Source: Tenacibaculum sp. SZ-18 (GTDB taxonomy: Bacteria; Bacteroidota; Bacteroidia; Flavobacteriales; Flavobacteriaceae). From it: a stretch of 64,000 bases of DNA. The stretch covers positions 2,153,777 to 2,217,776 of the forward strand of contig NZ_CP019335.1 of assembly GCF_002813915.1 (NCBI RefSeq). Reading direction: 5' to 3'. The notes below the pieces were generated by a model. That model was not told the DNA's origin and did not search any database. It was given only the letters and a program-made list of their open reading frames with translations. Of the stretch, positions 1 to 64,000 are shown piece by piece. How positions within the stretch are numbered: the first letter of the stretch is position 1; every line of letters begins with the position of its first letter. The position numbers were made by a program, and so were the translations under genes.

Positions 1-34
1 CTAAATAACATATAACAACTAAAATTTAATTTTC

Positions 35-922
35 ATGAAAAATATTGCTGTTATTGGTGCAGGAACAATGGGAAATGGTATTGCCCACACTTTTGCTCAA
101 TTTGGATTTAACGTGCAATTAATTGATGTTTCACAAGCTGCTTTGGATAAAGGTATAGCTACTATTTCTAAGAACTTAGATAGAATGGTAGCCAAAGAGA
201 AAATATCAGAAGCAGATAAAACAAACACTTTAAATAACATTACTACGTACACTAATATTCAAAGCGGTGTTCAATATGCTGGATTAGTAGTTGAAGCTGC
301 GACTGAAAACGTAGACCTAAAACTAAAAATATTTAAAGAATTAGATGAAGTGTGTCCTGAAGATACGATATTAGCTACTAATACTTCTTCTATTTCAATT
401 ACTCAAATTGCTGCGGCCACCTCTCGTCCGGAGAAAGTTATCGGAATGCACTTTATGAATCCAGTACCAATTATGAAATTGGTAGAGATAATTAGAGGGT
501 ATAATACTTCTGATGAAGTAAATGACTTTATTGTGAACTTAACCAAAGAAATTAATAAAGTTCCTGTTGAGGTAAATGACTACCCTGGATTCGTAGCAAA
601 CCGTATTTTAATGCCAATGATTAACGAATCAATTGAAACATTATATAACGGAGTTGCTGGTGTAAAAGAAATTGATACAGTAATGAAATTAGGAATGGCT
701 CATCCTATGGGACCATTACAATTAGCTGACTTTATTGGTTTAGATGTTTGCTTATCTATATTAAACGTTATGTACGAAGGATTCAAAAATCCAAAATACG
801 CTCCATGTCCACTTCTAGTAAACATGGTTACTGCCGGTAAATTAGGGGTTAAATCTGGTGAAGGTTTTTACGATTACTCTGAAAGCAGAAAAGCTGAAAC
901 TGTTGCTAAAATATTTAGCTAA
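35..922 (+). CDS. 3-hydroxybutyryl-CoA dehydrogenase
   Basis: Cytosolic NAD(P)-dependent oxidoreductase that interconverts acetoacetyl-CoA and 3-hydroxybutyryl-CoA in short-chain fatty acid or butanoate metabolism. The N-terminus carries the Rossmann motif GAGTMGNG (residues 8-15, GxGxxG). The conserved segment MHFMNPVPIMKLVEI contains the catalytic His and Glu. The C-terminal helical domain shows ANRILMPMINESIETL. The length of 295 aa is normal for the single-function family. The ATG at 35 is the first in frame and lies only 34 bases from the window edge, so an upstream partner cannot be excluded. A strong hairpin terminator follows 31 bp after the stop, so the gene ends its transcript. Family assignment is secure; exact chain-length specificity is inferred. 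Confidence 0.95.
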   Translation: MKNIAVIGAGTMGNGIAHTFAQFGFNVQLIDVSQAALDKGIATISKNLDRMVAKEKISEADKTNTLNNITTYTNIQSGVQYAGLVVEAATENVDLKLKIFKELDEVCPEDTILATNTSSISITQIAAATSRPEKVIGMHFMNPVPIMKLVEIIRGYNTSDEVNDFIVNLTKEINKVPVEVNDYPGFVANRILMPMINESIETLYNGVAGVKEIDTVMKLGMAHPMGPLQLADFIGLDVCLSILNVMYEGFKNPKYAPCPLLVNMVTAGKLGVKSGEGFYDYSESRKAETVAKIFS

Positions 923-953
923 TTAAAATTACTTACATATAACGTTATAAAAC

Positions 954-981
954 AAAAAGAACTCGGATGAGTTCTTTTTTT
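954..981 (+). terminator. Rho-independent terminator of the hydroxybutyryl-CoA dehydrogenase gene
   Basis: The arms AAAGAACTC and GAGTTCTTT pair perfectly around a GGAT loop and are followed by a run of T. It lies about 30 bp after the stop codon at 922. Confidence 0.9.
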
Positions 982-1385
982 AATTGGGGATTATATAAGT
1001 GTTAATTACTAAAAAGTAATTAAAGGGGAAACAATTGATGATTATCGGGGAATCTAAAGGGGGGAATGTTACTTGTAAAAGGGTCTTTAATTATATCTTA
1101 CGAAAACTGGTATACTCTTTACTTTTAATTCTGAATTTGATACTCCAAATAATAATCTTAATAATTGATCTATTATAGGTTGAAAAGTGTTCATATTAGA
1201 TTTTTTTTTAAGGTTTTATTCTTTTTTTTGACCCCGCTAAATTACTAAGTAATTGTTCTTTGAGATAGAACTTTTAGACTTACAGTAGTACCTTACACGA
1301 TAAATGGTATCATTTTATCGATAAATAAGAATAGAATGAGGATTCAAAGAAAAAGTAGTCATACATTACTATTATTTTACCATAT
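982..1385. other. Gene-poor intergenic stretch
   Basis: About 400 bp of AT-rich DNA between a terminator and the 3' end of the T9SS protein gene. It contains an imperfect hairpin near 1298-1320 (CGATAAA...TTTATCG) and a short minus-strand reading frame (1087-1194, listed separately). No RNA gene and no recognisable decayed gene was seen. Confidence 0.5.
1087..1194 (-). CDS. Candidate 35-aa small ORF, doubtful
   Basis: ATG at 1194 to TAA at 1087 encodes 35 residues with a plausible amphipathic composition (for example FQPIIDQLLRLLFGV). No ribosome binding site, no clear promoter and no known family could be seen. It may be a chance frame in AT-rich DNA or a fragment of a lost gene. It is listed only because the flanking 400 bp have no other content. 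Confidence 0.15.
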   Translation of the reverse strand: MNTFQPIIDQLLRLLFGVSNSELKVKSIPVFVRYN

Positions 1386-3971
1386 TTATTTTAATATTAA
1401 TTTACCTGACCATGTTTTTGTACCAGAATAAATCTTAAAGAAATACAATCCAACAGCTAAATTATTTCTTTTAAATACTAAAGTATTGTTCCCTGCATTG
1501 GCATTATAAGTTTCTTTATGTACTTGCTTCCCAAAAATATTGTATACTTCAAATTTTAATTTGCTATTCATATCAGAGCTAAATACTAATTTAGTTACCT
1601 CTCCCACAGGGTTAGGCATTACTTTCACATTATTTTTAGTTACAATATCATCGACTGATGCAGAAGCAGATTTAGAAAACTTAACATTCCCTATTTCTAA
1701 TGTTTTATTCTCAGTTAAACCTCCATCAGACAGAAGCGTAAAGAATAATGTTTTGATATCATTAAAACCATTATTAACTTGCTTAGCACTCGATATTAAA
1801 TCTGACAATAAAATAATATGTTCTTTCTCTGTAGAGGATAAATTAATGGTAATATTAGGCTGATCCTCCCAGCTAGATATACTTTCACGAAGCAACATAA
1901 CTTTTAACTGTCCAGTTCCTTTTGCTAAGAACGAAAGTGAGTTATAATCCGAAACATCTACTTGTTCAAATTTTGGAGTTAATGACCTATAAATAGAAAC
2001 ATCTTGATCAGCAATAAAATTAGCTGTAATATTCCTTTCCACACCTAAATCGTCAGCTCCAAAATCTTCTGTATTTTGAGTAACTGTAAAATTGCTTAAA
2101 AACGGTTCAGAACTGTAATCAATTCCCCATGTTCCGTCCGATAAAAATAAATCATCAGGAGTTGCATCGAACTCATTAGAGATTCTGAATCCAAAATCAT
2201 ATAAATTTTGTGTATCTAACATTACATTATTTAGAGTTCCTTCTAAATCAATGTTTAACTGGATATTTTCTGCGGTTGATGTTTCAGTTCCTCTTTTATT
2301 TCCGTCAATTGAGATGGTTGTCGCTCCTATAGTACTTACAATTTCTAAATCAATCTTACCACTATAGTAATTTGCTTTTCGAACAAATACAGGTGGTGCT
2401 TCGGAGCTTATGTAAGATGATATACTTTTTTGAATGCTTAATAAACGTAAAACCTCCTGCGATAGATTATACAAATCATCAATATTACTAGCCCATATCT
2501 GGAAATTATAAAATCCTTTATTTGAATATTTGTCTAAATTCCAATGTGATTCAACAATATAAGATGTATTATCTTCTGATTCAGCTACGGAAAAGCTTGC
2601 CACGTATTCAATACCTCCATCTGGTCTTTTAACAATTGATTTTATAAATACCTCGTCATTGATTTCCATGTTAGAAACAGACAATAATTCTGAACCTGTA
2701 AAACGGTCACAGATATGTTTTGTATGTTCGTAAACTGAATTTTCGGTTTTTAAAACCAAAATTGTTCCTAAACCTTCATTGTTTGGTGTAATATAATCTA
2801 CAGATAAAACTTCTACTGCATTTGTAATATCCGCTAAATCTTCGGGTGAACTTTCAATAACACTTGTACCTTGTAAAATATCCATTGGGATAAAATCCCA
2901 TAAGGTTATATTACTTATTTTTTTACCATATGTTGGTCGCTTAAATACTCTTTTTGCAGCGGCTCTATCAAATTTATAATTTGATTTGAGTCTATTTAAA
3001 TTTCTTTGATTGATTTGATGTGACAATCTATTATTACTCTCAAGTCCACCATTGTTACCTGATGTGATTGGTGTTATTTCTGGACATGATGCAACTCCTG
3101 AACAAGCCGGGTCATCACAATCCACTAAACCATCTCCGTCGTCATCAACTCCATTAGTACAATCTTCTTGTGGTACTGGAGCAGTTGGACACCTTGCTCC
3201 ATCGTTTTGTGAACTTGCTGGACCAAAAGCAAAAAGATTAGATACCATATCGGCACTACTATTAACATTTTGAACTCCATAAACAACATATACTGTACCT
3301 GTTTGATTAGCAGATATATAAAAATTTCCATCTACATCGAAATATACTGCACCGTAAGTGTAATTTAATCCTGAAAGAATCGGAATTTCGCCTAAATCTT
3401 CCACATTTCCTGTATTTGGATTAATTTTATATAATTTATTAGAATATTTTTCTACTGTATACAACATATTGTCAGCGGCATTAAATGCCCAATCATGATT
3501 TGTAATCGCTTGGGAAAGGGTCATTGTACCAATATTTGTTAAATATGTTGGTGATGAAGGATCTAAATCAATTTTATATAATCCCGAACTTCCATTTTTT
3601 AAGTAATATATACCATTATGATTTACATCTCCTACATAGGAGTATGGTGCATTATTGATTGTGTATTTGGTAACCTCATAATTATTACCAATTCTGACGA
3701 TTGTATTGGAAGGACTTTTCAACGAACCCCAAATGTATCCGTCGGCAGGATTATATCCAACACCATTAATAACTGAAGGGTCTATATCTATACCATCAAG
3801 TGTGGCTATACCAGATGCCAAGTTTTGTGCATAAACATCATTACTTTGAAATAAATAAGCTTCTGTAACACAATTAAAAGGTTCACTAGCTTGTGCCAAT
3901 ACCTCAGTACTAACTAAAAAAATAAAGGTGAGACAAAAAAAGTATTTTAACTGCAGATAATTTTTTTTCAT
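1386..3971 (-). CDS. Large secreted protein with T9SS C-terminal sorting domain
   Basis: Exported protein of 861 aa. Residues 1-26 are a signal peptide (hydrophobic core FFCLTFIFLVSTEVLA, cleavage after AQA). Residues of roughly 30-250 form repeated beta-strand units typical of a propeller-like, DUF6923-type domain. Near residue 275 is an Asp-rich DDDGDGLVDCDDPAC segment, which looks calcium-binding and is typical of spacers in Bacteroidota surface proteins. The middle part is unassigned, and a carbohydrate-binding-like beta domain precedes residue 770. The last 75 residues (starting around VMPNPVGE, with VYNIFGKQV and GLYFFKI) are a type A Por/T9SS sorting domain, so the protein should cross the outer membrane by type IX secretion. 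The gene stands alone between terminators. The substrate or ligand is unknown. Confidence 0.85.
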   Translation of the reverse strand: MKKNYLQLKYFFCLTFIFLVSTEVLAQASEPFNCVTEAYLFQSNDVYAQNLASGIATLDGIDIDPSVINGVGYNPADGYIWGSLKSPSNTIVRIGNNYEVTKYTINNAPYSYVGDVNHNGIYYLKNGSSGLYKIDLDPSSPTYLTNIGTMTLSQAITNHDWAFNAADNMLYTVEKYSNKLYKINPNTGNVEDLGEIPILSGLNYTYGAVYFDVDGNFYISANQTGTVYVVYGVQNVNSSADMVSNLFAFGPASSQNDGARCPTAPVPQEDCTNGVDDDGDGLVDCDDPACSGVASCPEITPITSGNNGGLESNNRLSHQINQRNLNRLKSNYKFDRAAAKRVFKRPTYGKKISNITLWDFIPMDILQGTSVIESSPEDLADITNAVEVLSVDYITPNNEGLGTILVLKTENSVYEHTKHICDRFTGSELLSVSNMEINDEVFIKSIVKRPDGGIEYVASFSVAESEDNTSYIVESHWNLDKYSNKGFYNFQIWASNIDDLYNLSQEVLRLLSIQKSISSYISSEAPPVFVRKANYYSGKIDLEIVSTIGATTISIDGNKRGTETSTAENIQLNIDLEGTLNNVMLDTQNLYDFGFRISNEFDATPDDLFLSDGTWGIDYSSEPFLSNFTVTQNTEDFGADDLGVERNITANFIADQDVSIYRSLTPKFEQVDVSDYNSLSFLAKGTGQLKVMLLRESISSWEDQPNITINLSSTEKEHIILLSDLISSAKQVNNGFNDIKTLFFTLLSDGGLTENKTLEIGNVKFSKSASASVDDIVTKNNVKVMPNPVGEVTKLVFSSDMNSKLKFEVYNIFGKQVHKETYNANAGNNTLVFKRNNLAVGLYFFKIYSGTKTWSGKLILK

Positions 3972-4099
3972 AAGACTGTATTGTTTTTTATTAGGCTTCT
4001 TTTAAAATACGATTTATTATTTCTAGATAGTGAATACTACACATCTTCAGTATATTTACTGTAGACTAGAAACCAATTTCATATGATAAAAAATTGTAA

Positions 4100-4132
4100 A
4101 AAAAAAAGGCATCTCAATGAGATGCCTTTTTT
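4100..4132 (-). terminator. Terminator of the efflux operon
   Basis: The arms GGCATCTC and GAGATGCC surround a 3-base loop, with A-run and T-run flanks that make it work in either direction. It lies 21 bp after the stop of the HlyD-type gene and separates the efflux operon from the T9SS gene downstream. Confidence 0.9.
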
Positions 4133-4152
4133 ACCACTAAACTATACTTTAG

Positions 4153-5271
4153 TTAGTCTTTATCATTATCTTTTTCCTTTTTAGAAGTTTTATTCCAAAT
4201 TTTAATTTCATCCTCCAAAGTAATTCCAGACTTCACCTCAATATTGACTCCATCAGAAATACCTAACTGTAATTCTTTCTTTTCAAATGAATCTTCTCCT
4301 GTTTTGATTTCTACATATGGCTTTTCAGATTTCTTGTCAAAACGTAATAACGCTTCCTTAATGGCCAAAACACTATCTTTTTGCTCTAGAACAATATCTG
4401 CATTTGCAGAGTAACCCGCCCTAATGAAATAATTAGCATCTAAAGCTACATCCGCTTTAATTTTAAACTGAACCGCCCCACCTTCTTCTGTTCCTTTTGG
4501 TGCAATAAAGTTTAACTGAGCAGGAAATTTTTTATCTTCAATTGCTCCTAAAGAAACTTGCAATTCAGTTCCCTTTACTAATTTACCAACCTCAGATTCA
4601 TCTACTTTTCCTTCGAAAATCATTTTTTTCATATCAGCAATCGTAGCAATTGTTGTACCTGCGTTAAAGCTATTACTTTGAATAACCTGATAACCTTTCT
4701 TTACTGGGATTTCTACAATCATTCCAGAAGAAGTTGCTCTAATATTTGTGTTGGCTGCACTACCTAATCCAGCAGTAGTTCCTCTCTTAACAATATCCAT
4801 ATTTGAACGAGCATTAGATAAACGTTGTTTGGCATTGTTAAATGATAACTCTGAATTTTCAAACTCTTGACGTGCAATTACACCTCTTTCAAATAGACTT
4901 TTATTTCGCTCAAACTGAGTTTTAGCATTATCATAAGCCAATTTAGCATTTTTAATTTCATTGTTAGCAGAGTTCAATGCTTCTACATTAGGAACCACTC
5001 TTACTGTTGCTAATAAATCACCTGACTTCACAACTTGACCTTCTTCTACAACAATTCTATCAACGATACCTGCAATTTGAGGTTTAATTTCAACTTCTTC
5101 TAATGGAACCACTTTACCGGTAGCAACTGTTTTCTTAACAATAGTTGTTTTAAAAGCTTTTTCAGTTTCGAATTGTACAATATTTTTCTTGTTCTTTTTC
5201 GCAAACCAAATTAATACGATTGCAAATAACACAAACACAGTTATTAATATAATTTTTGCTCTTTTACTCAT
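4153..5271 (-). CDS. HlyD/RND-type periplasmic adaptor subunit of an ABC efflux pump
   Basis: Membrane fusion protein of 372 aa that links an inner-membrane ABC exporter to an outer-membrane channel. One N-terminal transmembrane helix (about residues 5-24, ILITVFVLFAIVLIWF) anchors a periplasmic body. Next come the first half of a lipoyl-like domain (VEIKPQIAGIVDRIVVEEG), an alpha-helical coiled-coil hairpin rich in Asn, Ala and Lys (residues of about 105-165), and then beta-barrel and membrane-proximal domains. It is the last gene of a four-gene operon after two permeases and an ATPase, which matches MacA/MacB-type macrolide or peptide exporters. No TolC-like gene is in the operon, so the outer-membrane partner must be elsewhere. 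The substrate is unknown. Confidence 0.9.
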   Translation of the reverse strand: MSKRAKIILITVFVLFAIVLIWFAKKNKKNIVQFETEKAFKTTIVKKTVATGKVVPLEEVEIKPQIAGIVDRIVVEEGQVVKSGDLLATVRVVPNVEALNSANNEIKNAKLAYDNAKTQFERNKSLFERGVIARQEFENSELSFNNAKQRLSNARSNMDIVKRGTTAGLGSAANTNIRATSSGMIVEIPVKKGYQVIQSNSFNAGTTIATIADMKKMIFEGKVDESEVGKLVKGTELQVSLGAIEDKKFPAQLNFIAPKGTEEGGAVQFKIKADVALDANYFIRAGYSANADIVLEQKDSVLAIKEALLRFDKKSEKPYVEIKTGEDSFEKKELQLGISDGVNIEVKSGITLEDEIKIWNKTSKKEKDNDKD

Positions 5272-5302
5272 TTTGTTTATTTATATAGTCTGATTATTAT
5301 TT

Positions 5303-6547
5303 TTACTCCTCTCTTAGGGCTTCAATAGGTTTCACTAAAGTTGCCATATATGCTGGTATTAAACCTATAGACGTTCCTAGCACAATTAGTATTCCGAATG
5401 CCACTAGTATTATTGGAATATTAACCGTTGGGTTCAATAATGCGGCATCTGGACCAGTGGCAAAAGCTCGGTCTATCCCATATAAAATAAGCCCTCCGAA
5501 AATTATACCCAACATTCCTGCTACAACTGTTAAAAATACAGATTCTAAAATCACTTGTAGTCTAATTTCTAAAGGTGTTGCTCCCAAGGCTCTTCTAATT
5601 CCAATTTCTTTGGTACGTTCTTTTACAGTAATTAATAAGATATTACCAATAGCAAAAACACCTGCAATTAAAGTTGCAATTCCAACGAACCATGTTAAAA
5701 ACTGCATTCCAGTTAAGAAACCCGTAAATTTACCGATTTCTTTAGCTAAATTAATTCCACCTAGTGCTTTATTATCTTCTGGGTCTACAGTATGTAAATT
5801 CTTTAATGTTAATTGAATATCCGATTCAAATTGTTCAATATCTACTCCTTCCTGAGCAGTAATCATCATCCAATCAATTTTATTACCTCTATTGTAAATC
5901 TGTTGAAAAGTAGTGAAAGGTATGTAGGCTGTATCACCATCAAAATCAATTGCGCCAGACTTATACACTCCAACTACTTTATAATTTACATTATTAATTA
6001 TGATATACTGATTTATAGGGTTTTCGTTCTTCTCGAATAACTGTTTATAAATATTTTCCTCAATTACAGTTACTTTGGTTTTATTTTTTATGTCGTTTTG
6101 ATTCAGGAATCTTCCATAAATCAAATTTTTCTTTTGAACTTTATCCAAAACAGGATAATCTCCACTTACTTGAAAATCTCCAGATTTAAAACCATTTACC
6201 AAAAGATTCATAGTTTGACATCGAGGAACAATGTACTTTAATCTTCCATCGAATTCTTCTTTTAATACTTCTACATCTTTGGTTTTTAATTGTATCCTTC
6301 TTCCTTTTTGATATCCTTTAAATGGTTTATCAGTTCTTTGTGTCCAAACAACTAAACTATTTGTAGCGAAATCTCCAAATAAATTTTTAAAATTATTCTC
6401 CATTCCTCTAGCAGCTCCTAATAGAACAACCAGTAAAAAAATACCCCATAAAACACCTATAATTGTAATTACTGTGCGTGTTTTATTCTTACGAATACCT
6501 CCGTAAATTTCTTGCCAAGTATCTGAATCAAATAAAAATTTAATCAT
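5303..6547 (-). CDS. MacB-type ABC transporter permease (second permease)
   Basis: Inner-membrane subunit of 414 aa in the FtsX/MacB family. An N-terminal transmembrane helix (TVITIIGVLWGIFLLVVLLG) is followed by a large periplasmic MacB_PCD domain. Three C-terminal helices then form the FtsX domain: VGIATLIAGVFAIGNILLI, FLTVVAGMLGIIFGGLILYG and IILVAFGILIVLGTSIGLIP. The conserved KERTKEIGIRRALGAT loop, which contacts the ATPase, lies between helices 2 and 3. It starts 2 bp after the stop of the preceding permease gene, with which it shares architecture and sequence, so the pair probably forms a heterodimer. The ATG at 6547 is used. Confidence 0.93.
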   Translation of the reverse strand: MIKFLFDSDTWQEIYGGIRKNKTRTVITIIGVLWGIFLLVVLLGAARGMENNFKNLFGDFATNSLVVWTQRTDKPFKGYQKGRRIQLKTKDVEVLKEEFDGRLKYIVPRCQTMNLLVNGFKSGDFQVSGDYPVLDKVQKKNLIYGRFLNQNDIKNKTKVTVIEENIYKQLFEKNENPINQYIIINNVNYKVVGVYKSGAIDFDGDTAYIPFTTFQQIYNRGNKIDWMMITAQEGVDIEQFESDIQLTLKNLHTVDPEDNKALGGINLAKEIGKFTGFLTGMQFLTWFVGIATLIAGVFAIGNILLITVKERTKEIGIRRALGATPLEIRLQVILESVFLTVVAGMLGIIFGGLILYGIDRAFATGPDAALLNPTVNIPIILVAFGILIVLGTSIGLIPAYMATLVKPIEALREE

Positions 6548-6549
6548 AA

Positions 6550-7779
6550 TTAATCTGCTCTTAGTGCTACAATTGGTTTAATCTGTGCTGCTTTTTTAGC
6601 TGGCAAATATCCTGCAAGTAATCCAGCTAAAATTAAGATAATCGTTGCTCCTACGACTATTCCTGAACTTACACTTGGGTTGTAAATAAAATACTTCTCA
6701 AGTCCGTCACCTATTTGGTCTAGTATAAAAGTTCCGAGTAAAAGTCCGAAATAACCTGCCAAACCTGTGATTAATAATGATTCTTTAACAACCATACTAA
6801 TAATTGAAATTGGTTTAGCCCCTAAAGCCTTTCGAATTCCAAATTCTTTTGTTCTTTCTTTAATAGAAAAAATCATAATATTACTGATACCAATAATTCC
6901 TGCTATCAAAGTACCTGATCCTACAAAAATCACAATAAAAAAAAGTGCTGCAGTTAATTGACCTACTCCTTTATTGGCTTCAGCCATATTCCTAATAAAT
7001 AAGGCACTTTGATCATTTGGATGAATGTCTAGGTTTTGTTTTAAATCTCTTTCTAATCCATTACCAAAAGCTAAAGCCTTATCGATAGTTAGTCTAGGAT
7101 TATAACCTATTAAGATATTATCGATATAATCGTTATTACCATATAATTTTTGAGCAGTTGTTATTGGCATGTAAATATTTCTTTCTTCTCTGTCTCCACC
7201 TTCATCAGAAAAAACTCCAACAATCTTGTATGAAATATCATTAACATTAACATATTTACCCAAAGCAACTCTCTCTCCAAACAAATCTTTCTTAACCAAT
7301 CTACCAATAACAATAACTTTGTTTTTTTGACTTAAATCTAATTGATTTATAAATCTCCCTTCATCAATTATCGTTTTTTCTAAATACCTGTGATCTGGAT
7401 GTACAGCCCTAATATTATAGTTATCTTGATTATTCTTATAAACAACCTGTGCACTTAAATACTTTCTTGCTGATATATACTGAATTTTATCCTCGTAGTT
7501 TTCAACTATATAATCAAGATCTTTATTCTTTAATTGAATTCTTCTCCCCGATTGTAATCCTTTATAAGGTTTTGAGGTTTTCCAAGTTCTAACAAACATG
7601 GAATTATTAGCATCATCAACAAACGCTTGTGTAAAAAAGTTTTGAAGTCCATTTACTATTCCGAAAAGCAACGTAAATAATAAAATTGCAAACGAAATTG
7701 TAAATCCAGAAAGTATTGTTCTAAGTTTATTCTTATTAATACTTTGAAATATCTCTCGCCAAGAATCTATATCAAACAT
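6550..7779 (-). CDS. MacB-type ABC transporter permease (first permease)
   Basis: Inner-membrane FtsX/MacB-type permease of 409 aa, paralogous to the next gene. One N-terminal helix (TILSGFTISFAILLFTLLFG), a periplasmic MacB_PCD domain and three C-terminal helices are visible, as is the coupling loop KERTKEFGIRKALGAK. It starts 1 bp after the ATPase stop and ends 2 bp before the second permease, so the operon is translated as a tightly coupled unit. MacB-type exporters use mechanotransmission to push substrates from the periplasm through an adaptor and outer-membrane channel. Here the two permeases suggest a heterodimeric version. Confidence 0.93.
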   Translation of the reverse strand: MFDIDSWREIFQSINKNKLRTILSGFTISFAILLFTLLFGIVNGLQNFFTQAFVDDANNSMFVRTWKTSKPYKGLQSGRRIQLKNKDLDYIVENYEDKIQYISARKYLSAQVVYKNNQDNYNIRAVHPDHRYLEKTIIDEGRFINQLDLSQKNKVIVIGRLVKKDLFGERVALGKYVNVNDISYKIVGVFSDEGGDREERNIYMPITTAQKLYGNNDYIDNILIGYNPRLTIDKALAFGNGLERDLKQNLDIHPNDQSALFIRNMAEANKGVGQLTAALFFIVIFVGSGTLIAGIIGISNIMIFSIKERTKEFGIRKALGAKPISIISMVVKESLLITGLAGYFGLLLGTFILDQIGDGLEKYFIYNPSVSSGIVVGATIILILAGLLAGYLPAKKAAQIKPIVALRAD

Positions 7780-7780
7780 A

Positions 7781-8482
7781 TTAGTAAACTTTTTTCAATT
7801 CTTTTTTATTTGTATACTCATCGCTGATGATGACACCGTCTTTTAATCTAACAACTCTATTTGTTTGTGCTGCAACTTCTTCCTCGTGTGTAATTACGAA
7901 AACTGTCATTCCTTCGTCATTTATACCTTTTAACAAATCCATCACAGAATCAGTAGTTTTAGAATCTAATGCTCCTGTTGGTTCATCCGCTAAAATTACT
8001 TTAGGTTTCGTTACTAATGCTCTTGCAATTGCAACACGTTGTTTCTGTCCTCCCGACAATTCATTTGGAAGATGATTTGCCCAAGGTCCAAGCTCTACTT
8101 TCTCAAGATATTCTTGAGCAATTTTTAAACGTTCCTTTCTTCCCATACCTTTATAGTATAATGGTAAAGCTACATTCTCAACTGCTGTTTTATATGATAT
8201 TAAATTAAACGATTGAAATACAAAACCTAAAAACTTGTTTCTAAGAATCGCCGCTTTTTTCTCATTTAAATCTTGAATTAATTGTCCATTTAAAAAGTAA
8301 TTACCTTCATCATGAGAGTCTAGTAATCCAACAATATTAAGTAGTGTAGACTTTCCCGATCCAGAAGATCCCATGATAGATACGAATTCTCCTTCCTTAA
8401 TATGCAAATCGAGTCCCTTTAAAACGTGAAGAGAATCATTACCGATTGGGTAAGATTTATGTAGTCCTTCTATTTTTATCAT
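7781..8482 (-). CDS. ABC transporter ATP-binding protein (MacB/LolD type)
   Basis: Cytoplasmic ATPase of 233 aa that powers the adjacent permeases. Walker A is GSSGSGKST (around residue 38), the Q-loop is in FVFQSFNL, the ABC signature is LSGGQKQRVAIARAL, Walker B is KVILADEPTGALD, and the switch His is in FVITHEEEVA. It is the promoter-proximal gene of a four-gene minus-strand operon ending at 4153. The 125-bp divergent gap upstream, shared with the DCC-family gene, contains a long inverted repeat that may be an operator for the pump. Confidence 0.95.
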   Translation of the reverse strand: MIKIEGLHKSYPIGNDSLHVLKGLDLHIKEGEFVSIMGSSGSGKSTLLNIVGLLDSHDEGNYFLNGQLIQDLNEKKAAILRNKFLGFVFQSFNLISYKTAVENVALPLYYKGMGRKERLKIAQEYLEKVELGPWANHLPNELSGGQKQRVAIARALVTKPKVILADEPTGALDSKTTDSVMDLLKGINDEGMTVFVITHEEEVAAQTNRVVRLKDGVIISDEYTNKKELKKVY

Positions 8483-8501
8483 ATAGTTAGTTTTTTCTAA
8501 T

Positions 8502-8535
8502 GTAAGTTATAAGTGTACTCACTTTACGAACTTAC
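8502..8535. promoter_or_regulatory. Inverted repeat, candidate operator of the efflux operon
   Basis: The outer arms GTAAGTT (8502-8508) and AACTTAC (8529-8535) and the inner arms AAGTG (8511-8515) and CACTT (8520-8524) are each perfect. The spacers between outer and inner arms are unequal (2 and 4 bases). It lies 20 bp upstream of the ATPase start codon, in the divergent gap, where a repressor of a drug-efflux operon would be expected to bind. No regulator gene lies next to it. Confidence 0.45.
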
Positions 8536-8580
8536 AATGACTAGACGCTCAATTTTAAAATATGTTACAGAAAGTTATTG

Positions 8581-8588
8581 TAATTTTG
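8581..8588 (+). promoter_or_regulatory. Probable -7 element of the DCC/HAD/SMI1 operon
   Basis: TAATTTTG matches the Bacteroidota TAnnTTTG element and lies 19 bp before the ATG at 8608. No good TTG is seen at the usual distance upstream. Confidence 0.4.
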
Positions 8589-8607
8589 AAAAAAAATAAT
8601 CAGCAGA

Positions 8608-9024
8608 ATGATAGAGCTTCCGGAAAATAAAAAAATTATACTATTTGATGGGGTTTGCAACTTATGTAACCAAACTGTATTAAGAATAATTAAACTTGAT
8701 AAAAAAGATAATTTCCGCTTTACATCCTTACAATCCGAAATGGGTAAAAAAATAATAGAAGACCTAAAAATTGATACTTCAAAAGTGGATTCTATTATTT
8801 TATTTGAGCCCAAAATTGCTTATTATTTAAAATCTACTGCTGCTTTAAAAATAATTGGTACATTTGGAGGAATTTGGGAGGTAAGTAAGTTTCTATTGTT
8901 TTTCCCCTCGTTTATTAGAGATTTTGTTTACGATATTATCGCAAAAAATCGTTACAAATGGTTTGGTAAAAAAGATCAATGTATGATTCCAACTCCAGAT
9001 TTATTATCAAAATTTATAGATTAA
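8608..9024 (+). CDS. DCC-family thiol-disulfide oxidoreductase-like protein (DUF393)
   Basis: Protein of 138 aa of the DUF393/DCC family, which is named after the motif near its N-terminus. Here the motif is FDGVCNLCNQ (residues of about 12-21) with a CxxC pair, as in thioredoxin-like folds. A second family hallmark is the Arg/Asp-containing region with Tyr-Arg (RYKWFGKKDQCMIP) near the C-terminus. The biochemical role is not established; redox activity is inferred from the CxxC. Its stop codon overlaps the start of the next gene (TAATG), giving translational coupling to a HAD phosphatase. Confidence 0.88.
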   Translation: MIELPENKKIILFDGVCNLCNQTVLRIIKLDKKDNFRFTSLQSEMGKKIIEDLKIDTSKVDSIILFEPKIAYYLKSTAALKIIGTFGGIWEVSKFLLFFPSFIRDFVYDIIAKNRYKWFGKKDQCMIPTPDLLSKFID

Positions 9025-9674
9025 TGATACAAGATTTAAGATGTGTAATCTTTGATATGGATGGTGTAATTATTGATTCTGAAGAGTTACATAGAAAAGC
9101 TTACTACGAAGTATTTGAAGCTTTAGAATTGAATGTAACGGAAGAGTTATATAAATCGATGACAGGTTCTTCTACGTTAAATGCTTTTCAAAAATTAGTT
9201 TCACATTTTAGTTTACGCGAAATCCCTGAAGAACTTGTTCAAAATAAAAGAAAAAGATATGTCAATTTTTTTGAAAACGACCCGAATTTACAATTGATTG
9301 AAGGTGTTGAAAAATTGATTCAGTATTTTTACAACAAAGGCTATACCTTAGTATTAGCGTCGTCTTCAGCAATGGTAAATATTAATAGAGTATTTGATCG
9401 ATTTGATTTACACAAATATTTTAAGGCTAAAATAAGTGGAGCCGATTTGAAAGCCTCGAAACCTCATCCTGAGATATTCGAAAAAGCGGCTGTTTTAGGT
9501 GGACATCAAAGACACAACTGTATTGTTATTGAAGATTCTGATAATGGAATTAAAGCGGCTAATGATGCTGGTATTTTTGTTGTAGGATATAAAAATCCTT
9601 TAGTTACAAATCAAACACTAGAAAATGCAAACCTAGTGATTTCAAATTATGAGGAATTAACTGAAATTTGCTAA
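9024..9674 (+). CDS. HAD-superfamily sugar-phosphatase / beta-phosphoglucomutase-like hydrolase
   Basis: Cytosolic HAD hydrolase of 216 aa. Motif I is FDMDGVIIDSEE with the nucleophile and acid/base Asp pair DxD. Motif II is VLASSS, motif III is the Lys in KASKPHPEIF, and motif IV is IVIEDSDNGIKAA. The helical cap lies between motifs I and II, as in beta-phosphoglucomutase and small sugar phosphatases. The ATG at 9024 is chosen because it overlaps the upstream stop (TAATG) and puts motif I 10 residues from the start; a longer in-frame start at 8979 would lie inside the upstream gene. It overlaps the next gene by the same TAATG arrangement. The substrate is not predictable. Confidence 0.9.
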   Translation: MIQDLRCVIFDMDGVIIDSEELHRKAYYEVFEALELNVTEELYKSMTGSSTLNAFQKLVSHFSLREIPEELVQNKRKRYVNFFENDPNLQLIEGVEKLIQYFYNKGYTLVLASSSAMVNINRVFDRFDLHKYFKAKISGADLKASKPHPEIFEKAAVLGGHQRHNCIVIEDSDNGIKAANDAGIFVVGYKNPLVTNQTLENANLVISNYEELTEIC

Positions 9675-10393
9675 TGGAAAAAATTACTTTAAAATCTTTT
9701 TTCACCTGTACTTTAATAGCATTAGTTTTTGGGTTTATTTATCTGAAAAACACTGATATTTCTTCAAGTATTGATAGAAATATATCTGATAAAATGCTCA
9801 TAAAGAATGCAAAAAAACAGATTGATTCTATTAAGCAGTCATCTTTAATTGAAGATACTACCATGGACTTAATTATAAACTTAGCAGACGATTACAACAA
9901 ACATAAAAATATTGGGACTAAACTGACAGAAGAAAACATTCATAGCTTTGAGAAAAAAATAAACCTAACACTTCCCGAATCTTATAAATTATTCTTGACC
10001 TATTTTGGTGATGGTGGAGAAATGATCTATGACACCTCTATTCTGAGTACCAAGAAAACAATGTTTATCAAGGATCAATTTAACAATCTTCCAGATGAGT
10101 TACAGACAAGTGAAGGAACTGTAACCACAAGCGCGTTATTGGCATTAACCAAAAATAAAAAAAGGAAAGGAGATTGGTACTGGGTAACTAATGACTTAAA
10201 TGAAAATAACGAATGGCCTTTAGTTTTTATTGATACTGAAAATAACTCTATCAGATACTCTGTTAAAGAATTCTCTGAATGGTTACAACTCTTAGTTATG
10301 AGCAAGAGTGATGTAATTTCAGCAATAAAAAACAGAGAAGAAACTTTATCTGAAAGTAGAAAAGTTGTAACTACTTCAAGTTATCTAAAATAA
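9674..10393 (+). CDS. SMI1/KNR4-family protein with an N-terminal membrane anchor
   Basis: Protein of 239 aa. Residues of about 9-25 are a hydrophobic helix (FTCTLIALVFGFIYL), followed by a short linker. A SMI1/KNR4 (SUKH) domain then starts near residue 80; it shows the family pattern IHSFEKKINLTLPESYKLFL followed by YFGDGGEMI. SUKH proteins often act as immunity proteins or protein-binding adaptors. No toxin gene is nearby, so an immunity role is unsupported. The ATG at 9674 overlaps the upstream stop (TAATG). The 3' end overlaps the convergent DUF1704 gene by 23 bp. Confidence 0.78.
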   Translation: MEKITLKSFFTCTLIALVFGFIYLKNTDISSSIDRNISDKMLIKNAKKQIDSIKQSSLIEDTTMDLIINLADDYNKHKNIGTKLTEENIHSFEKKINLTLPESYKLFLTYFGDGGEMIYDTSILSTKKTMFIKDQFNNLPDELQTSEGTVTTSALLALTKNKKRKGDWYWVTNDLNENNEWPLVFIDTENNSIRYSVKEFSEWLQLLVMSKSDVISAIKNREETLSESRKVVTTSSYLK

Positions 10394-11531
10394 AGTTTAT
10401 TGTTTCGTTAGTATTATTGTTTTTATTGTAAGAATTAGTTAAATATTTAGAAGATACAGCATATTTTTGTTGAATTAAATATTCAATTTGACTGGCATAT
10501 TCTAACGTTACTTTTCCTGTGAGTAAAATTCCTAAATCTTTACCTTCCTTGTAATAATTGTATATTTTCTTTAATCCAGTTAAGTACAAATAATCTTTTG
10601 TAAACCCTCCTCCACGATAAGCTCTCGCCGTGATATAAAAAGCATCTTCTCTATTTAAATCAAACGTATTGTGTAATGATCTAAAAGTTTTTGAAAATGA
10701 ATATCCTTTAGCTAATCCATTTACCGCCATTACCCGATACGCCAATTCTTTCAAACGTTTTAAAGTCAAATTTCCTGACATATATTCGCTGAAAACAGCT
10801 AAGCCTTCCTGAGTTTCTTCATTCCCTGGAAATCCATGAGAAAATATTTTTAATGGATGTTCTAAAGCATTCATAGTAGTAACCATGTGAACACCAATTT
10901 CATGATTTGTTAATATGGCCAATTCATTATCAGAATACTTGTAATTTTCTTTTAAAACTAATGAACGCGTACTATTTAAAACCATGGCAATAGCACTCAT
11001 TTTTCTAGAGTGAGTAATACTAAAATCAAAATCGTAATTTTTACCATAATCAATAAAAAATTGCTCTGATTCTTTAGAGGTATACTTCGGCTTAAAAGCT
11101 TCACTGCTTGTATCCTCATCCTCAAAATGTAGAATAAACTTAGCATTTTCCACATCATCTTCTGTTGGTGAACCAAAAGAACGCAAACTATTATAATAAA
11201 ATCTATTGCCTTCTCCTATAGTTTCAATACATTGAATTAATCCTGAATAGAAATAAATGATATCCTCATACAAATCACGAATCTTCTGATCTTCAATATC
11301 TTCAAGCGGTAAGGCAAAAAACTCACTGTGTAATTTAAACTTATCAAAGTCGCGCTCAGGATAAACGAAATTAGGATCAGTTAAATATTTAGAACTAAAG
11401 AATTTTGTTTTTTCCTCTTCAATATTTACAGGATTTACATATCTTAATAATTCTATCTTTTTAACGAGCTTATCTATTCGCTGGTCAATTTCAAAAAGCT
11501 TTTTTGTATTCACCGTAGTATCAATCATCAT
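10371..11531 (-). CDS. DUF1704 / QEGLA-motif zinc metallopeptidase-like protein
   Basis: Protein of 386 aa of the DUF1704 family (annotated elsewhere as flavohemoglobin expression-modulating QEGLA-motif protein). The zincin core is visible: NHEIGVHMVTT gives an HExxxH ligand set, and about 30 residues later NEETQEGLAVFSEY supplies the name-giving motif with a further Glu. Eukaryotic relatives (the MATCAP group) are carboxypeptidase-like enzymes that trim protein tails; that activity is a family-level inference here. It is the last gene of a five-gene cluster with an ATP-grasp ligase and N-formylglutamate amidohydrolase. Two adjacent ATGs (11531 and 11528) could serve as start. Confidence 0.85.
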   Translation of the reverse strand: MMIDTTVNTKKLFEIDQRIDKLVKKIELLRYVNPVNIEEEKTKFFSSKYLTDPNFVYPERDFDKFKLHSEFFALPLEDIEDQKIRDLYEDIIYFYSGLIQCIETIGEGNRFYYNSLRSFGSPTEDDVENAKFILHFEDEDTSSEAFKPKYTSKESEQFFIDYGKNYDFDFSITHSRKMSAIAMVLNSTRSLVLKENYKYSDNELAILTNHEIGVHMVTTMNALEHPLKIFSHGFPGNEETQEGLAVFSEYMSGNLTLKRLKELAYRVMAVNGLAKGYSFSKTFRSLHNTFDLNREDAFYITARAYRGGGFTKDYLYLTGLKKIYNYYKEGKDLGILLTGKVTLEYASQIEYLIQQKYAVSSKYLTNSYNKNNNTNETINFILDNLK

Positions 11532-11552
11532 TACAAATTCTAACCCGCAAAT

Positions 11553-12383
11553 TTAATATTTATGTCTATTAAAGAAGTCTGATGCGTGAACTTTTAGCGA
11601 TTTATTTAAATACCTTTTTACTGCGTTCACCACTTCAGGATAAATAACCTGATTCAATTCGTCACAATATACTTTTGCGATTTCTGTTGCTAATACTAAT
11701 GTGTTTTCAAACCTTGATGTTATGAACATCAAGAAATAACCATTACCTTGAAAAGTATCATTAATTTTTGCAGTAGATTTAATATCATTTGGAAGTGGCA
11801 TTTTCTCCAATAAATTTCTCCAAGAATTAATGTCTCTTGCAAATCGAGTTTCATCAACATTTTTTGTACCCAAATTCCAAGTTGGCACTTCTCTATCCCA
11901 ACGTTTCCAGTTATAACTATGCATGTCATAAACGATACAATGGTTATACTTTGACTCTAATTTTTCAATTAAAGCTTCTACAACGCTATAAAACTGATTA
12001 TGCTTAGTCAAACTCTTTTCTTTAACCTCCGTTGATAACTCAGTTTTCCACAGTTGTTTTCCCCAAGCATCATGATAAATTGCAGACTCTGGAGTTCTGT
12101 TTAAATCATATTCAAAACGAGAATCCAACCCAGCTATTACAATCGGTTGATCAATTATCATTTCTTTAGTACATGGATCTTCTTCATACCAACGATCATA
12201 CTCAGTATGCAAACAATTGCTCCACAATTCCTTTCTAAACTGATGTCCATCATGAACAGCAGCACAAACAAAAGGTACATATTCCTCAATTTTTATTACA
12301 AAAGAATAATCCTTAGAGACAGCTTCAAAAAGTTCTTCTTTTCGAATTTTATTTATTATTTCATTGACAGATAACCTTATCAT
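11553..12383 (-). CDS. N-formylglutamate amidohydrolase family protein
   Basis: Protein of 276 aa with the features of the N-formylglutamate amidohydrolase family: the metal/substrate segments FVCAAVHDGHQF and IVIAGLDSRFEYDLNR, then VYDMHSYNWKR. In histidine degradation these enzymes hydrolyse N-formyl-L-glutamate, but no histidine-utilisation gene is nearby. Instead it abuts, without a spacer, the TerB-like gene (stop at 12384) and is followed 21 bp later by the DUF1704 gene. This setting suggests a peptide or amide hydrolysis step in the cluster, not histidine catabolism. The ATG at 12383 is used. Confidence 0.85.
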   Translation of the reverse strand: MIRLSVNEIINKIRKEELFEAVSKDYSFVIKIEEYVPFVCAAVHDGHQFRKELWSNCLHTEYDRWYEEDPCTKEMIIDQPIVIAGLDSRFEYDLNRTPESAIYHDAWGKQLWKTELSTEVKEKSLTKHNQFYSVVEALIEKLESKYNHCIVYDMHSYNWKRWDREVPTWNLGTKNVDETRFARDINSWRNLLEKMPLPNDIKSTAKINDTFQGNGYFLMFITSRFENTLVLATEIAKVYCDELNQVIYPEVVNAVKRYLNKSLKVHASDFFNRHKY

Positions 12384-12710
12384 TTACTTCAAAATTTTCT
12401 GTAAGACAACAAATATTTGTTTCTCCATTTTATCAACAGTTCCATCCGCAAAGAACACTTCTTTTATATCATTAATTAAATTTCTCTTTTCTTCTAGTGA
12501 ATATTTATTCATCAATAAATACTCTCTGATATTTTCAATGATATCTTCCTCTTTATCAAACACAATTTGTGTATGTACTTTATTAAATGTTTTTTCGTCT
12601 ACTTTAGAAAGAATATATTTTCGTTCTTCTTCAGTTTCTAATAAATTACATTGCGCTGCATATAATAAAACATAAGCTTCAAACTCTGCCCTAGTCCATT
12701 CTATAATCAT
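12384..12710 (-). CDS. Small TerB-like helical protein
   Basis: Protein of 108 aa, all helical in appearance and rich in Glu, Lys and Ile. Its pattern (an EFEAYVLLYAAQCNL start, then NLINDIKEVFFADGTVDKME) is like the tellurite-resistance TerB fold, in which an acidic loop such as FFADGTVDKMEK binds metal. The start at 12710 (MIIEWTRAEF) is preferred to longer in-frame starts because it begins 2 bp after the sulfurtransferase stop. Function unknown. It sits in the middle of the ATP-grasp / amidohydrolase / DUF1704 cluster and is probably co-translated with its neighbours. Confidence 0.7.
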   Translation of the reverse strand: MIIEWTRAEFEAYVLLYAAQCNLLETEEERKYILSKVDEKTFNKVHTQIVFDKEEDIIENIREYLLMNKYSLEEKRNLINDIKEVFFADGTVDKMEKQIFVVLQKILK

Positions 12711-12711
12711 A

Positions 12712-13554
12712 TTATTTTTCAATTGGTAAATTTGGCATACTTGCCCATTCAGTCCACGAGCCATCATATACCGAATAGTTAGTTTTACCTGTTATTTCAA
12801 GAGCCAATGCTAAAATGCAAGCTGTAATACCCGATCCACAGGTACATATAAATTTCTTGTTTTCTGAATTAATTTTATCAAACATTCTGATTAATTCTTC
12901 TTTCGGCTTCATTTCTCCATCTTCTTGAACCTCTGTATACGGCAAACTTACTGACTTTGGAATATGACCTCCTTTTAAATCTTTACGTGGCTCTGGCACC
13001 TTTGCTAAAAATCGTTCGTTTGATCTTGCATCAATTGTGCAGTTTTCATTGGAAGTAATATTTTCAAAAACTTGTTGATAATTTGTTACTAGCTCTTGAA
13101 TTAAATTAGCTGTAAAATTACCTTTAGTAAAACCTTCTATATATTTATCTGCAACTTCAAAACCAGATTGAATCCATTTTGGCAATCCGCCATTAAGTAC
13201 AGCTACATTATGAAACCCAAATACTTTAAATAACCACCAAGCGCGTGGTGAAGAGTAAGTACCTATATTATCGTAAATAATGATACATGAATCGATATTT
13301 ACCCCTAAGTTTATAACTTGCTCTTCGAAATCGTTTTCTTCAGGAATTGTATTTGGAAACTCATCATTTTTATCCAAGAAAACGTTCTTTAAATCAAAGA
13401 ATCTAGTATTTGGAATTAAATATTTATTATCTGAATCTTCTTCCGAAGAACCGACTTTTTTTATTGTAGCGTCTAAAACAACTACATTATTAGCTTTTAT
13501 ATGTTCATGTAACCAATCAACAGTTACAATTGGCGAAATAACTTTAAGCTTCAT
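12712..13554 (-). CDS. Sulfurtransferase with two rhodanese domains (3-mercaptopyruvate sulfurtransferase type)
   Basis: Cytosolic protein of 280 aa with two rhodanese-like domains. The N-terminal inactive domain contains IIYDNIGTYSSPRAWWLFK. The C-terminal domain carries the catalytic loop FICTCGSGITACI, where the Cys of CGSGxTA matches the 3-mercaptopyruvate type and not CRKGVT of thiosulfate sulfurtransferases. ATG 13554 is chosen; a TTG at 13557 is in frame but less likely. The start overlaps the end of the ATP-grasp gene by 11 bp. Its place in the cluster suggests that the pathway handles a thiol or persulfide, which is inference. Confidence 0.88.
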   Translation of the reverse strand: MKLKVISPIVTVDWLHEHIKANNVVVLDATIKKVGSSEEDSDNKYLIPNTRFFDLKNVFLDKNDEFPNTIPEENDFEEQVINLGVNIDSCIIIYDNIGTYSSPRAWWLFKVFGFHNVAVLNGGLPKWIQSGFEVADKYIEGFTKGNFTANLIQELVTNYQQVFENITSNENCTIDARSNERFLAKVPEPRKDLKGGHIPKSVSLPYTEVQEDGEMKPKEELIRMFDKINSENKKFICTCGSGITACILALALEITGKTNYSVYDGSWTEWASMPNLPIEK

Positions 13555-14575
13555 CAACTTGTTTCTTTAGATCTGTCATTCTTCTAAAAGCAGCATTTTT
13601 TTCTAAAATTTTACTTTCAAGAAAATCTACAACCTTCTCTTGTAATTTAACCTTTGAAACTTTATTGATATATGTAATTCCTCCTGGACTCATTACATTA
13701 ACCTCTACTAACTTACCATTAATCACATCAATACCAACAAAGTACAAACCGTCTTTAACTAATTTCGGTCCTATTTTTTTACATAATATTTTTTCAGCTT
13801 GAGTTAATCGATGTTTCTCAACTCTACCACCAGCTGTAACATTTGAACGATGATCTTTTTCACCTGGAATTCTTTTCATCGCACCAATCGGTAATCCGTT
13901 TAAAAGTAAAATTCTAACATCACCTTTTTCCGCACCTTCAATATACTCTTGAAGAATTACGTAATCAGAGGAACCATCACTTTTACTAATATAAAAATCT
14001 AACAAAGAATTAATATTTCCCATTGCTGATTTTTCAATTAAAATAACACCTGAACCTCCATAACCATTTAAGGGTTTTAAAATCATTTTATCAGAATCTG
14101 ACTCTTCAATTGTTTTTATTAAATAATTCTTGTTTTTTGATACGTGTGTTACTGGGATAATATCATTATTTGGATCTTCAAAAACCGCGGTGTAGAGTTT
14201 ATTATTCGCCTCTCGCATACCTTGTACTGAATTAATAATAAACACATCATCTTTTACAGAATCTAAAAAATTTAACATTAATGGATCTAATGGAGGGTTC
14301 GCTCTCATAAAAATTGCATCAAAACCAGCTAAAGGTAGCATCTCCTCCCTTGTTGTCGCCTTTTTGTAATATGATTTTGAAGAAGAAGGTACCTTTTCCA
14401 TTCGATTGATAATAGTACAAAAAGCATTGGTAACACTATTTCTAATTGTTAAATTCGAAGGTGTACAAATAGCCACTCCATGACCTCTTTTGGCACATTC
14501 ATGTATTAGTGTTAATGAAGAATCATTATCTGGTATAATTTCTTCCCAAGGATACATTAAAAAACAAATATTCAT
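13544..14575 (-). CDS. GshB-like ATP-grasp ligase
   Basis: ATP-grasp enzyme of 343 aa resembling prokaryotic glutathione synthetase. The pre-ATP-grasp domain has FMRANPPLDPLML (GshB: R-x-DPPxD). The ATP-binding loop is MILKPLNGYGGSGVILIE, the Mg/ADP region is VILQEYIEGAEKGDVRILLLNG, and the end of the active site is VEVNVMSPGGI (GshB: EINVTSPTG). It is the first gene of a five-gene minus-strand cluster. Because the same window encodes bacillithiol synthesis (bshC) and no gshA is present, true glutathione synthesis is uncertain. Formation of another amide bond fits the neighbours (amidohydrolase, DUF1704 peptidase, sulfurtransferase) at least as well. Confidence 0.82.
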   Translation of the reverse strand: MNICFLMYPWEEIIPDNDSSLTLIHECAKRGHGVAICTPSNLTIRNSVTNAFCTIINRMEKVPSSSKSYYKKATTREEMLPLAGFDAIFMRANPPLDPLMLNFLDSVKDDVFIINSVQGMREANNKLYTAVFEDPNNDIIPVTHVSKNKNYLIKTIEESDSDKMILKPLNGYGGSGVILIEKSAMGNINSLLDFYISKSDGSSDYVILQEYIEGAEKGDVRILLLNGLPIGAMKRIPGEKDHRSNVTAGGRVEKHRLTQAEKILCKKIGPKLVKDGLYFVGIDVINGKLVEVNVMSPGGITYINKVSKVKLQEKVVDFLESKILEKNAAFRRMTDLKKQVDEA

Positions 14576-14617
14576 TTGCTCTAATAGGTTTAAGTTAGTT
14601 TCTATTTACTTTTTTCA

Positions 14618-14656
14618 CTAAAAAACACCGATTACTTTCACTGTAATGGTGTTTTA
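14618..14656 (-). terminator. Terminator of the dicarboxylate symporter gene
   Basis: On the minus strand the arms around 14643-14655 and 14622-14635 (AAAACACC / GGTGTTTT core with one bulge) are followed by a T-run. It lies about 40 bp after the symporter stop at 14694. Confidence 0.75.
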
Positions 14657-14693
14657 AAAATACTCTTTTTTTGAATATATAAGGCTTATAAAA

Positions 14694-16019
14694 TTATTTT
14701 ACTAAATCATAATTATCGTCCCAATTTTTTGGTTTTGGATCACCTAACTTACCAACTGATTTCGCTACCAAAGTGGCAACTGTTGCGTCACCAGTTACAT
14801 TAATAACTGTTCTACACATATCTAAAGGTCTGTCAACAGCGAAAATCAAGGCTAATCCAATAGGTAATAATTCACTTGGAAAACCAACCGATTCTAAAAC
14901 AATAACCAACATTACCATTCCAGCACTTGGTACCGCTGCAGAACCAATAGAAGCTAATAGGGCTGTTAAAATAATTGTCAACTGATTAGTAAAGGTTAAT
15001 CCTTCAGGCCAAATAACTTGCATAATAAATACAGCTGCAATTCCTTGATATAAACTAGTTCCATCCATATTTACCGTAGCTCCAACTGGTAATACAAAAC
15101 CAGAAACTTCTTTATCTACGCCTACATGTTCTTCCACTCTTTCCATAGTAACTGGTAGTGTTGCCGCACTAGAACTTGTTGAGAATGCTAATAACTGAGC
15201 TGGACTTATTTTTTGCAAAAACCATAGTGGTGACTTTTTTACATAAAATTTTAGAATTAAAAGATAAAAAACCACCATTAACGCTAAACCAAATATCACG
15301 CATAAAGCATACCATAATAGTTTAATTAGTATTTCAGTATCATCAAATGCAATAATAACATTAGCTAATAAAGCAAATACAGCATAAGGAGCGAACAACA
15401 TAATTAAATCAACCATTTTCATCACAACTTCATTCAATGAATCAAAGAAGCTAATTAAGGGTTTTGCTTTTTCTTCAGCAATTAGCAATAAACTAATTCC
15501 CACAAATAAAGCAAAAAAGATTACTTGTAACATTGAAGCATTCACAAATGACTTAAAAATATTACTAGGAAAAATATCTACTAAAGCCTGTAAAGGTCCT
15601 GCATCTTTTTGTTTTGAAGCTTTATTTAATTTATCTTTAACCCCAGTATTATCAGCATACTTCTCTTTAATCTTCTCAATAGTCTCCTTAGACATTCCTT
15701 CGCCTGGTTTTACAGCATTTACGATACTCAAACCAATAATAATAGCTACCATAGTTGTAGCAATATAAATGCCTAGTGTTTTTAATCCCATTGATTTTAT
15801 TTTAGAAATGTCTTTAAGATCTGAAATACCTTTTATCAAAGACGCTAGAATTAAAGGTACAGCTATTAACTTCAAAAGATTGATAAATATTTTTCCGAAT
15901 GGAGCAACCCAATCAGCGACAAATCCTTTTCCTCCATCGATGGAATTCATTATAAAACCGAAAACTATACCAAGTATCATTCCAATGATAATTTTCCAGT
16001 GTAGTGCTAATTTCTTCAT
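14694..16019 (-). CDS. Dicarboxylate/amino acid:cation symporter (DAACS family)
   Basis: Inner-membrane carrier of 441 aa that takes up glutamate, aspartate or C4-dicarboxylates with Na+ or H+. The hallmark segments are all present. The serine-rich reentrant loop is FSTSSSAATLPVT (HP1), the TM7 cation site is ATVNMDGTSLY (family NMDGT), HP2 is ASIGSAAVPSAGMV, and TM8 has FAVDRPLDMCRTVINVTGDA (Asp and Arg for substrate binding). An insertion rich in Lys and Asp near residues 115-145 (KEKYADNTGVKDKLNKASKQ) is typical of marine flavobacterial members. It is a single-gene unit with its own terminator. Confidence 0.93.
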   Translation of the reverse strand: MKKLALHWKIIIGMILGIVFGFIMNSIDGGKGFVADWVAPFGKIFINLLKLIAVPLILASLIKGISDLKDISKIKSMGLKTLGIYIATTMVAIIIGLSIVNAVKPGEGMSKETIEKIKEKYADNTGVKDKLNKASKQKDAGPLQALVDIFPSNIFKSFVNASMLQVIFFALFVGISLLLIAEEKAKPLISFFDSLNEVVMKMVDLIMLFAPYAVFALLANVIIAFDDTEILIKLLWYALCVIFGLALMVVFYLLILKFYVKKSPLWFLQKISPAQLLAFSTSSSAATLPVTMERVEEHVGVDKEVSGFVLPVGATVNMDGTSLYQGIAAVFIMQVIWPEGLTFTNQLTIILTALLASIGSAAVPSAGMVMLVIVLESVGFPSELLPIGLALIFAVDRPLDMCRTVINVTGDATVATLVAKSVGKLGDPKPKNWDDNYDLVK

Positions 16020-16179
16020 TTCTTTATATTGGTTTGTAAGCTTGTAAAAATATAAAATTGATTACAATTAGTATTTAAAATATTTATCAGTTAAAAATTC
16101 AAAAAAAACATGTGACTTCTTTTTGTATCTTGTGTCAATATAACTATCAAAATATTAATTAAACAAAAACTAATAGAAA

Positions 16180-16821
16180 ATGGAAGGAATCTTAGACTTA
16201 TTAAATAGCCCAATGGGAAAAACTATCATTAGTGGTGTTGCTGGTTCAACTGGACAAGATAGCAACAAAACAGGAAGTGTGCTTACCATGGCTTTACCTG
16301 TGCTGATGAAAGCCATGGAACGTAATGCTACAACTCCACAAGGAGCTGAAGGATTGATGGGAGCTTTAAATAAACATGATGGTGGTATTTTAAACAATCT
16401 TGATGATTTATTTAGTGGAGGAGTTAATAAGGAAGTTGTAGACGATGGAGGAAAGATTCTTGGACATATTTTAGGCTCTAAACAACAAGGTGTACAACAA
16501 GTTCTTGGGCAAAAAGCTGGTATGGATGTTGGAGCTGTTGGAAATATTTTACAAACTGCTGCTCCTATCTTAATGGGATTATTGGGTAAACAATCTAGAC
16601 AAAGCGAAGTAAATAATTCAGGTGGACTTGAGAGTTTACTTGGTGGAATGTTGGGGGGAAGTAAAACACAAAACGAACAAAATTTCCTTGAAAAAATATT
16701 AGATGCTGATGGTGACGGTAGTGTTATTGATGATGTTGCTGATATGGTACTTGGTGCTAGTCAAAAGAAATCTGGAGGCTTATTAGGTGGACTTTTAGGT
16801 GGACTGTTTGGTAAGAAATAA
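16180..16821 (+). CDS. DUF937 protein with a calcium-loop-like segment
   Basis: Protein of 213 aa matching the DUF937 family: an N-terminal helix LDLLNSPMGKTIISGVAGSTG, repeats of Gly-rich helices, and a central AAPILMGLLGKQ. Near residue 170 the segment DADGDGSVIDDVADM has the Dx[DN]xDG spacing of an EF-hand or dockerin calcium loop. The C-terminus is a low-complexity Gly-Leu tail (GGLLGGLLGGLFGKK). Function unknown. It has no signal peptide. The gene is followed by a perfect terminator hairpin that also carries part of the next promoter. Confidence 0.82.
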   Translation: MEGILDLLNSPMGKTIISGVAGSTGQDSNKTGSVLTMALPVLMKAMERNATTPQGAEGLMGALNKHDGGILNNLDDLFSGGVNKEVVDDGGKILGHILGSKQQGVQQVLGQKAGMDVGAVGNILQTAAPILMGLLGKQSRQSEVNNSGGLESLLGGMLGGSKTQNEQNFLEKILDADGDGSVIDDVADMVLGASQKKSGGLLGGLLGGLFGKK

Positions 16822-16842
16822 GATTCAATCTACATAATAACA

Positions 16843-16875
16843 AAAGGGTAAACACATTTGTTTACCCTTTTTCTT
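16843..16875 (+). terminator. Terminator after the DUF937 gene
   Basis: The 11-base arms AAAGGGTAAAC (16843-16853) and GTTTACCCTTT (16860-16870) pair perfectly around a 6-base loop, then a T-rich tract. The 3' arm also holds the TTTG that fits the -33 position of the next promoter. Confidence 0.92.
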
Positions 16876-16888
16876 TTATATATTTTTG
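16857..16888 (+). promoter_or_regulatory. Promoter of the DUF6787-like gene, embedded in the terminator
   Basis: TTTG (16857-16860) and TATTTTTG (16881-16888) are separated by 20 bp, the Bacteroidota -33/-7 arrangement. The expected start of transcription near 16895 lies about 20 bp before the proposed TTG start codon. Confidence 0.5.
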
Positions 16889-16914
16889 CATCAGCAAATA
16901 TTTATTTTTTTATT

Positions 16915-17226
16915 TTGGAAAAACTAAAGGAACGTTGGGGTTTAAAAACGAATTGGGATGTTGTAGCTATATTAATTGTTTTTGCAATTAACGGTTCTTT
17001 TTCCGCGTGGATTGCAAAACCAGTTACTGCTTTCCTTGGCTTATCTTCTGAAACAATAAATCCTTGGATTTATTACCCACTTCGAATTATTTTAATATTT
17101 CCTATTTACCAAACTACTTTACCAATAGTTGGTTGGCTTTTTGGTCAGTTTCGTTTCTTTTGGGAATTTGAAAAAAAGTTTTTAGCAAGATTAGGCTTTG
17201 GATTTCTTTTCAATAAAAAAAGTTAA
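16915..17226 (+). CDS. Small membrane protein, DUF6787-like, with a TTG start
   Basis: Integral membrane protein of about 103 aa with three hydrophobic helices: VVAILIVFAINGSFSAWIA, IYYPLRIILIFPIYQTTLPI and WLFGQFRFFW. The opening LEKLKERWGLKTNWDVV is typical of the family, in which a short basic helix precedes the first membrane helix. No ATG is in frame, so TTG at 16915 is the best start; an earlier TTG at 16858 would lie inside the terminator hairpin and before the predicted transcript start. Function unknown. The 3' end overlaps the convergent gene by 4 bp. Confidence 0.72.
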   Translation: MEKLKERWGLKTNWDVVAILIVFAINGSFSAWIAKPVTAFLGLSSETINPWIYYPLRIILIFPIYQTTLPIVGWLFGQFRFFWEFEKKFLARLGFGFLFNKKS

Positions 17227-17525
17227 ACTTCGATAATTTTTATTGTCTCCTTCTTTTTGTCAGAATTAAAAACATAGGTAAAAAACCACATTAATGTGAA
17301 TGTAGGAATGATATCTAACCATGGCATTACTTCTTCCAAGAAAGATACAATTGCAGCAATTTTACCTTTATTGCCTTTGTACAATTTGGTCATTAAATAT
17401 GCGGAGGCTGGTGCCCAAATGATATCAGTTAACTCTGCTATCCCAGGAATGACGTAAGAAGTGAAACCTATTACGTCAAAAACAATTCCAAGTAGCAATT
17501 TCATATATTTATTCTCTATATTCAT
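17223..17525 (-). CDS. Small three-helix membrane protein of unknown function
   Basis: Protein of 100 aa. Hydrophobic stretches are at residues of about 8-30 (MKLLLGIVFDVIGFTSYVIP), 34-46 and 70-90 (DIIPTFTLMWFFTYVF), with a charged KGNKGK turn and a Lys-rich C-terminus. No family is recognised with certainty. Similar small proteins are common hypothetical proteins in flavobacteria. ATG 17525 is the only convincing start. It is convergent with the DUF6787-like gene, with overlapping stop codons. Confidence 0.7.
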   Translation of the reverse strand: MNIENKYMKLLLGIVFDVIGFTSYVIPGIAELTDIIWAPASAYLMTKLYKGNKGKIAAIVSFLEEVMPWLDIIPTFTLMWFFTYVFNSDKKKETIKIIEV

Positions 17526-17603
17526 ATTTTATTAGTATGCGGATAGTTATGTTTCTCAAACTACTTTATTAGACACAAAAAATTCATAAAAGTAACAGCA
17601 TTC

Positions 17604-18239
17604 ATGAAATTTTCTCATTTTAAAGATCAAATTAGTCTTTTAAAAACAAAACCTTTGGGAGGACTGGCATCTCAATTCAAGTTGGTGCCAGATTTGAGAA
17701 TTAAAATCTCTGAAGAAAAAATTAAAAACAGTAATCCAAGAAAAGCCGCTATAATGGCTTTGTTTTATCCAAATGAACAAAATAAAACAACTTTTTTATT
17801 AACACAAAGAGCTAGTTACAACGGAACACATTCTGCTCAAATAAGTTTTCCTGGTGGAAAATACGATCAGGGAGACCATAATATTAGACAAACGGCTCTC
17901 AGAGAGTTAGAAGAAGAAGTTGGTGTTTATAGAAATTCAGTAAAAGTTATTAGACAATTATCGGATACTTATATTCCACCTAGCAATTTTATGGTTACTC
18001 CCTTTCTTGGTTTTTTAAATGAAAAACCTTCTTTAACTCCAAATAAAGAGGTAGCAAAACTAATTGAAATTGAAGCAGCTGCACTTTTAAATGATGAAAA
18101 CATCTCTTCTATCATTATGGAGACATCATACATGAAAGGGATTGAGGTTCCGTGTTTTAAATTTCACGATCATATTGTTTGGGGAGCCACTGCAATGATG
18201 TTATCTGAAATAAAAGATTTAATGAAGGAAATTGAATAA
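17604..18239 (+). CDS. NUDIX hydrolase, coenzyme A pyrophosphatase type
   Basis: Protein of 211 aa. The Nudix box region reads SFPGGKYDQGDHNIRQTALR then ELEEEVGV, which has the spacing of the NUDT7/NUDT8/NudL coenzyme A diphosphatases (extra FPGGKxDxxD just before the box). The upstream LLTQRASYNGTHSAQISFPG supplies the UPF0035-type signature. The enzyme would split CoA or CoA esters to 4'-phosphopantetheine and 3',5'-ADP in the cytosol. It is followed 38 bp later by an acyltransferase gene in the same direction, so the two may form a lipid-related transcription unit. Confidence 0.9.
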   Translation: MKFSHFKDQISLLKTKPLGGLASQFKLVPDLRIKISEEKIKNSNPRKAAIMALFYPNEQNKTTFLLTQRASYNGTHSAQISFPGGKYDQGDHNIRQTALRELEEEVGVYRNSVKVIRQLSDTYIPPSNFMVTPFLGFLNEKPSLTPNKEVAKLIEIEAAALLNDENISSIIMETSYMKGIEVPCFKFHDHIVWGATAMMLSEIKDLMKEIE

Positions 18240-18277
18240 AAATGTTTTTATAAATTTGTTTAACTAAATTAGTGTTT

Positions 18278-19090
18278 ATGCCCCTACTTAAAAGGAATCC
18301 TTTTGGTCATATTTTATTTATCAAACGTTTCTTAATTCAAATTTTGGGAGTTATTTCTCATGGTAGATATAGAAGCTTTAACGAACTTCAAATTGAGGGT
18401 TCTGAAATACTTAGACAATTACCAGACAAGAATATTTTATTCATTTCTAATCACCAAACTTACTTTGCAGATGTGGCTGCCATGTTTCATGTTTTCAATG
18501 CAGCATTAAAAGGTAGAGATGATAATATTAAAAACGTGGGTTATTTATGGAAACCAAAATTAAATCTATATTATGTTGCTGCTGGGGAAACGATGAAATC
18601 AGGTTTACTCCCTAGAATTTTTGCTTATGTAGGTTCAGTTTCAGTAGAGAGAACATGGCGAAGTGCAGGTAAAGATGTAAACCGACAGGTTAAAATGTCT
18701 GACATTTCAAATATTGGAACAGCATTAAAGGATGGCTGGGTTATAACATTTCCTCAAGGAACTACTACACCTTTTAAACCTATTCGAAGAGGAACCGCTC
18801 ATATTATTAAAACTTTCAAACCAACAGTTGTGCCTATTGTAATCGATGGATTTAGAAGATCTTTTGATAAAAAAGGACTTATGATTAAGAAACGTAATGT
18901 TTTACAATCAATGGTTATAAAAGAACCCCTTAAAATTGATTATGAAAATGAAGATGTTAGTGATATCGTTGAAAAAATTGAGTACGCTATAGAGCAACAT
19001 CCTTCATTCTTGAAAGTATTAACTCCAAAACAATTAAAGGAACAAGAAGAATATATTGAAAGTAGACGTTTTTGGGGTGCTGATAATTAG
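18278..19090 (+). CDS. 1-acylglycerol-3-phosphate O-acyltransferase-like (PlsC family)
   Basis: Membrane-associated lysophospholipid acyltransferase of 271 aa. The catalytic block I is SNHQTYFADV. The His and Asp are separated by five residues, not the usual four (HX4D). Block III is TFPQGTTTPF (usual FPEGTR), and block IV is KPTVVPIVIDG. The family transfers acyl groups to lysophosphatidate or related lipids at the inner membrane. ATG 18278 is preferred; a GTG at 18272 is also in frame. The next gene (M42 peptidase) follows after 59 bp. Confidence 0.85.
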   Translation: MPLLKRNPFGHILFIKRFLIQILGVISHGRYRSFNELQIEGSEILRQLPDKNILFISNHQTYFADVAAMFHVFNAALKGRDDNIKNVGYLWKPKLNLYYVAAGETMKSGLLPRIFAYVGSVSVERTWRSAGKDVNRQVKMSDISNIGTALKDGWVITFPQGTTTPFKPIRRGTAHIIKTFKPTVVPIVIDGFRRSFDKKGLMIKKRNVLQSMVIKEPLKIDYENEDVSDIVEKIEYAIEQHPSFLKVLTPKQLKEQEEYIESRRFWGADN

Positions 19091-19149
19091 AAAAAGGAAG
19101 AAGAAAAGAATAAAAATAACCAAAGAAAGAAAAATATTAAAATCAAATT

Positions 19150-20241
19150 ATGTCAGAAAATAAGACCATATTAACTAAGGACTCTATTGATTTTTTAGAG
19201 AAGTATTTAAACAACGCAGCTCCTACTGGATATGAATGGGAAGGACAAAAGATTTGGATGGATTATCTAAAACCTTATGTTGATGAATTCATTACAGACA
19301 CTTATGGAAGTGCAGTTGGTGTTATCAATCCTGATGCAAAATATAAGGTTGTTATTGAGGGACATGCAGATGAAATTTCTTGGTATGTAAATTATATTTC
19401 CGACAAAGGATTAATTTATGTCGTAAGAAATGGAGGTAGTGATCATCAAATCGCTCCTAGTAAAGTTGTGAATATTCATACAAAAAATGGAATTATAAAA
19501 GGAGTTTTTGGTTGGCCTGCAATTCATACTAGAGATAAAGGAAACGAAACTCCACCAAAACAAGACAATATTTTTATTGATGTTGGTTGCGCAAATAAAG
19601 AAGAAGTTGAATCACTTGGAGTTCATGTTGGATGTGTAATTACATATCCAGATGAATTTCACATTTTAAATAAAAATAAATTTGTTTGTCGTGCTTTAGA
19701 TAATAGAATGGGAGGATTCATGATTGCTGAAGTTGCTCGTTTACTTTATGAAAACAAAAAGAAACTTCCGTTCGGATTATATATTACAAATTCAGTTCAG
19801 GAAGAAATAGGATTGCGAGGAGCTGAAATGATTACAGAAACAATTCAACCAAATGTTGCTATTGTTACAGACGTAACTCATGATACTACCACGCCAATGA
19901 TTGACATGAAAAAACAAGGTCATCAAGAAATTGGTAAAGGTCCAGTTATTGCTTATGCACCAGCAGTACAACAAAAATTAAGAGATTTAATTATTGAAGG
20001 AGCTGAAGAAAATAACATCCCTTTTCAAAGATCAGCTTTATCAAGAGCTACAGGAACCGATACAGACGCTTTTGCTTACAGTAATGGAGGTGTTGCTTCT
20101 GCATTAATTTCATTGCCTTTACGTTACATGCATACAACTGTTGAAATGGTGCATAAAGAAGATGTAGAAAACGTTATTAAAATGATTTATCATGCACTAC
20201 TAAAAATTGAAGACGGAGAAGATTTCTCTTACTTTAAATAA
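19150..20241 (+). CDS. M42-family metallopeptidase (glutamyl aminopeptidase/endoglucanase type)
   Basis: Cytosolic two-metal aminopeptidase of 363 aa. Visible ligand segments are VIEGHADEISWYV (metal-binding His and Asp), FVCRALDNRMGGF (bridging Asp), NSVQEEIGLRGAE (Glu pair, catalytic base and ligand), VTDVTHDT, and the C-terminal LPLRYMHTTVEM (His ligand). These enzymes form tetrahedral dodecamers and trim peptides in the cytosol. The length is typical of the family. A palindromic repeat that can act as terminator follows the stop. Confidence 0.93.
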   Translation: MSENKTILTKDSIDFLEKYLNNAAPTGYEWEGQKIWMDYLKPYVDEFITDTYGSAVGVINPDAKYKVVIEGHADEISWYVNYISDKGLIYVVRNGGSDHQIAPSKVVNIHTKNGIIKGVFGWPAIHTRDKGNETPPKQDNIFIDVGCANKEEVESLGVHVGCVITYPDEFHILNKNKFVCRALDNRMGGFMIAEVARLLYENKKKLPFGLYITNSVQEEIGLRGAEMITETIQPNVAIVTDVTHDTTTPMIDMKKQGHQEIGKGPVIAYAPAVQQKLRDLIIEGAEENNIPFQRSALSRATGTDTDAFAYSNGGVASALISLPLRYMHTTVEMVHKEDVENVIKMIYHALLKIEDGEDFSYFK

Positions 20242-20264
20242 TATTAACAGAGATTATAGAATTG

Positions 20265-20322
20265 TGTCATTTTGAATCGCTTGAAAAATCCAGTAAAGAT
20301 TTAACAAGTATTCAAAGTGACA
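20265..20322. repeat. Inverted-repeat element of the flavobacterial dispersed type
   Basis: The 13-base arms TGTCATTTTGAAT (20265-20277) and ATTCAAAGTGACA (20310-20322) pair with one G-T position and enclose a 32-base centre that includes GAAAAATCCAGTAAAGATTT. A T-run follows. The TGTCATT...GAAAAATC layout resembles the short palindromic elements scattered between genes in Flavobacteriia. Here it probably doubles as the terminator of the M42 gene. Confidence 0.6.
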
Positions 20323-20352
20323 TTTTTTATTCTTACAAGAAATGCATTTAAA

Positions 20353-21513
20353 ATGAGTTTAACAAATCAAAAAGATCTATTTAACCTACCTGATGATATT
20401 ACCTATTTAGATATCGCGAGTCAATCTCCTTCATTTAAAAGTATAGAAGAAGCTGGAATTAAAGCTGTAAAAGAGAAAAGCCATCCTTACCTAATTACGG
20501 CCGATCGTTATTTTGATCCGATTGTTAAACTCAAAAAACTGTTTGCAAAACTTATAAAAGCAAAAGATTATAATAGAATCGCCTGTACTCCTTCTGTTTC
20601 TTATGGATTAGCCACAGTTGCTAACAATATTCAACTAAAAGAAGGTGACGAAATTCTTCTTATCGAAGAACAATTCCCGAGCAACTATTATGTATGGGAA
20701 CGTTTAGCAGATAAATTTAATGCCGTAATTAAAATTGCCGAACAACCGACAACTAATTCAGATAAAGGAAAACAATGGAATGAAAACATTTTGAATTCAA
20801 TTTCTACTAAAACAGCCGTTGTTGCAATGGGAAATATACACTGGGCTAACGGAACTCTATTTAATTTAAAAGCAATTCGAGAAAAATGTTTCAAGCAAAA
20901 TTCTTTATTTATAATTGATGGAAGTCAATCAGTTGGAGCTTTACCATTTTCTATTGAAGAGCTGCAACCTGATGCATTAGTGTGTGCAGGTTACAAATGG
21001 TTATTCGGCCCTTACGGATGCGCGTACACTTATTTTGGCTCTTATTTTGACAATGGAATTCCTATTGAAGAAAATTGGTCCAATCGATTAGACAGTGAAA
21101 ATTTAAGTGGTTTAACCAATTATCAACCGAAATATAAACCTTTAGCAAATAGATATTCTGTTGGTGAACACGGAAGTTTTATTTATACCGAAATGCAAAT
21201 CGCTGCGTTAACTCAATTACTCCATTGGAATCCGAATGATATCCAAAACTATTGTTATGAAATTACCTCTGAGTTTGTTCAAACATTAAAAGAAGTTGGA
21301 TGTTTTATAGAAACCGATGATTTCCGAGCTAAACATTTATTTGGAATTCAACTACCTGAAACCATTCATATGGAAAGTTTGAAAAATCGATTACAACAAG
21401 AGAAGATTTTTGTTTCTTATCGTGGGAATTATGTTCGTATTTCCTGTCATTTATACAATACAAAAGAAGAATTTAATCGACTTACTGAATACTTTTTATC
21501 TGAGATACAATAA
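20353..21513 (+). CDS. PLP-dependent class V aminotransferase family protein
   Basis: Fold-type I PLP enzyme of 386 aa (class V; kynureninase, cysteine desulfurase and isopenicillin epimerase relatives). The segment IIDGSQSVGALPF provides the PLP-binding Asp and ring contacts, and VCAGYKWLFGPYG holds the Schiff-base Lys. SVGEHGSFIYTEMQI follows the catalytic core. ATG 20353 (MSLTNQ) is preferred to the GTG at 20317, which lies inside the palindromic repeat. The reaction cannot be predicted. The next gene starts 2 bp after the stop, so the two are co-translated. Confidence 0.87.
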   Translation: MSLTNQKDLFNLPDDITYLDIASQSPSFKSIEEAGIKAVKEKSHPYLITADRYFDPIVKLKKLFAKLIKAKDYNRIACTPSVSYGLATVANNIQLKEGDEILLIEEQFPSNYYVWERLADKFNAVIKIAEQPTTNSDKGKQWNENILNSISTKTAVVAMGNIHWANGTLFNLKAIREKCFKQNSLFIIDGSQSVGALPFSIEELQPDALVCAGYKWLFGPYGCAYTYFGSYFDNGIPIEENWSNRLDSENLSGLTNYQPKYKPLANRYSVGEHGSFIYTEMQIAALTQLLHWNPNDIQNYCYEITSEFVQTLKEVGCFIETDDFRAKHLFGIQLPETIHMESLKNRLQQEKIFVSYRGNYVRISCHLYNTKEEFNRLTEYFLSEIQ

Positions 21514-21515
21514 CT

Positions 21516-22061
21516 ATGGATGAACTTATTGACATTGTAGATGAACAAGGAAACTATACTGGTAAAACATGTTTAAAATCAGAAGCACATAAATTCGGTT
21601 ACTTCCACCCTACTGTTCATATTTGGATTTATACTTCTACAGGAGAAATATTATTACAAAAACGAGCATTAACCAAAAAAGTGTTTCCTGGTTTATGGGA
21701 TATTTCTGTGGCCGGTCATATTGCCGCTGGTGAAAAAATTGAAGTCGCTGCTTTAAGAGAGGTTGAAGAAGAAATAGGTTTCATCATAAAACCGGAAAAT
21801 CTTCAAAAAATTGGCACACGCAAACATCAAGTAAATCATGCAAACGGAATAATTGATAATGAGTTTCATCATGTATTTATATCTGAACTTACAGTCTCGA
21901 TAGATAAATTAATTATTCAAACAAGTGAAGTCGCTGAACTAAAATTGTTTGAGCTAGAAATTCTTAAAAACACTGCTAAATATGAGAATGTTTTACTTCC
22001 AGAATACAGTGAATATTACGAATCTGTTTTTAATGCAATTAATTCACAACTAAACAGATAG
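21516..22061 (+). CDS. NUDIX hydrolase, isopentenyl-diphosphate isomerase-like (YfcD type)
   Basis: Protein of 181 aa. It starts DELIDIVDEQGNYTGKTCLK, the usual N-terminus of the YfcD/IDI-like Nudix group. The Nudix box is GHIAAGEKIEVAAL followed by REVEEEIGF (G-x5-E-x7-REUxEExGU). It contains FHPTVHIWIYTSTGEILLQKR, the substrate-side beta sheet. It is probably a nucleotide or diphosphate hydrolase, since the Cys and Glu pattern of true isopentenyl isomerase is not obvious. It sits 2 bp after the class V aminotransferase gene and 44 bp before a lipoprotein gene. Confidence 0.88.
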   Translation: MDELIDIVDEQGNYTGKTCLKSEAHKFGYFHPTVHIWIYTSTGEILLQKRALTKKVFPGLWDISVAGHIAAGEKIEVAALREVEEEIGFIIKPENLQKIGTRKHQVNHANGIIDNEFHHVFISELTVSIDKLIIQTSEVAELKLFELEILKNTAKYENVLLPEYSEYYESVFNAINSQLNR

Positions 22062-22105
22062 ATTCCTTACATTTGCGGCGAAATCAAAAAAATAAATCGC
22101 CACTT

Positions 22106-22867
22106 ATGAAAATAAGTAAAACATTACTATTATTAACAATCACCACTATTTTTTACAATTGTACTGGTAATAATCATAATTTTCCGATAGAAAAGCAATA
22201 TTGGGACATTAATGATTACGATCAAGCAATACTTGATTTACGTTTTGGATACCTAGATAATGAACCAAAACCTACTTTAGACAATCCTGAAAAGAGAATT
22301 ATTGTTGAAAAATTAATCGACAAACAGAATTACAAAGTAATTTTAGATGATTCTTCAATTAGCTTAAGAGAACGAAATAAATTCGCACATGACTTTTTTG
22401 ATCAATGGAAAGACATGACTGGAATTTATGAAGAGAAAGATGAATCAGGAAAATATATTTACGGAAGAGAACTACTAGCCGTTTGGCATTTTGGTTTAGA
22501 TTTTCACATGGAATACTTCACTATTGGAAGCAATGCAATTCATACCTTTTCGGCTAATTCAAGCGAAGACGAGGTTCTTAAACGAATCAATAAAAATATG
22601 GAGGAATTATTCAAGAATTTCTCCCGTTATATGGATTTAATTAAAGACGAAGATGCTTTTTATGAGAACGAAAAAGAGTTCTTTATACAAGGAATTGACA
22701 CGTACTTCACGAAACTAATTATGCAACACCCTGAAGCAGATTATAAACGTATTGAGAAAAAAGCAAAAGCTGTTTTAAAGAAAGTGAAATCAAAAGAAAT
22801 TCGAGCTTCTTTAGAATCATTAGTTGAGTCCATCAATTATATCAAGTTAAAGAAAACGAATGCATAA
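22106..22867 (+). CDS. Lipoprotein of unknown function, paralogue A
   Basis: Exported lipoprotein of 253 aa. The N-terminus MKISKTLLLLTITTIFYNC is a lipoprotein signal with Cys at the lipobox. The mature part begins with NFPIEKQYWDINDYDQAILD and continues with a conserved RFGYLDNEPKPT and LLAVWHFGLDF, all shared with the gene at 23571-24326; over the first 130 residues about half of the positions agree. The C-terminal half is helical and charged. No known family is recognised. ATG 22106 is chosen because it places the hydrophobic core correctly. It precedes a DUF922-like gene. Confidence 0.75.
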   Translation: MKISKTLLLLTITTIFYNCTGNNHNFPIEKQYWDINDYDQAILDLRFGYLDNEPKPTLDNPEKRIIVEKLIDKQNYKVILDDSSISLRERNKFAHDFFDQWKDMTGIYEEKDESGKYIYGRELLAVWHFGLDFHMEYFTIGSNAIHTFSANSSEDEVLKRINKNMEELFKNFSRYMDLIKDEDAFYENEKEFFIQGIDTYFTKLIMQHPEADYKRIEKKAKAVLKKVKSKEIRASLESLVESINYIKLKKTNA

Positions 22868-22882
22868 TTAAACTTCGATAAT

Positions 22883-23584
22883 TTGAATGAAAATTTAGTT
22901 GCAACCTTAGTCTTATTAATTTACTTCTCTCCTGTTTTTTACCAACTCATCATAGTAATACGAGAAAGTAAAAAAGGGAATAAACTACCTTTAAAAAAAT
23001 TATACAGGTTTTTAAAAATTAGTGTTTATATACTAATACCTTCAGTGGTTTTCTTTTTTATAATTAGTCATACTAATTATTTTAATTATCAAAAACCAAT
23101 GAAATTTAGTGAATACGATAAAATTACTTTTGACAATTTTAGGGGATTAAATTTCTTTAAAAAGTCTTTATACGGAAATACAAGGTTTGCATATATAGTT
23201 ACTAGTATTGATACAGATATAGACAAAGATTCAGTTTCTATAGATGCACTTTTTCATCCTTCGAGATCATTCGTTTATAATAAAAAGACTTATAGTAAGG
23301 ACCTTTTAAGTCATGAAAAATATCACTTCAAGATTACCGAGCTTTTTGTAAGAAAAGCTAAAGAAAGGATTTCTAAATTGAAGACTAAAAATAAAAGTAA
23401 TATAGACTATATTCTCAATTCTATTGAAAAAGAAGAAAGTAAATATCAACAAGAATATGACTATAACACCTTTCACAGTTATGTACATAGCGAACAAAAA
23501 CGATATGAAAGAGAAATAGATAGTTTATTAACTTTGCTGAATCATTTTAAAAAATCAAAAATTACATTACATGAAAAAAAATAA
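22883..23584 (+). CDS. Membrane-anchored DUF922-like putative zinc peptidase
   Basis: Protein of 233 aa. Two N-terminal hydrophobic helices (about residues 5-24 and 47-65) precede a soluble domain. This shows KITFDNFRG (the family pattern is LTWDDFKG), then LLSHEKYHFKITELFVRKAK, which contains HExxH followed by Glu (HExxHxxxxE), and finally YDYNTFHSYVHSEQKRYERE. These match the layout of DUF922 putative zinc proteases. The start is TTG at 22883, since no ATG is in frame near the first helix. The 3' end overlaps the next lipoprotein gene by 14 bp. Protease activity is inferred from the motif only. Confidence 0.7.
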   Translation: MNENLVATLVLLIYFSPVFYQLIIVIRESKKGNKLPLKKLYRFLKISVYILIPSVVFFFIISHTNYFNYQKPMKFSEYDKITFDNFRGLNFFKKSLYGNTRFAYIVTSIDTDIDKDSVSIDALFHPSRSFVYNKKTYSKDLLSHEKYHFKITELFVRKAKERISKLKTKNKSNIDYILNSIEKEESKYQQEYDYNTFHSYVHSEQKRYEREIDSLLTLLNHFKKSKITLHEKK

Positions 23585-24326
23585 AGTAATACTAATACTT
23601 TTAATTGCTATTGGATTTGCAAATTGTGCAGAAGAAAAACACAAATTTCCAATTGAAAAAAGATTCTGGGATTTAAATGATTATGACAAAGCAATTCTTG
23701 ATTTAAGATTTGGATATTTAAACGATGAAAAGAAACCAACATTTGATGATCCTGAACAACGAATAATTGTTGAAAAACTAACTGATGAGGAAAACTTCAA
23801 AGTAGTTCTAGACGATACTGAATTAGGTCTAAAACATAAAAACAAAGTTGCTACTGATTTCTTTTCTCACTGGAAAGATATGTCGTCAATCTATCAAGAG
23901 AGAGATAGAAAGGACATGTATGTTTATGGAAAGGAAATGCTAGCTGTTTGGCAGTTTGGATTAGGATTACAGTTAAGGTATTTCAAACTAGGGAATGACG
24001 AAATTATAGAAGGTTCGGATGATCCTAATTCTAAAGAGATAAGAAATCTTGTAAACTCTAATGTTAATACACTTTCTACAAATTACTCATATTACTTGAG
24101 TTTAGTAAATGAAGAAAAATCTTTGACAAAAAAGGAACAAGATATTTATGCTAACGGAATTTCAAAATATTTCACAGATTTAGTAGAACTTTATCCTAAT
24201 GCTAAATATGATTCTCTTAAGGAAAAAGCTAGTTTAATGCTAAATAAGACAGAATCAAATTCTATTAAAAGTGCTTTAACTAAACTAATAGCTCTGATAG
24301 AATCTAAGAAAGTAAAAAAGGAGTAA
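23571..24326 (+). CDS. Lipoprotein of unknown function, paralogue B
   Basis: Lipoprotein of 251 aa with signal MKKNKVILILLIAIGFANC. The mature part runs KFPIEKRFWDLNDYDKAILD, RFGYLNDEKKPTFDDPEQR and EMLAVWQFGLGL, parallel to paralogue A upstream, so the two come from a duplication around the DUF922-like gene. The start overlaps the previous stop by 14 bp. The C-terminal region is helical (ALTKLIALIESK). A terminator follows at 24358. The function is unknown; conservation of the N-terminal half suggests that it is the functional core. Confidence 0.75.
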   Translation: MKKNKVILILLIAIGFANCAEEKHKFPIEKRFWDLNDYDKAILDLRFGYLNDEKKPTFDDPEQRIIVEKLTDEENFKVVLDDTELGLKHKNKVATDFFSHWKDMSSIYQERDRKDMYVYGKEMLAVWQFGLGLQLRYFKLGNDEIIEGSDDPNSKEIRNLVNSNVNTLSTNYSYYLSLVNEEKSLTKKEQDIYANGISKYFTDLVELYPNAKYDSLKEKASLMLNKTESNSIKSALTKLIALIESKKVKKE

Positions 24327-24357
24327 TTCAATTACTCTCTTTTCTATAAAAAATCAA

Positions 24358-24388
24358 AACTCATCTTTAAAAGGTGAGTTTTTTTTTA
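24358..24388 (+). terminator. Terminator after the lipoprotein B gene
   Basis: Arms AACTCATCTTT and AAAGGTGAGTT (one G-T pair), loop of one base, then TTTTTTTT. Confidence 0.85.
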
Positions 24389-24463
24389 GAAAAAAAATTA
24401 TTGATTGTACAGCTTAATTTTTAAATTTAAGAAATAACAATCAACCAACTAAAACTTTTAAAT

Positions 24464-26080
24464 ATGCTTTCAAAACAAGAAAAATCTGAATTAAGAGGAA
24501 AATTATTTCGTCACTTAGATGGAATCGTAACCTGTCCTGCAGCTCATGAACTACATGAAAAAGGAATTACAGAACACTTGTTAAAAGCAAAAAAAACTGA
24601 TATTACCGAGCTTTCAAAAACCTTTAAAGCAAATGAAGGATATTTAAATGTTGCATTAAGAACTTTTGCTTCGCAAGGTTGGTTAGAATATAAAGTAGAT
24701 AATGACACAAATACGGTAACAATTTCTACAAATGAATTATCTGAAATCTCGTTCTCTCATTTCCACATGTACCGAGAAGCAACAGAACTACTGAAATACT
24801 CTGAGAAATATAGTTCTCGAAAATTTGAAATTGAACCTTTCAGAAAATTAGAAAGTTTATTCCAGAATTATAAAAACAATTTTGGAATTACTATTGCAAA
24901 AGATGAGCAAACATCAAAAATTCAACATCAAATTTTAGCTCATATTGAAGGAATTATAGTTGGTCCGACTTTAGTTTTATTAGGTATGAAAGGAATGTTT
25001 CATAAGTACTTTATGCAAACAAAATTCAAAGCAGAAGAATTTCATAAAGATCCTGAAAACTTTGGTCGATTGCTTGATATATTGACTTATTTAGGATGGT
25101 TTTCAAAAACAGGAGAATCTTATGAGTTTACGGATAAAGGCTTATTCTTTGCGAGAAGAGCCAGTGCTTATGGTGTTACAGTTTCGTACATTCCAACCTT
25201 AAGAAAATTAGATAAATTCATTTTTGGTGATCCTACAATTTTTAGATCGGAAGGAATTGGGAATGAAGAAATTCACGTAGATAGAGAAATGAATGTTTGG
25301 GGAAGTGGTGGTGCACACGCATCGTACTTTAAAGTAATTGATGAAATCATTATAAAACTATTCAACAAACCAATCCAAGAACAGCCTAAAGGGATTTTAG
25401 ATGTTGGTTGTGGAAACGGAGCATTTTTAAAACATTTATTCAATGTAATTGAAAATCAAACCGAACGCGGAAAAGTTTTAGAAGATTATCCTCTACTATT
25501 AATTGGTATCGATTATAACGAGGCTGCTTTAAAAATAACTCGTCAGAACTTAGTTCAAGCAGATATTTGGGCAAAAGTAATTTGGGGAGATATCGGTAAT
25601 CCAGCTGCCATGTCGAAAGATTTGAATGAAAAATACGGAATCGATTTATCGGATTTGCTGAATGTAAGAACATTCTTAGATCATAATCGAATTTGGGAAG
25701 AACCGAAATTGAATGGAAAAATTGCTTCCACAGATTGTTCCGGAGCTTATGCGTATCGTGGTGTTCGTATTAATAACAACTTAGTTATTGAATCCTTGAA
25801 AGAGCACTTCAATAAATGGAAACCGTTTGTAAATAAATTCGGTTTATTATTAATTGAATTACATACCTCGAAACCTGAACTAGTAAAAGAAAATATTGGT
25901 AAAACTGCCGCAACAGCTTACGATGCTACACATGGCTATTCAGATCAATATATTGTTGAAATTGAAGAATATATGAAAGCTATGAAAGAAATTGGTTTGA
26001 CTTCAGATGATGCAACATTTAGAAAATTTCCAAATTCAGATTTGGCGACGGTTTCTATTAATTTGTTTGAGTCGAAATAA
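24464..26080 (+). CDS. Class I SAM-dependent methyltransferase with duplicated N-terminal domain
   Basis: Protein of 538 aa. The N-terminal 290 residues contain two related winged-helix-like units, one beginning KLFRHLDGIVTCPAAHELHE and the other HQILAHIEGIIVGPTLVLL. Both resemble the dimerisation domain of O-methyltransferases. The catalytic Rossmann domain follows with SAM motif I LDVGCGNGAFLKHL (near residue 311) and the acidic post-motif I LLIGIDYNEAALK. The Cys-rich ADDCS-like STDCSGAYAYRG lies further on. The substrate is unknown. The long gap of 137 bp upstream and its own promoter region make it a stand-alone unit. Confidence 0.78.
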   Translation: MLSKQEKSELRGKLFRHLDGIVTCPAAHELHEKGITEHLLKAKKTDITELSKTFKANEGYLNVALRTFASQGWLEYKVDNDTNTVTISTNELSEISFSHFHMYREATELLKYSEKYSSRKFEIEPFRKLESLFQNYKNNFGITIAKDEQTSKIQHQILAHIEGIIVGPTLVLLGMKGMFHKYFMQTKFKAEEFHKDPENFGRLLDILTYLGWFSKTGESYEFTDKGLFFARRASAYGVTVSYIPTLRKLDKFIFGDPTIFRSEGIGNEEIHVDREMNVWGSGGAHASYFKVIDEIIIKLFNKPIQEQPKGILDVGCGNGAFLKHLFNVIENQTERGKVLEDYPLLLIGIDYNEAALKITRQNLVQADIWAKVIWGDIGNPAAMSKDLNEKYGIDLSDLLNVRTFLDHNRIWEEPKLNGKIASTDCSGAYAYRGVRINNNLVIESLKEHFNKWKPFVNKFGLLLIELHTSKPELVKENIGKTAATAYDATHGYSDQYIVEIEEYMKAMKEIGLTSDDATFRKFPNSDLATVSINLFESK

Positions 26081-26105
26081 ATTGAATTAAACCTTTCTCT
26101 TTTGG

Positions 26106-27053
26106 TCAATCTTTTGAGAAACGAACATAATTAGTTACCTCTAAAGCATCTTTCCATTTAATTTTTAAAGAATCTTGACTTACAGAGATCAACTCGCCTT
26201 CCTGAGTTGCTTCGTTGTAAAAAACTTTAAGCAAATTATCTCTTATAGAATATTTAAATGAACCATCACCATCTGTATCAGCTAAGTAAAACTCATCTTT
26301 ATTAATCATAAACTCTGCGTGCTGATCTTTAATATCATAAGCCCAAACACCATAAAGTAAATTTAAATTTATAAGCTTAGCATCCTCTTTAAATTTTACC
26401 AACTCTGGACTTATGATGATTGTTTCTTTTTTTCTAGGATAAACTCCATGTTCAAACAATACCTCTAATTTGTTTGAATCACTTTTCTCTAAAGACAAAA
26501 TTTTGACATCAAAAAAATCTGAAATTACGAACGTTTTATTCTCGTACCCCAATTCTGTTGGCTGAATTAGTATATGAATATTAGTTTTTGAGTTTTCTGT
26601 TTCTAAAGACAAGCTTTCTCCATTAAAAAATGTCATAACTCGAACAAAATAATCATTCCCATAAGCACTCATTTCTTGATCAAAATCTTTTAAAACCCCT
26701 TCAAAATCAGAGTTGGAAGATTGAGAAATTGTAGATGTATGTTCATAAACTAGAAGGTTATCCGAAATACCCAATGTATCTGCAAAAAACTTTTCATCTA
26801 TTACATTTTCTTTTCCTCCGAATAATTGTTCAGCAACATTTATTTCATCGTTTGTAGATTTCACAAAACGATAGTAATCATCAACAACTGAATCACGAGG
26901 AATTCTTAACTTTTCAACCTCTTTGGTCAAATTAGAAATTACTTCCTCCTTTTGCAATAATTGCTTTTTTAGCTTTTCTATTTCGGTTGAACTTTCATTA
27001 TTATTACAGCTAATTAAAAGTTGTACAATTAATAAGAATATAACTCTCTTCAT
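26106..27053 (-). CDS. Lipoprotein with a short coiled coil, function unknown
   Basis: Predicted lipoprotein of 315 aa. The signal peptide MKRVIFLLIVQLLISC ends in the lipobox Cys. The mature N-terminus is a heptad-rich coiled coil (EIEKLKKQLLQKEEVISNL), followed by globular segments with many beta strands and a C-terminal domain with LYGVWAYDIKDQHAEFMI, a calycin-like layout seen in lipocalin-type proteins. ATG 27053 is chosen because it places the signal peptide; an earlier ATG at 27089 adds a non-signal leader. No known family is assigned. It is convergent with the methyltransferase gene. Confidence 0.7.
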   Translation of the reverse strand: MKRVIFLLIVQLLISCNNNESSTEIEKLKKQLLQKEEVISNLTKEVEKLRIPRDSVVDDYYRFVKSTNDEINVAEQLFGGKENVIDEKFFADTLGISDNLLVYEHTSTISQSSNSDFEGVLKDFDQEMSAYGNDYFVRVMTFFNGESLSLETENSKTNIHILIQPTELGYENKTFVISDFFDVKILSLEKSDSNKLEVLFEHGVYPRKKETIIISPELVKFKEDAKLINLNLLYGVWAYDIKDQHAEFMINKDEFYLADTDGDGSFKYSIRDNLLKVFYNEATQEGELISVSQDSLKIKWKDALEVTNYVRFSKD

Positions 27054-27090
27054 TATCTTTTGTATTGAAAAGTAAATATAGGAAAACAAA

Positions 27091-27115
27091 AAACCTCGAA
27101 TTTTAATTCGAGGTT
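27091..27115 (-). terminator. Terminator of the PIG-L deacetylase gene
   Basis: The arms AACCTCGAATT (27092-27102) and AATTCGAGGTT (27105-27115) pair perfectly. On the minus strand the hairpin is followed by TTTTTGTTTT. Confidence 0.85.
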
Positions 27116-27140
27116 AATATTTATAATTCCAAGTAATTAA

Positions 27141-29639
27141 TTACTTAATTTCGTTCTCCTTAAGTGAAAGTAAATTAGCGAATAATTTATACGCTCCAGG
27201 AACACCTGCAGGTAATTCTCTAAAGAAACTCAATCCTGTGTATATATAATTTCCTTTTCCATATTTAGCTACTAATAAACTTCCTTTTTTTGCCGATTCA
27301 CCTTTATCATTCATTGCTAAAATGGGCTCATATTCTGAACTCCAGTTATTCGGAAAATACAATCCCCTTTCTTGAACCCAGCCTTCAAAATCATTAGCTT
27401 CAATTTTATTAGGATAATTTAAAACTTCATGATCTTTAGCTAACATTGTTACTTTAGCACGTTCATCAGTAACTCTATCTCTAGATAATTTTAATTTATA
27501 AGGAGCTTTTACATCTACTCTTCTATTCGTATTGTACTGAACAATAACATTACCACCATTTTTCACATATTCTAACAAATGTTTTTGCTTAAACTGTAAA
27601 ACTTTCTTTGTGTTGTATGCTCTAATCCCAACAACTACTGCATCAAAACCTCCTAAAGAATTTTCGTTAATACTTTCTGGTGAAACTTCTGTTACTGTAT
27701 AACCAATTTGACGTAAACTTTCTGGAACAGCATCTCCTGAACCTTGAATATAACCAATAGATTTTCCTTCTTTTCTGATATCCAAACGAACAATTTTCGC
27801 TTTAGATGGCATTAAAACAGATTGTTTTGGAATATGATTGTAGTTAATCTCTATTAATTCTTTATCAAAAGTAGCATCGTTAATTGTAGCTACGGCTTTA
27901 ATATATCCTTCTGATTGTCCTTTTGGAGGAGAAACTGTAAAGTCTACAACTCTTTTATCTCCTTTTTGCTCAATTGTAAACGAAGCTTGGTTTGGAGTAA
28001 CAGTCCATCCTTCTGGAACTTCTAAAGCAACATTCCCTTGAATATTTGCTTCTCCTGATCTTACTTCAACCGCAATTTTCTTAGTATTATCATCTGAGAA
28101 GATGATTACTTTATCCTTTAATTTTGTTGTTACTTTCGGTAACACTTCAAAAGGCTCATAAATTTCTCCTTTATCACGTTGAGAATATCTTCTCACCACA
28201 TTTTTCGTGAATGAAATAGGTGTATCTTCAATGATTAAATTGAATTTCACTTGAACAGGTCGTGGCGTTTCTGGCTTACCAATTAATTCTTGATTTTTCA
28301 CAGTATACATTCCTAATCCCCACTTATCTTTTAACCAATATGGATCAGAATATGCAATTCCCATTAAAGAAAGATCTTCTGTGAAGTTTTGTCTTACATT
28401 CGTAAGTAAATCAATATCCTTGGCAACAGTCTTATTAGCTGGCAACCATTCTATAGAAGTTAAATCCATTGAAACACTACTTCTATTTAACACTTCAAAA
28501 TCTACTTTTACTGAAGCATTTGGGGTTGAACTAGAAGTTTTTGCAGATGCTTCTAAATATAAACCAGAACAAGCTTCTATAATTTCTTTGATTTCTGCAG
28601 ACTTTATTGCTTTCCAATGTTCGTCTTTTAACTTATCAATTAAAGCATATGCTTTAAGTAAACTTGGTAAGTGTTTTGAAGGATTTACAAAGTCAAAGTT
28701 TTTCTCAACATCATATAAAATATCTCCAATGGCTCCTCCTCCTTTTACTCTGTTCCAAGTCGTATTAATTCCTGAGAATAAGTCTTTTTTATCTTTAGGA
28801 AATTCTCCTTTTAAAAACTCCACCCATTCCGTTTGGCTTCCCCTGTTTGTTAATCTACCAAATCCTTGACACAAGTGCTGACTACTGGCTAATGAAGCCA
28901 ATTCATTATTTGAAACTCCTTTTAACGGATAATAAACTCCTATGTCAAAGTTGAGCATTTTGCTTTTATCTGCTTTTTCAAAATTTTCTCTACTTCCATA
29001 AAACCACCAAGAAGTATTGAAAAATAATCGGTTTGGTTGCCAGGTTTCAGTATACTTTAATTGTTCTGGATACTTTGTTTTATCACCTGCTAAATCAAAA
29101 GCATCAACACTCAACATGGCTGAAGCTGTATGATGTCCGTGAGTAGTCCCCGGCGTTCTATGATTAAAACGATTGATAATCACATCTGGCTTAAATTTTC
29201 TTATTGCCCAAACTACATCCGACAACACTTTATCCTTATCCCAAATATTAAACGTTTCTTCAGGGTGTTTTGAATATCCAAAATCATTTGCTCTGGAAAA
29301 ACGTTGTTCTCCTCCATCTACTCCTCTAGCCGCTAATAATTCCTGTGTACGAATTACACCTAGCAATTCTCTAATTTCAGGACCAATCAAATTTTGACCT
29401 CCATCACCTCTAGTTAAAGATAAATATGCTGTTCTTGCTTTAATGTTATTCGCCAAGTATGCAATTAAACGTGTGTTTTCGTCATCTGGATGTGCAGCCA
29501 CATATAACGCAGATCCTAAAAAATTAAGTTTCTGTACTTTTTCGTAAATCTGATTTGTAGTTAACTTTTGGGGCTTTTGCGCAATCACTGAAGAAAAAAT
29601 CAGCAAAAATGAAATAAAAATAAATGACTTTTTGTTCAT
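27141..29639 (-). CDS. Secreted PIG-L family deacetylase with C-terminal ThuA-like domain
   Basis: Exported protein of 832 aa with signal peptide MNKKSFIFISFLLIFSSVIA. The PIG-L (LmbE) catalytic domain is at the N-terminus: zinc-binding AAHPDDENTRLIAYL with AHPDD, LSLTRGDGGQN, and GTTHGHHTASAM supplying the third ligand His. The C-terminal half contains an Ig-like NEW3-type region and a domain with FDAVVVGIRAYNTKK and GGNVIVQYNTNRR, which looks ThuA/GATase-like. Such enzymes remove N-acetyl groups from GlcNAc-containing glycans or conjugates. It is a stand-alone gene with its own terminator. Confidence 0.87.
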   Translation of the reverse strand: MNKKSFIFISFLLIFSSVIAQKPQKLTTNQIYEKVQKLNFLGSALYVAAHPDDENTRLIAYLANNIKARTAYLSLTRGDGGQNLIGPEIRELLGVIRTQELLAARGVDGGEQRFSRANDFGYSKHPEETFNIWDKDKVLSDVVWAIRKFKPDVIINRFNHRTPGTTHGHHTASAMLSVDAFDLAGDKTKYPEQLKYTETWQPNRLFFNTSWWFYGSRENFEKADKSKMLNFDIGVYYPLKGVSNNELASLASSQHLCQGFGRLTNRGSQTEWVEFLKGEFPKDKKDLFSGINTTWNRVKGGGAIGDILYDVEKNFDFVNPSKHLPSLLKAYALIDKLKDEHWKAIKSAEIKEIIEACSGLYLEASAKTSSSTPNASVKVDFEVLNRSSVSMDLTSIEWLPANKTVAKDIDLLTNVRQNFTEDLSLMGIAYSDPYWLKDKWGLGMYTVKNQELIGKPETPRPVQVKFNLIIEDTPISFTKNVVRRYSQRDKGEIYEPFEVLPKVTTKLKDKVIIFSDDNTKKIAVEVRSGEANIQGNVALEVPEGWTVTPNQASFTIEQKGDKRVVDFTVSPPKGQSEGYIKAVATINDATFDKELIEINYNHIPKQSVLMPSKAKIVRLDIRKEGKSIGYIQGSGDAVPESLRQIGYTVTEVSPESINENSLGGFDAVVVGIRAYNTKKVLQFKQKHLLEYVKNGGNVIVQYNTNRRVDVKAPYKLKLSRDRVTDERAKVTMLAKDHEVLNYPNKIEANDFEGWVQERGLYFPNNWSSEYEPILAMNDKGESAKKGSLLVAKYGKGNYIYTGLSFFRELPAGVPGAYKLFANLLSLKENEIK

Positions 29640-29716
29640 TTTTAATAGTTAAAGTTGACTAACAAATGTACTCTTTTTAATAATCAACCAACCGAGTTTA
29701 ACAAAATGCTAACACT

Positions 29717-31144
29717 TTAATCGATAAAATAATCATCGCTAAATCCTATGAGATATAATTTTTCCTGTGCTCTAGTCACTGCTGTATATAACCAGCGTAA
29801 GTACTCCACACTAATTCCATCTGGCAAATAAGGTTGTTCAATAAATACTGTCTTCCATTGACCACCTTGAGATTTATGACAAGTCATTGCGTACGAAAAC
29901 TTTACCTGTAAAGCATTAAAATATTTATTCTTTTTGATTTCCAAGAACTGTTTGTATTTAGATTTTTCAAGGGCAAAATCTTCTTTTACAGCTTCGTATA
30001 ACCTATTAGATTCTTCATAAGTTAATGACGGACTTTCACTTGTTAAGGTATCTAATAATAAAACAGTTTCAAATGATTTCATATCAGGGTAGTCAATCAT
30101 TCTAATTTCAACTTCTGCAAACTTAAAACCGTATAATTCTTTAATTTGAATGATCCTCATAACTTCACAAGTATCTCCATTTGCAATAAATCCTGCTGAT
30201 GACGAATCTTTTAACCAAAAGTAATTGTTCTTGACTACCATTACATAATCACCTACAGAAATTTCATTTTCCTGTCCACGAATTTTAGTACGAATTTGTT
30301 CATTATATTGATTTGCTCTCTTATTTGATCGAACAATAATTGCTGTATCTTCGACACCAATATCACCATCATAAGCTTGTGTTATAGCATCCTGAATATC
30401 GTATCCATCTTGCAACCTAACAATGTCTGGATAATTTAAGTCGAACTGAAAATCAACACCTTCATTTTGGATCAGCAATCGCAAGTCTGTAGCATTTGCT
30501 AAAATCCCAGAATCCTGTTGTTGACGAACAACTTCATCTAATTCAATTTCAGAAATATCTTTATTATAATGGAAAGACAACTTATCCCTATCTAAGGCGG
30601 GACTTACATCTAACTTGACTGGAGGTAACTGTGCGGTATCTCCAATAAACAAAAGTTTACAATTCTTACCAGAATAGACAAATGAAATTAAATCATCTAA
30701 AACCGATCCATTTTCAAATAGTTTTGCATTTTGAACCTGATCAGAAATCATAGAGGCTTCATCTACTATAAATATTGTGTTTGAATGCTTATTAGGCTGC
30801 ATTACAAAACTTACACCTCCACTAGATTGTTTTTTAGGAAAGTAAATTTTCTTATGAATTGTAAAAGCTTGCCTGTTTGAATAACCCGAAATTACTTTTG
30901 CTGCACGTCCTGTGGGAGCTAATAGGACAGCTTTGGTTCCAACTTTCCATAAACTATTAACAATTGTACTTATGACGGTAGTTTTTCCCGTACCTGCGTA
31001 TCCTTTTAGTAGAAACAAGGACTGATTATTCTTATCGAAAACAAAATGAGAGAGATTATCAATAAGTTCAAGTTGGCGTTCTGTAGGCTTGTAAGAAAAC
31101 TTTTGTAATAGCTCTTTGTAAAAATCGGCAGGATTCTTGATCAT
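29717..31144 (-). CDS. AAA-family ATP-dependent DNA helicase, RecD2/UvrD_C_2-like
   Basis: Superfamily 1B helicase-like ATPase of 475 aa. Motif I is LKGYAGTGKTTVIST, motif II is FIVDEASMISD, motif III is LLFIGDTAQLPPVK, motif V lies in SYAMTCHKSQGGQWK, and motif VI is LYTAVTRAQEKLYLIGF. The short length (RecD2 has about 750 aa) lacks the long N-terminal domain. The family is widespread in Bacteroidota as a stand-alone helicase. The probable role is DNA repair or replication-fork processing. The start ATG is at 31144. Confidence 0.9.
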   Translation of the reverse strand: MIKNPADFYKELLQKFSYKPTERQLELIDNLSHFVFDKNNQSLFLLKGYAGTGKTTVISTIVNSLWKVGTKAVLLAPTGRAAKVISGYSNRQAFTIHKKIYFPKKQSSGGVSFVMQPNKHSNTIFIVDEASMISDQVQNAKLFENGSVLDDLISFVYSGKNCKLLFIGDTAQLPPVKLDVSPALDRDKLSFHYNKDISEIELDEVVRQQQDSGILANATDLRLLIQNEGVDFQFDLNYPDIVRLQDGYDIQDAITQAYDGDIGVEDTAIIVRSNKRANQYNEQIRTKIRGQENEISVGDYVMVVKNNYFWLKDSSSAGFIANGDTCEVMRIIQIKELYGFKFAEVEIRMIDYPDMKSFETVLLLDTLTSESPSLTYEESNRLYEAVKEDFALEKSKYKQFLEIKKNKYFNALQVKFSYAMTCHKSQGGQWKTVFIEQPYLPDGISVEYLRWLYTAVTRAQEKLYLIGFSDDYFID

Positions 31145-31162
31145 GTTTTTTTAATAAAAAAT

Positions 31163-31170
31163 CAAAGATA
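31163..31170 (-). promoter_or_regulatory. Possible -7 element of the RecD-like helicase gene
   Basis: On the minus strand TATCTTTG matches TAnnTTTG and lies 18 bp before the ATG at 31144. No TTG is at the expected upstream distance. Confidence 0.35.
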
Positions 31171-31187
31171 ACTGTATTTGCAAATAT

Positions 31188-31221
31188 TTGTTTTCATGAT
31201 TGAAAAAAAATTGTAGATTTG
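31188..31221 (+). promoter_or_regulatory. Promoter of the membrane protein/DUF3822/rsmD operon
   Basis: TTG (31188-31190) and TAGATTTG (31214-31221) are 23 bp apart. The element lies 29 bp upstream of the ATG at 31251. It lies back to back with the possible promoter of the divergent helicase gene. Confidence 0.45.
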
Positions 31222-31250
31222 CGTACATATCATAAAAAAATCTAGATACA

Positions 31251-31988
31251 ATGAATTTAATATTAACGATTGTAGCAGCTGTCATAGTCGCAATCCTTTT
31301 AGCTTTTGTAATAGTAAAATTTATACCACTAAAATTAAGAGGTTTAGTTTCTGTATTATTATTATTAGCTGCAGGTTATTTGGTTTATTTGATCTATAAT
31401 GGAGTTATGGAGCCTATCAAATTTAACAAAGAAAAGAAGGTTCGCTATGCTAAAGTTATCGATCAGTTAAAATTGATTAGAGATGCTCAAATCAAATTCA
31501 AAGATGCAAAAGGAGTTTTTGCTAAAGATAAAGGAAGCTTAATTAATTTCATTGAAAATGACTCGCTTGTCATTACTGAGACTATTAATGTTGAGAAAGA
31601 ATTAGTTTTAGGTGGTGGGATCACTAAAAAAATCTCTGTAAAGCAAATTGATACTACGGGATTTGAACCAGCTCTGAAATATTTCACAAATAGACCTTAT
31701 AAGGAAATGTTTAAAGTTCCTGGTACAGAAAAGGAATTTGAGATGTCAACTGGAGAAATCGAAAAAATCACGGGATTATTCGTACCTGTGTTTGAAGCTA
31801 AAACTGATAAGAAAGAAATTTTAAAAGGATTACCATTCCACTTAATAAAACAAGAATTAGAAGCTATTGAAGCTGACCAAATTAAAGGTGAGTTTGTTTC
31901 TGTAGGTTCTTTAGAGGAAGTTTCAACTGGTGGTAACTGGCCTCCGTCTTACGATAATGGAGATGAAAAAACTGATTCAGAAAAATAA
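31251..31988 (+). CDS. Membrane-anchored protein of unknown function preceding DUF3822
   Basis: Protein of 245 aa. Two hydrophobic helices fill residues 3-24 (LTIVAAVIVAILLAFVIV) and 30-50 (LVSVLLLLAAGYLVYLIY). They are followed by a basic helix IDQLKLIRDAQIKFKDAKG reminiscent of pilin-like or type II pseudopilin domains, then an alpha/beta soluble domain ending in an acidic tail (DNGDEKTDSEK). No family is recognised. It is conserved in position before DUF3822 and rsmD in flavobacteria as far as I recall. The 3' end overlaps the next gene by about 26 bp. Confidence 0.72.
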   Translation: MNLILTIVAAVIVAILLAFVIVKFIPLKLRGLVSVLLLLAAGYLVYLIYNGVMEPIKFNKEKKVRYAKVIDQLKLIRDAQIKFKDAKGVFAKDKGSLINFIENDSLVITETINVEKELVLGGGITKKISVKQIDTTGFEPALKYFTNRPYKEMFKVPGTEKEFEMSTGEIEKITGLFVPVFEAKTDKKEILKGLPFHLIKQELEAIEADQIKGEFVSVGSLEEVSTGGNWPPSYDNGDEKTDSEK

Positions 31989-32790
31989 TAAAGACATTTC
32001 ATCAAAAAATAAGAGTCTATCCATCCAATTTAGTTTGGATGGATTTTCTTTTTGTGTGAAGGATATTACAAATAATGAAATTATTGTATTAACAAAATAT
32101 TTGTTTGATCGTTCAATTGAATCACCAAATCTTTTACTTGAAAAAATCCAATCTATTTTTGAAACAGATAAGGAATTACAAGTAGAGTTTGATAAAATTA
32201 TTGCTATACACCAAAATCAACTAACTACGCAAATTCCATCTGAATTTTTTGATGAAGACAACTTAAAAACATATATAGATTTCAACATAAAAACATTTGA
32301 ATCAGACTATATTACTTTTGATAATTTGCCTTCTCTTAATGCAAAAAATGTATACATTCCGTATGTAAATATCAATAACTTCTTATTCCAAAATTTTGGT
32401 GAATTTGAATTTAAACATCATTCGTCAATACTAATTGAAAAAATCTTTGACGTTCAGAAAGGAAGTTTCTCGGATACTTTATATGTTCATGTTAATGAAA
32501 CTACCTTAGATGTTATAGTTTTCAAAAACACAAATTTTACGCTCTACAACAGTTTTCAATATAATTCAAAAGAAGACTTTCTTTACTATATTCTATTTGT
32601 TTCTGAGCAACTTGAATTAAACTTATTATCGATACAAGTTCAACTCCTTGGAAGTATTTCCGAAAATTCTGATACTTTTACATTCTTAAAAGAGTACATA
32701 AGTAATATTAAGTTTTTAGAATTTAATTGTGATTTCTTACAAAATTCTGAAACCTTTGTACCACATTCAAATTATCTATTATTATCCTAA
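31963..32790 (+). CDS. DUF3822 family protein
   Basis: Protein of about 275 aa that fits DUF3822, a Bacteroidota family with an actin-like (RNase H-type) fold. It opens with KSLSIQFSLDGFSFCVKD, has YVNINNFLFQNFGEFEFKHH in the middle and LYVHVNETTLDVIVFK further on. ATG 31963 is preferred; ATG 31957 and GTG 31930 are also in frame, and all overlap the upstream gene. The stop codon is immediately followed by the rsmD start, so the pair is co-translated. Function unknown. Confidence 0.85.
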   Translation: MKKLIQKNNKDISSKNKSLSIQFSLDGFSFCVKDITNNEIIVLTKYLFDRSIESPNLLLEKIQSIFETDKELQVEFDKIIAIHQNQLTTQIPSEFFDEDNLKTYIDFNIKTFESDYITFDNLPSLNAKNVYIPYVNINNFLFQNFGEFEFKHHSSILIEKIFDVQKGSFSDTLYVHVNETTLDVIVFKNTNFTLYNSFQYNSKEDFLYYILFVSEQLELNLLSIQVQLLGSISENSDTFTFLKEYISNIKFLEFNCDFLQNSETFVPHSNYLLLS

Positions 32791-33330
32791 ATGCGAATAA
32801 TCTCAGGGAAATATAAAAGTAAAAGAATTAGCGCACCGAAAAACTTACCTGTGCGACCAACCACTGATATGGCAAAAGAATCTTTATTCAATATTTTGAA
32901 TAATCTCTATTATTTTGATTCTATTTCGGTATTAGATTTATTTGCTGGTACTGGTAATATTAGTTATGAATTCGCTTCAAGAGGCACTAAGACTATCTAT
33001 GCAGTAGATGGACATTACGGTTGTGTCAAATTCATCAATCAAACAGCAAAAGAGTTAGATTTAAATATTACTACTTTTAAAAGTGATGTTTTTAAATTTC
33101 TAGAAAAGACTACAATTAAAACAGATGTAATTTTTGCCGATCCTCCTTATGATTTTGAAGACTCACAATTTTTAAAAATTGCTGATATTGTTTTTGAAAA
33201 AGAATTATTAAACGAAGAAGGAACATTAATAGTAGAACATTCAAAGCATACAGATATTTCTTCGCATCCCAAATTAAGCTATCAAAAACGTTATGGAGGT
33301 AGTGTTTTTAGCTTTTTTGAATTAGACTAA
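32791..33330 (+). CDS. rsmD: 16S rRNA (guanine(966)-N(2))-methyltransferase RsmD
   Basis: SAM-dependent methyltransferase of 179 aa that modifies the N2 of G966 in 16S rRNA during 30S assembly. The N-terminus MRIISGKYKSKRISAP and VRPTTDMAKESLFNIL are the family signature. Motif I is VLDLFAGTGNISYEFASRG and the catalytic NPPY-type motif is FADPPYDF. It starts directly at the base after the DUF3822 stop. The length matches the family. Confidence 0.95.
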   Translation: MRIISGKYKSKRISAPKNLPVRPTTDMAKESLFNILNNLYYFDSISVLDLFAGTGNISYEFASRGTKTIYAVDGHYGCVKFINQTAKELDLNITTFKSDVFKFLEKTTIKTDVIFADPPYDFEDSQFLKIADIVFEKELLNEEGTLIVEHSKHTDISSHPKLSYQKRYGGSVFSFFELD

Positions 33331-33377
33331 ATCTTCTATAACCTTTATTAAATAAAAGCTTTGATGACTTTAATATA

Positions 33378-33413
33378 TTTTTATTACTATAACTATAGTC
33401 ATAGTAATAAAAA
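33378..33413. promoter_or_regulatory. Near-perfect 36-bp palindrome, predicted BlaI operator
   Basis: The arms TTATTACTAT (33381-33390) and ATAGTAATAA (33401-33410) flank an inner ACTATAGT. The symmetry continues for three more A/T pairs outward, with only one mismatched pair (33391 against 33400). It overlaps the region upstream of the -7 element and lies 16 bp before the BlaI start codon, so it is a strong candidate for autoregulation by this repressor. Confidence 0.75.
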
Positions 33414-33417
33414 AACA

Positions 33418-33425
33418 TATATTTG
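33418..33425 (+). promoter_or_regulatory. -7 element of the BlaI/M56-M23 operon
   Basis: TATATTTG is a perfect TAnnTTTG. Only four bases separate it from the ATG at 33430, so the transcript would be leaderless or almost so. Confidence 0.55.
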
Positions 33426-33429
33426 CCTT

Positions 33430-33813
33430 ATGAATAAGTTAACCAAACCCGAAGAACAAATAATGCAGTTTATATGGAAGTTAAAAAAAGCTTTCTTAAA
33501 AGATATTGTTGAACAATTTCCTGAACCAAAGCCTGCTTACACGACCATCTCCACTGTTGTTCGTGTATTAGTAAAGAAAAAGTTTCTCGATTATAAAACC
33601 TTTGGCAAAACCCGAGAATATTATCCTTTAGTAAGCAAGAAAAAATATTTTTCTGAATACATGAATGATATCATCTTTAGTTTCTTTAACGGTTCATCTG
33701 GTAAATTCGCTTCATATTTCACCAAAAATGAAGATTTGAATTTATCTGAATTAGAAGAAATTAAAGATCTAATTGAAAAAAAAATAGAAAATATAAAAAA
33801 GGAAAATGGATAA
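33430..33813 (+). CDS. BlaI/MecI/CopY-type transcriptional repressor
   Basis: Winged-helix repressor of 127 aa. The N-terminal DNA-binding domain reads LTKPEEQIMQFIWKLKKAF and PAYTTISTVVRVLVKKKFLD, a typical BlaI recognition helix region. The C-terminus forms the dimer helices. ATG 33430 is chosen from the family start (MNKLTKPEEQ); a longer frame from 33361 would run through the operator. In BlaI/BlaR1 systems the membrane M56 peptidase triggers cleavage of the repressor. Here the next gene, overlapping by 8 bp, is such a peptidase. The palindrome 16 bp upstream is the likely operator. Confidence 0.92.
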   Translation: MNKLTKPEEQIMQFIWKLKKAFLKDIVEQFPEPKPAYTTISTVVRVLVKKKFLDYKTFGKTREYYPLVSKKKYFSEYMNDIIFSFFNGSSGKFASYFTKNEDLNLSELEEIKDLIEKKIENIKKENG

Positions 33814-35113
33814 TTCTCTTATCATATTTATTATCAAAGTCAGTATTGTTTTTAGTACACTTTATGGGACTTATAAATTCATTTTAAGCAATACAACTTT
33901 CCACAAATTAAATAGAATAGTATTACTTCTGATTATTCCATTTTCCTTTATTATTGGAATAATCGAAACTTCTATTCCCATTCAAACTCAAAATATAGAA
34001 ATTCCTGCCTTTGTTGAATTAGCTAATGTTACTAGTAATAATGCACAGATAATTAATAATTCGCGCATCTATTCCCATGAAATAAACCTTATTACTATCA
34101 TTACTTCCATATACCTTTTGGGGATTATATTTTTTTTATCTAAGATCATATTTTCCGCTCATAAATTATTGGTCCTTAAACGGAATTCAGAAGTAATTAA
34201 AAAGGAATCATACAAATTGATACTTACGAATACACCAGTATATTTTGCCTTTTTTAACTGGATATTTATTCCTTTGAAATATAAATGTAACTTGAATAAA
34301 ATCATCATCCAACATGAAAAAAGTCATGTAGAATTTAAACATACCTATGATCTAATTTTTACAGAGTTATTTATTGCACTCTTCTGGTTTAATCCACTAG
34401 TCTATTTATACAGAAAATCCCTAAAAACAATTCATGAATATCAAGTTGATCGAAACTTAGTAGAAGATCACAACATTAATATTATAGATTATTTAAACCT
34501 AATACGAGAAGAAATAGAAAACACAACTAAACCATATTTGTATAGCTACTTCGGTAATTCAAACCTTAAAAAACGTATTCATATGATAACAACATCTAAA
34601 ACTCATAAAAATCATAAATTAAAATATTTAGCTATTGTACCTATAATGCTATTATTTCTAGTCTCATTTACGAAGGCTGATGTTTTGTTTCCAGTTATTG
34701 AGAAATTAAAAAATGAAAAGCCATCGATTTCACCTATTAAAAACACAACGAAAAAGGATATAACAGCGAAATATGGACCAATGAAACACCCAATATTAAA
34801 ATCACTTCGTCATCATGATGGTATTGATATAAAAGCAAAAATAGGAACTCCGATAATCGCTACTGCTGATGGAATAATTTCTAGTGCCTCGTATGAAGGA
34901 AACTGGGGTAATCTAGTTATTATTAAACATAAAAACGGATATCAAACGCTTTATTCACATTTAAGTAAATTCAATTGTGAGAAAGATCAAAAAGTCGAAC
35001 AAGGACAAATTATTGGTTATTCTGGAGTAACTGGAATGGTTACTGGTCCTCATTTACATTATGCAATTAAACACAACGGGAACTTTGTAAATCCAATTAA
35101 TTTTATGGATTAA
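33806..35113 (+). CDS. BlaR1-type M56 membrane peptidase fused to an M23 peptidase domain
   Basis: Protein of 435 aa with two peptidase domains. The N-terminal part has several membrane helices and a cytoplasmic M56 gluzincin site, HEKSH at residues 170-174 (HExxH). A further helix (KYLAIVPIMLLFLVSFTKA) then leads to a periplasmic C-terminal M23 domain. This holds all expected zinc ligands: HDGID (His337, Asp341) and HLH (His416, His418), within PIIATADGII and NLVIIKHKNGYQTLYSHLSK contexts. Classical BlaR1 has a penicillin-binding sensor at this position. The protein would therefore sense or cut peptidoglycan and signal to BlaI. It overlaps the blaI-type gene by 8 bp. Confidence 0.9.
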   Translation: MDNSLIIFIIKVSIVFSTLYGTYKFILSNTTFHKLNRIVLLLIIPFSFIIGIIETSIPIQTQNIEIPAFVELANVTSNNAQIINNSRIYSHEINLITIITSIYLLGIIFFLSKIIFSAHKLLVLKRNSEVIKKESYKLILTNTPVYFAFFNWIFIPLKYKCNLNKIIIQHEKSHVEFKHTYDLIFTELFIALFWFNPLVYLYRKSLKTIHEYQVDRNLVEDHNINIIDYLNLIREEIENTTKPYLYSYFGNSNLKKRIHMITTSKTHKNHKLKYLAIVPIMLLFLVSFTKADVLFPVIEKLKNEKPSISPIKNTTKKDITAKYGPMKHPILKSLRHHDGIDIKAKIGTPIIATADGIISSASYEGNWGNLVIIKHKNGYQTLYSHLSKFNCEKDQKVEQGQIIGYSGVTGMVTGPHLHYAIKHNGNFVNPINFMD

Positions 35114-35176
35114 CAATCAATTCAATTCAACTTAACCAAACATAAATTTAAAAACAAAATACATTTAGTACTATCT

Positions 35177-36085
35177 ATGAAACATTTACAGAGAACCATT
35201 TTGGTATCTTTATTACTACTAATATTTCGTAACGGATATGGGCAAGATTTTAGCAAGAATTTAATCCATTTACCTAACATAATTAACAAGTATAAAAAAC
35301 AATCAGCTAAAATTAAAAAGCAAAAAGATAGTCTAAGTAACATTCATTTTGCTCGTAATTGGGACACTATTCATTTTAATCCATATCGTTCTACAAAAGT
35401 TTCTTTTCCTTTCGAAATTAATTTTCTTGACACAACTTACGCGTCTCCAATTCCACGTAAACATGTTGTAACATCTAGATATGGTTGGCGCAGAGGAAGA
35501 GCGCATCGTGGAATTGATATAGATCTAATTACTGGTGATGATGTATATAGTGTTTTAGACGGAAAGGTTCGGTATGTTGGTTATCATCCAGGACATGGAA
35601 AAACGATTGTTGTGCGACATTATAATGGTTTAGAAACTGTTTATGCTCATTTATCTAAATACGATGTAACGGTAAATACAATTGTAAAAAAAGGTGAACT
35701 CATCGGCAAAGGTGGTAATACAGGAAGATCACGCGGAAGTCATTTACACTTAGAAATACGTTATAGTGGTATTGATATAAACCCTGAACATATTTTTAAT
35801 TTCAAGAATAAAACAACCATACGATCAAAAAATATTTGGGTAACGGAAGATTGGGCTACTCCTTATTATCATATTTCAACAAGACAAAGTGATCTCGTTA
35901 CTCTAGATACTTTTGAAAAAGTTACGGCATACAAAAAAAGGAAACGTAAAGTTTACATCGTAAAACGAGGAGACACATTATCCGAAATTGCTTATAAAAA
36001 TCATGTACCTATTCGTAGGATTTGCAAGACAAATAAAATTAGAAAGACATCTACTTTAAAAATAGGTCAACGTCTAATTCTTTAG
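35177..36085 (+). CDS. Secreted M23 peptidase with C-terminal LysM domain
   Basis: Exported murein endopeptidase of 302 aa. A signal peptide (ILVSLLLLIFRNGYG) precedes a linker and an M23 domain. Zinc ligands are seen in RAHRGIDIDL (HxGxD) and GSHLHLEIRY (HxH), with VVRHYNGLETVYAHLSKYD between. The last 45 residues form a LysM peptidoglycan-binding domain (YIVKRGDTLSEIAYKNHVP and LKIGQRLIL). It lies 63 bp after the M56-M23 gene and is probably the third member of the same regulatory unit, acting on cell-wall peptides. Confidence 0.93.
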   Translation: MKHLQRTILVSLLLLIFRNGYGQDFSKNLIHLPNIINKYKKQSAKIKKQKDSLSNIHFARNWDTIHFNPYRSTKVSFPFEINFLDTTYASPIPRKHVVTSRYGWRRGRAHRGIDIDLITGDDVYSVLDGKVRYVGYHPGHGKTIVVRHYNGLETVYAHLSKYDVTVNTIVKKGELIGKGGNTGRSRGSHLHLEIRYSGIDINPEHIFNFKNKTTIRSKNIWVTEDWATPYYHISTRQSDLVTLDTFEKVTAYKKRKRKVYIVKRGDTLSEIAYKNHVPIRRICKTNKIRKTSTLKIGQRLIL

Positions 36086-36093
36086 ACGCATCT

Positions 36094-37704
36094 TTATTTC
36101 ACTAATACAAAAAACTCTAATTGTAGTGGTTTTAATTTATCTTTTAAAGCCACTACAAAATCATCTCCATATTCTAAGTAATATTCAGAAAAGTTTCGTT
36201 TTCGTTCCTCCAAACCTAACCCAGGTAAAATTTCAGATTGAATGTTTATAATTCTATTAACCACATCAGACTGTCTTCTCTTCTCAGCTCTCAATAAACG
36301 TTTTTCAAGATTTTCTAATCCTTTTGATTGCTTTTTCTCTTGAGCATTAACAGCTCCCACATAAGAAACATCTGTTTGATTTGCTATTTCTCTCAATTTA
36401 TTGAACTGCTTCTCCAAGAACTTCTTTTGCGCAGAAAAATCGAAACTAACGTTTGAATTCTCGGTAACTTTCTTTTTAAGTAAGTCGTTTTGTTTTAAAA
36501 ATAATTCTCGTACCGAAATACCTAAAGATTCTAATTTTCTAAATTGCTTTTTTGAAATTACCTGAACCGAATTTCTTAGTAGTAAAATTGGAAAAGGAAC
36601 TTTTACTGTATTGAAATATTGTTTTAATTGCATCCAATAAGCGAGTTCTCCTCCTCCGCCAATATAACAAAGATTTGGTAAAATTACTTCTTGATAAAGT
36701 GGACGCATAATCACATTAGGAGAAAAACGTTCTGGATTATTTTCTAATTCTTGTTCAATCTCATCTTTACTAAACTCAATATTGGTATTATTTACTTTGA
36801 ATTTATCATTTTCAAAAATGATACGTTCCCGTAAATCATTTGTTAGATAAAATAGGTTAACCTCTCTTGGATTCACCTGAATCTTATAATTCTTTTCAAG
36901 TTCCTCATTAGTTCCACTAACAGCTTTGAATGAAGTTTCATTAAATAAATCCTCCTTTACATAAGGAATTAAGCGCTTTTTCAACTCTACATCATCAGCA
37001 TCAACAATTACCAAACCATAAGTAGCAAATAGCTCATTTGCTATGTAACGTGTTGCGTCTGCTAGGTTATTATGCTTTAAATATCCATTAGTAAATAATT
37101 CCTTTAAAAAGGTTGCATTCCTTGAAGTTCCTAGATAATTCTGAAACTCTTCAAAAACTCGATCTAAACCATTTGTAGAAAATCTTCCTACACCACCTGT
37201 TTGATCAGAGTTCCACTGAACTTTCTTTCCTTTAAAATTGAAATAATTAATTTCTTCAAAATCATGATCTTCTGTAGCCATCCAATATACAGGAACAAAA
37301 TTAGCATTCGAATACTTTAACGATAACTCTTCTGCCAAATTAATTGCTGAAATAATTTTATAAAGGAAATAAAGCGGACCAGTAAACAAATTCAACTGAT
37401 GCCCTGTTGTTACAGTAAAGGTATTCTCTTTTAAAAGTAACTCGAAATTCTTAGCTGTCTTTTCTGAAATATCGATTCTCTGATATTGTCTTTTTAGCGC
37501 ACCTACTAAAATGTCTCTTGTGTCTTTAGAAAATGTTTGTTGCTTAAGTTTTATTTGATTTTCAAAATTTTCAATACTCGGAAAATTACCATAAAAAGAA
37601 GTTAGTTTATCTGACTTTTGAAGATAATCACACATTATTGTAGAGAAAAAACCTGTTTTTTGAAAAGGAATATAGGTGCTACAATCACATTCGGTTAAAG
37701 ACAT
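36094..37704 (-). CDS. bshC: Bacillithiol biosynthesis cysteine-adding enzyme BshC
   Basis: Protein of 536 aa that joins cysteine to glucosaminyl-malate, the last step of bacillithiol synthesis in the cytosol. It has the family start IPFQKTGFFSTIMCDYL, the nucleotide-fold segments FTVTTGHQLNLFTGPLYFL and FVPVYWMATEDHDFEEI, FGLVIVDADD-like FATYGLVIVDADDVELK, and the C-terminal coiled coil. It shows that the cell uses bacillithiol as its low-molecular-weight thiol. It is convergent with the M23-LysM gene. Confidence 0.94.
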   Translation of the reverse strand: MSLTECDCSTYIPFQKTGFFSTIMCDYLQKSDKLTSFYGNFPSIENFENQIKLKQQTFSKDTRDILVGALKRQYQRIDISEKTAKNFELLLKENTFTVTTGHQLNLFTGPLYFLYKIISAINLAEELSLKYSNANFVPVYWMATEDHDFEEINYFNFKGKKVQWNSDQTGGVGRFSTNGLDRVFEEFQNYLGTSRNATFLKELFTNGYLKHNNLADATRYIANELFATYGLVIVDADDVELKKRLIPYVKEDLFNETSFKAVSGTNEELEKNYKIQVNPREVNLFYLTNDLRERIIFENDKFKVNNTNIEFSKDEIEQELENNPERFSPNVIMRPLYQEVILPNLCYIGGGGELAYWMQLKQYFNTVKVPFPILLLRNSVQVISKKQFRKLESLGISVRELFLKQNDLLKKKVTENSNVSFDFSAQKKFLEKQFNKLREIANQTDVSYVGAVNAQEKKQSKGLENLEKRLLRAEKRRQSDVVNRIINIQSEILPGLGLEERKRNFSEYYLEYGDDFVVALKDKLKPLQLEFFVLVK

Positions 37705-37729
37705 TCGCGGAAAATTTAAAATAAAGTAA

Positions 37730-37737
37730 CAAATTTA
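37730..37737 (-). promoter_or_regulatory. Probable -7 element of bshC
   Basis: TAAATTTG on the minus strand, 25 bp before the start codon at 37704. No TTG at the usual spacing is evident. Confidence 0.4.
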
Positions 37738-37820
37738 CATGATTGCTCACAACTTGTATTGCTTCTTAACAAAATTTTATTAATCTATTTCTCTATTTTT
37801 ACGGTGAAATAAATTTGATT

Positions 37821-39755
37821 ATGCAGTTCAAACATCCAGAATTTCTCTATTTTCTTTCATTACTAATTATTCCAATTCTGGTTCATCTATTCCAACTACG
37901 AAAGTTTAAAAAAGTTCCTTTTACGAATGTCGCTTTTTTAGAGAAGCTAATTATTAAAAGCCGTAAAAGCTCTCAAATAAAAAAATGGCTTCTTTTATTC
38001 TGTAGAATGCTATTAATAACTGGAATTGTATTTGCTTTTGCACAACCTTTCTTCAGTAACAAAGAAAAAGAAGTTACCCAGCATAGTTTTATTTATCTTG
38101 ATAATTCTTTAAGTACAAGTGCCAATGGCAACTCAGGAAATATTTTAAGAACTGCCACTCAAGATTTAATTGATAATTTAGTTGAAAATGCCAACTATAG
38201 TCTGTTAACTAATACCCATTTTTACAAAAACATTTCTTCTGAAGCATTCAAATCACAATTAAAAAAGGTAAAGTCTAGTACTAAAAACCTAACAACAGAC
38301 GAGATTTTATTAAAAATTTCAAGTTTAAAAAATACTACCGAAAACATTTTAATTTCAGATTTCCAAAATACTAAAAAAGAAGATTTTTTAAATGAGAAAC
38401 TTCCTTTAACCTTAGTTCAAGTTACTCCTGTATTAAAAAGTAATTTATCAATTGACAGTGTATTTGTTAATCAAAATGAATCTAAAACAATCGTAATAAA
38501 TGCGATTGTTACCAATCAAGGAGCTTCTAAAGAAAACATTCCAATTGCTCTTTACAACGATAAAAAATTACTCGGAAAACAAACATTTAAGGTTGAAGAA
38601 AATGAAGAGAAAATAATTTCTTTCTCAATTGAAAGAACCAATCCTTTCAAAGGAAGGTTAGAAATTAATTTTAAAGATACTTATAACTTCGATAACAGTT
38701 TTTTCTTTAGTTTAAATTCAAATGAAAAAATCAATGTTTTAGCAATAGGAGAATCAAATGACTTCCTTAGCAGAATTTATACATCGGATGAATTTAACTT
38801 TACGAGTAATTCCTCTCAAAATGTTAATTATAATAGTATTGAACAACAGCAATTGGTGATTTTAAATGAACTAGAAAAAATTCCTCAAAGCTTAACAACA
38901 GGATTATCAACTTTCACTAAGAATGGCGGACATTTAATCGTAATTCCAAATCTAAAAAGTGATTTAAACTCATACAATGTATTCTTAAAAAACATTTCAG
39001 CTGGAAACATTCAGAACAAAAAAAGTGACTCGTTAAAAATTACTTCAATTAATTTTAATCATCCGCTTTTAAAAAACGTATTTGATAAACAAGTGAGGAA
39101 TTTTCAATATCCTTTCGTTACAACAACTTTTCTAACAAACTTTACGAACTCAAGCCAAATTATTGGTTTAGAAAACAATACTAGCTTTGTTTCTCAAGTA
39201 AAACTGGCTAATTCAAAAATGTATTGGTTCTCTTCACCTATCAATAAAGAATACAGTAATTTTACAAATTCACCGTTAATCGTCCCTGTGTTTTATAATA
39301 TTGGACAAGAGAGTTTACAACTATCAAAATTATATTATCGTTTACAAGAGAATAATGATATCGAAGTTAATGTTCAATTAAATAAAGATGATATTCTTAC
39401 GATAAATCAACAACAGAACTCATTTATTCCTTTACAACAAACTTTTCAGAACAAAGTAAAATTAACAACGAATGAACTTCCTGAAAACAAAGGTTTTTAT
39501 ACAATTACAAACAAGAATAATCCAATTCAAACTATAGCTTTTAACAATAAAAAAACTGAAAGTTCATTAGACTTTACAAACTTATTAAATGAGTTCACCA
39601 ATAACGAAAATGTCACAGTTTCATCATCAGTTAAAGAAACTGCAAAAAAAATAGCTCAAAAAAATAAAGTTCATTGGCTTTGGAAATGGTTTTTAGGATT
39701 AGCCATTGTATCTTTGTTGCTAGAAACTTTGATTCTAAAATACTTTAAAGTATGA
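37821..39755 (+). CDS. BatA-domain membrane protein
   Basis: Protein of 644 aa with the aerotolerance-regulator N-terminal (BatA) domain: MQFKHPEFLYFLSLLIIPIL and HLFQLRKFKKVPFTNV, followed by a second membrane helix LLLFCRMLLITGIVFAFA. A von Willebrand-like segment FIYLDNSLSTSANG keeps a DxSxS pattern. The large periplasmic region is followed by a C-terminal membrane helix (WKWFLGLAIVSLLLETLIL). ATG 37821 is chosen over a TTG at 37815. The stop overlaps the start of the dihydroorotase-like gene (ATGA), a common neighbour in flavobacteria. Its role is unknown. Confidence 0.88.
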   Translation: MQFKHPEFLYFLSLLIIPILVHLFQLRKFKKVPFTNVAFLEKLIIKSRKSSQIKKWLLLFCRMLLITGIVFAFAQPFFSNKEKEVTQHSFIYLDNSLSTSANGNSGNILRTATQDLIDNLVENANYSLLTNTHFYKNISSEAFKSQLKKVKSSTKNLTTDEILLKISSLKNTTENILISDFQNTKKEDFLNEKLPLTLVQVTPVLKSNLSIDSVFVNQNESKTIVINAIVTNQGASKENIPIALYNDKKLLGKQTFKVEENEEKIISFSIERTNPFKGRLEINFKDTYNFDNSFFFSLNSNEKINVLAIGESNDFLSRIYTSDEFNFTSNSSQNVNYNSIEQQQLVILNELEKIPQSLTTGLSTFTKNGGHLIVIPNLKSDLNSYNVFLKNISAGNIQNKKSDSLKITSINFNHPLLKNVFDKQVRNFQYPFVTTTFLTNFTNSSQIIGLENNTSFVSQVKLANSKMYWFSSPINKEYSNFTNSPLIVPVFYNIGQESLQLSKLYYRLQENNDIEVNVQLNKDDILTINQQQNSFIPLQQTFQNKVKLTTNELPENKGFYTITNKNNPIQTIAFNNKKTESSLDFTNLLNEFTNNENVTVSSSVKETAKKIAQKNKVHWLWKWFLGLAIVSLLLETLILKYFKV

Positions 39756-41011
39756 CTACGCTACTAAAATCGGCGACTATCATAGACACGACTAGTGCAT
39801 TTCATAAACAAACTAAAGACATTTTAATTATTGATGGTATTATCTCAGAAATTGCAGATAATATCCCGACTAATAGTGATTACAATGAAATCAATTTAAC
39901 AAACCTACATATTTCTAAAGGATGGTTTGATTCGAGTGTTTGTTTAGGTGAACCAGGATATGAAGAAAGAGAAACAATTGAAAACGGAGTACATGTTGCT
40001 GGCAAAAGCGGATTTACACAAATTGCAGTAAATCCGTATACAAGTCCGATTGTTGACAATAAATCAGCAGTAGAATTCCTAATTAATAAAGCTAATCAAA
40101 GTCCCGTTAGCGTCCTTCCAATTGGAGCTTTAACTCAAAAAAGTGAAGGTATTGAAATGGCCGAATTGTACGATATGCAACAATCTGGAGCAATTGCGTT
40201 CGGTGATTATAAAAGACCTATTGAAAATGATAATCTTTTAAAAATCGCTTTATTATATGCTCAAAACTTTGATGGTTTAGTTTTAAGTTTTCCTAAGAAT
40301 AAAAAAATAGCGGGTGAAGGTATTGCAAATGAAGGATTGAACTCTACTAAGTTAGGATTAAAAGGAATACCAAGTCTTGCTGAAGAAATCCAAGTTGCTA
40401 GAGATTTATTTTTATTGGAATATACAGGAGGAAAATTACATATACCAACAATATCTACAGCTAAATCGGTATCCTTAATTAAACAAGCTAAATCTCAAGG
40501 ACTAAATGTAACTTGTAGTGTTGCTGTTCATAATTTGGTTATTACAGATGATGCATTGCTTGGTTTTGATGCAAAAAATAATGTAAATCCTCCCTTGAGA
40601 ACTAACAAAGATGTGGAAGCTTTACTTGAAGGTGTAAAAAATGGAACAATTGATATCATAACATCTGATCATAATCCAATTGATATTGAACATAAAAAAG
40701 TAGAGTTTTCAATTTCAAAAAGTGGAAGTATCGGAATGGAAAGTGCGTTTGGAGCCTTACTCACAAAGTTAGATTTAGAAACTGTTATTCAATGCTTCAC
40801 TGAAAACCCAAAAAAGATATTTGGAATAGAAAATACTTCTATTGAAGTAAATTCAAAAGCGAACATTTCACTTTTCAATCCAGAGATTACTTACACATTT
40901 ACAGAAGAAGATATTTTATCAACTTCAAAAAACAGTATATTTATAGGACATAATTTAAAAGGAAAAGCATACGGAGTTTATGCTAATAATCAACTTTTAT
41001 TAAATACCTAA
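39752..41011 (+). CDS. Dihydroorotase-like amidohydrolase lacking key metal ligands (probable pseudoenzyme)
   Basis: Protein of 419 aa with a dihydroorotase class I layout. The typical PGFIDxHVHLREPG is here KGWFDSSVCLGEPGYEERET, so both His of HxH and the substrate Arg are lost. The IAHCED-like His segment is DGLVLSFPKNKK, and HIxHVST is HIPTISTAKSV, so these ligands are lost too. Retained are VAVHNLVITDDALLGFD, NVNPPLRTNKD and TSDHNPID (Asp). It cannot bind the usual zinc pair and is probably a non-catalytic PyrC-like partner, as in PyrC' of aspartate transcarbamoylase complexes. Overlaps the BatA gene by 4 bp. Confidence 0.85.
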   Translation: MTTLLKSATIIDTTSAFHKQTKDILIIDGIISEIADNIPTNSDYNEINLTNLHISKGWFDSSVCLGEPGYEERETIENGVHVAGKSGFTQIAVNPYTSPIVDNKSAVEFLINKANQSPVSVLPIGALTQKSEGIEMAELYDMQQSGAIAFGDYKRPIENDNLLKIALLYAQNFDGLVLSFPKNKKIAGEGIANEGLNSTKLGLKGIPSLAEEIQVARDLFLLEYTGGKLHIPTISTAKSVSLIKQAKSQGLNVTCSVAVHNLVITDDALLGFDAKNNVNPPLRTNKDVEALLEGVKNGTIDIITSDHNPIDIEHKKVEFSISKSGSIGMESAFGALLTKLDLETVIQCFTENPKKIFGIENTSIEVNSKANISLFNPEITYTFTEEDILSTSKNSIFIGHNLKGKAYGVYANNQLLLNT

Positions 41012-41015
41012 AAAT

Positions 41016-41345
41016 ATGAAAAACTTAACATCTGTAGAAGAAGGTAAAACGCTTGCCTTAATTTCTCACTTTTGGTTTGTCGGAACTGTAATCGCTTGGA
41101 TTTTAAATCTTAAAAGGCAAAACGAATTTACCAGTTTTTATGTAAGACAAATGCTAGGCTGGGATTTATTAGCCTTTTTAAATGGATGGCTAATTTATAG
41201 TTTCTTTGGTGGATTTGTTAAATGGTTTATAGGTGTTATTTTGGTATTATTCTGGATTATAAGTTTTATCGGATGTTTATCGGGAGACAAAAAATTAATT
41301 CCAGTTTTTGGTGCACAATTCCAAGATTGGTTTAAAAGTTTATAA
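41016..41345 (+). CDS. Small DUF4870-like membrane protein
   Basis: Protein of 109 aa with three or four hydrophobic helices: LALISHFWFVGTVIAWIL, FLNGWLIYSFFGGFVKWF and VILVLFWIISFIGCLSG. The FTSFYVRQMLGW segment between helices is the pattern of DUF4870/Tic20-like small membrane proteins. It starts 4 bp after the dihydroorotase-like gene and ends 5 bp before the esterase gene, so it belongs to that operon. Function unknown. Confidence 0.75.
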   Translation: MKNLTSVEEGKTLALISHFWFVGTVIAWILNLKRQNEFTSFYVRQMLGWDLLAFLNGWLIYSFFGGFVKWFIGVILVLFWIISFIGCLSGDKKLIPVFGAQFQDWFKSL

Positions 41346-41350
41346 TATAC

Positions 41351-41983
41351 ATGAGTTTATATTACAAGGTCAGAGAACCTAAAATTACTACCGGAGATAA
41401 TAATTTATTAATCTTATTACACGGTTACGGTAGTAATGAAGACGATTTATTTTCCTTTGCGGAAGAGTTGCCAGATGAATTAAGAATTATAAGTGTAAGA
41501 GCTCCATATGAAATGGGTTATGGAGGTTATGCATGGTACGCAATCAATTTTGATGCCGACGAAAATAAATTTTCTGATATTGGACAAGCAAAAGAGTCTG
41601 TTCAAAAAATATCATCTTTTATTGATGAGCTTAAAACACAGTATGATCCTAATAAAATATTCTTATTAGGTTTTAGTCAGGGAGCAATATTAAGCTATTC
41701 TTTAAGTTTAAATTTCCCAAATAAAGTACAACACGTTATTGCGTTAAGTGGATATTTAAATGAAGAGTTAATTCCTTTAGAAATCTCAAAAGGAATTACA
41801 ACTGACTATTACATTTCTCATGGTTCGGTTGATCAAGTAATTCCTGTAACATGGGCGAGAAAAGCTCCTGAACATTTATCTAGATTATCTTTAAAAGCGG
41901 AATATTCCGAATACCCAATTGGCCATGGTGTTGCTCCTCAAAACTTTTACAGTTTCAAAGAGTGGATTGATAGGAGATTATAA
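41351..41983 (+). CDS. Alpha/beta hydrolase, carboxylesterase/phospholipase type
   Basis: Cytosolic esterase of 210 aa. The oxyanion-hole segment is LLILLHGYGSNEDDLFSF, the nucleophile elbow is LLGFSQGAILSY (GxSxG), and the acid and base lie in SHGSVDQVIPV (Asp) and YPIGHGVAPQ (His). It is of the small YpfH/phospholipase-carboxylesterase kind. It starts 5 bp after the small membrane protein gene and is the last gene of the BatA operon. The natural substrate is not known. Confidence 0.9.
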   Translation: MSLYYKVREPKITTGDNNLLILLHGYGSNEDDLFSFAEELPDELRIISVRAPYEMGYGGYAWYAINFDADENKFSDIGQAKESVQKISSFIDELKTQYDPNKIFLLGFSQGAILSYSLSLNFPNKVQHVIALSGYLNEELIPLEISKGITTDYYISHGSVDQVIPVTWARKAPEHLSRLSLKAEYSEYPIGHGVAPQNFYSFKEWIDRRL

Positions 41984-42036
41984 TTTTGATATAAACAAAT
42001 ATTATCTAAAATCAATCCTCGTAAGTCTTTATAGAT

Positions 42037-42044
42037 TACCTTTG
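42037..42044 (+). promoter_or_regulatory. Probable -7 element of the sterol-desaturase-type gene
   Basis: TACCTTTG matches TAnnTTTG and lies 46 bp before the ATG at 42091. The -33 element is not clear. Confidence 0.4.
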
Positions 42045-42090
42045 CGTAAGATTAAATGAAGTTGTTGAACCCCTAAAACAAAAATAATAT

Positions 42091-43029
42091 ATGGATATTT
42101 TCACTCACCAAAATGCTTACATATGGTTCGTTCCAATATGTGCCTTAGCAATTGGTTTTGAGATGTACTTTAGCTACAAAAGAAAAGCTAAGAACTATGA
42201 ATTTAAAGATGTTTCTACAAATGTTTATTTTGCTTTAGTTAATGTTGGTTTAGACAGCATTATGTATGTTACTTCCTTTATTGTAATGGATTTCTTTTAT
42301 GAATACCGGTTCTTTAATTGGGAAAATACAGGGTTTTTATATTGGATAATCGCCTTTGTAGGTCAAGATTTCTTGTATTATATTCATCATTATGTAGATC
42401 ATCATTCTAGGTTTTTCTGGGCAGTTCATGTAACACATCATAACTCAGAATACTACAATATTTCAACAGGATTTAGATCTCCTGTTTTACAACCATTTTA
42501 CAGATTCATGTTCCTAATACCATTAATTTTAATAGGAATTCAACCATTACACATTATGTTTGCATATGCAATGAATCAAAACTATGGAACGTTATGTCAT
42601 ACCAACTTTATTAAAAAGAATAATAGAAAAGGATTCGTTGGTTTCTTGTTAAGAGTTTGGGAATACATTTTTGTAACTCCTTCTCACCACAGAGTTCATC
42701 ACGCTTCCAACATTAAATATTTAGATAAAAACATGGGAATGTTTTTAATTATTTGGGATAGAATATTTGGTACATTTCAAGCGGAAGAAGATGAAATAGA
42801 ATATGAAAAATTAAAATTTGGTTTAACAAAACCTATAGAAGATAAAGGACCAATCAATATTATTTTTCATGAATGGAAAGAAATTTATAAAGATTTCTTC
42901 CATCGAAAGAAAAACTTACCACTTGGAACACGATTAAAATATGTTTTTATGCCACCAGGATGGAGTCATGATGGGAGTTCTCAAACCAGTAAAGAATTAC
43001 AGAAAGAACTAAATTTCAAAAATGATTAA
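42091..43029 (+). CDS. Sterol desaturase/fatty acid hydroxylase family protein
   Basis: Integral membrane di-iron oxygenase of 312 aa. Four membrane helices and the histidine boxes are visible: FLYYIHHYVDHHSRFFW, HVTHHNSEYYNIS, and SHHRVHHASN in the later part (family pattern HxxxH, HxxHH, HxxHH). A C-terminal extension of about 60 residues, including HRKKNLPLGTRL, is cytoplasmic. The substrate (fatty acid, carotenoid or sterol-like) is not evident. It is a single-gene unit ending at a strong bidirectional terminator. Confidence 0.9.
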   Translation: MDIFTHQNAYIWFVPICALAIGFEMYFSYKRKAKNYEFKDVSTNVYFALVNVGLDSIMYVTSFIVMDFFYEYRFFNWENTGFLYWIIAFVGQDFLYYIHHYVDHHSRFFWAVHVTHHNSEYYNISTGFRSPVLQPFYRFMFLIPLILIGIQPLHIMFAYAMNQNYGTLCHTNFIKKNNRKGFVGFLLRVWEYIFVTPSHHRVHHASNIKYLDKNMGMFLIIWDRIFGTFQAEEDEIEYEKLKFGLTKPIEDKGPINIIFHEWKEIYKDFFHRKKNLPLGTRLKYVFMPPGWSHDGSSQTSKELQKELNFKND

Positions 43030-43032
43030 TAA

Positions 43033-43063
43033 AAAAAGACTACGTTTTCGTAGTCTTTTTTTA
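43033..43063. terminator. Bidirectional terminator between the hydroxylase gene and bcp
   Basis: Arms AAAAGACTACG (43034-43044) and CGTAGTCTTTT (43049-43059) pair perfectly around TTTT, with A and T runs on both sides. It serves both convergent genes. Confidence 0.92.
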
Positions 43064-43083
43064 TACCTAATCATTGGTTATTA

Positions 43084-43536
43084 CTATCCAAGAATTTGAT
43101 TTGCATGTTCCTTGGTTTTTACTTTGGAAATAACATCTTCTAAAACTCCGTTTTCGTCGATTACAAAAGTTGTTCTATGGATACCATCATATTCACGACC
43201 CATAAATTTCTTCGGTCCCCAAACTTCAAAAGCATTTATCACCGCTTTATCTTCATCTGCTAATAAAGGAAATGGCAACTCATTTTTGTTGATAAAGTTT
43301 TGTTGACGTTTTGCGCTATCCGCACTCACACCTAAAACATCATATCCTTTAGCTAGGAAAGTTTGATAATTATCTCTTAAATCACAAGCTTCAGCAGTAC
43401 AACCAGGAGTACTAGCCTTTGGATAAAAAAACAAAACTAATTTCTTCCCTTGGTAATCAGATAATTTTATTGTGTTTCCCGCTTGATCTTTAGCTTCAAA
43501 ATTTGGTGCTTTATCACCTATTTTTAGTGTAGTCAT
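43084..43536 (-). CDS. bcp: Thioredoxin-dependent peroxiredoxin Bcp
   Basis: Thiol peroxidase of 150 aa of the Bcp/PrxQ group. The peroxidatic Cys46 and resolving Cys51 lie in PKASTPGCTAEACDLRDNY. Pro-Thr and Trp residues around KKLVLFFYPK and VWGPKKFMGREYDGIHRTTF match the family. ATG 43536 is chosen; a longer frame to 43638 overlaps the divergent gene. It faces nth across only 35 bp between start codons. Confidence 0.93.
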   Translation of the reverse strand: MTTLKIGDKAPNFEAKDQAGNTIKLSDYQGKKLVLFFYPKASTPGCTAEACDLRDNYQTFLAKGYDVLGVSADSAKRQQNFINKNELPFPLLADEDKAVINAFEVWGPKKFMGREYDGIHRTTFVIDENGVLEDVISKVKTKEHANQILG

Positions 43537-43542
43537 AATTCG

Positions 43543-43550
43543 TATTTTTG
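43543..43550 (+). promoter_or_regulatory. Probable -7 element of nth in the divergent bcp/nth gap
   Basis: TATTTTTG lies 21 bp before the nth ATG at 43572. On the opposite strand TATTTTTA nearby is a weaker match for bcp. Confidence 0.4.
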
Positions 43551-43571
43551 TTAAGTAAAAATACTGAAAAA

Positions 43572-44228
43572 ATGAACAAGTCCGAAAAAGTTCAGTTTGT
43601 AATTGATACTCTAGAAAATCTATATCCTGAAACTCCAATTCCTTTAGATCATAAAGATCCGTATACGTTATTAATCGCTGTATTAATGTCCGCTCAAAGT
43701 ACCGATGAACGTGTAAATCAAATTACTCCTTTATTATTTAAGAAAGCAGATAATCCTTATGACATGATAAAACTTACGGTAGATGAGATTAGAGAAATCA
43801 TAAAACCAGTGGGACTTTCTCCAATGAAATCGAAAGGAATACATGGACTATCAAAAATCTTAATTGAGAAACATAATGGAGAAGTTCCACAAAGTTTTGA
43901 AGCTTTGGAAGAATTACCAGCTGTTGGACATAAAACTGCAAGTGTAGTTATGGCACAGGCTTTTAACATCCCTGCCTTTCCTGTTGATACACATATCCAT
44001 AGATTGATGTTTCGTTGGAATTTAACTAATGGAAAAAGTGTAGCGCAAACTGAGAAAGATGCCAAAAGATTGTTTCCAAAGGAGATATGGAATAAACTTC
44101 ACCTACAAATTATTTATTATGGAAGAGAATATTCACCTGCAAGAGGTTGGAAGCTGGAAAATGATATAATTACATCAACAATTGGAAGAAAATCTGTTAT
44201 TAACCAATATAATTCAAAAAAGAAATAG
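43572..44228 (+). CDS. nth: Endonuclease III lacking the iron-sulfur cluster
   Basis: Base-excision repair glycosylase/AP lyase of 218 aa. The helix-hairpin-helix is LEELPAVGHKTASVVMAQAF with catalytic Lys121. The catalytic Asp139 lies in AFPVDTHIHRLMFRW. These align with Lys120 and Asp138 of E. coli. However, the C-terminal region, where the four cluster Cys (C-x6-C-x2-C-x5-C) should be, reads YYGREYSPARGWKLENDII with no Cys, and the whole protein has no cysteine. The family also includes cluster-less forms, so it may be active. ATG 43572 is chosen over an upstream in-frame TTG. Confidence 0.9.
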   Translation: MNKSEKVQFVIDTLENLYPETPIPLDHKDPYTLLIAVLMSAQSTDERVNQITPLLFKKADNPYDMIKLTVDEIREIIKPVGLSPMKSKGIHGLSKILIEKHNGEVPQSFEALEELPAVGHKTASVVMAQAFNIPAFPVDTHIHRLMFRWNLTNGKSVAQTEKDAKRLFPKEIWNKLHLQIIYYGREYSPARGWKLENDIITSTIGRKSVINQYNSKKK

Positions 44229-44245
44229 TTAGCAAGAATAACATA

Positions 44246-44277
44246 AAAAAGCTTCAGTTCTCAGGCTGAAGCTTTTT
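44246..44277. terminator. Bidirectional terminator between nth and a small gene
   Basis: Arms AAAAAGCTTCAG (44246-44257) and CTGAAGCTTTTT (44266-44277) are perfect. It lies 18 bp after nth and 6 bp after the stop of the small minus-strand ORF at 44283. Confidence 0.9.
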
Positions 44278-44282
44278 CACTC

Positions 44283-44426
44283 TTAATTCAAATTCAATTC
44301 AATGAGAACATTCGCTTTTGTCCTTACTGTTTTGAAGCTTTTAGAAAAGTTTAATAAAAACTCTACTGTTTTTTGTTTTGGGTTCATCTTATAATTTGAT
44401 GATTTACTTGAGTAAATGTGCGCCAT
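44283..44426 (-). CDS. Small 47-aa protein downstream of the ECF sigma gene
   Basis: ATG 44426 to TAA 44283 encodes 47 residues, including MNPKQKTVEFLLNFSKSFK, a basic helix. A terminator starts 6 bp after its stop, and the sigma factor gene ends 57 bp upstream, which suggests that it is the second cistron. No known family was recognised. It may be a short regulatory or DNA-binding peptide. An internal ATG (residue 14) would give a 34-aa product. Confidence 0.55.
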   Translation of the reverse strand: MAHIYSSKSSNYKMNPKQKTVEFLLNFSKSFKTVRTKANVLIELNLN

Positions 44427-44482
44427 ATATTTGATTTAGTAAAAATGTTTGTATTAATAACGCTCAATTTATTGGTTTAGTA

Positions 44483-45067
44483 TTAATTAACTAAAATAAT
44501 TTTATTTTTCTCAATAACTTTTCTCAAATTAATTAACGCATAACGCATTCTTCCTAATGCTGTATTTATACTCACGCCAGTAGATTCTGAAATTTCGTTG
44601 AAACTCATATCCATGTACATACGCATTTTTAATACTTCTTTTTGTTCTTCAGGTAATTCTTCTATTAAATTTCTTACATCTGCTAAAATTTGATCTTTAA
44701 TAATACGTTTTTCAGCATTTAAAGTATTATCACTTATGATTGAAAAAATATCGAATTCATCAGAGTTATTAAACTTAGGTAGACGATTATTCTTTCTAAA
44801 ATGATCAATAACTAGATTATGAGCTATTCTCATTACCCACGGCAGAAATTTTCCTTCTTCGTTATAATTACCTTTTTTTAATGTTCTAATTACCTTAATA
44901 AAAGTATCCTGGAATACATCTTCAGTAATATCTCTATTTTGAACTTTACTATAAATGAAGCTAAATATTCTTTGCTGGTGCTTTTTTATAAGAAGCTCTA
45001 GAGCAACTTCTTTTCCATTAATATACTCTTTTACTAAAACGCTATCATCACATTGACTCCTTAACAT
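44483..45067 (-). CDS. ECF-type RNA polymerase sigma factor (sigma-70 family)
   Basis: Protein of 194 aa. Region 2 shows DITEDVFQDTFIKVIRTL and FLPWVMRIAHNLVIDHFRK (sigma-70 region 2.3-2.4). Region 4 is LPEEQKEVLKMRMYMDMSFN and EISESTGVSINTALGRMRYA (helix-turn-helix). No anti-sigma gene is adjacent, so control must be elsewhere or unlike the usual Fec-type pairing. The upstream region of more than 800 bp has no gene. A small ORF follows it. Confidence 0.92.
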   Translation of the reverse strand: MLRSQCDDSVLVKEYINGKEVALELLIKKHQQRIFSFIYSKVQNRDITEDVFQDTFIKVIRTLKKGNYNEEGKFLPWVMRIAHNLVIDHFRKNNRLPKFNNSDEFDIFSIISDNTLNAEKRIIKDQILADVRNLIEELPEEQKEVLKMRMYMDMSFNEISESTGVSINTALGRMRYALINLRKVIEKNKIILVN

Positions 45068-45878
45068 AATTCTACTTTTAAAACGAAGAGTACTTGACTC
45101 TTCAGTTGAAATAATAATAATTTTAAAAGTAGTTTTTAACTATAGGCCTAACGATTTAATACATAATATATTAGACAAATATGTGTTTTTCTCTTAAGAA
45201 AACCAAATATTTTTTAAAGAAATAATATAAAAATACAAAAAACCATTAAAAAATCACAGTTCATTTATAATTTAAGTTGCTTAACTTAAATTATATCAAA
45301 ACAAACAGAATGTAAACGCTTGTAAATCAAAAATAAAAAATCAACAGACTATAATTAAACTTTTAACATAACCTTTTTTATTGTTATTCTCGTACTAGAT
45401 GTATGATATATATGAATTTGAATCACCAACTTCTTGATTAGAGGTAATTTCTGAAATAAAAAGTCAAATTATTTATATGAATGATATGGCTTCAAAATAC
45501 AAACTTTGTAGCATCTATTATTCCATTTTGCAGCTAAGAATATTCACCAACTTGAGTACAAATATTGCCACATAAAAAACAAAATTAAAACAAAAAAATC
45601 TCCAAAGATCAAATGAAAGTAAAAGAAAACTACATTTAAAAACTTAATTTTACAGATGATAATGTCACGAACAAAATAATCTTATTTAAAAAGAGTGAAG
45701 TTTACAGATCCTTTCAAGATTTATATGAATCAAATTCTCTTCTAATAGTTTAACAAACATTCATGTCTATTTCACAACTCCTTCTCTTTAATGACTAAGA
45801 AGAAGTTTTTCTTTTCACCTATTTCAATTTCTTTTCCACATTGGAAAGCCTTATTTTTACAACTTATTTTTCGAGTAT
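45068..45878. other. 811-bp stretch without a supported gene
   Basis: AT-rich divergent region between the ECF sigma gene and uvrA. It contains a perfect 12-bp-arm palindrome at 45267-45294 and a poorly supported 32-codon frame near 45478. No tRNA, ncRNA motif or decayed gene was recognised. It is unusually long compared with other gaps in this window. Confidence 0.6.
45267..45294. repeat. Perfect palindrome in the sigma-uvrA gap
   Basis: ATAATTTAAGTT (45267-45278) and AACTTAAATTAT (45283-45294) pair perfectly around GCTT. No T-run follows, so it is more likely a protein-binding site or cruciform than a terminator. It lies 200 bp upstream of the sigma factor start. Confidence 0.5.
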
Positions 45879-48674
45879 ATGAATGTTGATATTTCTAAAG
45901 TAAATCCTAAAGAAAATATAATCATAAAAGGAGCCTCGCTTCACAATTTAAAAGATATAGACGTTGTTATTCCTAGAAACAAATTTGTTGTTATAACAGG
46001 TTTATCTGGTTCGGGTAAATCATCTCTAGCTTTTGATACATTATACGCAGAGGGTCAAAGAAGATATGTGGAAAGCTTATCATCTTATGCTCGACAGTTT
46101 TTAGGTAAGCTTCATAAACCTAAAGTGGATTACATCAAAGGAATTGCTCCAGCAATTGCGATTGAACAGAAAGTGAATTCTACAAATCCAAGATCTACGG
46201 TTGGAACATCAACAGAGGTTTATGATTACATCAAATTATTATACGCAAGAATTGGTAGAACCTTCTCTCCTATTTCAGGAAATGAGGTAAAAAAACATAC
46301 CGTAACGGATGTTATAAATCACATTAAGGAGCTTGATGAAAGCACCAAACTTTTATTATTAGCTCCTATTTCAATTCCTGAAGGAAGAGATTTAGCAACC
46401 GTATTAAAAGTGTTAACACAGCAAGGATACGCTAGGTTAAAATTTAACGACAAAGTCTACAGAATTGATAAATTCCCTACAGATGATTATAAAGATGAAT
46501 TACTAGAATTAGTGGTTGATCGAATTATCATTCAACATAACGAAGATTTTTTTAATCGTTTAGCTGATGCTACTCAAACTGCTTTTTTTGAAGGAAAAGG
46601 AGTTTGTGTGATTGAAAATTTAGGAGACAATACCCGTAAAGAGTTTAGTAATAAATTTGAATTAGACGGCATTACATTTTTAGAACCCAATACACATTTA
46701 TTCAGTTTCAACAATCCATATGGAGCATGTCCTACTTGTGAAGGATATGGAAGTGTTATTGGAATAGATGAAGATTTAGTGATTCCAAATACTGGACTCT
46801 CAATTTATGAAGATGCTATTTTTCCTTTTAAAACAGACTCTTACAAAAAATATAAAGAAGCGTTAATTCTGTATGCTTCTGAATTTAATATACCCATTCA
46901 CAAACCTTGGTTTGAATTAACTAATGAACAAAAAGATTTGGTTTGGAACGGAACATCTAAATTTTATGGAATTCATCATTTATTTCAAACACTAGAAGAG
47001 AAAAGTTATAAAATTCAAAATCGAGTTATGCTTTCTCGTTATCGAGGAAAAACAAAGTGTACCGAATGCGACGGAAAGAGACTTCGTAAAGAAGCTAACT
47101 ATGTTCAGGTGTATGGCAAAACTATATCAGACTTAGTAAATGCTCCATTGGATGAACTTGCAGCATTTTTTAAATCAATAAAATTAAATAAATACGAAGA
47201 AAAAATTGGCAAGCGTTTGTTAACTGAAATTAATAATAGACTTGGTTTTCTTGTTGATGTTGGTTTAAGTTATTTAACTTTAAATAGAACCTCAAATACA
47301 CTATCAGGAGGAGAAAGTCAACGAATTAATTTAGCTACCTCGTTAGGAAGTTCTTTAGTAGGTTCCATGTACATTTTAGATGAACCAAGTATTGGATTAC
47401 ATCCTAAAGATACTGAGCGCTTAATTAAAGTATTAAAGAACTTACGAGATTTAGGGAACACTGTAATTGTTGTAGAGCATGATGAAGAAATCATGAAAGA
47501 AGCAGACTACATTATTGATATCGGTCCAGAAGCTGGAACGTATGGTGGACGCGTTGTAGCTGAAGGAAGCTATGAAGATATTTTAAAATCAAACTCACTT
47601 ACTTCAAACTATTTATCTGAAAAATTAAAAATAGAGGTTCCTACGAAACGTAGAAAAACGAAAAACTTTATTAAAGTTATAGGAGCTCGTGAAAATAATT
47701 TAAACAATATCGATGTTACCTTCCCGCTAAACAACTTAACAGTGGTTACTGGAGTTTCTGGAAGTGGAAAAAGTACGTTAGTTAAAAAAATTCTCTATCC
47801 AATTATGCAAAAAAAACTTGTTGGATATGGTGATAAAGTTGGGCAGTATTCAGATGTAGAAGGAAGTTATGGAAGTTTAAAACATGTTGAATTTATTGAT
47901 CAGAACCCAATAGGAAGATCATCACGTTCTAATCCTGTAACGTATGTAAAAGCATACGATGATATTCGAAAGCTTTTATCGGAGCAAAAGTTATCTAAAA
48001 TTAGAAACTATCAACCAAAACATTTTTCGTTTAATGTTGATGGAGGACGTTGTGAAGTTTGTAAAGGAGAAGGAGAAGTTACCATTGAAATGCAGTTTAT
48101 GGCCGACGTTCATTTAAAATGTGAGAGTTGTAATGGAAAAAGATTTAAAAAAGATGTATTAGAAGTGGCTTTTAATGGAAAAAATGTTGATGATATTTTA
48201 ACCATGACCATTGATGATGCGATCGAATTCTTTTCAGAACATGGTGCAATCAAAGTATCGAAAAAACTAAAACCACTTCAAGATGTTGGACTAGGATATG
48301 TTACTTTAGGGCAATCTTCTTCCACGTTATCTGGAGGAGAAGCGCAACGCATTAAACTTGCTTCTTTTTTAATAAAAGGTAACACGAAAGATAAAGCCTT
48401 ATTCATTTTCGATGAACCAACAACAGGATTACATTTCCATGATATCAATAAATTACTTTCTTCTTTTAATGCTTTAATTGACAAAGGTCATTCAGTAATC
48501 GTTATTGAACATAATACAGATTTAATAAAATGTGCTGACTATATTATTGATTTAGGTTTAGAAGGTGGAAAAAAAGGTGGATCACTAATTTTTGAAGGAA
48601 CTCCTGAAGAATTGGCAAAAAACAAAAAATCTTACACTGCAAAATACATTGCAGAAAAAATTAATCCTACGTAA
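45879..48674 (+). CDS. uvrA: Excinuclease ABC subunit UvrA
   Basis: DNA damage-recognition ATPase of nucleotide excision repair, 931 aa. Two ABC domains are seen: Walker A GLSGSGKSS and GVSGSGKST, signatures LSGGESQRINLATSLG and LSGGEAQRIKLASFL, and Walker B YILDEPSIGLHP and FIFDEPTTGLHF. Zinc-finger pairs are CPTCEGYG with CTECDGKR, and CEVCKGEG with CESCNGKR. ATG 45879 gives the usual start. Length is typical. It is transcribed alone from the long upstream gap. Confidence 0.96.
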   Translation: MNVDISKVNPKENIIIKGASLHNLKDIDVVIPRNKFVVITGLSGSGKSSLAFDTLYAEGQRRYVESLSSYARQFLGKLHKPKVDYIKGIAPAIAIEQKVNSTNPRSTVGTSTEVYDYIKLLYARIGRTFSPISGNEVKKHTVTDVINHIKELDESTKLLLLAPISIPEGRDLATVLKVLTQQGYARLKFNDKVYRIDKFPTDDYKDELLELVVDRIIIQHNEDFFNRLADATQTAFFEGKGVCVIENLGDNTRKEFSNKFELDGITFLEPNTHLFSFNNPYGACPTCEGYGSVIGIDEDLVIPNTGLSIYEDAIFPFKTDSYKKYKEALILYASEFNIPIHKPWFELTNEQKDLVWNGTSKFYGIHHLFQTLEEKSYKIQNRVMLSRYRGKTKCTECDGKRLRKEANYVQVYGKTISDLVNAPLDELAAFFKSIKLNKYEEKIGKRLLTEINNRLGFLVDVGLSYLTLNRTSNTLSGGESQRINLATSLGSSLVGSMYILDEPSIGLHPKDTERLIKVLKNLRDLGNTVIVVEHDEEIMKEADYIIDIGPEAGTYGGRVVAEGSYEDILKSNSLTSNYLSEKLKIEVPTKRRKTKNFIKVIGARENNLNNIDVTFPLNNLTVVTGVSGSGKSTLVKKILYPIMQKKLVGYGDKVGQYSDVEGSYGSLKHVEFIDQNPIGRSSRSNPVTYVKAYDDIRKLLSEQKLSKIRNYQPKHFSFNVDGGRCEVCKGEGEVTIEMQFMADVHLKCESCNGKRFKKDVLEVAFNGKNVDDILTMTIDDAIEFFSEHGAIKVSKKLKPLQDVGLGYVTLGQSSSTLSGGEAQRIKLASFLIKGNTKDKALFIFDEPTTGLHFHDINKLLSSFNALIDKGHSVIVIEHNTDLIKCADYIIDLGLEGGKKGGSLIFEGTPEELAKNKKSYTAKYIAEKINPT

Positions 48675-48841
48675 AAACAAAAGTTAAGTCATTAATAAAA
48701 AACAAATTAACTTTTAAATTTTAAGAAAACCTATAATAACTAAATAAAAAAACTTGCAGTTCGATACACTTTTTACAAAAAAAAAGTTAAAAATTTAAAA
48801 AAATATTGTTATTTTTCTATTGAATTTTATTGAAAAGACGA

Positions 48842-49393
48842 ATGTTAAACCCTAAAAAAGGCAGACTTTTAATTGCAGAGCCATCAATATTAAACGATGA
48901 CTCTTTTAAGCGTACCACTGTGTTGCTTACAGAACATTCTGAAAATAGTACTGTAGGGTTTATTTTAAATAGACCTCTTAACTATGTTTTAGAGGATTTA
49001 ATTCCTGATGTATATTGTGATTTTACAGTTTACCAAGGAGGACCTGTTGAGCAAGACAACTTATATTTTATTCACAGAGTACCAGATTTACTTCCCGACA
49101 GCATTGAAGTAGCTAATGGAATTTACTGGGGAGGGAACTTTAACTCCTTAAAGAACTTATTAAACAATGATTTAATTGAATCTACGGACATTCGATTCTT
49201 TTTAGGATATTCTGGTTGGGGAGCAAATCAACTAAACGAAGAACTCAACACCAATTCTTGGTTTATAACTGAAAATGATTTTCAAAATATTTTCTTAGTT
49301 GACGAAGAATCTATTTGGAAAAATCAGCTCCTTCAAAAAGGCGGAAAATACAAAATTTGGGCAAATGCCCCTGCTGACATTACCATGAACTAG
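48842..49393 (+). CDS. YqgE/AlgH family protein
   Basis: Protein of 183 aa of the UPF0301 (YqgE/AlgH) family. It starts MLNPKKGRLLIAEPSILNDD, contains VGFILNRPLNYVLEDLIPD and VYQGGPVEQDNLYFIHR, and ends with the FLGYSGWGANQLNEEL motif. Function is unclear across bacteria. ATG 48842 is preferred; a TTG at 48830 is also in frame. In flavobacteria it commonly precedes the class IV aminotransferase and START-like genes, as here. Confidence 0.92.
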   Translation: MLNPKKGRLLIAEPSILNDDSFKRTTVLLTEHSENSTVGFILNRPLNYVLEDLIPDVYCDFTVYQGGPVEQDNLYFIHRVPDLLPDSIEVANGIYWGGNFNSLKNLLNNDLIESTDIRFFLGYSGWGANQLNEELNTNSWFITENDFQNIFLVDEESIWKNQLLQKGGKYKIWANAPADITMN

Positions 49394-49543
49394 ATTCCAA
49401 TCTGGCTATTCTGTTTGTTTAGTGATTTCTAAAAATCTTTAATCACTTGCCATTCACCAACAATAATCAACCATACATCTAATAAAAATTTATGAAAAAC
49501 ATTATATGTGTAGTATTGCGTTGTTGAAAACAATGTTGAAGTC

Positions 49544-49699
49544 ATGAAAAAAAACCATCAAAAATTAACTTTTGTTACCGAGAACGGAAATGAGTTTACA
49601 ATAAGTTTAGCTATTGCAGATTATACATTAACAGTAAACAGATATTCTAATCAAGGTTTTTTTGTCGATAAAACTGACGTTAGCATTTTTCTTAACTGA
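49544..49699 (+). CDS. Small 51-aa protein, family with a TVNRY motif
   Basis: ATG 49544 to TGA 49699 encodes 51 aa. The second half holds ADYTLTVNRYSNQGFFVDKT. A second small ORF at 56353-56496 has LIITVNRYYYTK after a similar beta-rich segment with GN (GNEFTI here, GNKYVI there). This shared layout in two unrelated positions suggests a real small-protein family. The region upstream has no clear promoter. No known family was recognised. Confidence 0.5.
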   Translation: MKKNHQKLTFVTENGNEFTISLAIADYTLTVNRYSNQGFFVDKTDVSIFLN

Positions 49700-49709
49700 C
49701 AAAGCTACC

Positions 49710-50537
49710 TTAGCTAGTTAAAACTACTACCGAAAGACTTTTTCCTATTTTCTCTGAAATCTCCGTATTAAACTCTTTTTTCCTATAATTAGTTACTGGC
49801 TGAATTCCCACAATGGCATTTGTAATAAACACCTCATCTGCTTTTTGTAGCTCAAAAGGCGATATTGAAGTTTCTTCTAAAGTATAATCAGGATTCTTCT
49901 CAATTATTTCAATAACCTTTTTACGTATTATACCTTTTATACAACCTTCATTAATACTTGGAGTCTTAATAACGTTATCTTTAACGATAAAAATATTTCC
50001 ATTAGTTACTTCTACTACCCCTTTTCTTTCGTTTAATAAAATACAATTATCTAAATCATTTTCATCTGAATAAACAGCAGCAATAGTATTTAACATTCTA
50101 TTGGTAGTCTTAACAGTTGATAACAACCCAGAGTAATTATAAAAATCTTTGAATAAATCAATTCTGTAAGTTGATTTTGTCTTTAGACTAATCTCTTTCA
50201 CCTCAATTAAAAAATCAATTTCATTTGTTTCAGGTTTGTATAAACCACCATCTTTCCTGTAAACATTTATACGAACTCTTAGTGCCCTCTTATCAAAAGT
50301 AGTTATTGTTTTCCTTATTTGTTCTTCTAAAAACTCTAAAGTAAAAGTCATAGGAATTTTCATACGAAGCATTCTCATTGAAGCCATTAATCTGAAATAA
50401 TGATCTTCTAAAAAAACAATTTTCCCATTTTGAACTTTAATTGTTTCAAATATTCCATCACCATATTTAAAAGCTCTATTCTCATGGGTTAGTTGTAATT
50501 CTTCCGGTGTAATAAGACTTCCGTTATAATTAATCAT
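49710..50537 (-). CDS. Class IV aminotransferase (branched-chain/D-amino acid/ADC lyase type)
   Basis: PLP enzyme of fold type IV, 275 aa. It has the start NRAFKYGDGIFETIKVQNG, with Arg and Tyr for substrate binding and the FExIKV pattern. The PLP Lys lies in STVKTTNRMLNTI and the EVTNGNIFIVKDN segment binds PLP. ILLNERKGVVEVTNGNIF precedes the C-terminal FITNAIVGIQPV. The reaction could be 4-amino-4-deoxychorismate lyase (folate) or a branched-chain aminotransferase; the sequence does not decide. It lies downstream of the START-like gene and a terminator. Confidence 0.88.
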   Translation of the reverse strand: MINYNGSLITPEELQLTHENRAFKYGDGIFETIKVQNGKIVFLEDHYFRLMASMRMLRMKIPMTFTLEFLEEQIRKTITTFDKRALRVRINVYRKDGGLYKPETNEIDFLIEVKEISLKTKSTYRIDLFKDFYNYSGLLSTVKTTNRMLNTIAAVYSDENDLDNCILLNERKGVVEVTNGNIFIVKDNVIKTPSINEGCIKGIIRKKVIEIIEKNPDYTLEETSISPFELQKADEVFITNAIVGIQPVTNYRKKEFNTEISEKIGKSLSVVVLTS

Positions 50538-50586
50538 AAGAAAATTTTAGAATGCGAAATTACTAAATTATCTAGCGATTACATAC

Positions 50587-50612
50587 AAAAAAAGCCCGAC
50601 AAATGTCGAGCC
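50587..50612 (-). terminator. Terminator of the START-like gene
   Basis: Minus-strand arms GCTCGACA and TGTCGGGC (one T-G pair) around a two-base loop, then TTTTTTT. It lies 21 bp after the stop at 50633. Confidence 0.85.
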
Positions 50613-50632
50613 AATTCTATTTTTTGAATATT

Positions 50633-51016
50633 TTAGGCACCTATTAAATGTCTTAACTCGTCTATTTGATTTTCCCATAACATCTTTGCCTCTTCTGCGG
50701 CATCATCATCATCTGCAAAATCTGTAACAATTAGAGATACATCTTTAGTTAAAGGATCTACTTGTACTCGAAATTCAAAATAACTCTCGTCACCTTCACT
50801 TTCCGTCCATTTAAATTTTATTCTTTCGTCTGCTTTTTTTGTGACTATAGTAGCTTCCTCCTCACTATCATCCCAAAAAAAAGTGATGATTTTACCTCTT
50901 GAGTTTACTTTATCTGCAAACCATTCTTCCAATCCAGAAGGAGTTGCGAAATATTGATATAATAAAGCCGGAGAGGCGTGTAATGGTATCTCTAATTCAA
51001 ATTTAACTTTACTCAT
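50633..51016 (-). CDS. START-like (SRPBCC) domain protein
   Basis: Protein of 127 aa with the SRPBCC/START-like fold of Bacteroidota. It starts KFELEIPLHASPALLYQYFA, continues GLEEWFADKVNSRGKIITFF and ends with a C-terminal helix LWENQIDELRHLIGA. The mid-part has an acidic ADDDDAAEE stretch. The ligand is unknown. It lies 105 bp from the divergent tRNA-Met gene. Confidence 0.9.
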   Translation of the reverse strand: MSKVKFELEIPLHASPALLYQYFATPSGLEEWFADKVNSRGKIITFFWDDSEEEATIVTKKADERIKFKWTESEGDESYFEFRVQVDPLTKDVSLIVTDFADDDDAAEEAKMLWENQIDELRHLIGA

Positions 51017-51080
51017 TTATATTTAAGTTTATTGTACAATATAGATAATTATTCTTTTTAAAAAAAATTAACTTCTTTTA

Positions 51081-51110
51081 TTGCTAAATATGAAAATTCC
51101 ATTATATTTG
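51081..51110 (+). promoter_or_regulatory. tRNA-Met promoter
   Basis: TTG (51081-51083), 19 bp, TATATTTG (51103-51110). The tRNA begins 12 bp after the -7 element. The same spacing recurs at both tRNA-Gly promoters. Confidence 0.75.
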
Positions 51111-51121
51111 CACCCGCAAAT

Positions 51122-51195
51122 GGCGAGGTAGCTCAGGTGGTTAGAGCGCAGGATTCATAACCCTGAGGTCGGGGGTTCAAGTCCCCCCTTCGCTA
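51122..51195 (+). tRNA. tRNA-Met (CAT)
   Basis: 74-nt cloverleaf. Acceptor GGCGAGG pairs with CTTCGCT (two G-T pairs), D arm GCTCAGGTGGTTAGAGC, anticodon loop TTCATAA (CAT), T arm GGGGGTTCAAGTCCCCC, discriminator A. No CCA is encoded. CAT could also belong to tRNA-Ile2; the G1-T72 pair excludes the classic initiator mismatch. Elongator Met is preferred. Confidence 0.9.
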
Positions 51196-51214
51196 CTAAG
51201 TGAAGATAATTCTT

Positions 51215-51256
51215 AATCCGTAAAATCATAACTTATTGATATTACGGATTTTGTAT
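51215..51256 (+). terminator. Probable tRNA-Met terminator
   Basis: Arms AATCCGTAA (51215-51223) and TTACGGATT (51242-51250) with an 18-base loop, then TTGTATTTT. Confidence 0.6.
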
Positions 51257-51268
51257 TTTAAGAACATA

Positions 51269-51406
51269 AAATCATATTAAAAAAGTAAAAAATATTTTTT
51301 TAATATGATTTTTTTATTATTTTTACATTGTCTAGGAGACGTTCTAGACACTTTTTCTTTTTCATAGCAATTTTCCCACTCCATATCCTGTGAGTGGGTT
51401 TTTTTT
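51269..51406 (+). ncRNA. Possible structured non-coding RNA or degenerate region with three hairpins
   Basis: Three structures occur in 140 bp: a perfect 16-bp inverted repeat (51269-51284 with 51296-51311), a GTCTAG...CTAGAC hairpin (51330-51349), and a strong terminator CCCACTC...GAGTGGG (51375-51398) followed by TTTTTTTT. No protein gene ends just before this terminator, so a transcript must begin within or before the region. No promoter of the usual form was found. Identity unknown; it could be the 3' end of the tRNA-Met transcript. Confidence 0.35.
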
Positions 51407-51447
51407 GTGTATAAAGTCAAACAAAAAAGCGCCTTAAATGCTTTCTT

Positions 51448-52336
51448 CTATTTCTCTTTTAAACTTTTATAGATTGTAGCCCTAATCCCCTCTGATGAAA
51501 TAAACCAATCCATACTCTTCTGCATATTCTTTCGTTATTGACTTATCTTCTTTGACCTCTTTTAAACTTTTTCCTTTTACTATTTGTACTTGCACTCTGT
51601 TTCTTTAAGTCTCTAACATTTCTTTATAACTAAGAAGTTCTTTCCTACAAGACAAACCTCTATGTCCTGGAATAATAATTGTGTTATCGTCGGTCATTAT
51701 TAAAGCCTTATCAATCGCAGCAATATAACCATCGATACTTCCTCCACTCGACAAATCTATATACGGAAATTTACCCTGAAAATATGTATCTCCCATATGA
51801 AGAACATTACTTGTTGTAAAATACACATGAGCATCACCATCAATATGTGCATTATGTACATGACTAACTAATACATCTTCGCAGTTAAAATGTACCATCA
51901 TATCTTTACTAAATGTTATAACCGGTAGAGCTTCCTTTGGTGATGCAGGTTTTTTCTTTCCACGAACAACACTTTCAACACTCATTCTTTTCCTGACATT
52001 TTCGTGAGAAATAATTACGGCGCCTTCTTTGCTCATATTCTCATTTCCGCCAGTATGATCCCCATGCCAATGAGTATTTATTAAATAAGCAACAGGTTTA
52101 TCCGTAATAGATTTAATTACTTTAAGAATCTTAGGTGTTAACCTTGCAAATTGATCATCAATCATGAACATACTGTCTTCACCAATAAAAAGTCCAATAT
52201 TACCTCCTTGTCCTTTTAACATATAAATATTGTCTTTTACTTTTATCGGCTCTATTATGACTTCCTTATTTTGACCACTTAACGAAATTAATCCAAACAA
52301 AGAAATAACACTTACATATCTATTGAATTTATTCAT
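51448..52336 (-). pseudogene. Metallo-beta-lactamase-fold hydrolase with a broken 3' end
   Basis: The open frame (51605-52336) encodes a secreted 243-aa MBL-fold protein. Signal peptide VSVISLFGLISLSGQ, HxHxDH in INTHWHGDHTGG, a further His in NAHIDGDAHVYF and the C-terminal IIPGHRGLSCR are intact. The family continues for about 55 residues, but TAA at 51605 stops it. Translation in the same frame beyond the stop gives RNRVQVQIVKGKSLKEVKED and KEYAEEYG, then a frame change and FISSEGIRATIYKSLKEK to TAG at 51448. So one nonsense and one frameshift have removed the C-terminal part. The catalytic core remains, so a truncated product may still be made. Start ATG 52336 overlaps the GNAT gene by 8 bp. 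Confidence 0.75.
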
Positions 52337-52766
52337 ACTTAATAGTTTTAAACATCTTATAGTGAGGACCCGCTTTATTCTCAAAGCGATCCCCAATAAT
52401 TTCAAATTGATTTTTTTCATAAAACTTAACTGCAACTTCTCGAGCATTACACCATAAAAACTTAACTTTTAATTTTAACAATTCGTTAGTCGCAAACTTC
52501 AATAATAACTTTCCATAACCTTTTCCTCTAGCCTCAGAAGAACTTGCCATTCCTCTTAACTGATATTGAATTCCATTTAATTCATTTAAAGAGTTTTTCA
52601 TAAATGTACCTATACAAACAATATTACCATTTTCTATCACTCCTACATGAAAGGTTTCATTATCTAAATCTCCATCAAACTCATAAGGTAAATCAATATT
52701 TTTTCTTAAAACTTCTAACCTTAAAGCGTAAGTATCTTTTACATCAATTTTATTTACGGAAACCAT
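52329..52766 (-). CDS. GNAT family N-acetyltransferase
   Basis: Acetyltransferase of 145 aa. It shows the acetyl-CoA loop SSEARGKGYGKLLLKFATNE (motif RGKGYG, Q/RxxGxG/A), preceded by LRGMASSSEA, and the C-terminal VKFLWCNAREVAVKFYEKNQ with FEIIGD (small-acceptor GNAT features). The substrate is not known. It starts divergently from a GNAT pseudogene and overlaps the 5' end of the MBL-fold gene by 8 bp. Confidence 0.9.
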   Translation of the reverse strand: MVSVNKIDVKDTYALRLEVLRKNIDLPYEFDGDLDNETFHVGVIENGNIVCIGTFMKNSLNELNGIQYQLRGMASSSEARGKGYGKLLLKFATNELLKLKVKFLWCNAREVAVKFYEKNQFEIIGDRFENKAGPHYKMFKTIKYE

Positions 52767-52789
52767 TATTATTACTTTGAAATTTTATT

Positions 52790-53226
52790 ATTAAACATGT
52801 TACTTTTAAACTAATTGACAAAGAAAATACTCAAGCTATTTTTCCTCTTTCATCAATTAGAAAAACAAAAACTACTTTAGAAATTCTAAAAATACTAGTT
52901 CTAGAAATGGTAAATTACCAAAATTATAAATGTCTTAGAGCATCTCAAGAAGGAAAAATAACTAGCCTTTACATACCTTAGAACTCTACATGAAATTATA
53001 TCGGTAAGAGTACTAAATTCGGTGACGTAATTATTTCTCAAATATTTAAAAAATAGGATTAGGAAAACAATTTCTTTTATGAATGAATAAACCCATTAAA
53101 TACAAAGAATATGAATCTATAAAATTGAACAACTATGGGACTAATACTAAATCATGTAAATTTTACTACAATAAATTTTAGGCGATTTACCTGTTCCATT
53201 TTTTAAACGTTTCATGTGAGAATTAA
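52790..53226 (+). pseudogene. Heavily decayed GNAT acetyltransferase gene
   Basis: Conceptual translation recovers an entire GNAT protein in pieces. From an ATT at 52790 (expected ATG) it reads HVTFKLIDKENTQ and LEILKILVLEMVNYQNYKCL to TAG at 52979. Past a second stop (TGA 52991) comes NYIGKSTKFGDVIISQIF to TAG 53054. After a frame change the acetyl-CoA loop IGLGKQFLL follows, then TGA 53080, MNKPIKYKEYESIKLNNYGT, NTKSCKFYYNKF, TAG 53179, and AIYLFHFLN to 53226. At least four stops and one frameshift make it non-functional. Confidence 0.7.
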
Positions 53227-53254
53227 GATTATTATAAAAAAAAACTCAAAAACC

Positions 53255-53284
53255 TTGTTCAATAAAAAAAGGATAGTATATTTG
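53255..53284 (+). promoter_or_regulatory. Promoter of the first tRNA-Gly
   Basis: TTG (53255-53257), 19 bp, TATATTTG (53277-53284), 17 bp before the tRNA 5' end. Confidence 0.7.
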
Positions 53285-53300
53285 CACCCGCAATATCAAC

Positions 53301-53373
53301 GCGGGAGTAGCTCAGTTGGTAGAGCGTCAGCCTTCCAAGCTGAATGTCGCCGGTTCGAACCCGGTCTCCCGCT
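53301..53373 (+). tRNA. tRNA-Gly (TCC), first copy
   Basis: 73-nt cloverleaf: acceptor GCGGGAG with CTCCCGC, D arm GCTCAGTTGGTAGAGC, anticodon loop CTTCCAA (TCC), T arm GCCGGTTCGAACCCGGT, discriminator T. No CCA is encoded. It is identical to the copy at 53524. Confidence 0.97.
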
Positions 53374-53375
53374 CA

Positions 53376-53410
53376 AAAAAACCGAAACATTCGTTTCGGT
53401 TTTTTTTTAA
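53376..53410 (+). terminator. Terminator of the first tRNA-Gly
   Basis: AAAACCGAAAC and GTTTCGGTTTT pair around ATTC, then a run of T. Confidence 0.9.
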
Positions 53411-53477
53411 TTTCAAATTTATTATCAACAGTAACAGTAATCTAGCATTCACTTTTAGTTTCATTCCATAAAAAAGT

Positions 53478-53507
53478 TTGCAGAATTAAAAAAGGATGTT
53501 ATATTTG
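53478..53507 (+). promoter_or_regulatory. Promoter of the second tRNA-Gly
   Basis: TTG (53478-53480), 19 bp, TATATTTG (53500-53507), 17 bp before the tRNA. Confidence 0.7.
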
Positions 53508-53523
53508 CTACCGCATTACCAAC

Positions 53524-53596
53524 GCGGGAGTAGCTCAGTTGGTAGAGCGTCAGCCTTCCAAGCTGAATGTCGCCGGTTCGAACCCGGTCTCCCGCT
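53524..53596 (+). tRNA. tRNA-Gly (TCC), second copy
   Basis: Identical in sequence to the first copy, including the anticodon TCC and discriminator T. The duplicated unit also includes the promoter and the terminator (repeat period 223 bp). Confidence 0.97.
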
Positions 53597-53598
53597 CA

Positions 53599-53630
53599 AA
53601 AAAACCGAAACATTTGTTTCGGTTTTTTTA
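53599..53630 (+). terminator. Terminator of the second tRNA-Gly
   Basis: AAAACCGAAAC and GTTTCGGTTTT around ATTT, then TT runs. It also faces the convergent caspase-like gene. Confidence 0.9.
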
Positions 53631-53632
53631 TT

Positions 53633-54463
53633 TTATATCTGAAATGGTTTTTGTTTATTAAATTCTAAATCAAGCTTTCCAATATTCAAATAATTTGGTG
53701 ATTGATACTCTGGTAATCTTCCTGCTATTTCTTTATGAAATTTTTTATAACTACCATTAAAGGCCCCTCTATTCCAAACTGTTTTTAATCTGCCCGTAAA
53801 TTGACCATTAAAACGACCATCATAGGAATATTGATTGTCTTGACAACCAGAAATTAATTTAACTGAAGCCTTGATTTCTTTTCCTTTGAATTTAGCCATT
53901 TTAGAAGAAATACCTTCATAAAAATCTATATTCCTAAAGAAATTTCTACTTGAAACTTCATCTGGGATGGACTTTATTGACCATTGTGAAAATTCATCAC
54001 TCCTTCTTAAAATCTGATTCTCATCTCCAATTTCTTTTATTACGGTTCCGCTATGACAACTATCTGAGAAAACTAGAACCCTTACTCCTTCTTCAAATAA
54101 AGTCCATAAATATCTTAATTCATCGTCAATAAATTCACCATCGTATAAACACCAAGTTTCGTCGAGGCCATCTTCTTTTTCGTCACTATTATAATCTGGA
54201 ACCTGACCTCCATGCCCTGAGTAGGTGACCAAAAAAATATCACCAGATTTCAACTCTGAGGAAACATTTTCTATAAAAGAAAACACTTTCTCACGTGTCG
54301 CTTGTTCCCTAAGTAATTTAGTTGAATTGAAACCACAAGAATTTGCAATTAATTCCATGTCACTTGCATCAAATTCACAAGCATTTAATTTTCCATCCCA
54401 ACCACTATAATGATTTGGATCTACATAATTTAGACCGATATGTAAAGATATACCTCTTGCCAT
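53633..54463 (-). CDS. Caspase-family peptidase (C14, orphan metacaspase-like)
   Basis: Protein of 276 aa consisting of a caspase fold alone. The catalytic dyad is His84 in FLVTYSGHGGQ and Cys136 in VFSDSCHSGT. ISLHIGLNYVDPNHYSGW is the first strand with the usual S1 elements. No signal peptide, death-fold, TPR or effector domain is present. Start ATG 54463 gives MARGISLHIG; a longer frame to 54502 adds a hydrophobic leader without family support. Bacterial caspase-like proteins can act in cell-death or defence systems, but no partner gene is nearby except a rhomboid protease. Confidence 0.88.
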   Translation of the reverse strand: MARGISLHIGLNYVDPNHYSGWDGKLNACEFDASDMELIANSCGFNSTKLLREQATREKVFSFIENVSSELKSGDIFLVTYSGHGGQVPDYNSDEKEDGLDETWCLYDGEFIDDELRYLWTLFEEGVRVLVFSDSCHSGTVIKEIGDENQILRRSDEFSQWSIKSIPDEVSSRNFFRNIDFYEGISSKMAKFKGKEIKASVKLISGCQDNQYSYDGRFNGQFTGRLKTVWNRGAFNGSYKKFHKEIAGRLPEYQSPNYLNIGKLDLEFNKQKPFQI

Positions 54464-54538
54464 TTTAAAAAATTTAATTAGTTCTATCGTAAAACTAATC
54501 AAGACAACAAAGACACAAATCCCTATAAATAGGTAACT

Positions 54539-55186
54539 TTATAAATTATCTAATTTATCACCAAAAACAAGCAAACCAACAATTATAGCTCCCATTATGG
54601 TAATAACAGTAGGATCATTATAAAAAACGCTAGGCATTAACAATAAAGTTATTGCGAAACCACCAATAGCACCTCCTAGATGCGCAGAATGTCCTATGTT
54701 TCCCAATTTAGCTTTCATTCCGTAAATGGAATACAACAAGTAACCAACCCCCAACACATAACCTGGAAATTCAATAAATGGAAAAAACATAAAGGAATAT
54801 GTCTCCTGCGGATACAACATTATAGCTGAAAAGACTACACCAGAAACAGCTCCTGACGCACCTATAGCAGAATAATAATAATCATTTTTATTTTGATATA
54901 AAGAGTACATACTTCCCGTTAGAAGACTTCCGAAATAGATTAGCAAGAAATTTACATCCGAAAAATTATAACCTACAATTCTACCAAATAAATACAAGGC
55001 ATACATATTAAAACCAAAATGAACCCAATCGGCATGTAAAAAACCAGAAGTAACCATTCTCACCTTCTCTCCATTTAATATTTTTCCCACTTGAAACTTG
55101 TACTTATCAAAGAAATATTGATCTTGAAATCCTTTCACCGAGGCTAACAAATTAGCCACAATCAATCCTAAAACTATTTTATTCAT
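54539..55186 (-). CDS. Rhomboid-family intramembrane serine protease
   Basis: Membrane protease of 215 aa with six predicted helices. The catalytic Ser lies in SAIGASGAVSGVVFSAIM (GASG) and the catalytic His in IGHSAHLGGAIGG. The HADWVHFGFNMYALYLFG segment holds the family His and Asn in the second helix. ATG 55186 is chosen. It would cleave single-pass membrane proteins in the lipid bilayer. Same direction as the caspase-like gene, 75 bp upstream. Confidence 0.92.
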   Translation of the reverse strand: MNKIVLGLIVANLLASVKGFQDQYFFDKYKFQVGKILNGEKVRMVTSGFLHADWVHFGFNMYALYLFGRIVGYNFSDVNFLLIYFGSLLTGSMYSLYQNKNDYYYSAIGASGAVSGVVFSAIMLYPQETYSFMFFPFIEFPGYVLGVGYLLYSIYGMKAKLGNIGHSAHLGGAIGGFAITLLLMPSVFYNDPTVITIMGAIIVGLLVFGDKLDNL

Positions 55187-55275
55187 AACTCTTAATATAA
55201 TGGACAAAATTAATGAAAAGTTTCAGGTAGTTCTATTTTATATTTAAATACGATATTTGCAAAAATCATTTTTTA

Positions 55276-56181
55276 ATGAATTTATTTATTTACATTTTAG
55301 TGTTTCCTATTATCTGGATAATTTCCAGACTTCCCATGCGTCTATTATATGCATTTTCCGACTTTTTATTCTTGTTAGTATATCATGTTGTTGGTTATCG
55401 AAAAAAGGTTGTTTTTAGCAACTTAAAACTAGCTTTTCCTGACAAATCAGAAGAAGAATTAAAAAAACTCACGAAACAAGCGTTACACCACTTTTGTGAT
55501 TTCATAGTTGAGAGCATCAAAAGTTTTTCTATTTCTGAAAAAGAAGTTTCTAAGAGATATAAGTTCGTGAATCCTGAAGTTTTAAATAACACCGCTAAAA
55601 ATGGTAAAAACATCATTCTTACTGGTGCGCATTTAAATAATTGGGAATGGTCTGTTTCTATGCCTTTAATTTCTAAAATTCATATTTACGGAGCCTACAC
55701 TCCTATTAAGAATACATACTTCAACAACTTCATGAAAAACTCTAGGACAAAGTTTAATTTGACTGCATATAAAACCAGAGAAATGATTCCGAAAATGATG
55801 AAAAACATAAAAGAAGGTAAACAAGGAGCCTATATTCTGTTGAGTGATCAATCTCCAGTAATTCAAAAAACTTATTACTGGCAGGAATTCTTCGGAGTAA
55901 AAGTTCCCGTTCATACAGGAGCTGAATTATTGGCGAAGAAATTTGATATGTCTATAATTAATTACACTACAAAAAAAATAAAAAGAGGTTATTACGAAAC
56001 GACGTTTGAAGTTATCACTGAAAATCCACGTGATTTAGACAATTACCAAATTACAGATAAGTACCTTGAAATAACAGAACGCAATATTAAAGAGCAACCT
56101 GAAAACTATCTTTGGACACACAAAAGGTTTAAACACAAACATAGATATCAAGAATGGTTAGAAAAATATAAGAAAAAATAA
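55276..56181 (+). CDS. Lipid A biosynthesis-type lysophospholipid acyltransferase (HtrB/LpxL family)
   Basis: Inner-membrane acyltransferase of 301 aa. N-terminal helix NLFIYILVFPIIWIISR, then FSNLKLAFPDKSEEELKKL, catalytic HX4E motif LTGAHLNNWEWS, KKFDMSIINYT and the C-terminal ENYLWTHKRFKHKHRYQEW. It adds a late acyl chain to lipid A or a related outer-membrane lipid. It ends in a strong terminator. The divergent gap to the rhomboid gene is 89 bp. Confidence 0.93.
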   Translation: MNLFIYILVFPIIWIISRLPMRLLYAFSDFLFLLVYHVVGYRKKVVFSNLKLAFPDKSEEELKKLTKQALHHFCDFIVESIKSFSISEKEVSKRYKFVNPEVLNNTAKNGKNIILTGAHLNNWEWSVSMPLISKIHIYGAYTPIKNTYFNNFMKNSRTKFNLTAYKTREMIPKMMKNIKEGKQGAYILLSDQSPVIQKTYYWQEFFGVKVPVHTGAELLAKKFDMSIINYTTKKIKRGYYETTFEVITENPRDLDNYQITDKYLEITERNIKEQPENYLWTHKRFKHKHRYQEWLEKYKKK

Positions 56182-56187
56182 ATTCTT

Positions 56188-56217
56188 AAAAAGTGAACCG
56201 AAGTTCACTTTTTTTTA
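56188..56217 (+). terminator. Terminator of the acyltransferase gene
   Basis: Arms AAAAAGTGAAC and GTTCACTTTTT pair around CGAA, then TTTTTT. Confidence 0.92.
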
Positions 56218-56352
56218 TTTCTATATTCATCACTCTTCTGCTTAATTAATCATTCGTTTTTTGTTTTTTACCTGAACTTACCTATAGTTTTGTCTGATTT
56301 TTTTTAATAATTAGATTTTATCAATTACTTTTTTTCTATAAAATTAAGAATT

Positions 56353-56496
56353 ATGAAAGCTAAACCTATATTAGTACGACTTATTAAATCATATGGAAAT
56401 AAATACGTTATTAAATTTCCAAAACTTATTATTACTGTGAATAGATATTATTACACTAAAATGTCTAATAGTCCTGATGAGTATAAATTCATATAA
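56353..56496 (+). CDS. Small 47-aa protein with a TVNRY motif
   Basis: ATG 56353 to TAA 56496 gives 47 aa: KSYGNKYVIKFPKLIITVNR continues with YYYTK and an acidic end. The beta-hairpin-like layout and the TVNRY block parallel the 51-aa ORF at 49544. It stands free between a terminator and the prophage border. No known family was recognised. Confidence 0.5.
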   Translation: MKAKPILVRLIKSYGNKYVIKFPKLIITVNRYYYTKMSNSPDEYKFI

Positions 56497-56679
56497 TTTA
56501 AATGACTACTATCGAAAAAGAAGAAAAATACTAATAAGCATGAATCCTCCAAAATTGTTTATTTGCATTAGTTTTAATTGCTCAATTCTAATTGATTAAC
56601 TGGATGTTTTAGTTTTTTTAACCTCTTAATCAATTAAACACAACTAAGACCGTTCCTCTAAATAAAGTTTACTGAAAAC

Positions 56680-56710
56680 AAAAAAGCTCCTCTAGTTGAG
56701 AAGCTTTTTT
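56680..56710 (-). terminator. Former tRNA-His terminator, now behind the tRNA fragment
   Basis: Arms AAAAAAGCT..CTC and GAG..AGCTTTTTT, with one mismatch, around TAGTT. It follows the tRNA-His 3' end on the minus strand by 4 bp, as expected for the native terminator of that tRNA. Confidence 0.8.
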
Positions 56711-56714
56711 ACTG

Positions 56715-56760
56715 GGTGAAAGACCGGGTTCGAACCGGCGACCTCCGGAACCACAATCCA
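56715..56760 (-). other. Attachment site: 3' half of tRNA-His (GTG)
   Basis: Minus-strand 3' part of a tRNA: anticodon loop TTGTGGT (GTG, His) with the stem 3' strand TCCGG, variable loop AGGTC, T arm GCCGGTTCGAACCCGGT, acceptor 3' strand CTTTCAC and discriminator C73, as is characteristic of tRNA-His. The 5' half is absent: upstream sequence has no D arm. Phage genes begin immediately beyond it. This is the classical scar left when an element integrates into a tRNA gene and supplies its own 3' half at the other end. Confidence 0.8.
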
Positions 56761-56846
56761 AAGACTCTCTTTTCAATATTGTTAACTATCAGTTTATCAG
56801 TGTGTTAATATTTTAAAATCACACTAAAATAGTACTTTAAATTTAA

Positions 56847-56870
56847 ATTGACACGGCAATTGACACGGCA
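56847..56870. repeat. Tandem 12-bp direct repeat near the attachment site
   Basis: ATTGACACGGCA occurs twice without a gap (56847-56858, 56859-56870). It lies 87 bp inside the prophage border and just before the last phage gene, where arm-type integrase or excisionase sites are often found. Confidence 0.55.
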
Positions 56871-56878
56871 AAATATCA

Positions 56879-57193
56879 TTACCTTTCTTTCAATTCTTTA
56901 TTTTCATAAATAAATTCTAATAACTTAATTCTTTCTTCTGTAGAAAAGTATTCTTTTTTTCCTTTTCCTCTTTTCAAATCTAATTCTTCTTTAAAAGTTT
57001 CTCTTATAAATTTATTTACATGTTGAATTTGATCGATTACAGCATTAATATCTTCTATTAGGTTTTCATCATCAGTTCTATTAAGTACAGGTTGAAGTCT
57101 CATTAATGAAGAGTAATTGTAACTTAAAACATTGTATGATAATGCTTCTGCTAATTGAATTTTCTTTTTCTTATTTCTCTTAAAACCAAACAT
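56879..57193 (-). CDS. Hypothetical prophage protein, border gene
   Basis: Protein of 104 aa. It has a basic start (MFGFKRNKKKKIQL) and helical body with FKEELDLKRGKGKKEYF and EERIKLLEFIYENKELK. ATG 57193 is chosen; a longer frame to 57244 is possible. No family was recognised. It is the last gene before the attachment site. Confidence 0.6.
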   Translation of the reverse strand: MFGFKRNKKKKIQLAEALSYNVLSYNYSSLMRLQPVLNRTDDENLIEDINAVIDQIQHVNKFIRETFKEELDLKRGKGKKEYFSTEERIKLLEFIYENKELKER

Positions 57194-57318
57194 ATCTATA
57201 TTTTTTTTCAAATCTAAGGATGTTACTCGAATTGATTTGTACACGAAACCCTGAGATTTTAATTATTTTACAAACTTAAATATGCTCTAGGATATAAATT
57301 GTAGAGAAAACCTTAGAT

Positions 57319-57750
57319 TTAAAAATCGTTTATTATGTGAAGTTCAACTTCATCAAATTTTCCAAGGGTAATATGAAATACATCCATAATCATTTTACTA
57401 TCGGAAACATCTTGGTAATTATCAGTATCGATCATCTGATATTTAAAGCCAAGTGCTATGCATCCATTTAACTGATGCCAATAATTGGCTGAGTGAAACT
57501 TACACTCTGATCTATTTGGTACATCTTTAATCTCCCATAGTTTTTTCTTAAATCTAGTAGAGTGTTCTAATACTACAGGATATATTCCTTCGGGAATACA
57601 AGAAATATTTTTTTTATTATCTCTCCAGCCTCTCTCTAGTGATAAAGCTGAAAAAAGAGGAAATCCGTCAGCATCATAAATAGTACAAGTTCCAGAAGAT
57701 TGAAAATTATCTTGCCATTTTCTAACTATTTCAATTTTGGCTAGTTTCAT
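57319..57750 (-). CDS. DUF5675-family phage protein
   Basis: Protein of 143 aa with the DUF5675 pattern: IVRKWQDNFQSSGTCTIYDA, LSLERGWRDNKKNISCIPEG, YPVVLEHSTRFKKKLWEI, and NYWHQLNGCIALG with the conserved His and Cys. These proteins are frequent in prophage lysis regions of Bacteroidota and may be peptidoglycan- or lysis-related. The biochemical role is unproven. It overlaps the holin-like gene by 20 bp. Confidence 0.78.
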   Translation of the reverse strand: MKLAKIEIVRKWQDNFQSSGTCTIYDADGFPLFSALSLERGWRDNKKNISCIPEGIYPVVLEHSTRFKKKLWEIKDVPNRSECKFHSANYWHQLNGCIALGFKYQMIDTDNYQDVSDSKMIMDVFHITLGKFDEVELHIINDF

Positions 57751-58222
57751 TTGTTTTATCTGTAGCAGTTTGAATGATAGTATTAAACAATTTTAATAGA
57801 TAGTTTCTGATAGCGTTTAACAGTTTAGTTATTAAATCATCATTCTTAACTTCTTTTTTCTGTCTTATGGAAAGCCAATTACTAAAAATGGAGATTCCTT
57901 CACTAACAATTAGAATGTTCATGACCGCAGTAACAAACCATTTAAAATCGAAACTTAAACCTTTCCCGATTAGAGCAATAGTCATAGGAATTAGAAGAAT
58001 ACTCAATTTAGAAATAAATCCTAACGCCAATTTCTTAATCTTGAATTTCAGTCCTAAAGACAACGTTTTAATAATTCCAAAACATGTATCTATAAGCATT
58101 AACCAGAATAAGATTTTTACTACATCAGATTTGATACCTAAAAAGGTGAACAAAGCATAAAACAGGTACTTAACCCATTCAAAACTTTCTTTTATTTGGT
58201 TTAATGATTCGGGGTAAAGCAT
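57731..58222 (-). CDS. Phage holin family protein
   Basis: Protein of 163 aa with four hydrophobic segments, including YLFYALFTFLGIKSDVVKIL, ILFWLMLIDTCFGIIKTL, ISKLSILLIPMTIALIGKGL and WFVTAVMNILIVSEGISIFS. The Asp in LMLIDTCFGI and helix layout are typical of the phage toxin-secretion/holin (LydA or phage_holin_4) group. It would form the membrane lesion for lysis. The C-terminus is polar and overlaps the DUF5675 gene. Confidence 0.82.
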   Translation of the reverse strand: MLYPESLNQIKESFEWVKYLFYALFTFLGIKSDVVKILFWLMLIDTCFGIIKTLSLGLKFKIKKLALGFISKLSILLIPMTIALIGKGLSFDFKWFVTAVMNILIVSEGISIFSNWLSIRQKKEVKNDDLITKLLNAIRNYLLKLFNTIIQTATDKTNETSQN

Positions 58223-58223
58223 C

Positions 58224-58439
58224 TTATTTGATTAGTTCATTTAAAATAGACTTTCCAGAATGAACTAAGGCAACATCATCAGTATTATTAAAAACTCCCT
58301 TTCTTACTGCCAAATCAGCAACATTAAACAGAACTTGAATTGCTTTCTTTTGTTCGTTCGTTAAACCTGATGGTTCTTTCTTTTGTTCATCAGTTATACC
58401 CGATTTTTCAGTCTTTTGTGTCTTTTCTCTAACTGCCAT
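58224..58439 (-). CDS. Small prophage protein with an internal repeat
   Basis: Protein of 71 aa. Its N-terminal half repeats the unit GITDEQKKEPS and GLTNEQKKAI, and the C-terminal half is a helix (VLFNVADLAVRKG). It ends 2 bp before... (minus strand) the holin-like start, so it is coupled to it. No family was recognised. Confidence 0.65.
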   Translation of the reverse strand: MAVREKTQKTEKSGITDEQKKEPSGLTNEQKKAIQVLFNVADLAVRKGVFNNTDDVALVHSGKSILNELIK

Positions 58440-58451
58440 TATATTTTAAAA

Positions 58452-59873
58452 TTAAATTACTACTCCTGTTAGTTTTATCCATTCTGTTTGCGAGTGTCGG
58501 TAATAGACTTCTCCTTTACGTGCATTATTTTTATTTACGAGAAAAGTTCCAATAGGATCTGCTGGACGATGTAGATTTAAAACAGTACTAGTAACGTTAT
58601 TAAAATTATCATACACTTCTATCCTTGCATCTTGATTGGTTTGAAGCCCTAAGCTTTCTAAATACTCTTTATTGATCGCTCTTTTACTATTTCCGTTTAC
58701 TATTTCAGATAATGGTACATCAAGTATCAATGGACCACTTAATTTAGACGGAAGTTGCACTTCAGACTTTATAAAATAAGCACCACCTCCGGCAGAAAAA
58801 TTTAATGATATATCGTCACAACCAATGTAAGCAAAGTCTCCATCTACATTTAATAATGGATCATCTGCTACTGAAGGTTGTTTACAGTCAAGTTCAAGTA
58901 CATAGGCTCTATTCGCAATCTCACCTTTCTTAAGATCTAATGTTACTGAAGCTGCGAAAACATCTTCGATTTCCATCGTAGCATCATTGATTTTTGCGGT
59001 TAACCTGTTTAGAACTGTGGTTATTTCAGAAGAACCATTATAATCATCAACATTTGCAATGGCTTCAACACCAAATAAGGTCTCACATCCTCCTGATGAT
59101 CTATAACTCCCTAGAATGATTGCACCTCCTAGATTGTTTACAAACCCTGTTCCTGATGAACGACCTATATGATAAGAGGAAAACACCTCTTTAATATAAT
59201 CAGCTCCTTTATAGTCTGCTCTTAACATACCACCAAAAAAAGCATCAGTACTATTAGCGTTATGTCTAACTGAATCAACCCAAAACGGTATTGAAGTTCC
59301 TGTTGAAGTAGAATTGTCTTTTAGGAATATTTTAGTTCCTAAGGAATTCGAAACAGGACTTCCAGTTGTATTCACAAGTAGATTGTTTTCGGTTTCAAAG
59401 TTCCCAAATAAATTAGTATTTCCTTCGAGATTAATACTATTAGCAGCTTTTAAAGTAATATCCTCTTGATCGTCATCAACCTTTAATTCAGTTCCGTTGG
59501 TTGGTCCAAAAATGGAAGTTCTAAATCCATCATCAATAATCCCTTCCACCTTAAAAACATCTTTTAAGAGGTCAATCTTCGAAATTTCCAACTGAGGAAT
59601 AAAACCGTCCGATATGAGTGAGTTCTCATCTAATCCAACATAACCTTCTGGCTCATCTTTTTGACTTATACTTTGATAACTTGTCAAATTTGGACTAGAA
59701 AAAGGGTACTTAAGTAGCTTTGTCTTATTTGGGGAATAAACAGCAATCAGCATTCCATCTTCAACTTCATTAGCTTCTTCTAATTGAGCATAGCTCTTAG
59801 AGTTATCAATGAATTTTTGAAACAAATTAGTAAGGTTTTGAACCTTTTGAGATAAAGCTTCAACGCTCGACAT
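58452..59873 (-). CDS. Prophage tail-fibre-like protein
   Basis: Protein of 473 aa. The N-terminus is a coiled coil (VEALSQKVQNLTNLFQKFID), followed by beta-rich, low-complexity strands of fibre type (KAANSINLEGNTNLFGNF) and a C-terminal part ending RKGEVYYRHSQTEWIKLTGV. The layout suggests a trimeric fibre or baseplate-associated protein. No exact family is assigned. Start ATG 59873. It lies next to the plus-strand small gene and the palindrome. Confidence 0.65.
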   Translation of the reverse strand: MSSVEALSQKVQNLTNLFQKFIDNSKSYAQLEEANEVEDGMLIAVYSPNKTKLLKYPFSSPNLTSYQSISQKDEPEGYVGLDENSLISDGFIPQLEISKIDLLKDVFKVEGIIDDGFRTSIFGPTNGTELKVDDDQEDITLKAANSINLEGNTNLFGNFETENNLLVNTTGSPVSNSLGTKIFLKDNSTSTGTSIPFWVDSVRHNANSTDAFFGGMLRADYKGADYIKEVFSSYHIGRSSGTGFVNNLGGAIILGSYRSSGGCETLFGVEAIANVDDYNGSSEITTVLNRLTAKINDATMEIEDVFAASVTLDLKKGEIANRAYVLELDCKQPSVADDPLLNVDGDFAYIGCDDISLNFSAGGGAYFIKSEVQLPSKLSGPLILDVPLSEIVNGNSKRAINKEYLESLGLQTNQDARIEVYDNFNNVTSTVLNLHRPADPIGTFLVNKNNARKGEVYYRHSQTEWIKLTGVVI

Positions 59874-59901
59874 AAATTACTGTTTTACACAAATATACAA
59901 T

Positions 59902-59924
59902 TTATTTAGAATCATTCTAAATAA
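59902..59924. promoter_or_regulatory. Perfect 23-bp palindrome of Fur-family 7-1-7 type
   Basis: TTATTTAGAAT C ATTCTAAATAA is a perfect inverted repeat with a single central base. Its core TTAGAATCATTCTAA fits the T-n-A-n-A-A-T-n-A-T-T-n-T-n-A form of Fur/PerR/Zur boxes. It lies between the divergent starts of the tail-fibre-like gene and the plus-strand small membrane gene, 32 bp upstream of the latter's -7 element. Confidence 0.7.
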
Positions 59925-59956
59925 TATTTTTGCTATTTAAACTCTATGGTTTTGGT

Positions 59957-59964
59957 TATATTTG
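59957..59964 (+). promoter_or_regulatory. -7 element of the prophage plus-strand gene
   Basis: TATATTTG lies 4 bp before the ATG at 59968. A TTG at 59930-59932 is at an unusually long spacing (24 bp). Confidence 0.5.
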
Positions 59965-59967
59965 AGT

Positions 59968-60168
59968 ATGCTATTTTATATTTCAATAGGATTTATTATT
60001 TACCTGATTACCACAAGAATTACGAAGGCTTTCGTGAAAGATGTCAATAAAAATATTGATAAATATGACCGTGAAAAACCTACTAAAATTGTGATAAATC
60101 AATATACTACCGAGCAACATCTTCACATTACTGAGTCTCAATTAGAGAAGTTAAAGTCCAAAGACTAA
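59968..60168 (+). CDS. Prophage moron: small membrane protein on the opposite strand
   Basis: Protein of 66 aa. An N-terminal helix (MLFYISIGFIIYLITTRITK) is followed by a charged tail with DKYDREKPTKIV and QLEKLKSKD. Such small membrane proteins encoded against the grain of a phage operon often modify host phenotype or block superinfection; the role is inferred. It starts from its own promoter next to a Fur-type palindrome and overlaps the convergent tail gene by 4 bp. Confidence 0.65.
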   Translation: MLFYISIGFIIYLITTRITKAFVKDVNKNIDKYDREKPTKIVINQYTTEQHLHITESQLEKLKSKD

Positions 60169-62180
60169 ATAACCACATATTGCCCATTACCAATATTTAT
60201 AATTGATGGAATCGTAATCGATGTATTTTCCTCTTGTAGAATTATTCCGCTATTATTTATAAAAGCACTTCCTGACTTTATCATTTTAGCTTTTACAACA
60301 TATAAATTACTTCTTCCTTGCTTTTCTTTTTCTGGATTTTCAGCTCGCTTATATCCAATTCCATTAATAATGACAAACTTATGAGATAATGCTAATTCTA
60401 ACTTCTTGGAAAGTTCTTTAGACAGAGGTAAAAAAGTAAACTCATCACCTTCATAATATTCACTTTCAATAAGGCTTATATTTGTATCACCTGTATGAAT
60501 CTCAGCTTCGGTTGTTGGTGAATCAACAATATCATTTACTGGAACTCTAATCAAATTTTTAATTCCAGTCTCATAATAAATGTCTCCATTATACTCATTG
60601 TAATACTCAATTTGTAAACACTCAGGATGGACCTCTTTAATCTGCAAAAATTCCGAATGATAAATCTTGGTTGGTAATTTAGGATCTGAAAATGTAATTA
60701 CCACCTGAACGCACTTATTGTTATGTTGAGAAAAATTAGAAGTAAATTCAAATAAATTAAAAGCTCTTAAATCATATATCGATTTTACTTTAGTAAAGGT
60801 TTGACTTTGATTATAATTATAATCAACCACAGCTACTTCAGCATTTAAGGCTTCATTAAAAACTATAGCCTTAATCTCAACAGCTCCAATTCCTTCAATA
60901 AAAATAGATGTTCCTACTTTATACCAAGTTGGTAAGCTTCCATTAAGAGTAAAGTCTCCTATTTTGTTTTCGCTATCATAATCATAGATAGATCCACTAG
61001 AAAAATATATTCCTGCTTCTCCGTAACCTCTATCATAGATAATACAATCTCTAGAATCCTTTAAATTGAGATACTCTCTCACTTTCGAAACATTTATAAC
61101 GGAATTAGTTTCTGAAATTATCTCAACATCAACATTATCATAATTAGTTCTCAATTGTGTTATTGGGCTATCATTAACTTGAAAAAGCTGAGATACTGAC
61201 AACGAAAGATCATTCAAACTTTCATAGGATAAAGTATTATCATCATTCTTAAAAGTCATCAAATTATCCCATTGCACCTTTTCTGCAAATCTTATTGAAT
61301 TTGTTTTTGGAATATAGATATAGGGAATCTTGGTGGTTGTATCAACAAAGTTAATTGACTTGGTAACCTGACATCCATAGGAATCCTTAACATAAACTGT
61401 TATTGGACCTTCACTAACATTAAAAACATTACTCGAACTAAAGCTTATACCATCAATTGAATATTGTAACCCAAGATCGAGGTTAATATTTGAAGAGTTT
61501 GAATAAATAACATTTATTGAGTTTCCTAAGTTATTACTAATCTGTTCTATTATAATATCATTCTCCAGGAGCATTTGTGGGGTACGAATATTTTTAGTTG
61601 TAAGAACTCCTGTTTGAGAATCCTTAACAGTAAAAGTTAAAATCTGCCCTCTTAGATAACTAAAATTAATAGGGTTATTCGTGTTATTAGCCTCTACATA
61701 AGGACTTAAAATTTCGTCAGCAATTTTAGAAGTACTAATGCTAATATTGATATTACTACAAGGATTATTATTGTCTTGAGTAAAAGAATAACTATCAATT
61801 GTTAAAGGATCACTTACTTCTATTTGATTATCAACCAAAAAAACAACGTTTAAATTATTCGAATTCTCATTTTGAAAATTCAATCCCTCAACATTTGATT
61901 GGATATTAATAATATTTCCAACTCTTGTTATTTCAAGAGTACTCAAATTGTCAATTAAGGAAAGTCTATTACTATACTCAATAGGATTATAAAATGGAAT
62001 TGGAAATATTTGAAATGACTCATGCAGTATATTATAAAATGATATTATAGTATTTCCTAAGTCTTGTGCAACCCAATCTACACGAAAGGTTTTAATAGTA
62101 TTATTGATATTAGTTTCAAAGATGATATAATCACCAATACTCATTTCAGGGATTTCAATTGTAATTTTACTTTTAATCAT
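60165..62180 (-). CDS. Prophage tail protein with a SprB-like repeat
   Basis: Protein of 671 aa, mainly beta strands. Around residues 240-285 it has LQYSIDGISFSSSNVF then TVYVKDSYGCQVTKSI, which is the pattern of SprB repeats found in gliding-motility adhesins (YSIDGG...F...TVxVKDxxGC). A weaker copy lies near residue 180 (YLRGQILTFTVKDSQTG). The C-terminal half has YEYDSENKIG-like strands and FIEGIGAVEIKAIV. It is probably a tail or baseplate protein. Confidence 0.6.
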   Translation of the reverse strand: MIKSKITIEIPEMSIGDYIIFETNINNTIKTFRVDWVAQDLGNTIISFYNILHESFQIFPIPFYNPIEYSNRLSLIDNLSTLEITRVGNIINIQSNVEGLNFQNENSNNLNVVFLVDNQIEVSDPLTIDSYSFTQDNNNPCSNINISISTSKIADEILSPYVEANNTNNPINFSYLRGQILTFTVKDSQTGVLTTKNIRTPQMLLENDIIIEQISNNLGNSINVIYSNSSNINLDLGLQYSIDGISFSSSNVFNVSEGPITVYVKDSYGCQVTKSINFVDTTTKIPYIYIPKTNSIRFAEKVQWDNLMTFKNDDNTLSYESLNDLSLSVSQLFQVNDSPITQLRTNYDNVDVEIISETNSVINVSKVREYLNLKDSRDCIIYDRGYGEAGIYFSSGSIYDYDSENKIGDFTLNGSLPTWYKVGTSIFIEGIGAVEIKAIVFNEALNAEVAVVDYNYNQSQTFTKVKSIYDLRAFNLFEFTSNFSQHNNKCVQVVITFSDPKLPTKIYHSEFLQIKEVHPECLQIEYYNEYNGDIYYETGIKNLIRVPVNDIVDSPTTEAEIHTGDTNISLIESEYYEGDEFTFLPLSKELSKKLELALSHKFVIINGIGYKRAENPEKEKQGRSNLYVVKAKMIKSGSAFINNSGIILQEENTSITIPSIINIGNGQYVVI

Positions 62181-62183
62181 AAC

Positions 62184-64000
62184 TTATCTATTTGCCATTA
62201 AAACTTTCCACTCACCTTTACCTTTTTCTTTTACTTCGAATAAATAACCATATTTAAAAACATTTTCAGATACTCTATACTTTAGAATTCCATAAAAGAC
62301 ATAACGTTCCTTACCTTCAATAATAACCTTACTTCTTAATCTCTTTGACATCGAATAACTAACAGGATGAGTAAACTTCACCCAATAAGGCTTGAATCTT
62401 GGGCGACCATACTCGCTAACCTTCTTTTCTCCATTTTCTTTGCTAATAGCACCGCTTGACTCCGTTTTTAAATTTGAGTTACAATTAGAACTGATAAATC
62501 GAATGTCCGAATCTTGATGATGATATAAACTAGAAGCCAAAAACAATTTTCTACGATCTCTCATTTTACTTGGGGTAAATCTCAAATTAGTGGCACTATC
62601 TGGATCATAAATTCCCTCTGGCTGTTTATCAAAATCATGCTGCCATTTCCGTTCAATTAGAATATCTGTTTCTGACTCTAAGGCATCTATAAAAACATTA
62701 TCCATGTCATATCTAGTATCATCCAATGGATGTGTAGATTTATGCTTTCTTCTTGCAAATTCTGGCATTGAAGAATCTGCTCTTATATCAGATAAAACCG
62801 ATAAATTTCGGTCTATATGATCAAGGATATTACTATATGATGCTTTTCCATTATACTCACCAATTCCTGTGGCTTCTTCATAACCATCACCTCCTTTTTT
62901 ATAACCAAATTCATAACTACTATACATAAAATCAATAGCAGGCGAAATATCGACTTCACTAACAACAAAGGGCAACTCCATCGTTACATAAGGCATGTAA
63001 AAAAAGTCAAGGTTCTCAATTCTTAAGCGTTCATTAAAACCGATCTTCTCAATCATCATTCCTACTCCACAGCATGCGTTTAATGAATCAAATATTTCCT
63101 TAAATGAAATTGAAGGTTTCTTATCTTCCTTAGAATCAAATCCTCTAATCCAAAGTCCATTGGAAACTGTGATACCACTAAACTCTCCATCATTCTCATA
63201 ACCTAATTCTTTACGCCCAAACAACTCTGAATAGAAAGATTTTTCCTTACCGGATATTATTTCAACTTCCTTTTCCAGTAATTCATGAATTTGAACCACA
63301 TCTGTATAACTAGGTTTAACTTCGCTATCCTCGGATAGGTTTATTGTACAATTCGAATTTTCTACATCCCAATCAAACCTTCCCCAACTATAATAAGGTA
63401 AACCTGTTCCCAATCTCGCATGTGATAGAATTTCGATACTTAACGAATCTCCTTTTTTCAGCTCTAAATACTTATTACCCTGTATTTGAATTCTTTTTGA
63501 AGTTACAGAGTGTGGATTCTGTAAATTATAAATCTCAATTCTTTCTTTTAGGTTTAAATCTGCACTGTTTTGATAAACAACAAGGTTTATAGTAACGTTT
63601 CCATCTCGTTCTTTACCTCGGTACGATGTCCGTTTGAGTAGTAAATCAATATTATATTCTAAGTCAATATTTTTATCTCTCTCCGCACTTAGAAAAAAAA
63701 CAAGACCAATACTTCCAAAATTTGGATTCTTAGTTTTTTGCTGACTGAATTCATCGGCATAAACATCTTTAATTTCTTCATGTGATCTACTTAGTACTTT
63801 CAATGGAATTGCTGTTTGAAGAAATACCCTAGAATCTTGTTTTGATCCATTTCTCATTTGAAAACTTACGCCTTCTTCTTTTAAAATAGATCTTAGAAAA
63901 ATCCTTCTACCAGATAACAATAATTTACGAGTGGGAATTTTTTGAATTTCTTTACCGTCAATAGTAGTTTCTCTATCAAATTCAACTTTGTGCCCTTTCC
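62184..64000 (-). CDS. Prophage structural protein, partial at the window edge
   Basis: The frame is open to the window edge (its first visible residues are KGHKVEFDRETTIDGKEI); the start lies beyond 64000, so at least 605 aa are encoded. It is rich in beta strands with segments such as SGITVSNGLWIRGFDSKED and RIENLDFFYMPYVTMELPFV, and ends KGEWKVLMANR. It lies 3 bp before the SprB-repeat gene in the same direction. A tail or baseplate role is inferred from position; no family was recognised. Confidence 0.6.
   Translation of the reverse strand, partial: KGHKVEFDRETTIDGKEIQKIPTRKLLLSGRRIFLRSILKEEGVSFQMRNGSKQDSRVFLQTAIPLKVLSRSHEEIKDVYADEFSQQKTKNPNFGSIGLVFFLSAERDKNIDLEYNIDLLLKRTSYRGKERDGNVTINLVVYQNSADLNLKERIEIYNLQNPHSVTSKRIQIQGNKYLELKKGDSLSIEILSHARLGTGLPYYSWGRFDWDVENSNCTINLSEDSEVKPSYTDVVQIHELLEKEVEIISGKEKSFYSELFGRKELGYENDGEFSGITVSNGLWIRGFDSKEDKKPSISFKEIFDSLNACCGVGMMIEKIGFNERLRIENLDFFYMPYVTMELPFVVSEVDISPAIDFMYSSYEFGYKKGGDGYEEATGIGEYNGKASYSNILDHIDRNLSVLSDIRADSSMPEFARRKHKSTHPLDDTRYDMDNVFIDALESETDILIERKWQHDFDKQPEGIYDPDSATNLRFTPSKMRDRRKLFLASSLYHHQDSDIRFISSNCNSNLKTESSGAISKENGEKKVSEYGRPRFKPYWVKFTHPVSYSMSKRLRSKVIIEGKERYVFYGILKYRVSENVFKYGYLFEVKEKGKGEWKVLMANR

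Follow-up and report, generated by a model that had tools for sequence, protein, structure and literature searches.

An M56-M23 fusion receptor paired with a BlaI-type repressor at the head of a putative cell-wall-enzyme operon in Tenacibaculum

Transmembrane sensing of the peptidoglycan state is a poorly understood process, most of all in Bacteroidota; in this phylum, pairs of M56 proteases and BlaI-type repressors are common and, to our knowledge, mostly lack known inducers. One such pair, encoded in a 64,000-nucleotide stretch of the Tenacibaculum sp. SZ-18 genome (termed the window), raises the question of what a BlaR1-type receptor senses once an M23 peptidase domain occupies the place of its penicillin sensor. 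With moderate confidence, we propose that this protein is a BlaR1-like receptor that uses a periplasmic peptidoglycan endopeptidase module to lift the repression that BlaI exerts on the receptor's own wall-remodelling operon. As the sensor slot holds a recognizable wall enzyme and the putatively regulated genes also encode wall enzymes, the ligand, output and operator can be guessed, so that the whole circuit lends itself to reconstruction and testing in a laboratory host.

Architecture and active sites of the receptor

Pfam analysis assigned exactly two domains to the receptor, an M56 peptidase domain (PF05569, E-value of 1.9e-12, 47.4 bits against a cut-off of 31) and an M23 peptidase domain (PF01551, 1.4e-33, 115 bits against a cut-off of 28.7), which place it in both families, and no transpeptidase or penicillin-binding domain (Table 1). 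The reading frame, its forward strand and its two domains are those that an earlier note, made from the sequence alone, had described as a BlaR1-type M56 peptidase fused to an M23 peptidase. The RefSeq label for such proteins may be “M23/M56 family metallopeptidase”.

Table 1. Features of the window and the triple fusion of a relative; positions are those of the window unless a locus is named.
Feature	Position	Strand	Size or residues	Remarks
Predicted BlaI operator ATTACTATAACTATAGTCATAGTAAT	33383..33408	.	26 bp	near-perfect palindrome; two overlapping ACTAT-N4-ATAGT boxes
Bacteroidota-type -7 element TATATTTG (TAnnTTTG)	33418..33425	+		9 bp after operator
blaI-type repressor (Penicillinase_R)	33430..33813	+	127 aa	PF03965, 5.8e-27; matches MecI and BlaI structures
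M56-M23 fusion receptor	33806..35113	+	435 aa	8-bp overlap with blaI
Peptidase_M56 domain	33866..34588	+	aa 21-261	Pfam and alignment to BlaR1 (8exp)
Peptidase_M23 domain	34811..35095	+	aa 336-430	Pfam
M23-LysM protein	35177..36085	+	302 aa	63 bp downstream of receptor gene, co-directional
Triple fusion M56-M23-Amidase_3	L113:4031-5905		625 aa	membrane signalling protease with two different wall-cutting domains

The hydrophobicity profile of the receptor indicates four transmembrane helices (TM1 ~4-22, TM2 ~35-53, TM3 ~93-111 and TM4 ~277-295), and the HExxH motif lies in a K/R-rich stretch (residues 119-271) between TM3 and TM4, as in BlaR1. Given this arrangement, the M23 domain, which follows TM4, should sit on the outer side of the membrane. 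Only a short linker joins the M23 domain to TM4, and it may restrict how far the domain reaches into the wall. The outer loop (residues 58-94) that connects TM2 with TM3 possesses an I-E-[IV]-P-x-F-like motif (residues 64-69), in which Pro67 is present in 19/19 fusions of the main clade described below and the remaining loop is variable; this motif is a candidate contact with the M23 domain. Structure prediction of the receptor together with one relative by AlphaFold2 gave a pLDDT of 33, and the model was set aside.

The M56 catalytic set comprises His170-Glu171-x-x-His174 (HEKSH, residues 170-174), Glu211 and Asp215, and the M23 set comprises His337, Asp341, His385, His416 and His418. By analogy with LytM, we take His337, Asp341 and His418 to be the zinc ligands and His385 and His416 to be catalytic. 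The earlier note had named His337 and His416 together; both residues are present, but their roles are distinct, one being a zinc ligand and the other a catalytic histidine. Whole-genome searches in Bacteroidota yielded 23 M56-M23 fusions, and all ten of these residues are identical in 23/23. The proposal that a periplasmic M23 domain with all its zinc ligands replaces the penicillin sensor thus holds at the sequence level. The nearest named relative of the receptor belongs to a Tenacibaculum MAG and is 87% identical; comparison with this relative gave dN/dS values of 0.15 for M56, 0.17 for M23, 0.03 for BlaI and 0.06 for the M23-LysM protein. Being intact in 23 homologues and under purifying selection, the fusion is not a product of chance.

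The M56 region of the receptor aligns end to end with that of BlaR1 (8exp), with an E-value of 4.8e-14. The residues Phe284 (the autocleavage P1' residue), Arg294 and Asp246, which have been shown or argued to be important in BlaR1 (PMC9834060), correspond to Phe249, Arg257 and Asp215 of the receptor and are invariant in 22 aligned M56 domains; the autocleavage-loop site Tyr248-Phe249 as a whole is invariant in the 19 main-clade fusions. In contrast to BlaR1, the Asp210 position is occupied by His179, with an aspartate (Asp182) three residues later, both of which are invariant among the fusions. For the M23 domain, the best-matching models and solved relatives include peptidoglycan DD-endopeptidases.

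The M23 domain might instead be a peptidoglycan-binding sensor in which catalysis is optional, so that M56 is gated by binding of substrate or product and cutting plays no part in signalling; the sensor of BlaR1, too, has an enzyme fold that serves for binding, and an extracellular loop competes for its active site (PMC9834060). We regard this as unlikely, as fusions from more than one clade share all five M23 residues without exception, the two non-ligand histidines among them. Enzyme-derived sensors often lose some of their catalytic residues.

BlaI partner, operator and downstream wall enzymes

The blaI-like neighbour expected by the earlier note indeed overlaps the receptor gene, and blaI accompanies the fusions at every locus where the contig extends far enough. 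Alignment of homologues supports the start of blaI given in Table 1; the listed open reading frame starts too early, at 33361. Judged from its sequence, this gene resembles blaI and mecI in both its Penicillinase_R domain and the palindromic putative operator at its own promoter. The scissile bond of MecI, Asn101-Phe102, aligns with Tyr96-Phe97 in the BlaI of the window, where Phe97 is invariant in 7/7 sequences and the P1 residue is Tyr or Phe rather than Asn. Both the autocleavage-loop site of the receptor and the candidate site of BlaI read Ser-Tyr-Phe in the window, a resemblance that would fit one protease acting on two substrates.

The ACTAT-N4-ATAGT box, allowing at most one mismatch, lies no more than 110 bp from the start of blaI at 22/22 fusion loci and is exact at 19 of them, compared to a mean of 0.4 of 22 loci, and a maximum of 3, in mononucleotide shuffles. 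The boxes mostly come in pairs whose starts are separated by 20 bp or, as in the window, by 6 bp, and most relatives have the -7 element at a position of about -12 relative to the ATG. Whole-genome pattern searches located the box pair only at the blaI promoter, together with one lone box elsewhere, about as many as in the reversed-pattern control, and revealed no wider BlaI regulon in this genome; since a single promoter carries the pair, BlaI most likely controls one operon. The same genome encodes two further M56 proteins without an M23 domain (L001, G000:C1:436676-437515 in a 929-aa frame; L003, 571173-572048 in a 494-aa frame), and as the box pair was not found at either gene, the operators there must differ.

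The M23-LysM protein is likely the operon partner of the receptor and a hydrolase, and the window cassette is flanked by rsmD and, convergently, by bshC. An operon survey covered the main clade, namely the 19 loci on the M56 tree plus two close relatives. In 18 of these 21 members, peptidoglycan-directed enzymes (M23-LysM, polysaccharide deacetylase or Amidase_3) are encoded downstream on the same strand, and some of the operons also encode an OMP_b-brl_3 outer-membrane protein. By contrast, none of the three enzyme types was found in the ~4-5 kb read at 20 control loci of unfused M56 genes, 19 of which have blaI in that stretch; the Fisher test, comparing the first 19 loci with these controls, gave p = 3e-9, a value to be read with the reservation that the fusions form one clade and are not independent events. 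The four fusions outside the main clade have no adjacent wall enzyme. Among 59 genomes of the genus, the fusion is present in 8, and the M23-LysM gene in 5, all among those 8 and in none of the other 51.

In G012, the operon order is blaI, M56-M23-Amidase_3 (625 aa), OMP, deacetylase and M23-LysM, whereas in G420 Amidase_3 is encoded by a separate gene that directly follows the receptor gene and has its own signal-peptide-like start. This fusion or fission of Amidase_3 is the best evidence linking the receptor to wall cutting. The OMP_b-brl_3 protein (~797 aa) lies between receptor and deacetylase at three loci (L095:5509-7902, L113:6000-8390 and L094:807-3200 on the minus strand).

These operons might also suggest that the M23 domain is a membrane-tethered output enzyme, merely one more product of the operon, with M56 responding to something else, such as the state of the membrane or its own outer loop. 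Separate hydrolases are already present in the operon, and the amidase added to the same chain in G012 has the look of an effector assembly; however, M23 sits exactly at the sensor position of BlaR1 and is found fused to M56 receptors from several lineages, which makes this role improbable in our view. Under the proposal of M23 as the sensor module, the receptor, which sits with the repressor at the head of a wall-enzyme operon, probably couples the production of those enzymes to the state of the wall.

Distribution and history of the fusions

Fusions are present in at least about 15 of 397 genomes of the family and, among 395 genomes of the phylum, in at least one that belongs to a different order; both counts are lower bounds, as four candidates were scored per genome. 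In the window and in L004, G035, G377 and G747, the cassette lies between rsmD and bshC, and in other genomes it stands at other loci; within the genus, 28 of the 30 rsmD loci that were read have neither blaI nor a fusion adjacent. A plasmid search returned no clear fusion; one unannotated match covered 86% at 27% identity and ended at residue 394.

On the M56 tree, 19 fusions form one clade (SH-aLRT 99), whereas L105-L107, which have long tails, and L109, from another order, are placed among unfused receptors. The hypothesis that all fusions arose only once was rejected on this tree (AU test, p = 0.001, or p = 0.002 without the long-branched L109), and the M23 domain was either acquired repeatedly or lost repeatedly. 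On the M23 tree, the fused domains group with ordinary M23 proteins of ~330 aa; derivation from the downstream M23-LysM protein was rejected, as the five LysM-type domains of downstream genes on this tree form a separate branch (SH-aLRT 100). The three long-tailed fusions outside the main clade (L105:4026-6890, L106:4046-6196 and L107:1427-3481 on the minus strand) carry tails of ~260-530 aa that have no Pfam match, and the tails of L105 and L106 end in a TonB-plug-like motif, VLKGxxAxKxYGxxxKNGV.

Proposed circuit and comparison with known systems

The domains, intact active sites, operator, gene order and co-inheritance are established as features of the sequences; from them we infer BlaI cleavage, hydrolase activity, the trigger with its sign, and a single transcript. 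In the proposed circuit, the M23 domain outside the inner membrane would engage peptidoglycan cross-links, most likely cutting them as a DD-endopeptidase; as in BlaR1, the four-helix M56 module would relay this engagement, or its loss. Its cytoplasmic gluzincin part would then cleave the co-encoded BlaI, probably at Tyr96-Phe97, and free the operator just upstream of the -7 element, which would switch on blaI, the receptor gene and the downstream wall enzymes, in the window M23-LysM. Because the outer domain should bind and cut stem-peptide cross-links, the triggering event is probably a change in the available peptidoglycan substrate. A more specific version, which we offer only tentatively, is that the rate at which M23 turns over cross-links sets the M56 output, so that cross-linking would be measured by cutting it and answered, in a self-reinforcing loop, with more wall enzymes. 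The term “damage circuit” used in the earlier note is one reading of such a system, which might equally serve remodelling linked to growth or respond to foreign peptidoglycan.

Two further explanations depart from direct signalling by the M23 domain. Similar to what was proposed for B. licheniformis, the main route of BlaI release might be peptidoglycan fragments that the M23 hydrolases help to generate and that reach the cytoplasm; in support, binding of gamma-D-Glu-mDAP to BlaI/MecI causes the repressor to dissociate from its DNA (PMC3305447). We consider this very improbable: the affinity is millimolar, an M23 DD-endopeptidase does not itself yield the gamma-D-Glu-mDAP dipeptide, and later work showed that BlaR1 by itself is sufficient for direct BlaI cleavage (PMC9834060). 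That the receptor still serves beta-lactam resistance, sensing the drug by another surface, is hardly credible despite its M56-BlaI ancestry, given the missing transpeptidase or penicillin-binding domain and a Pfam scan of operon genes that detected no beta-lactamase or PBP domain.

In the literature, an M23 review mentions the pair of M23 and M56 in passing, and it puts M23 proteins with any second catalytic domain at <1% of M23 entries and describes a role of M56 in wall cleavage as not demonstrated (PMC9662197). Within the literature library searched, this remark was the only mention of the pair, and no study of its operon, operator or function came up.

Among known systems, the 20 control receptors of Bacteroidota with other C-terminal tails share BlaI and the M56 membrane protease with the fusions; however, the M23 domain and a downstream wall-enzyme gene are absent in 20/20. 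The M23 domain resembles the endopeptidases of the ShyA, MepM and NMB0315 type, which have all ligands and are its best profile matches, whereas those enzymes are secreted or anchored, possess regulatory domains and are unlinked to a signalling protease. The closest parallel for the whole receptor is given by BlaR1/MecR1-BlaI/MecI of Staphylococcus and Bacillus, with which it shares a four-helix M56 membrane gluzincin (HExxH...E) with conserved signalling residues, including the autocleavage-loop Phe and the Arg294 equivalent, as well as an adjoining BlaI and a palindromic putative operator at its own promoter. The extracellular penicillin-binding sensor is absent, and the NCBIfam BlaR1 model scored 23.9 bits, far below its cut-off of 400; in place of the penicillin-acylated sensor domain stands an intact M23 endopeptidase domain, and the genes downstream encode wall enzymes rather than beta-lactamase or PBP2a. 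Altogether, the M56-M23 receptor is a real and well-conserved protein of the BlaR1-BlaI kind with a new putative sensor module.
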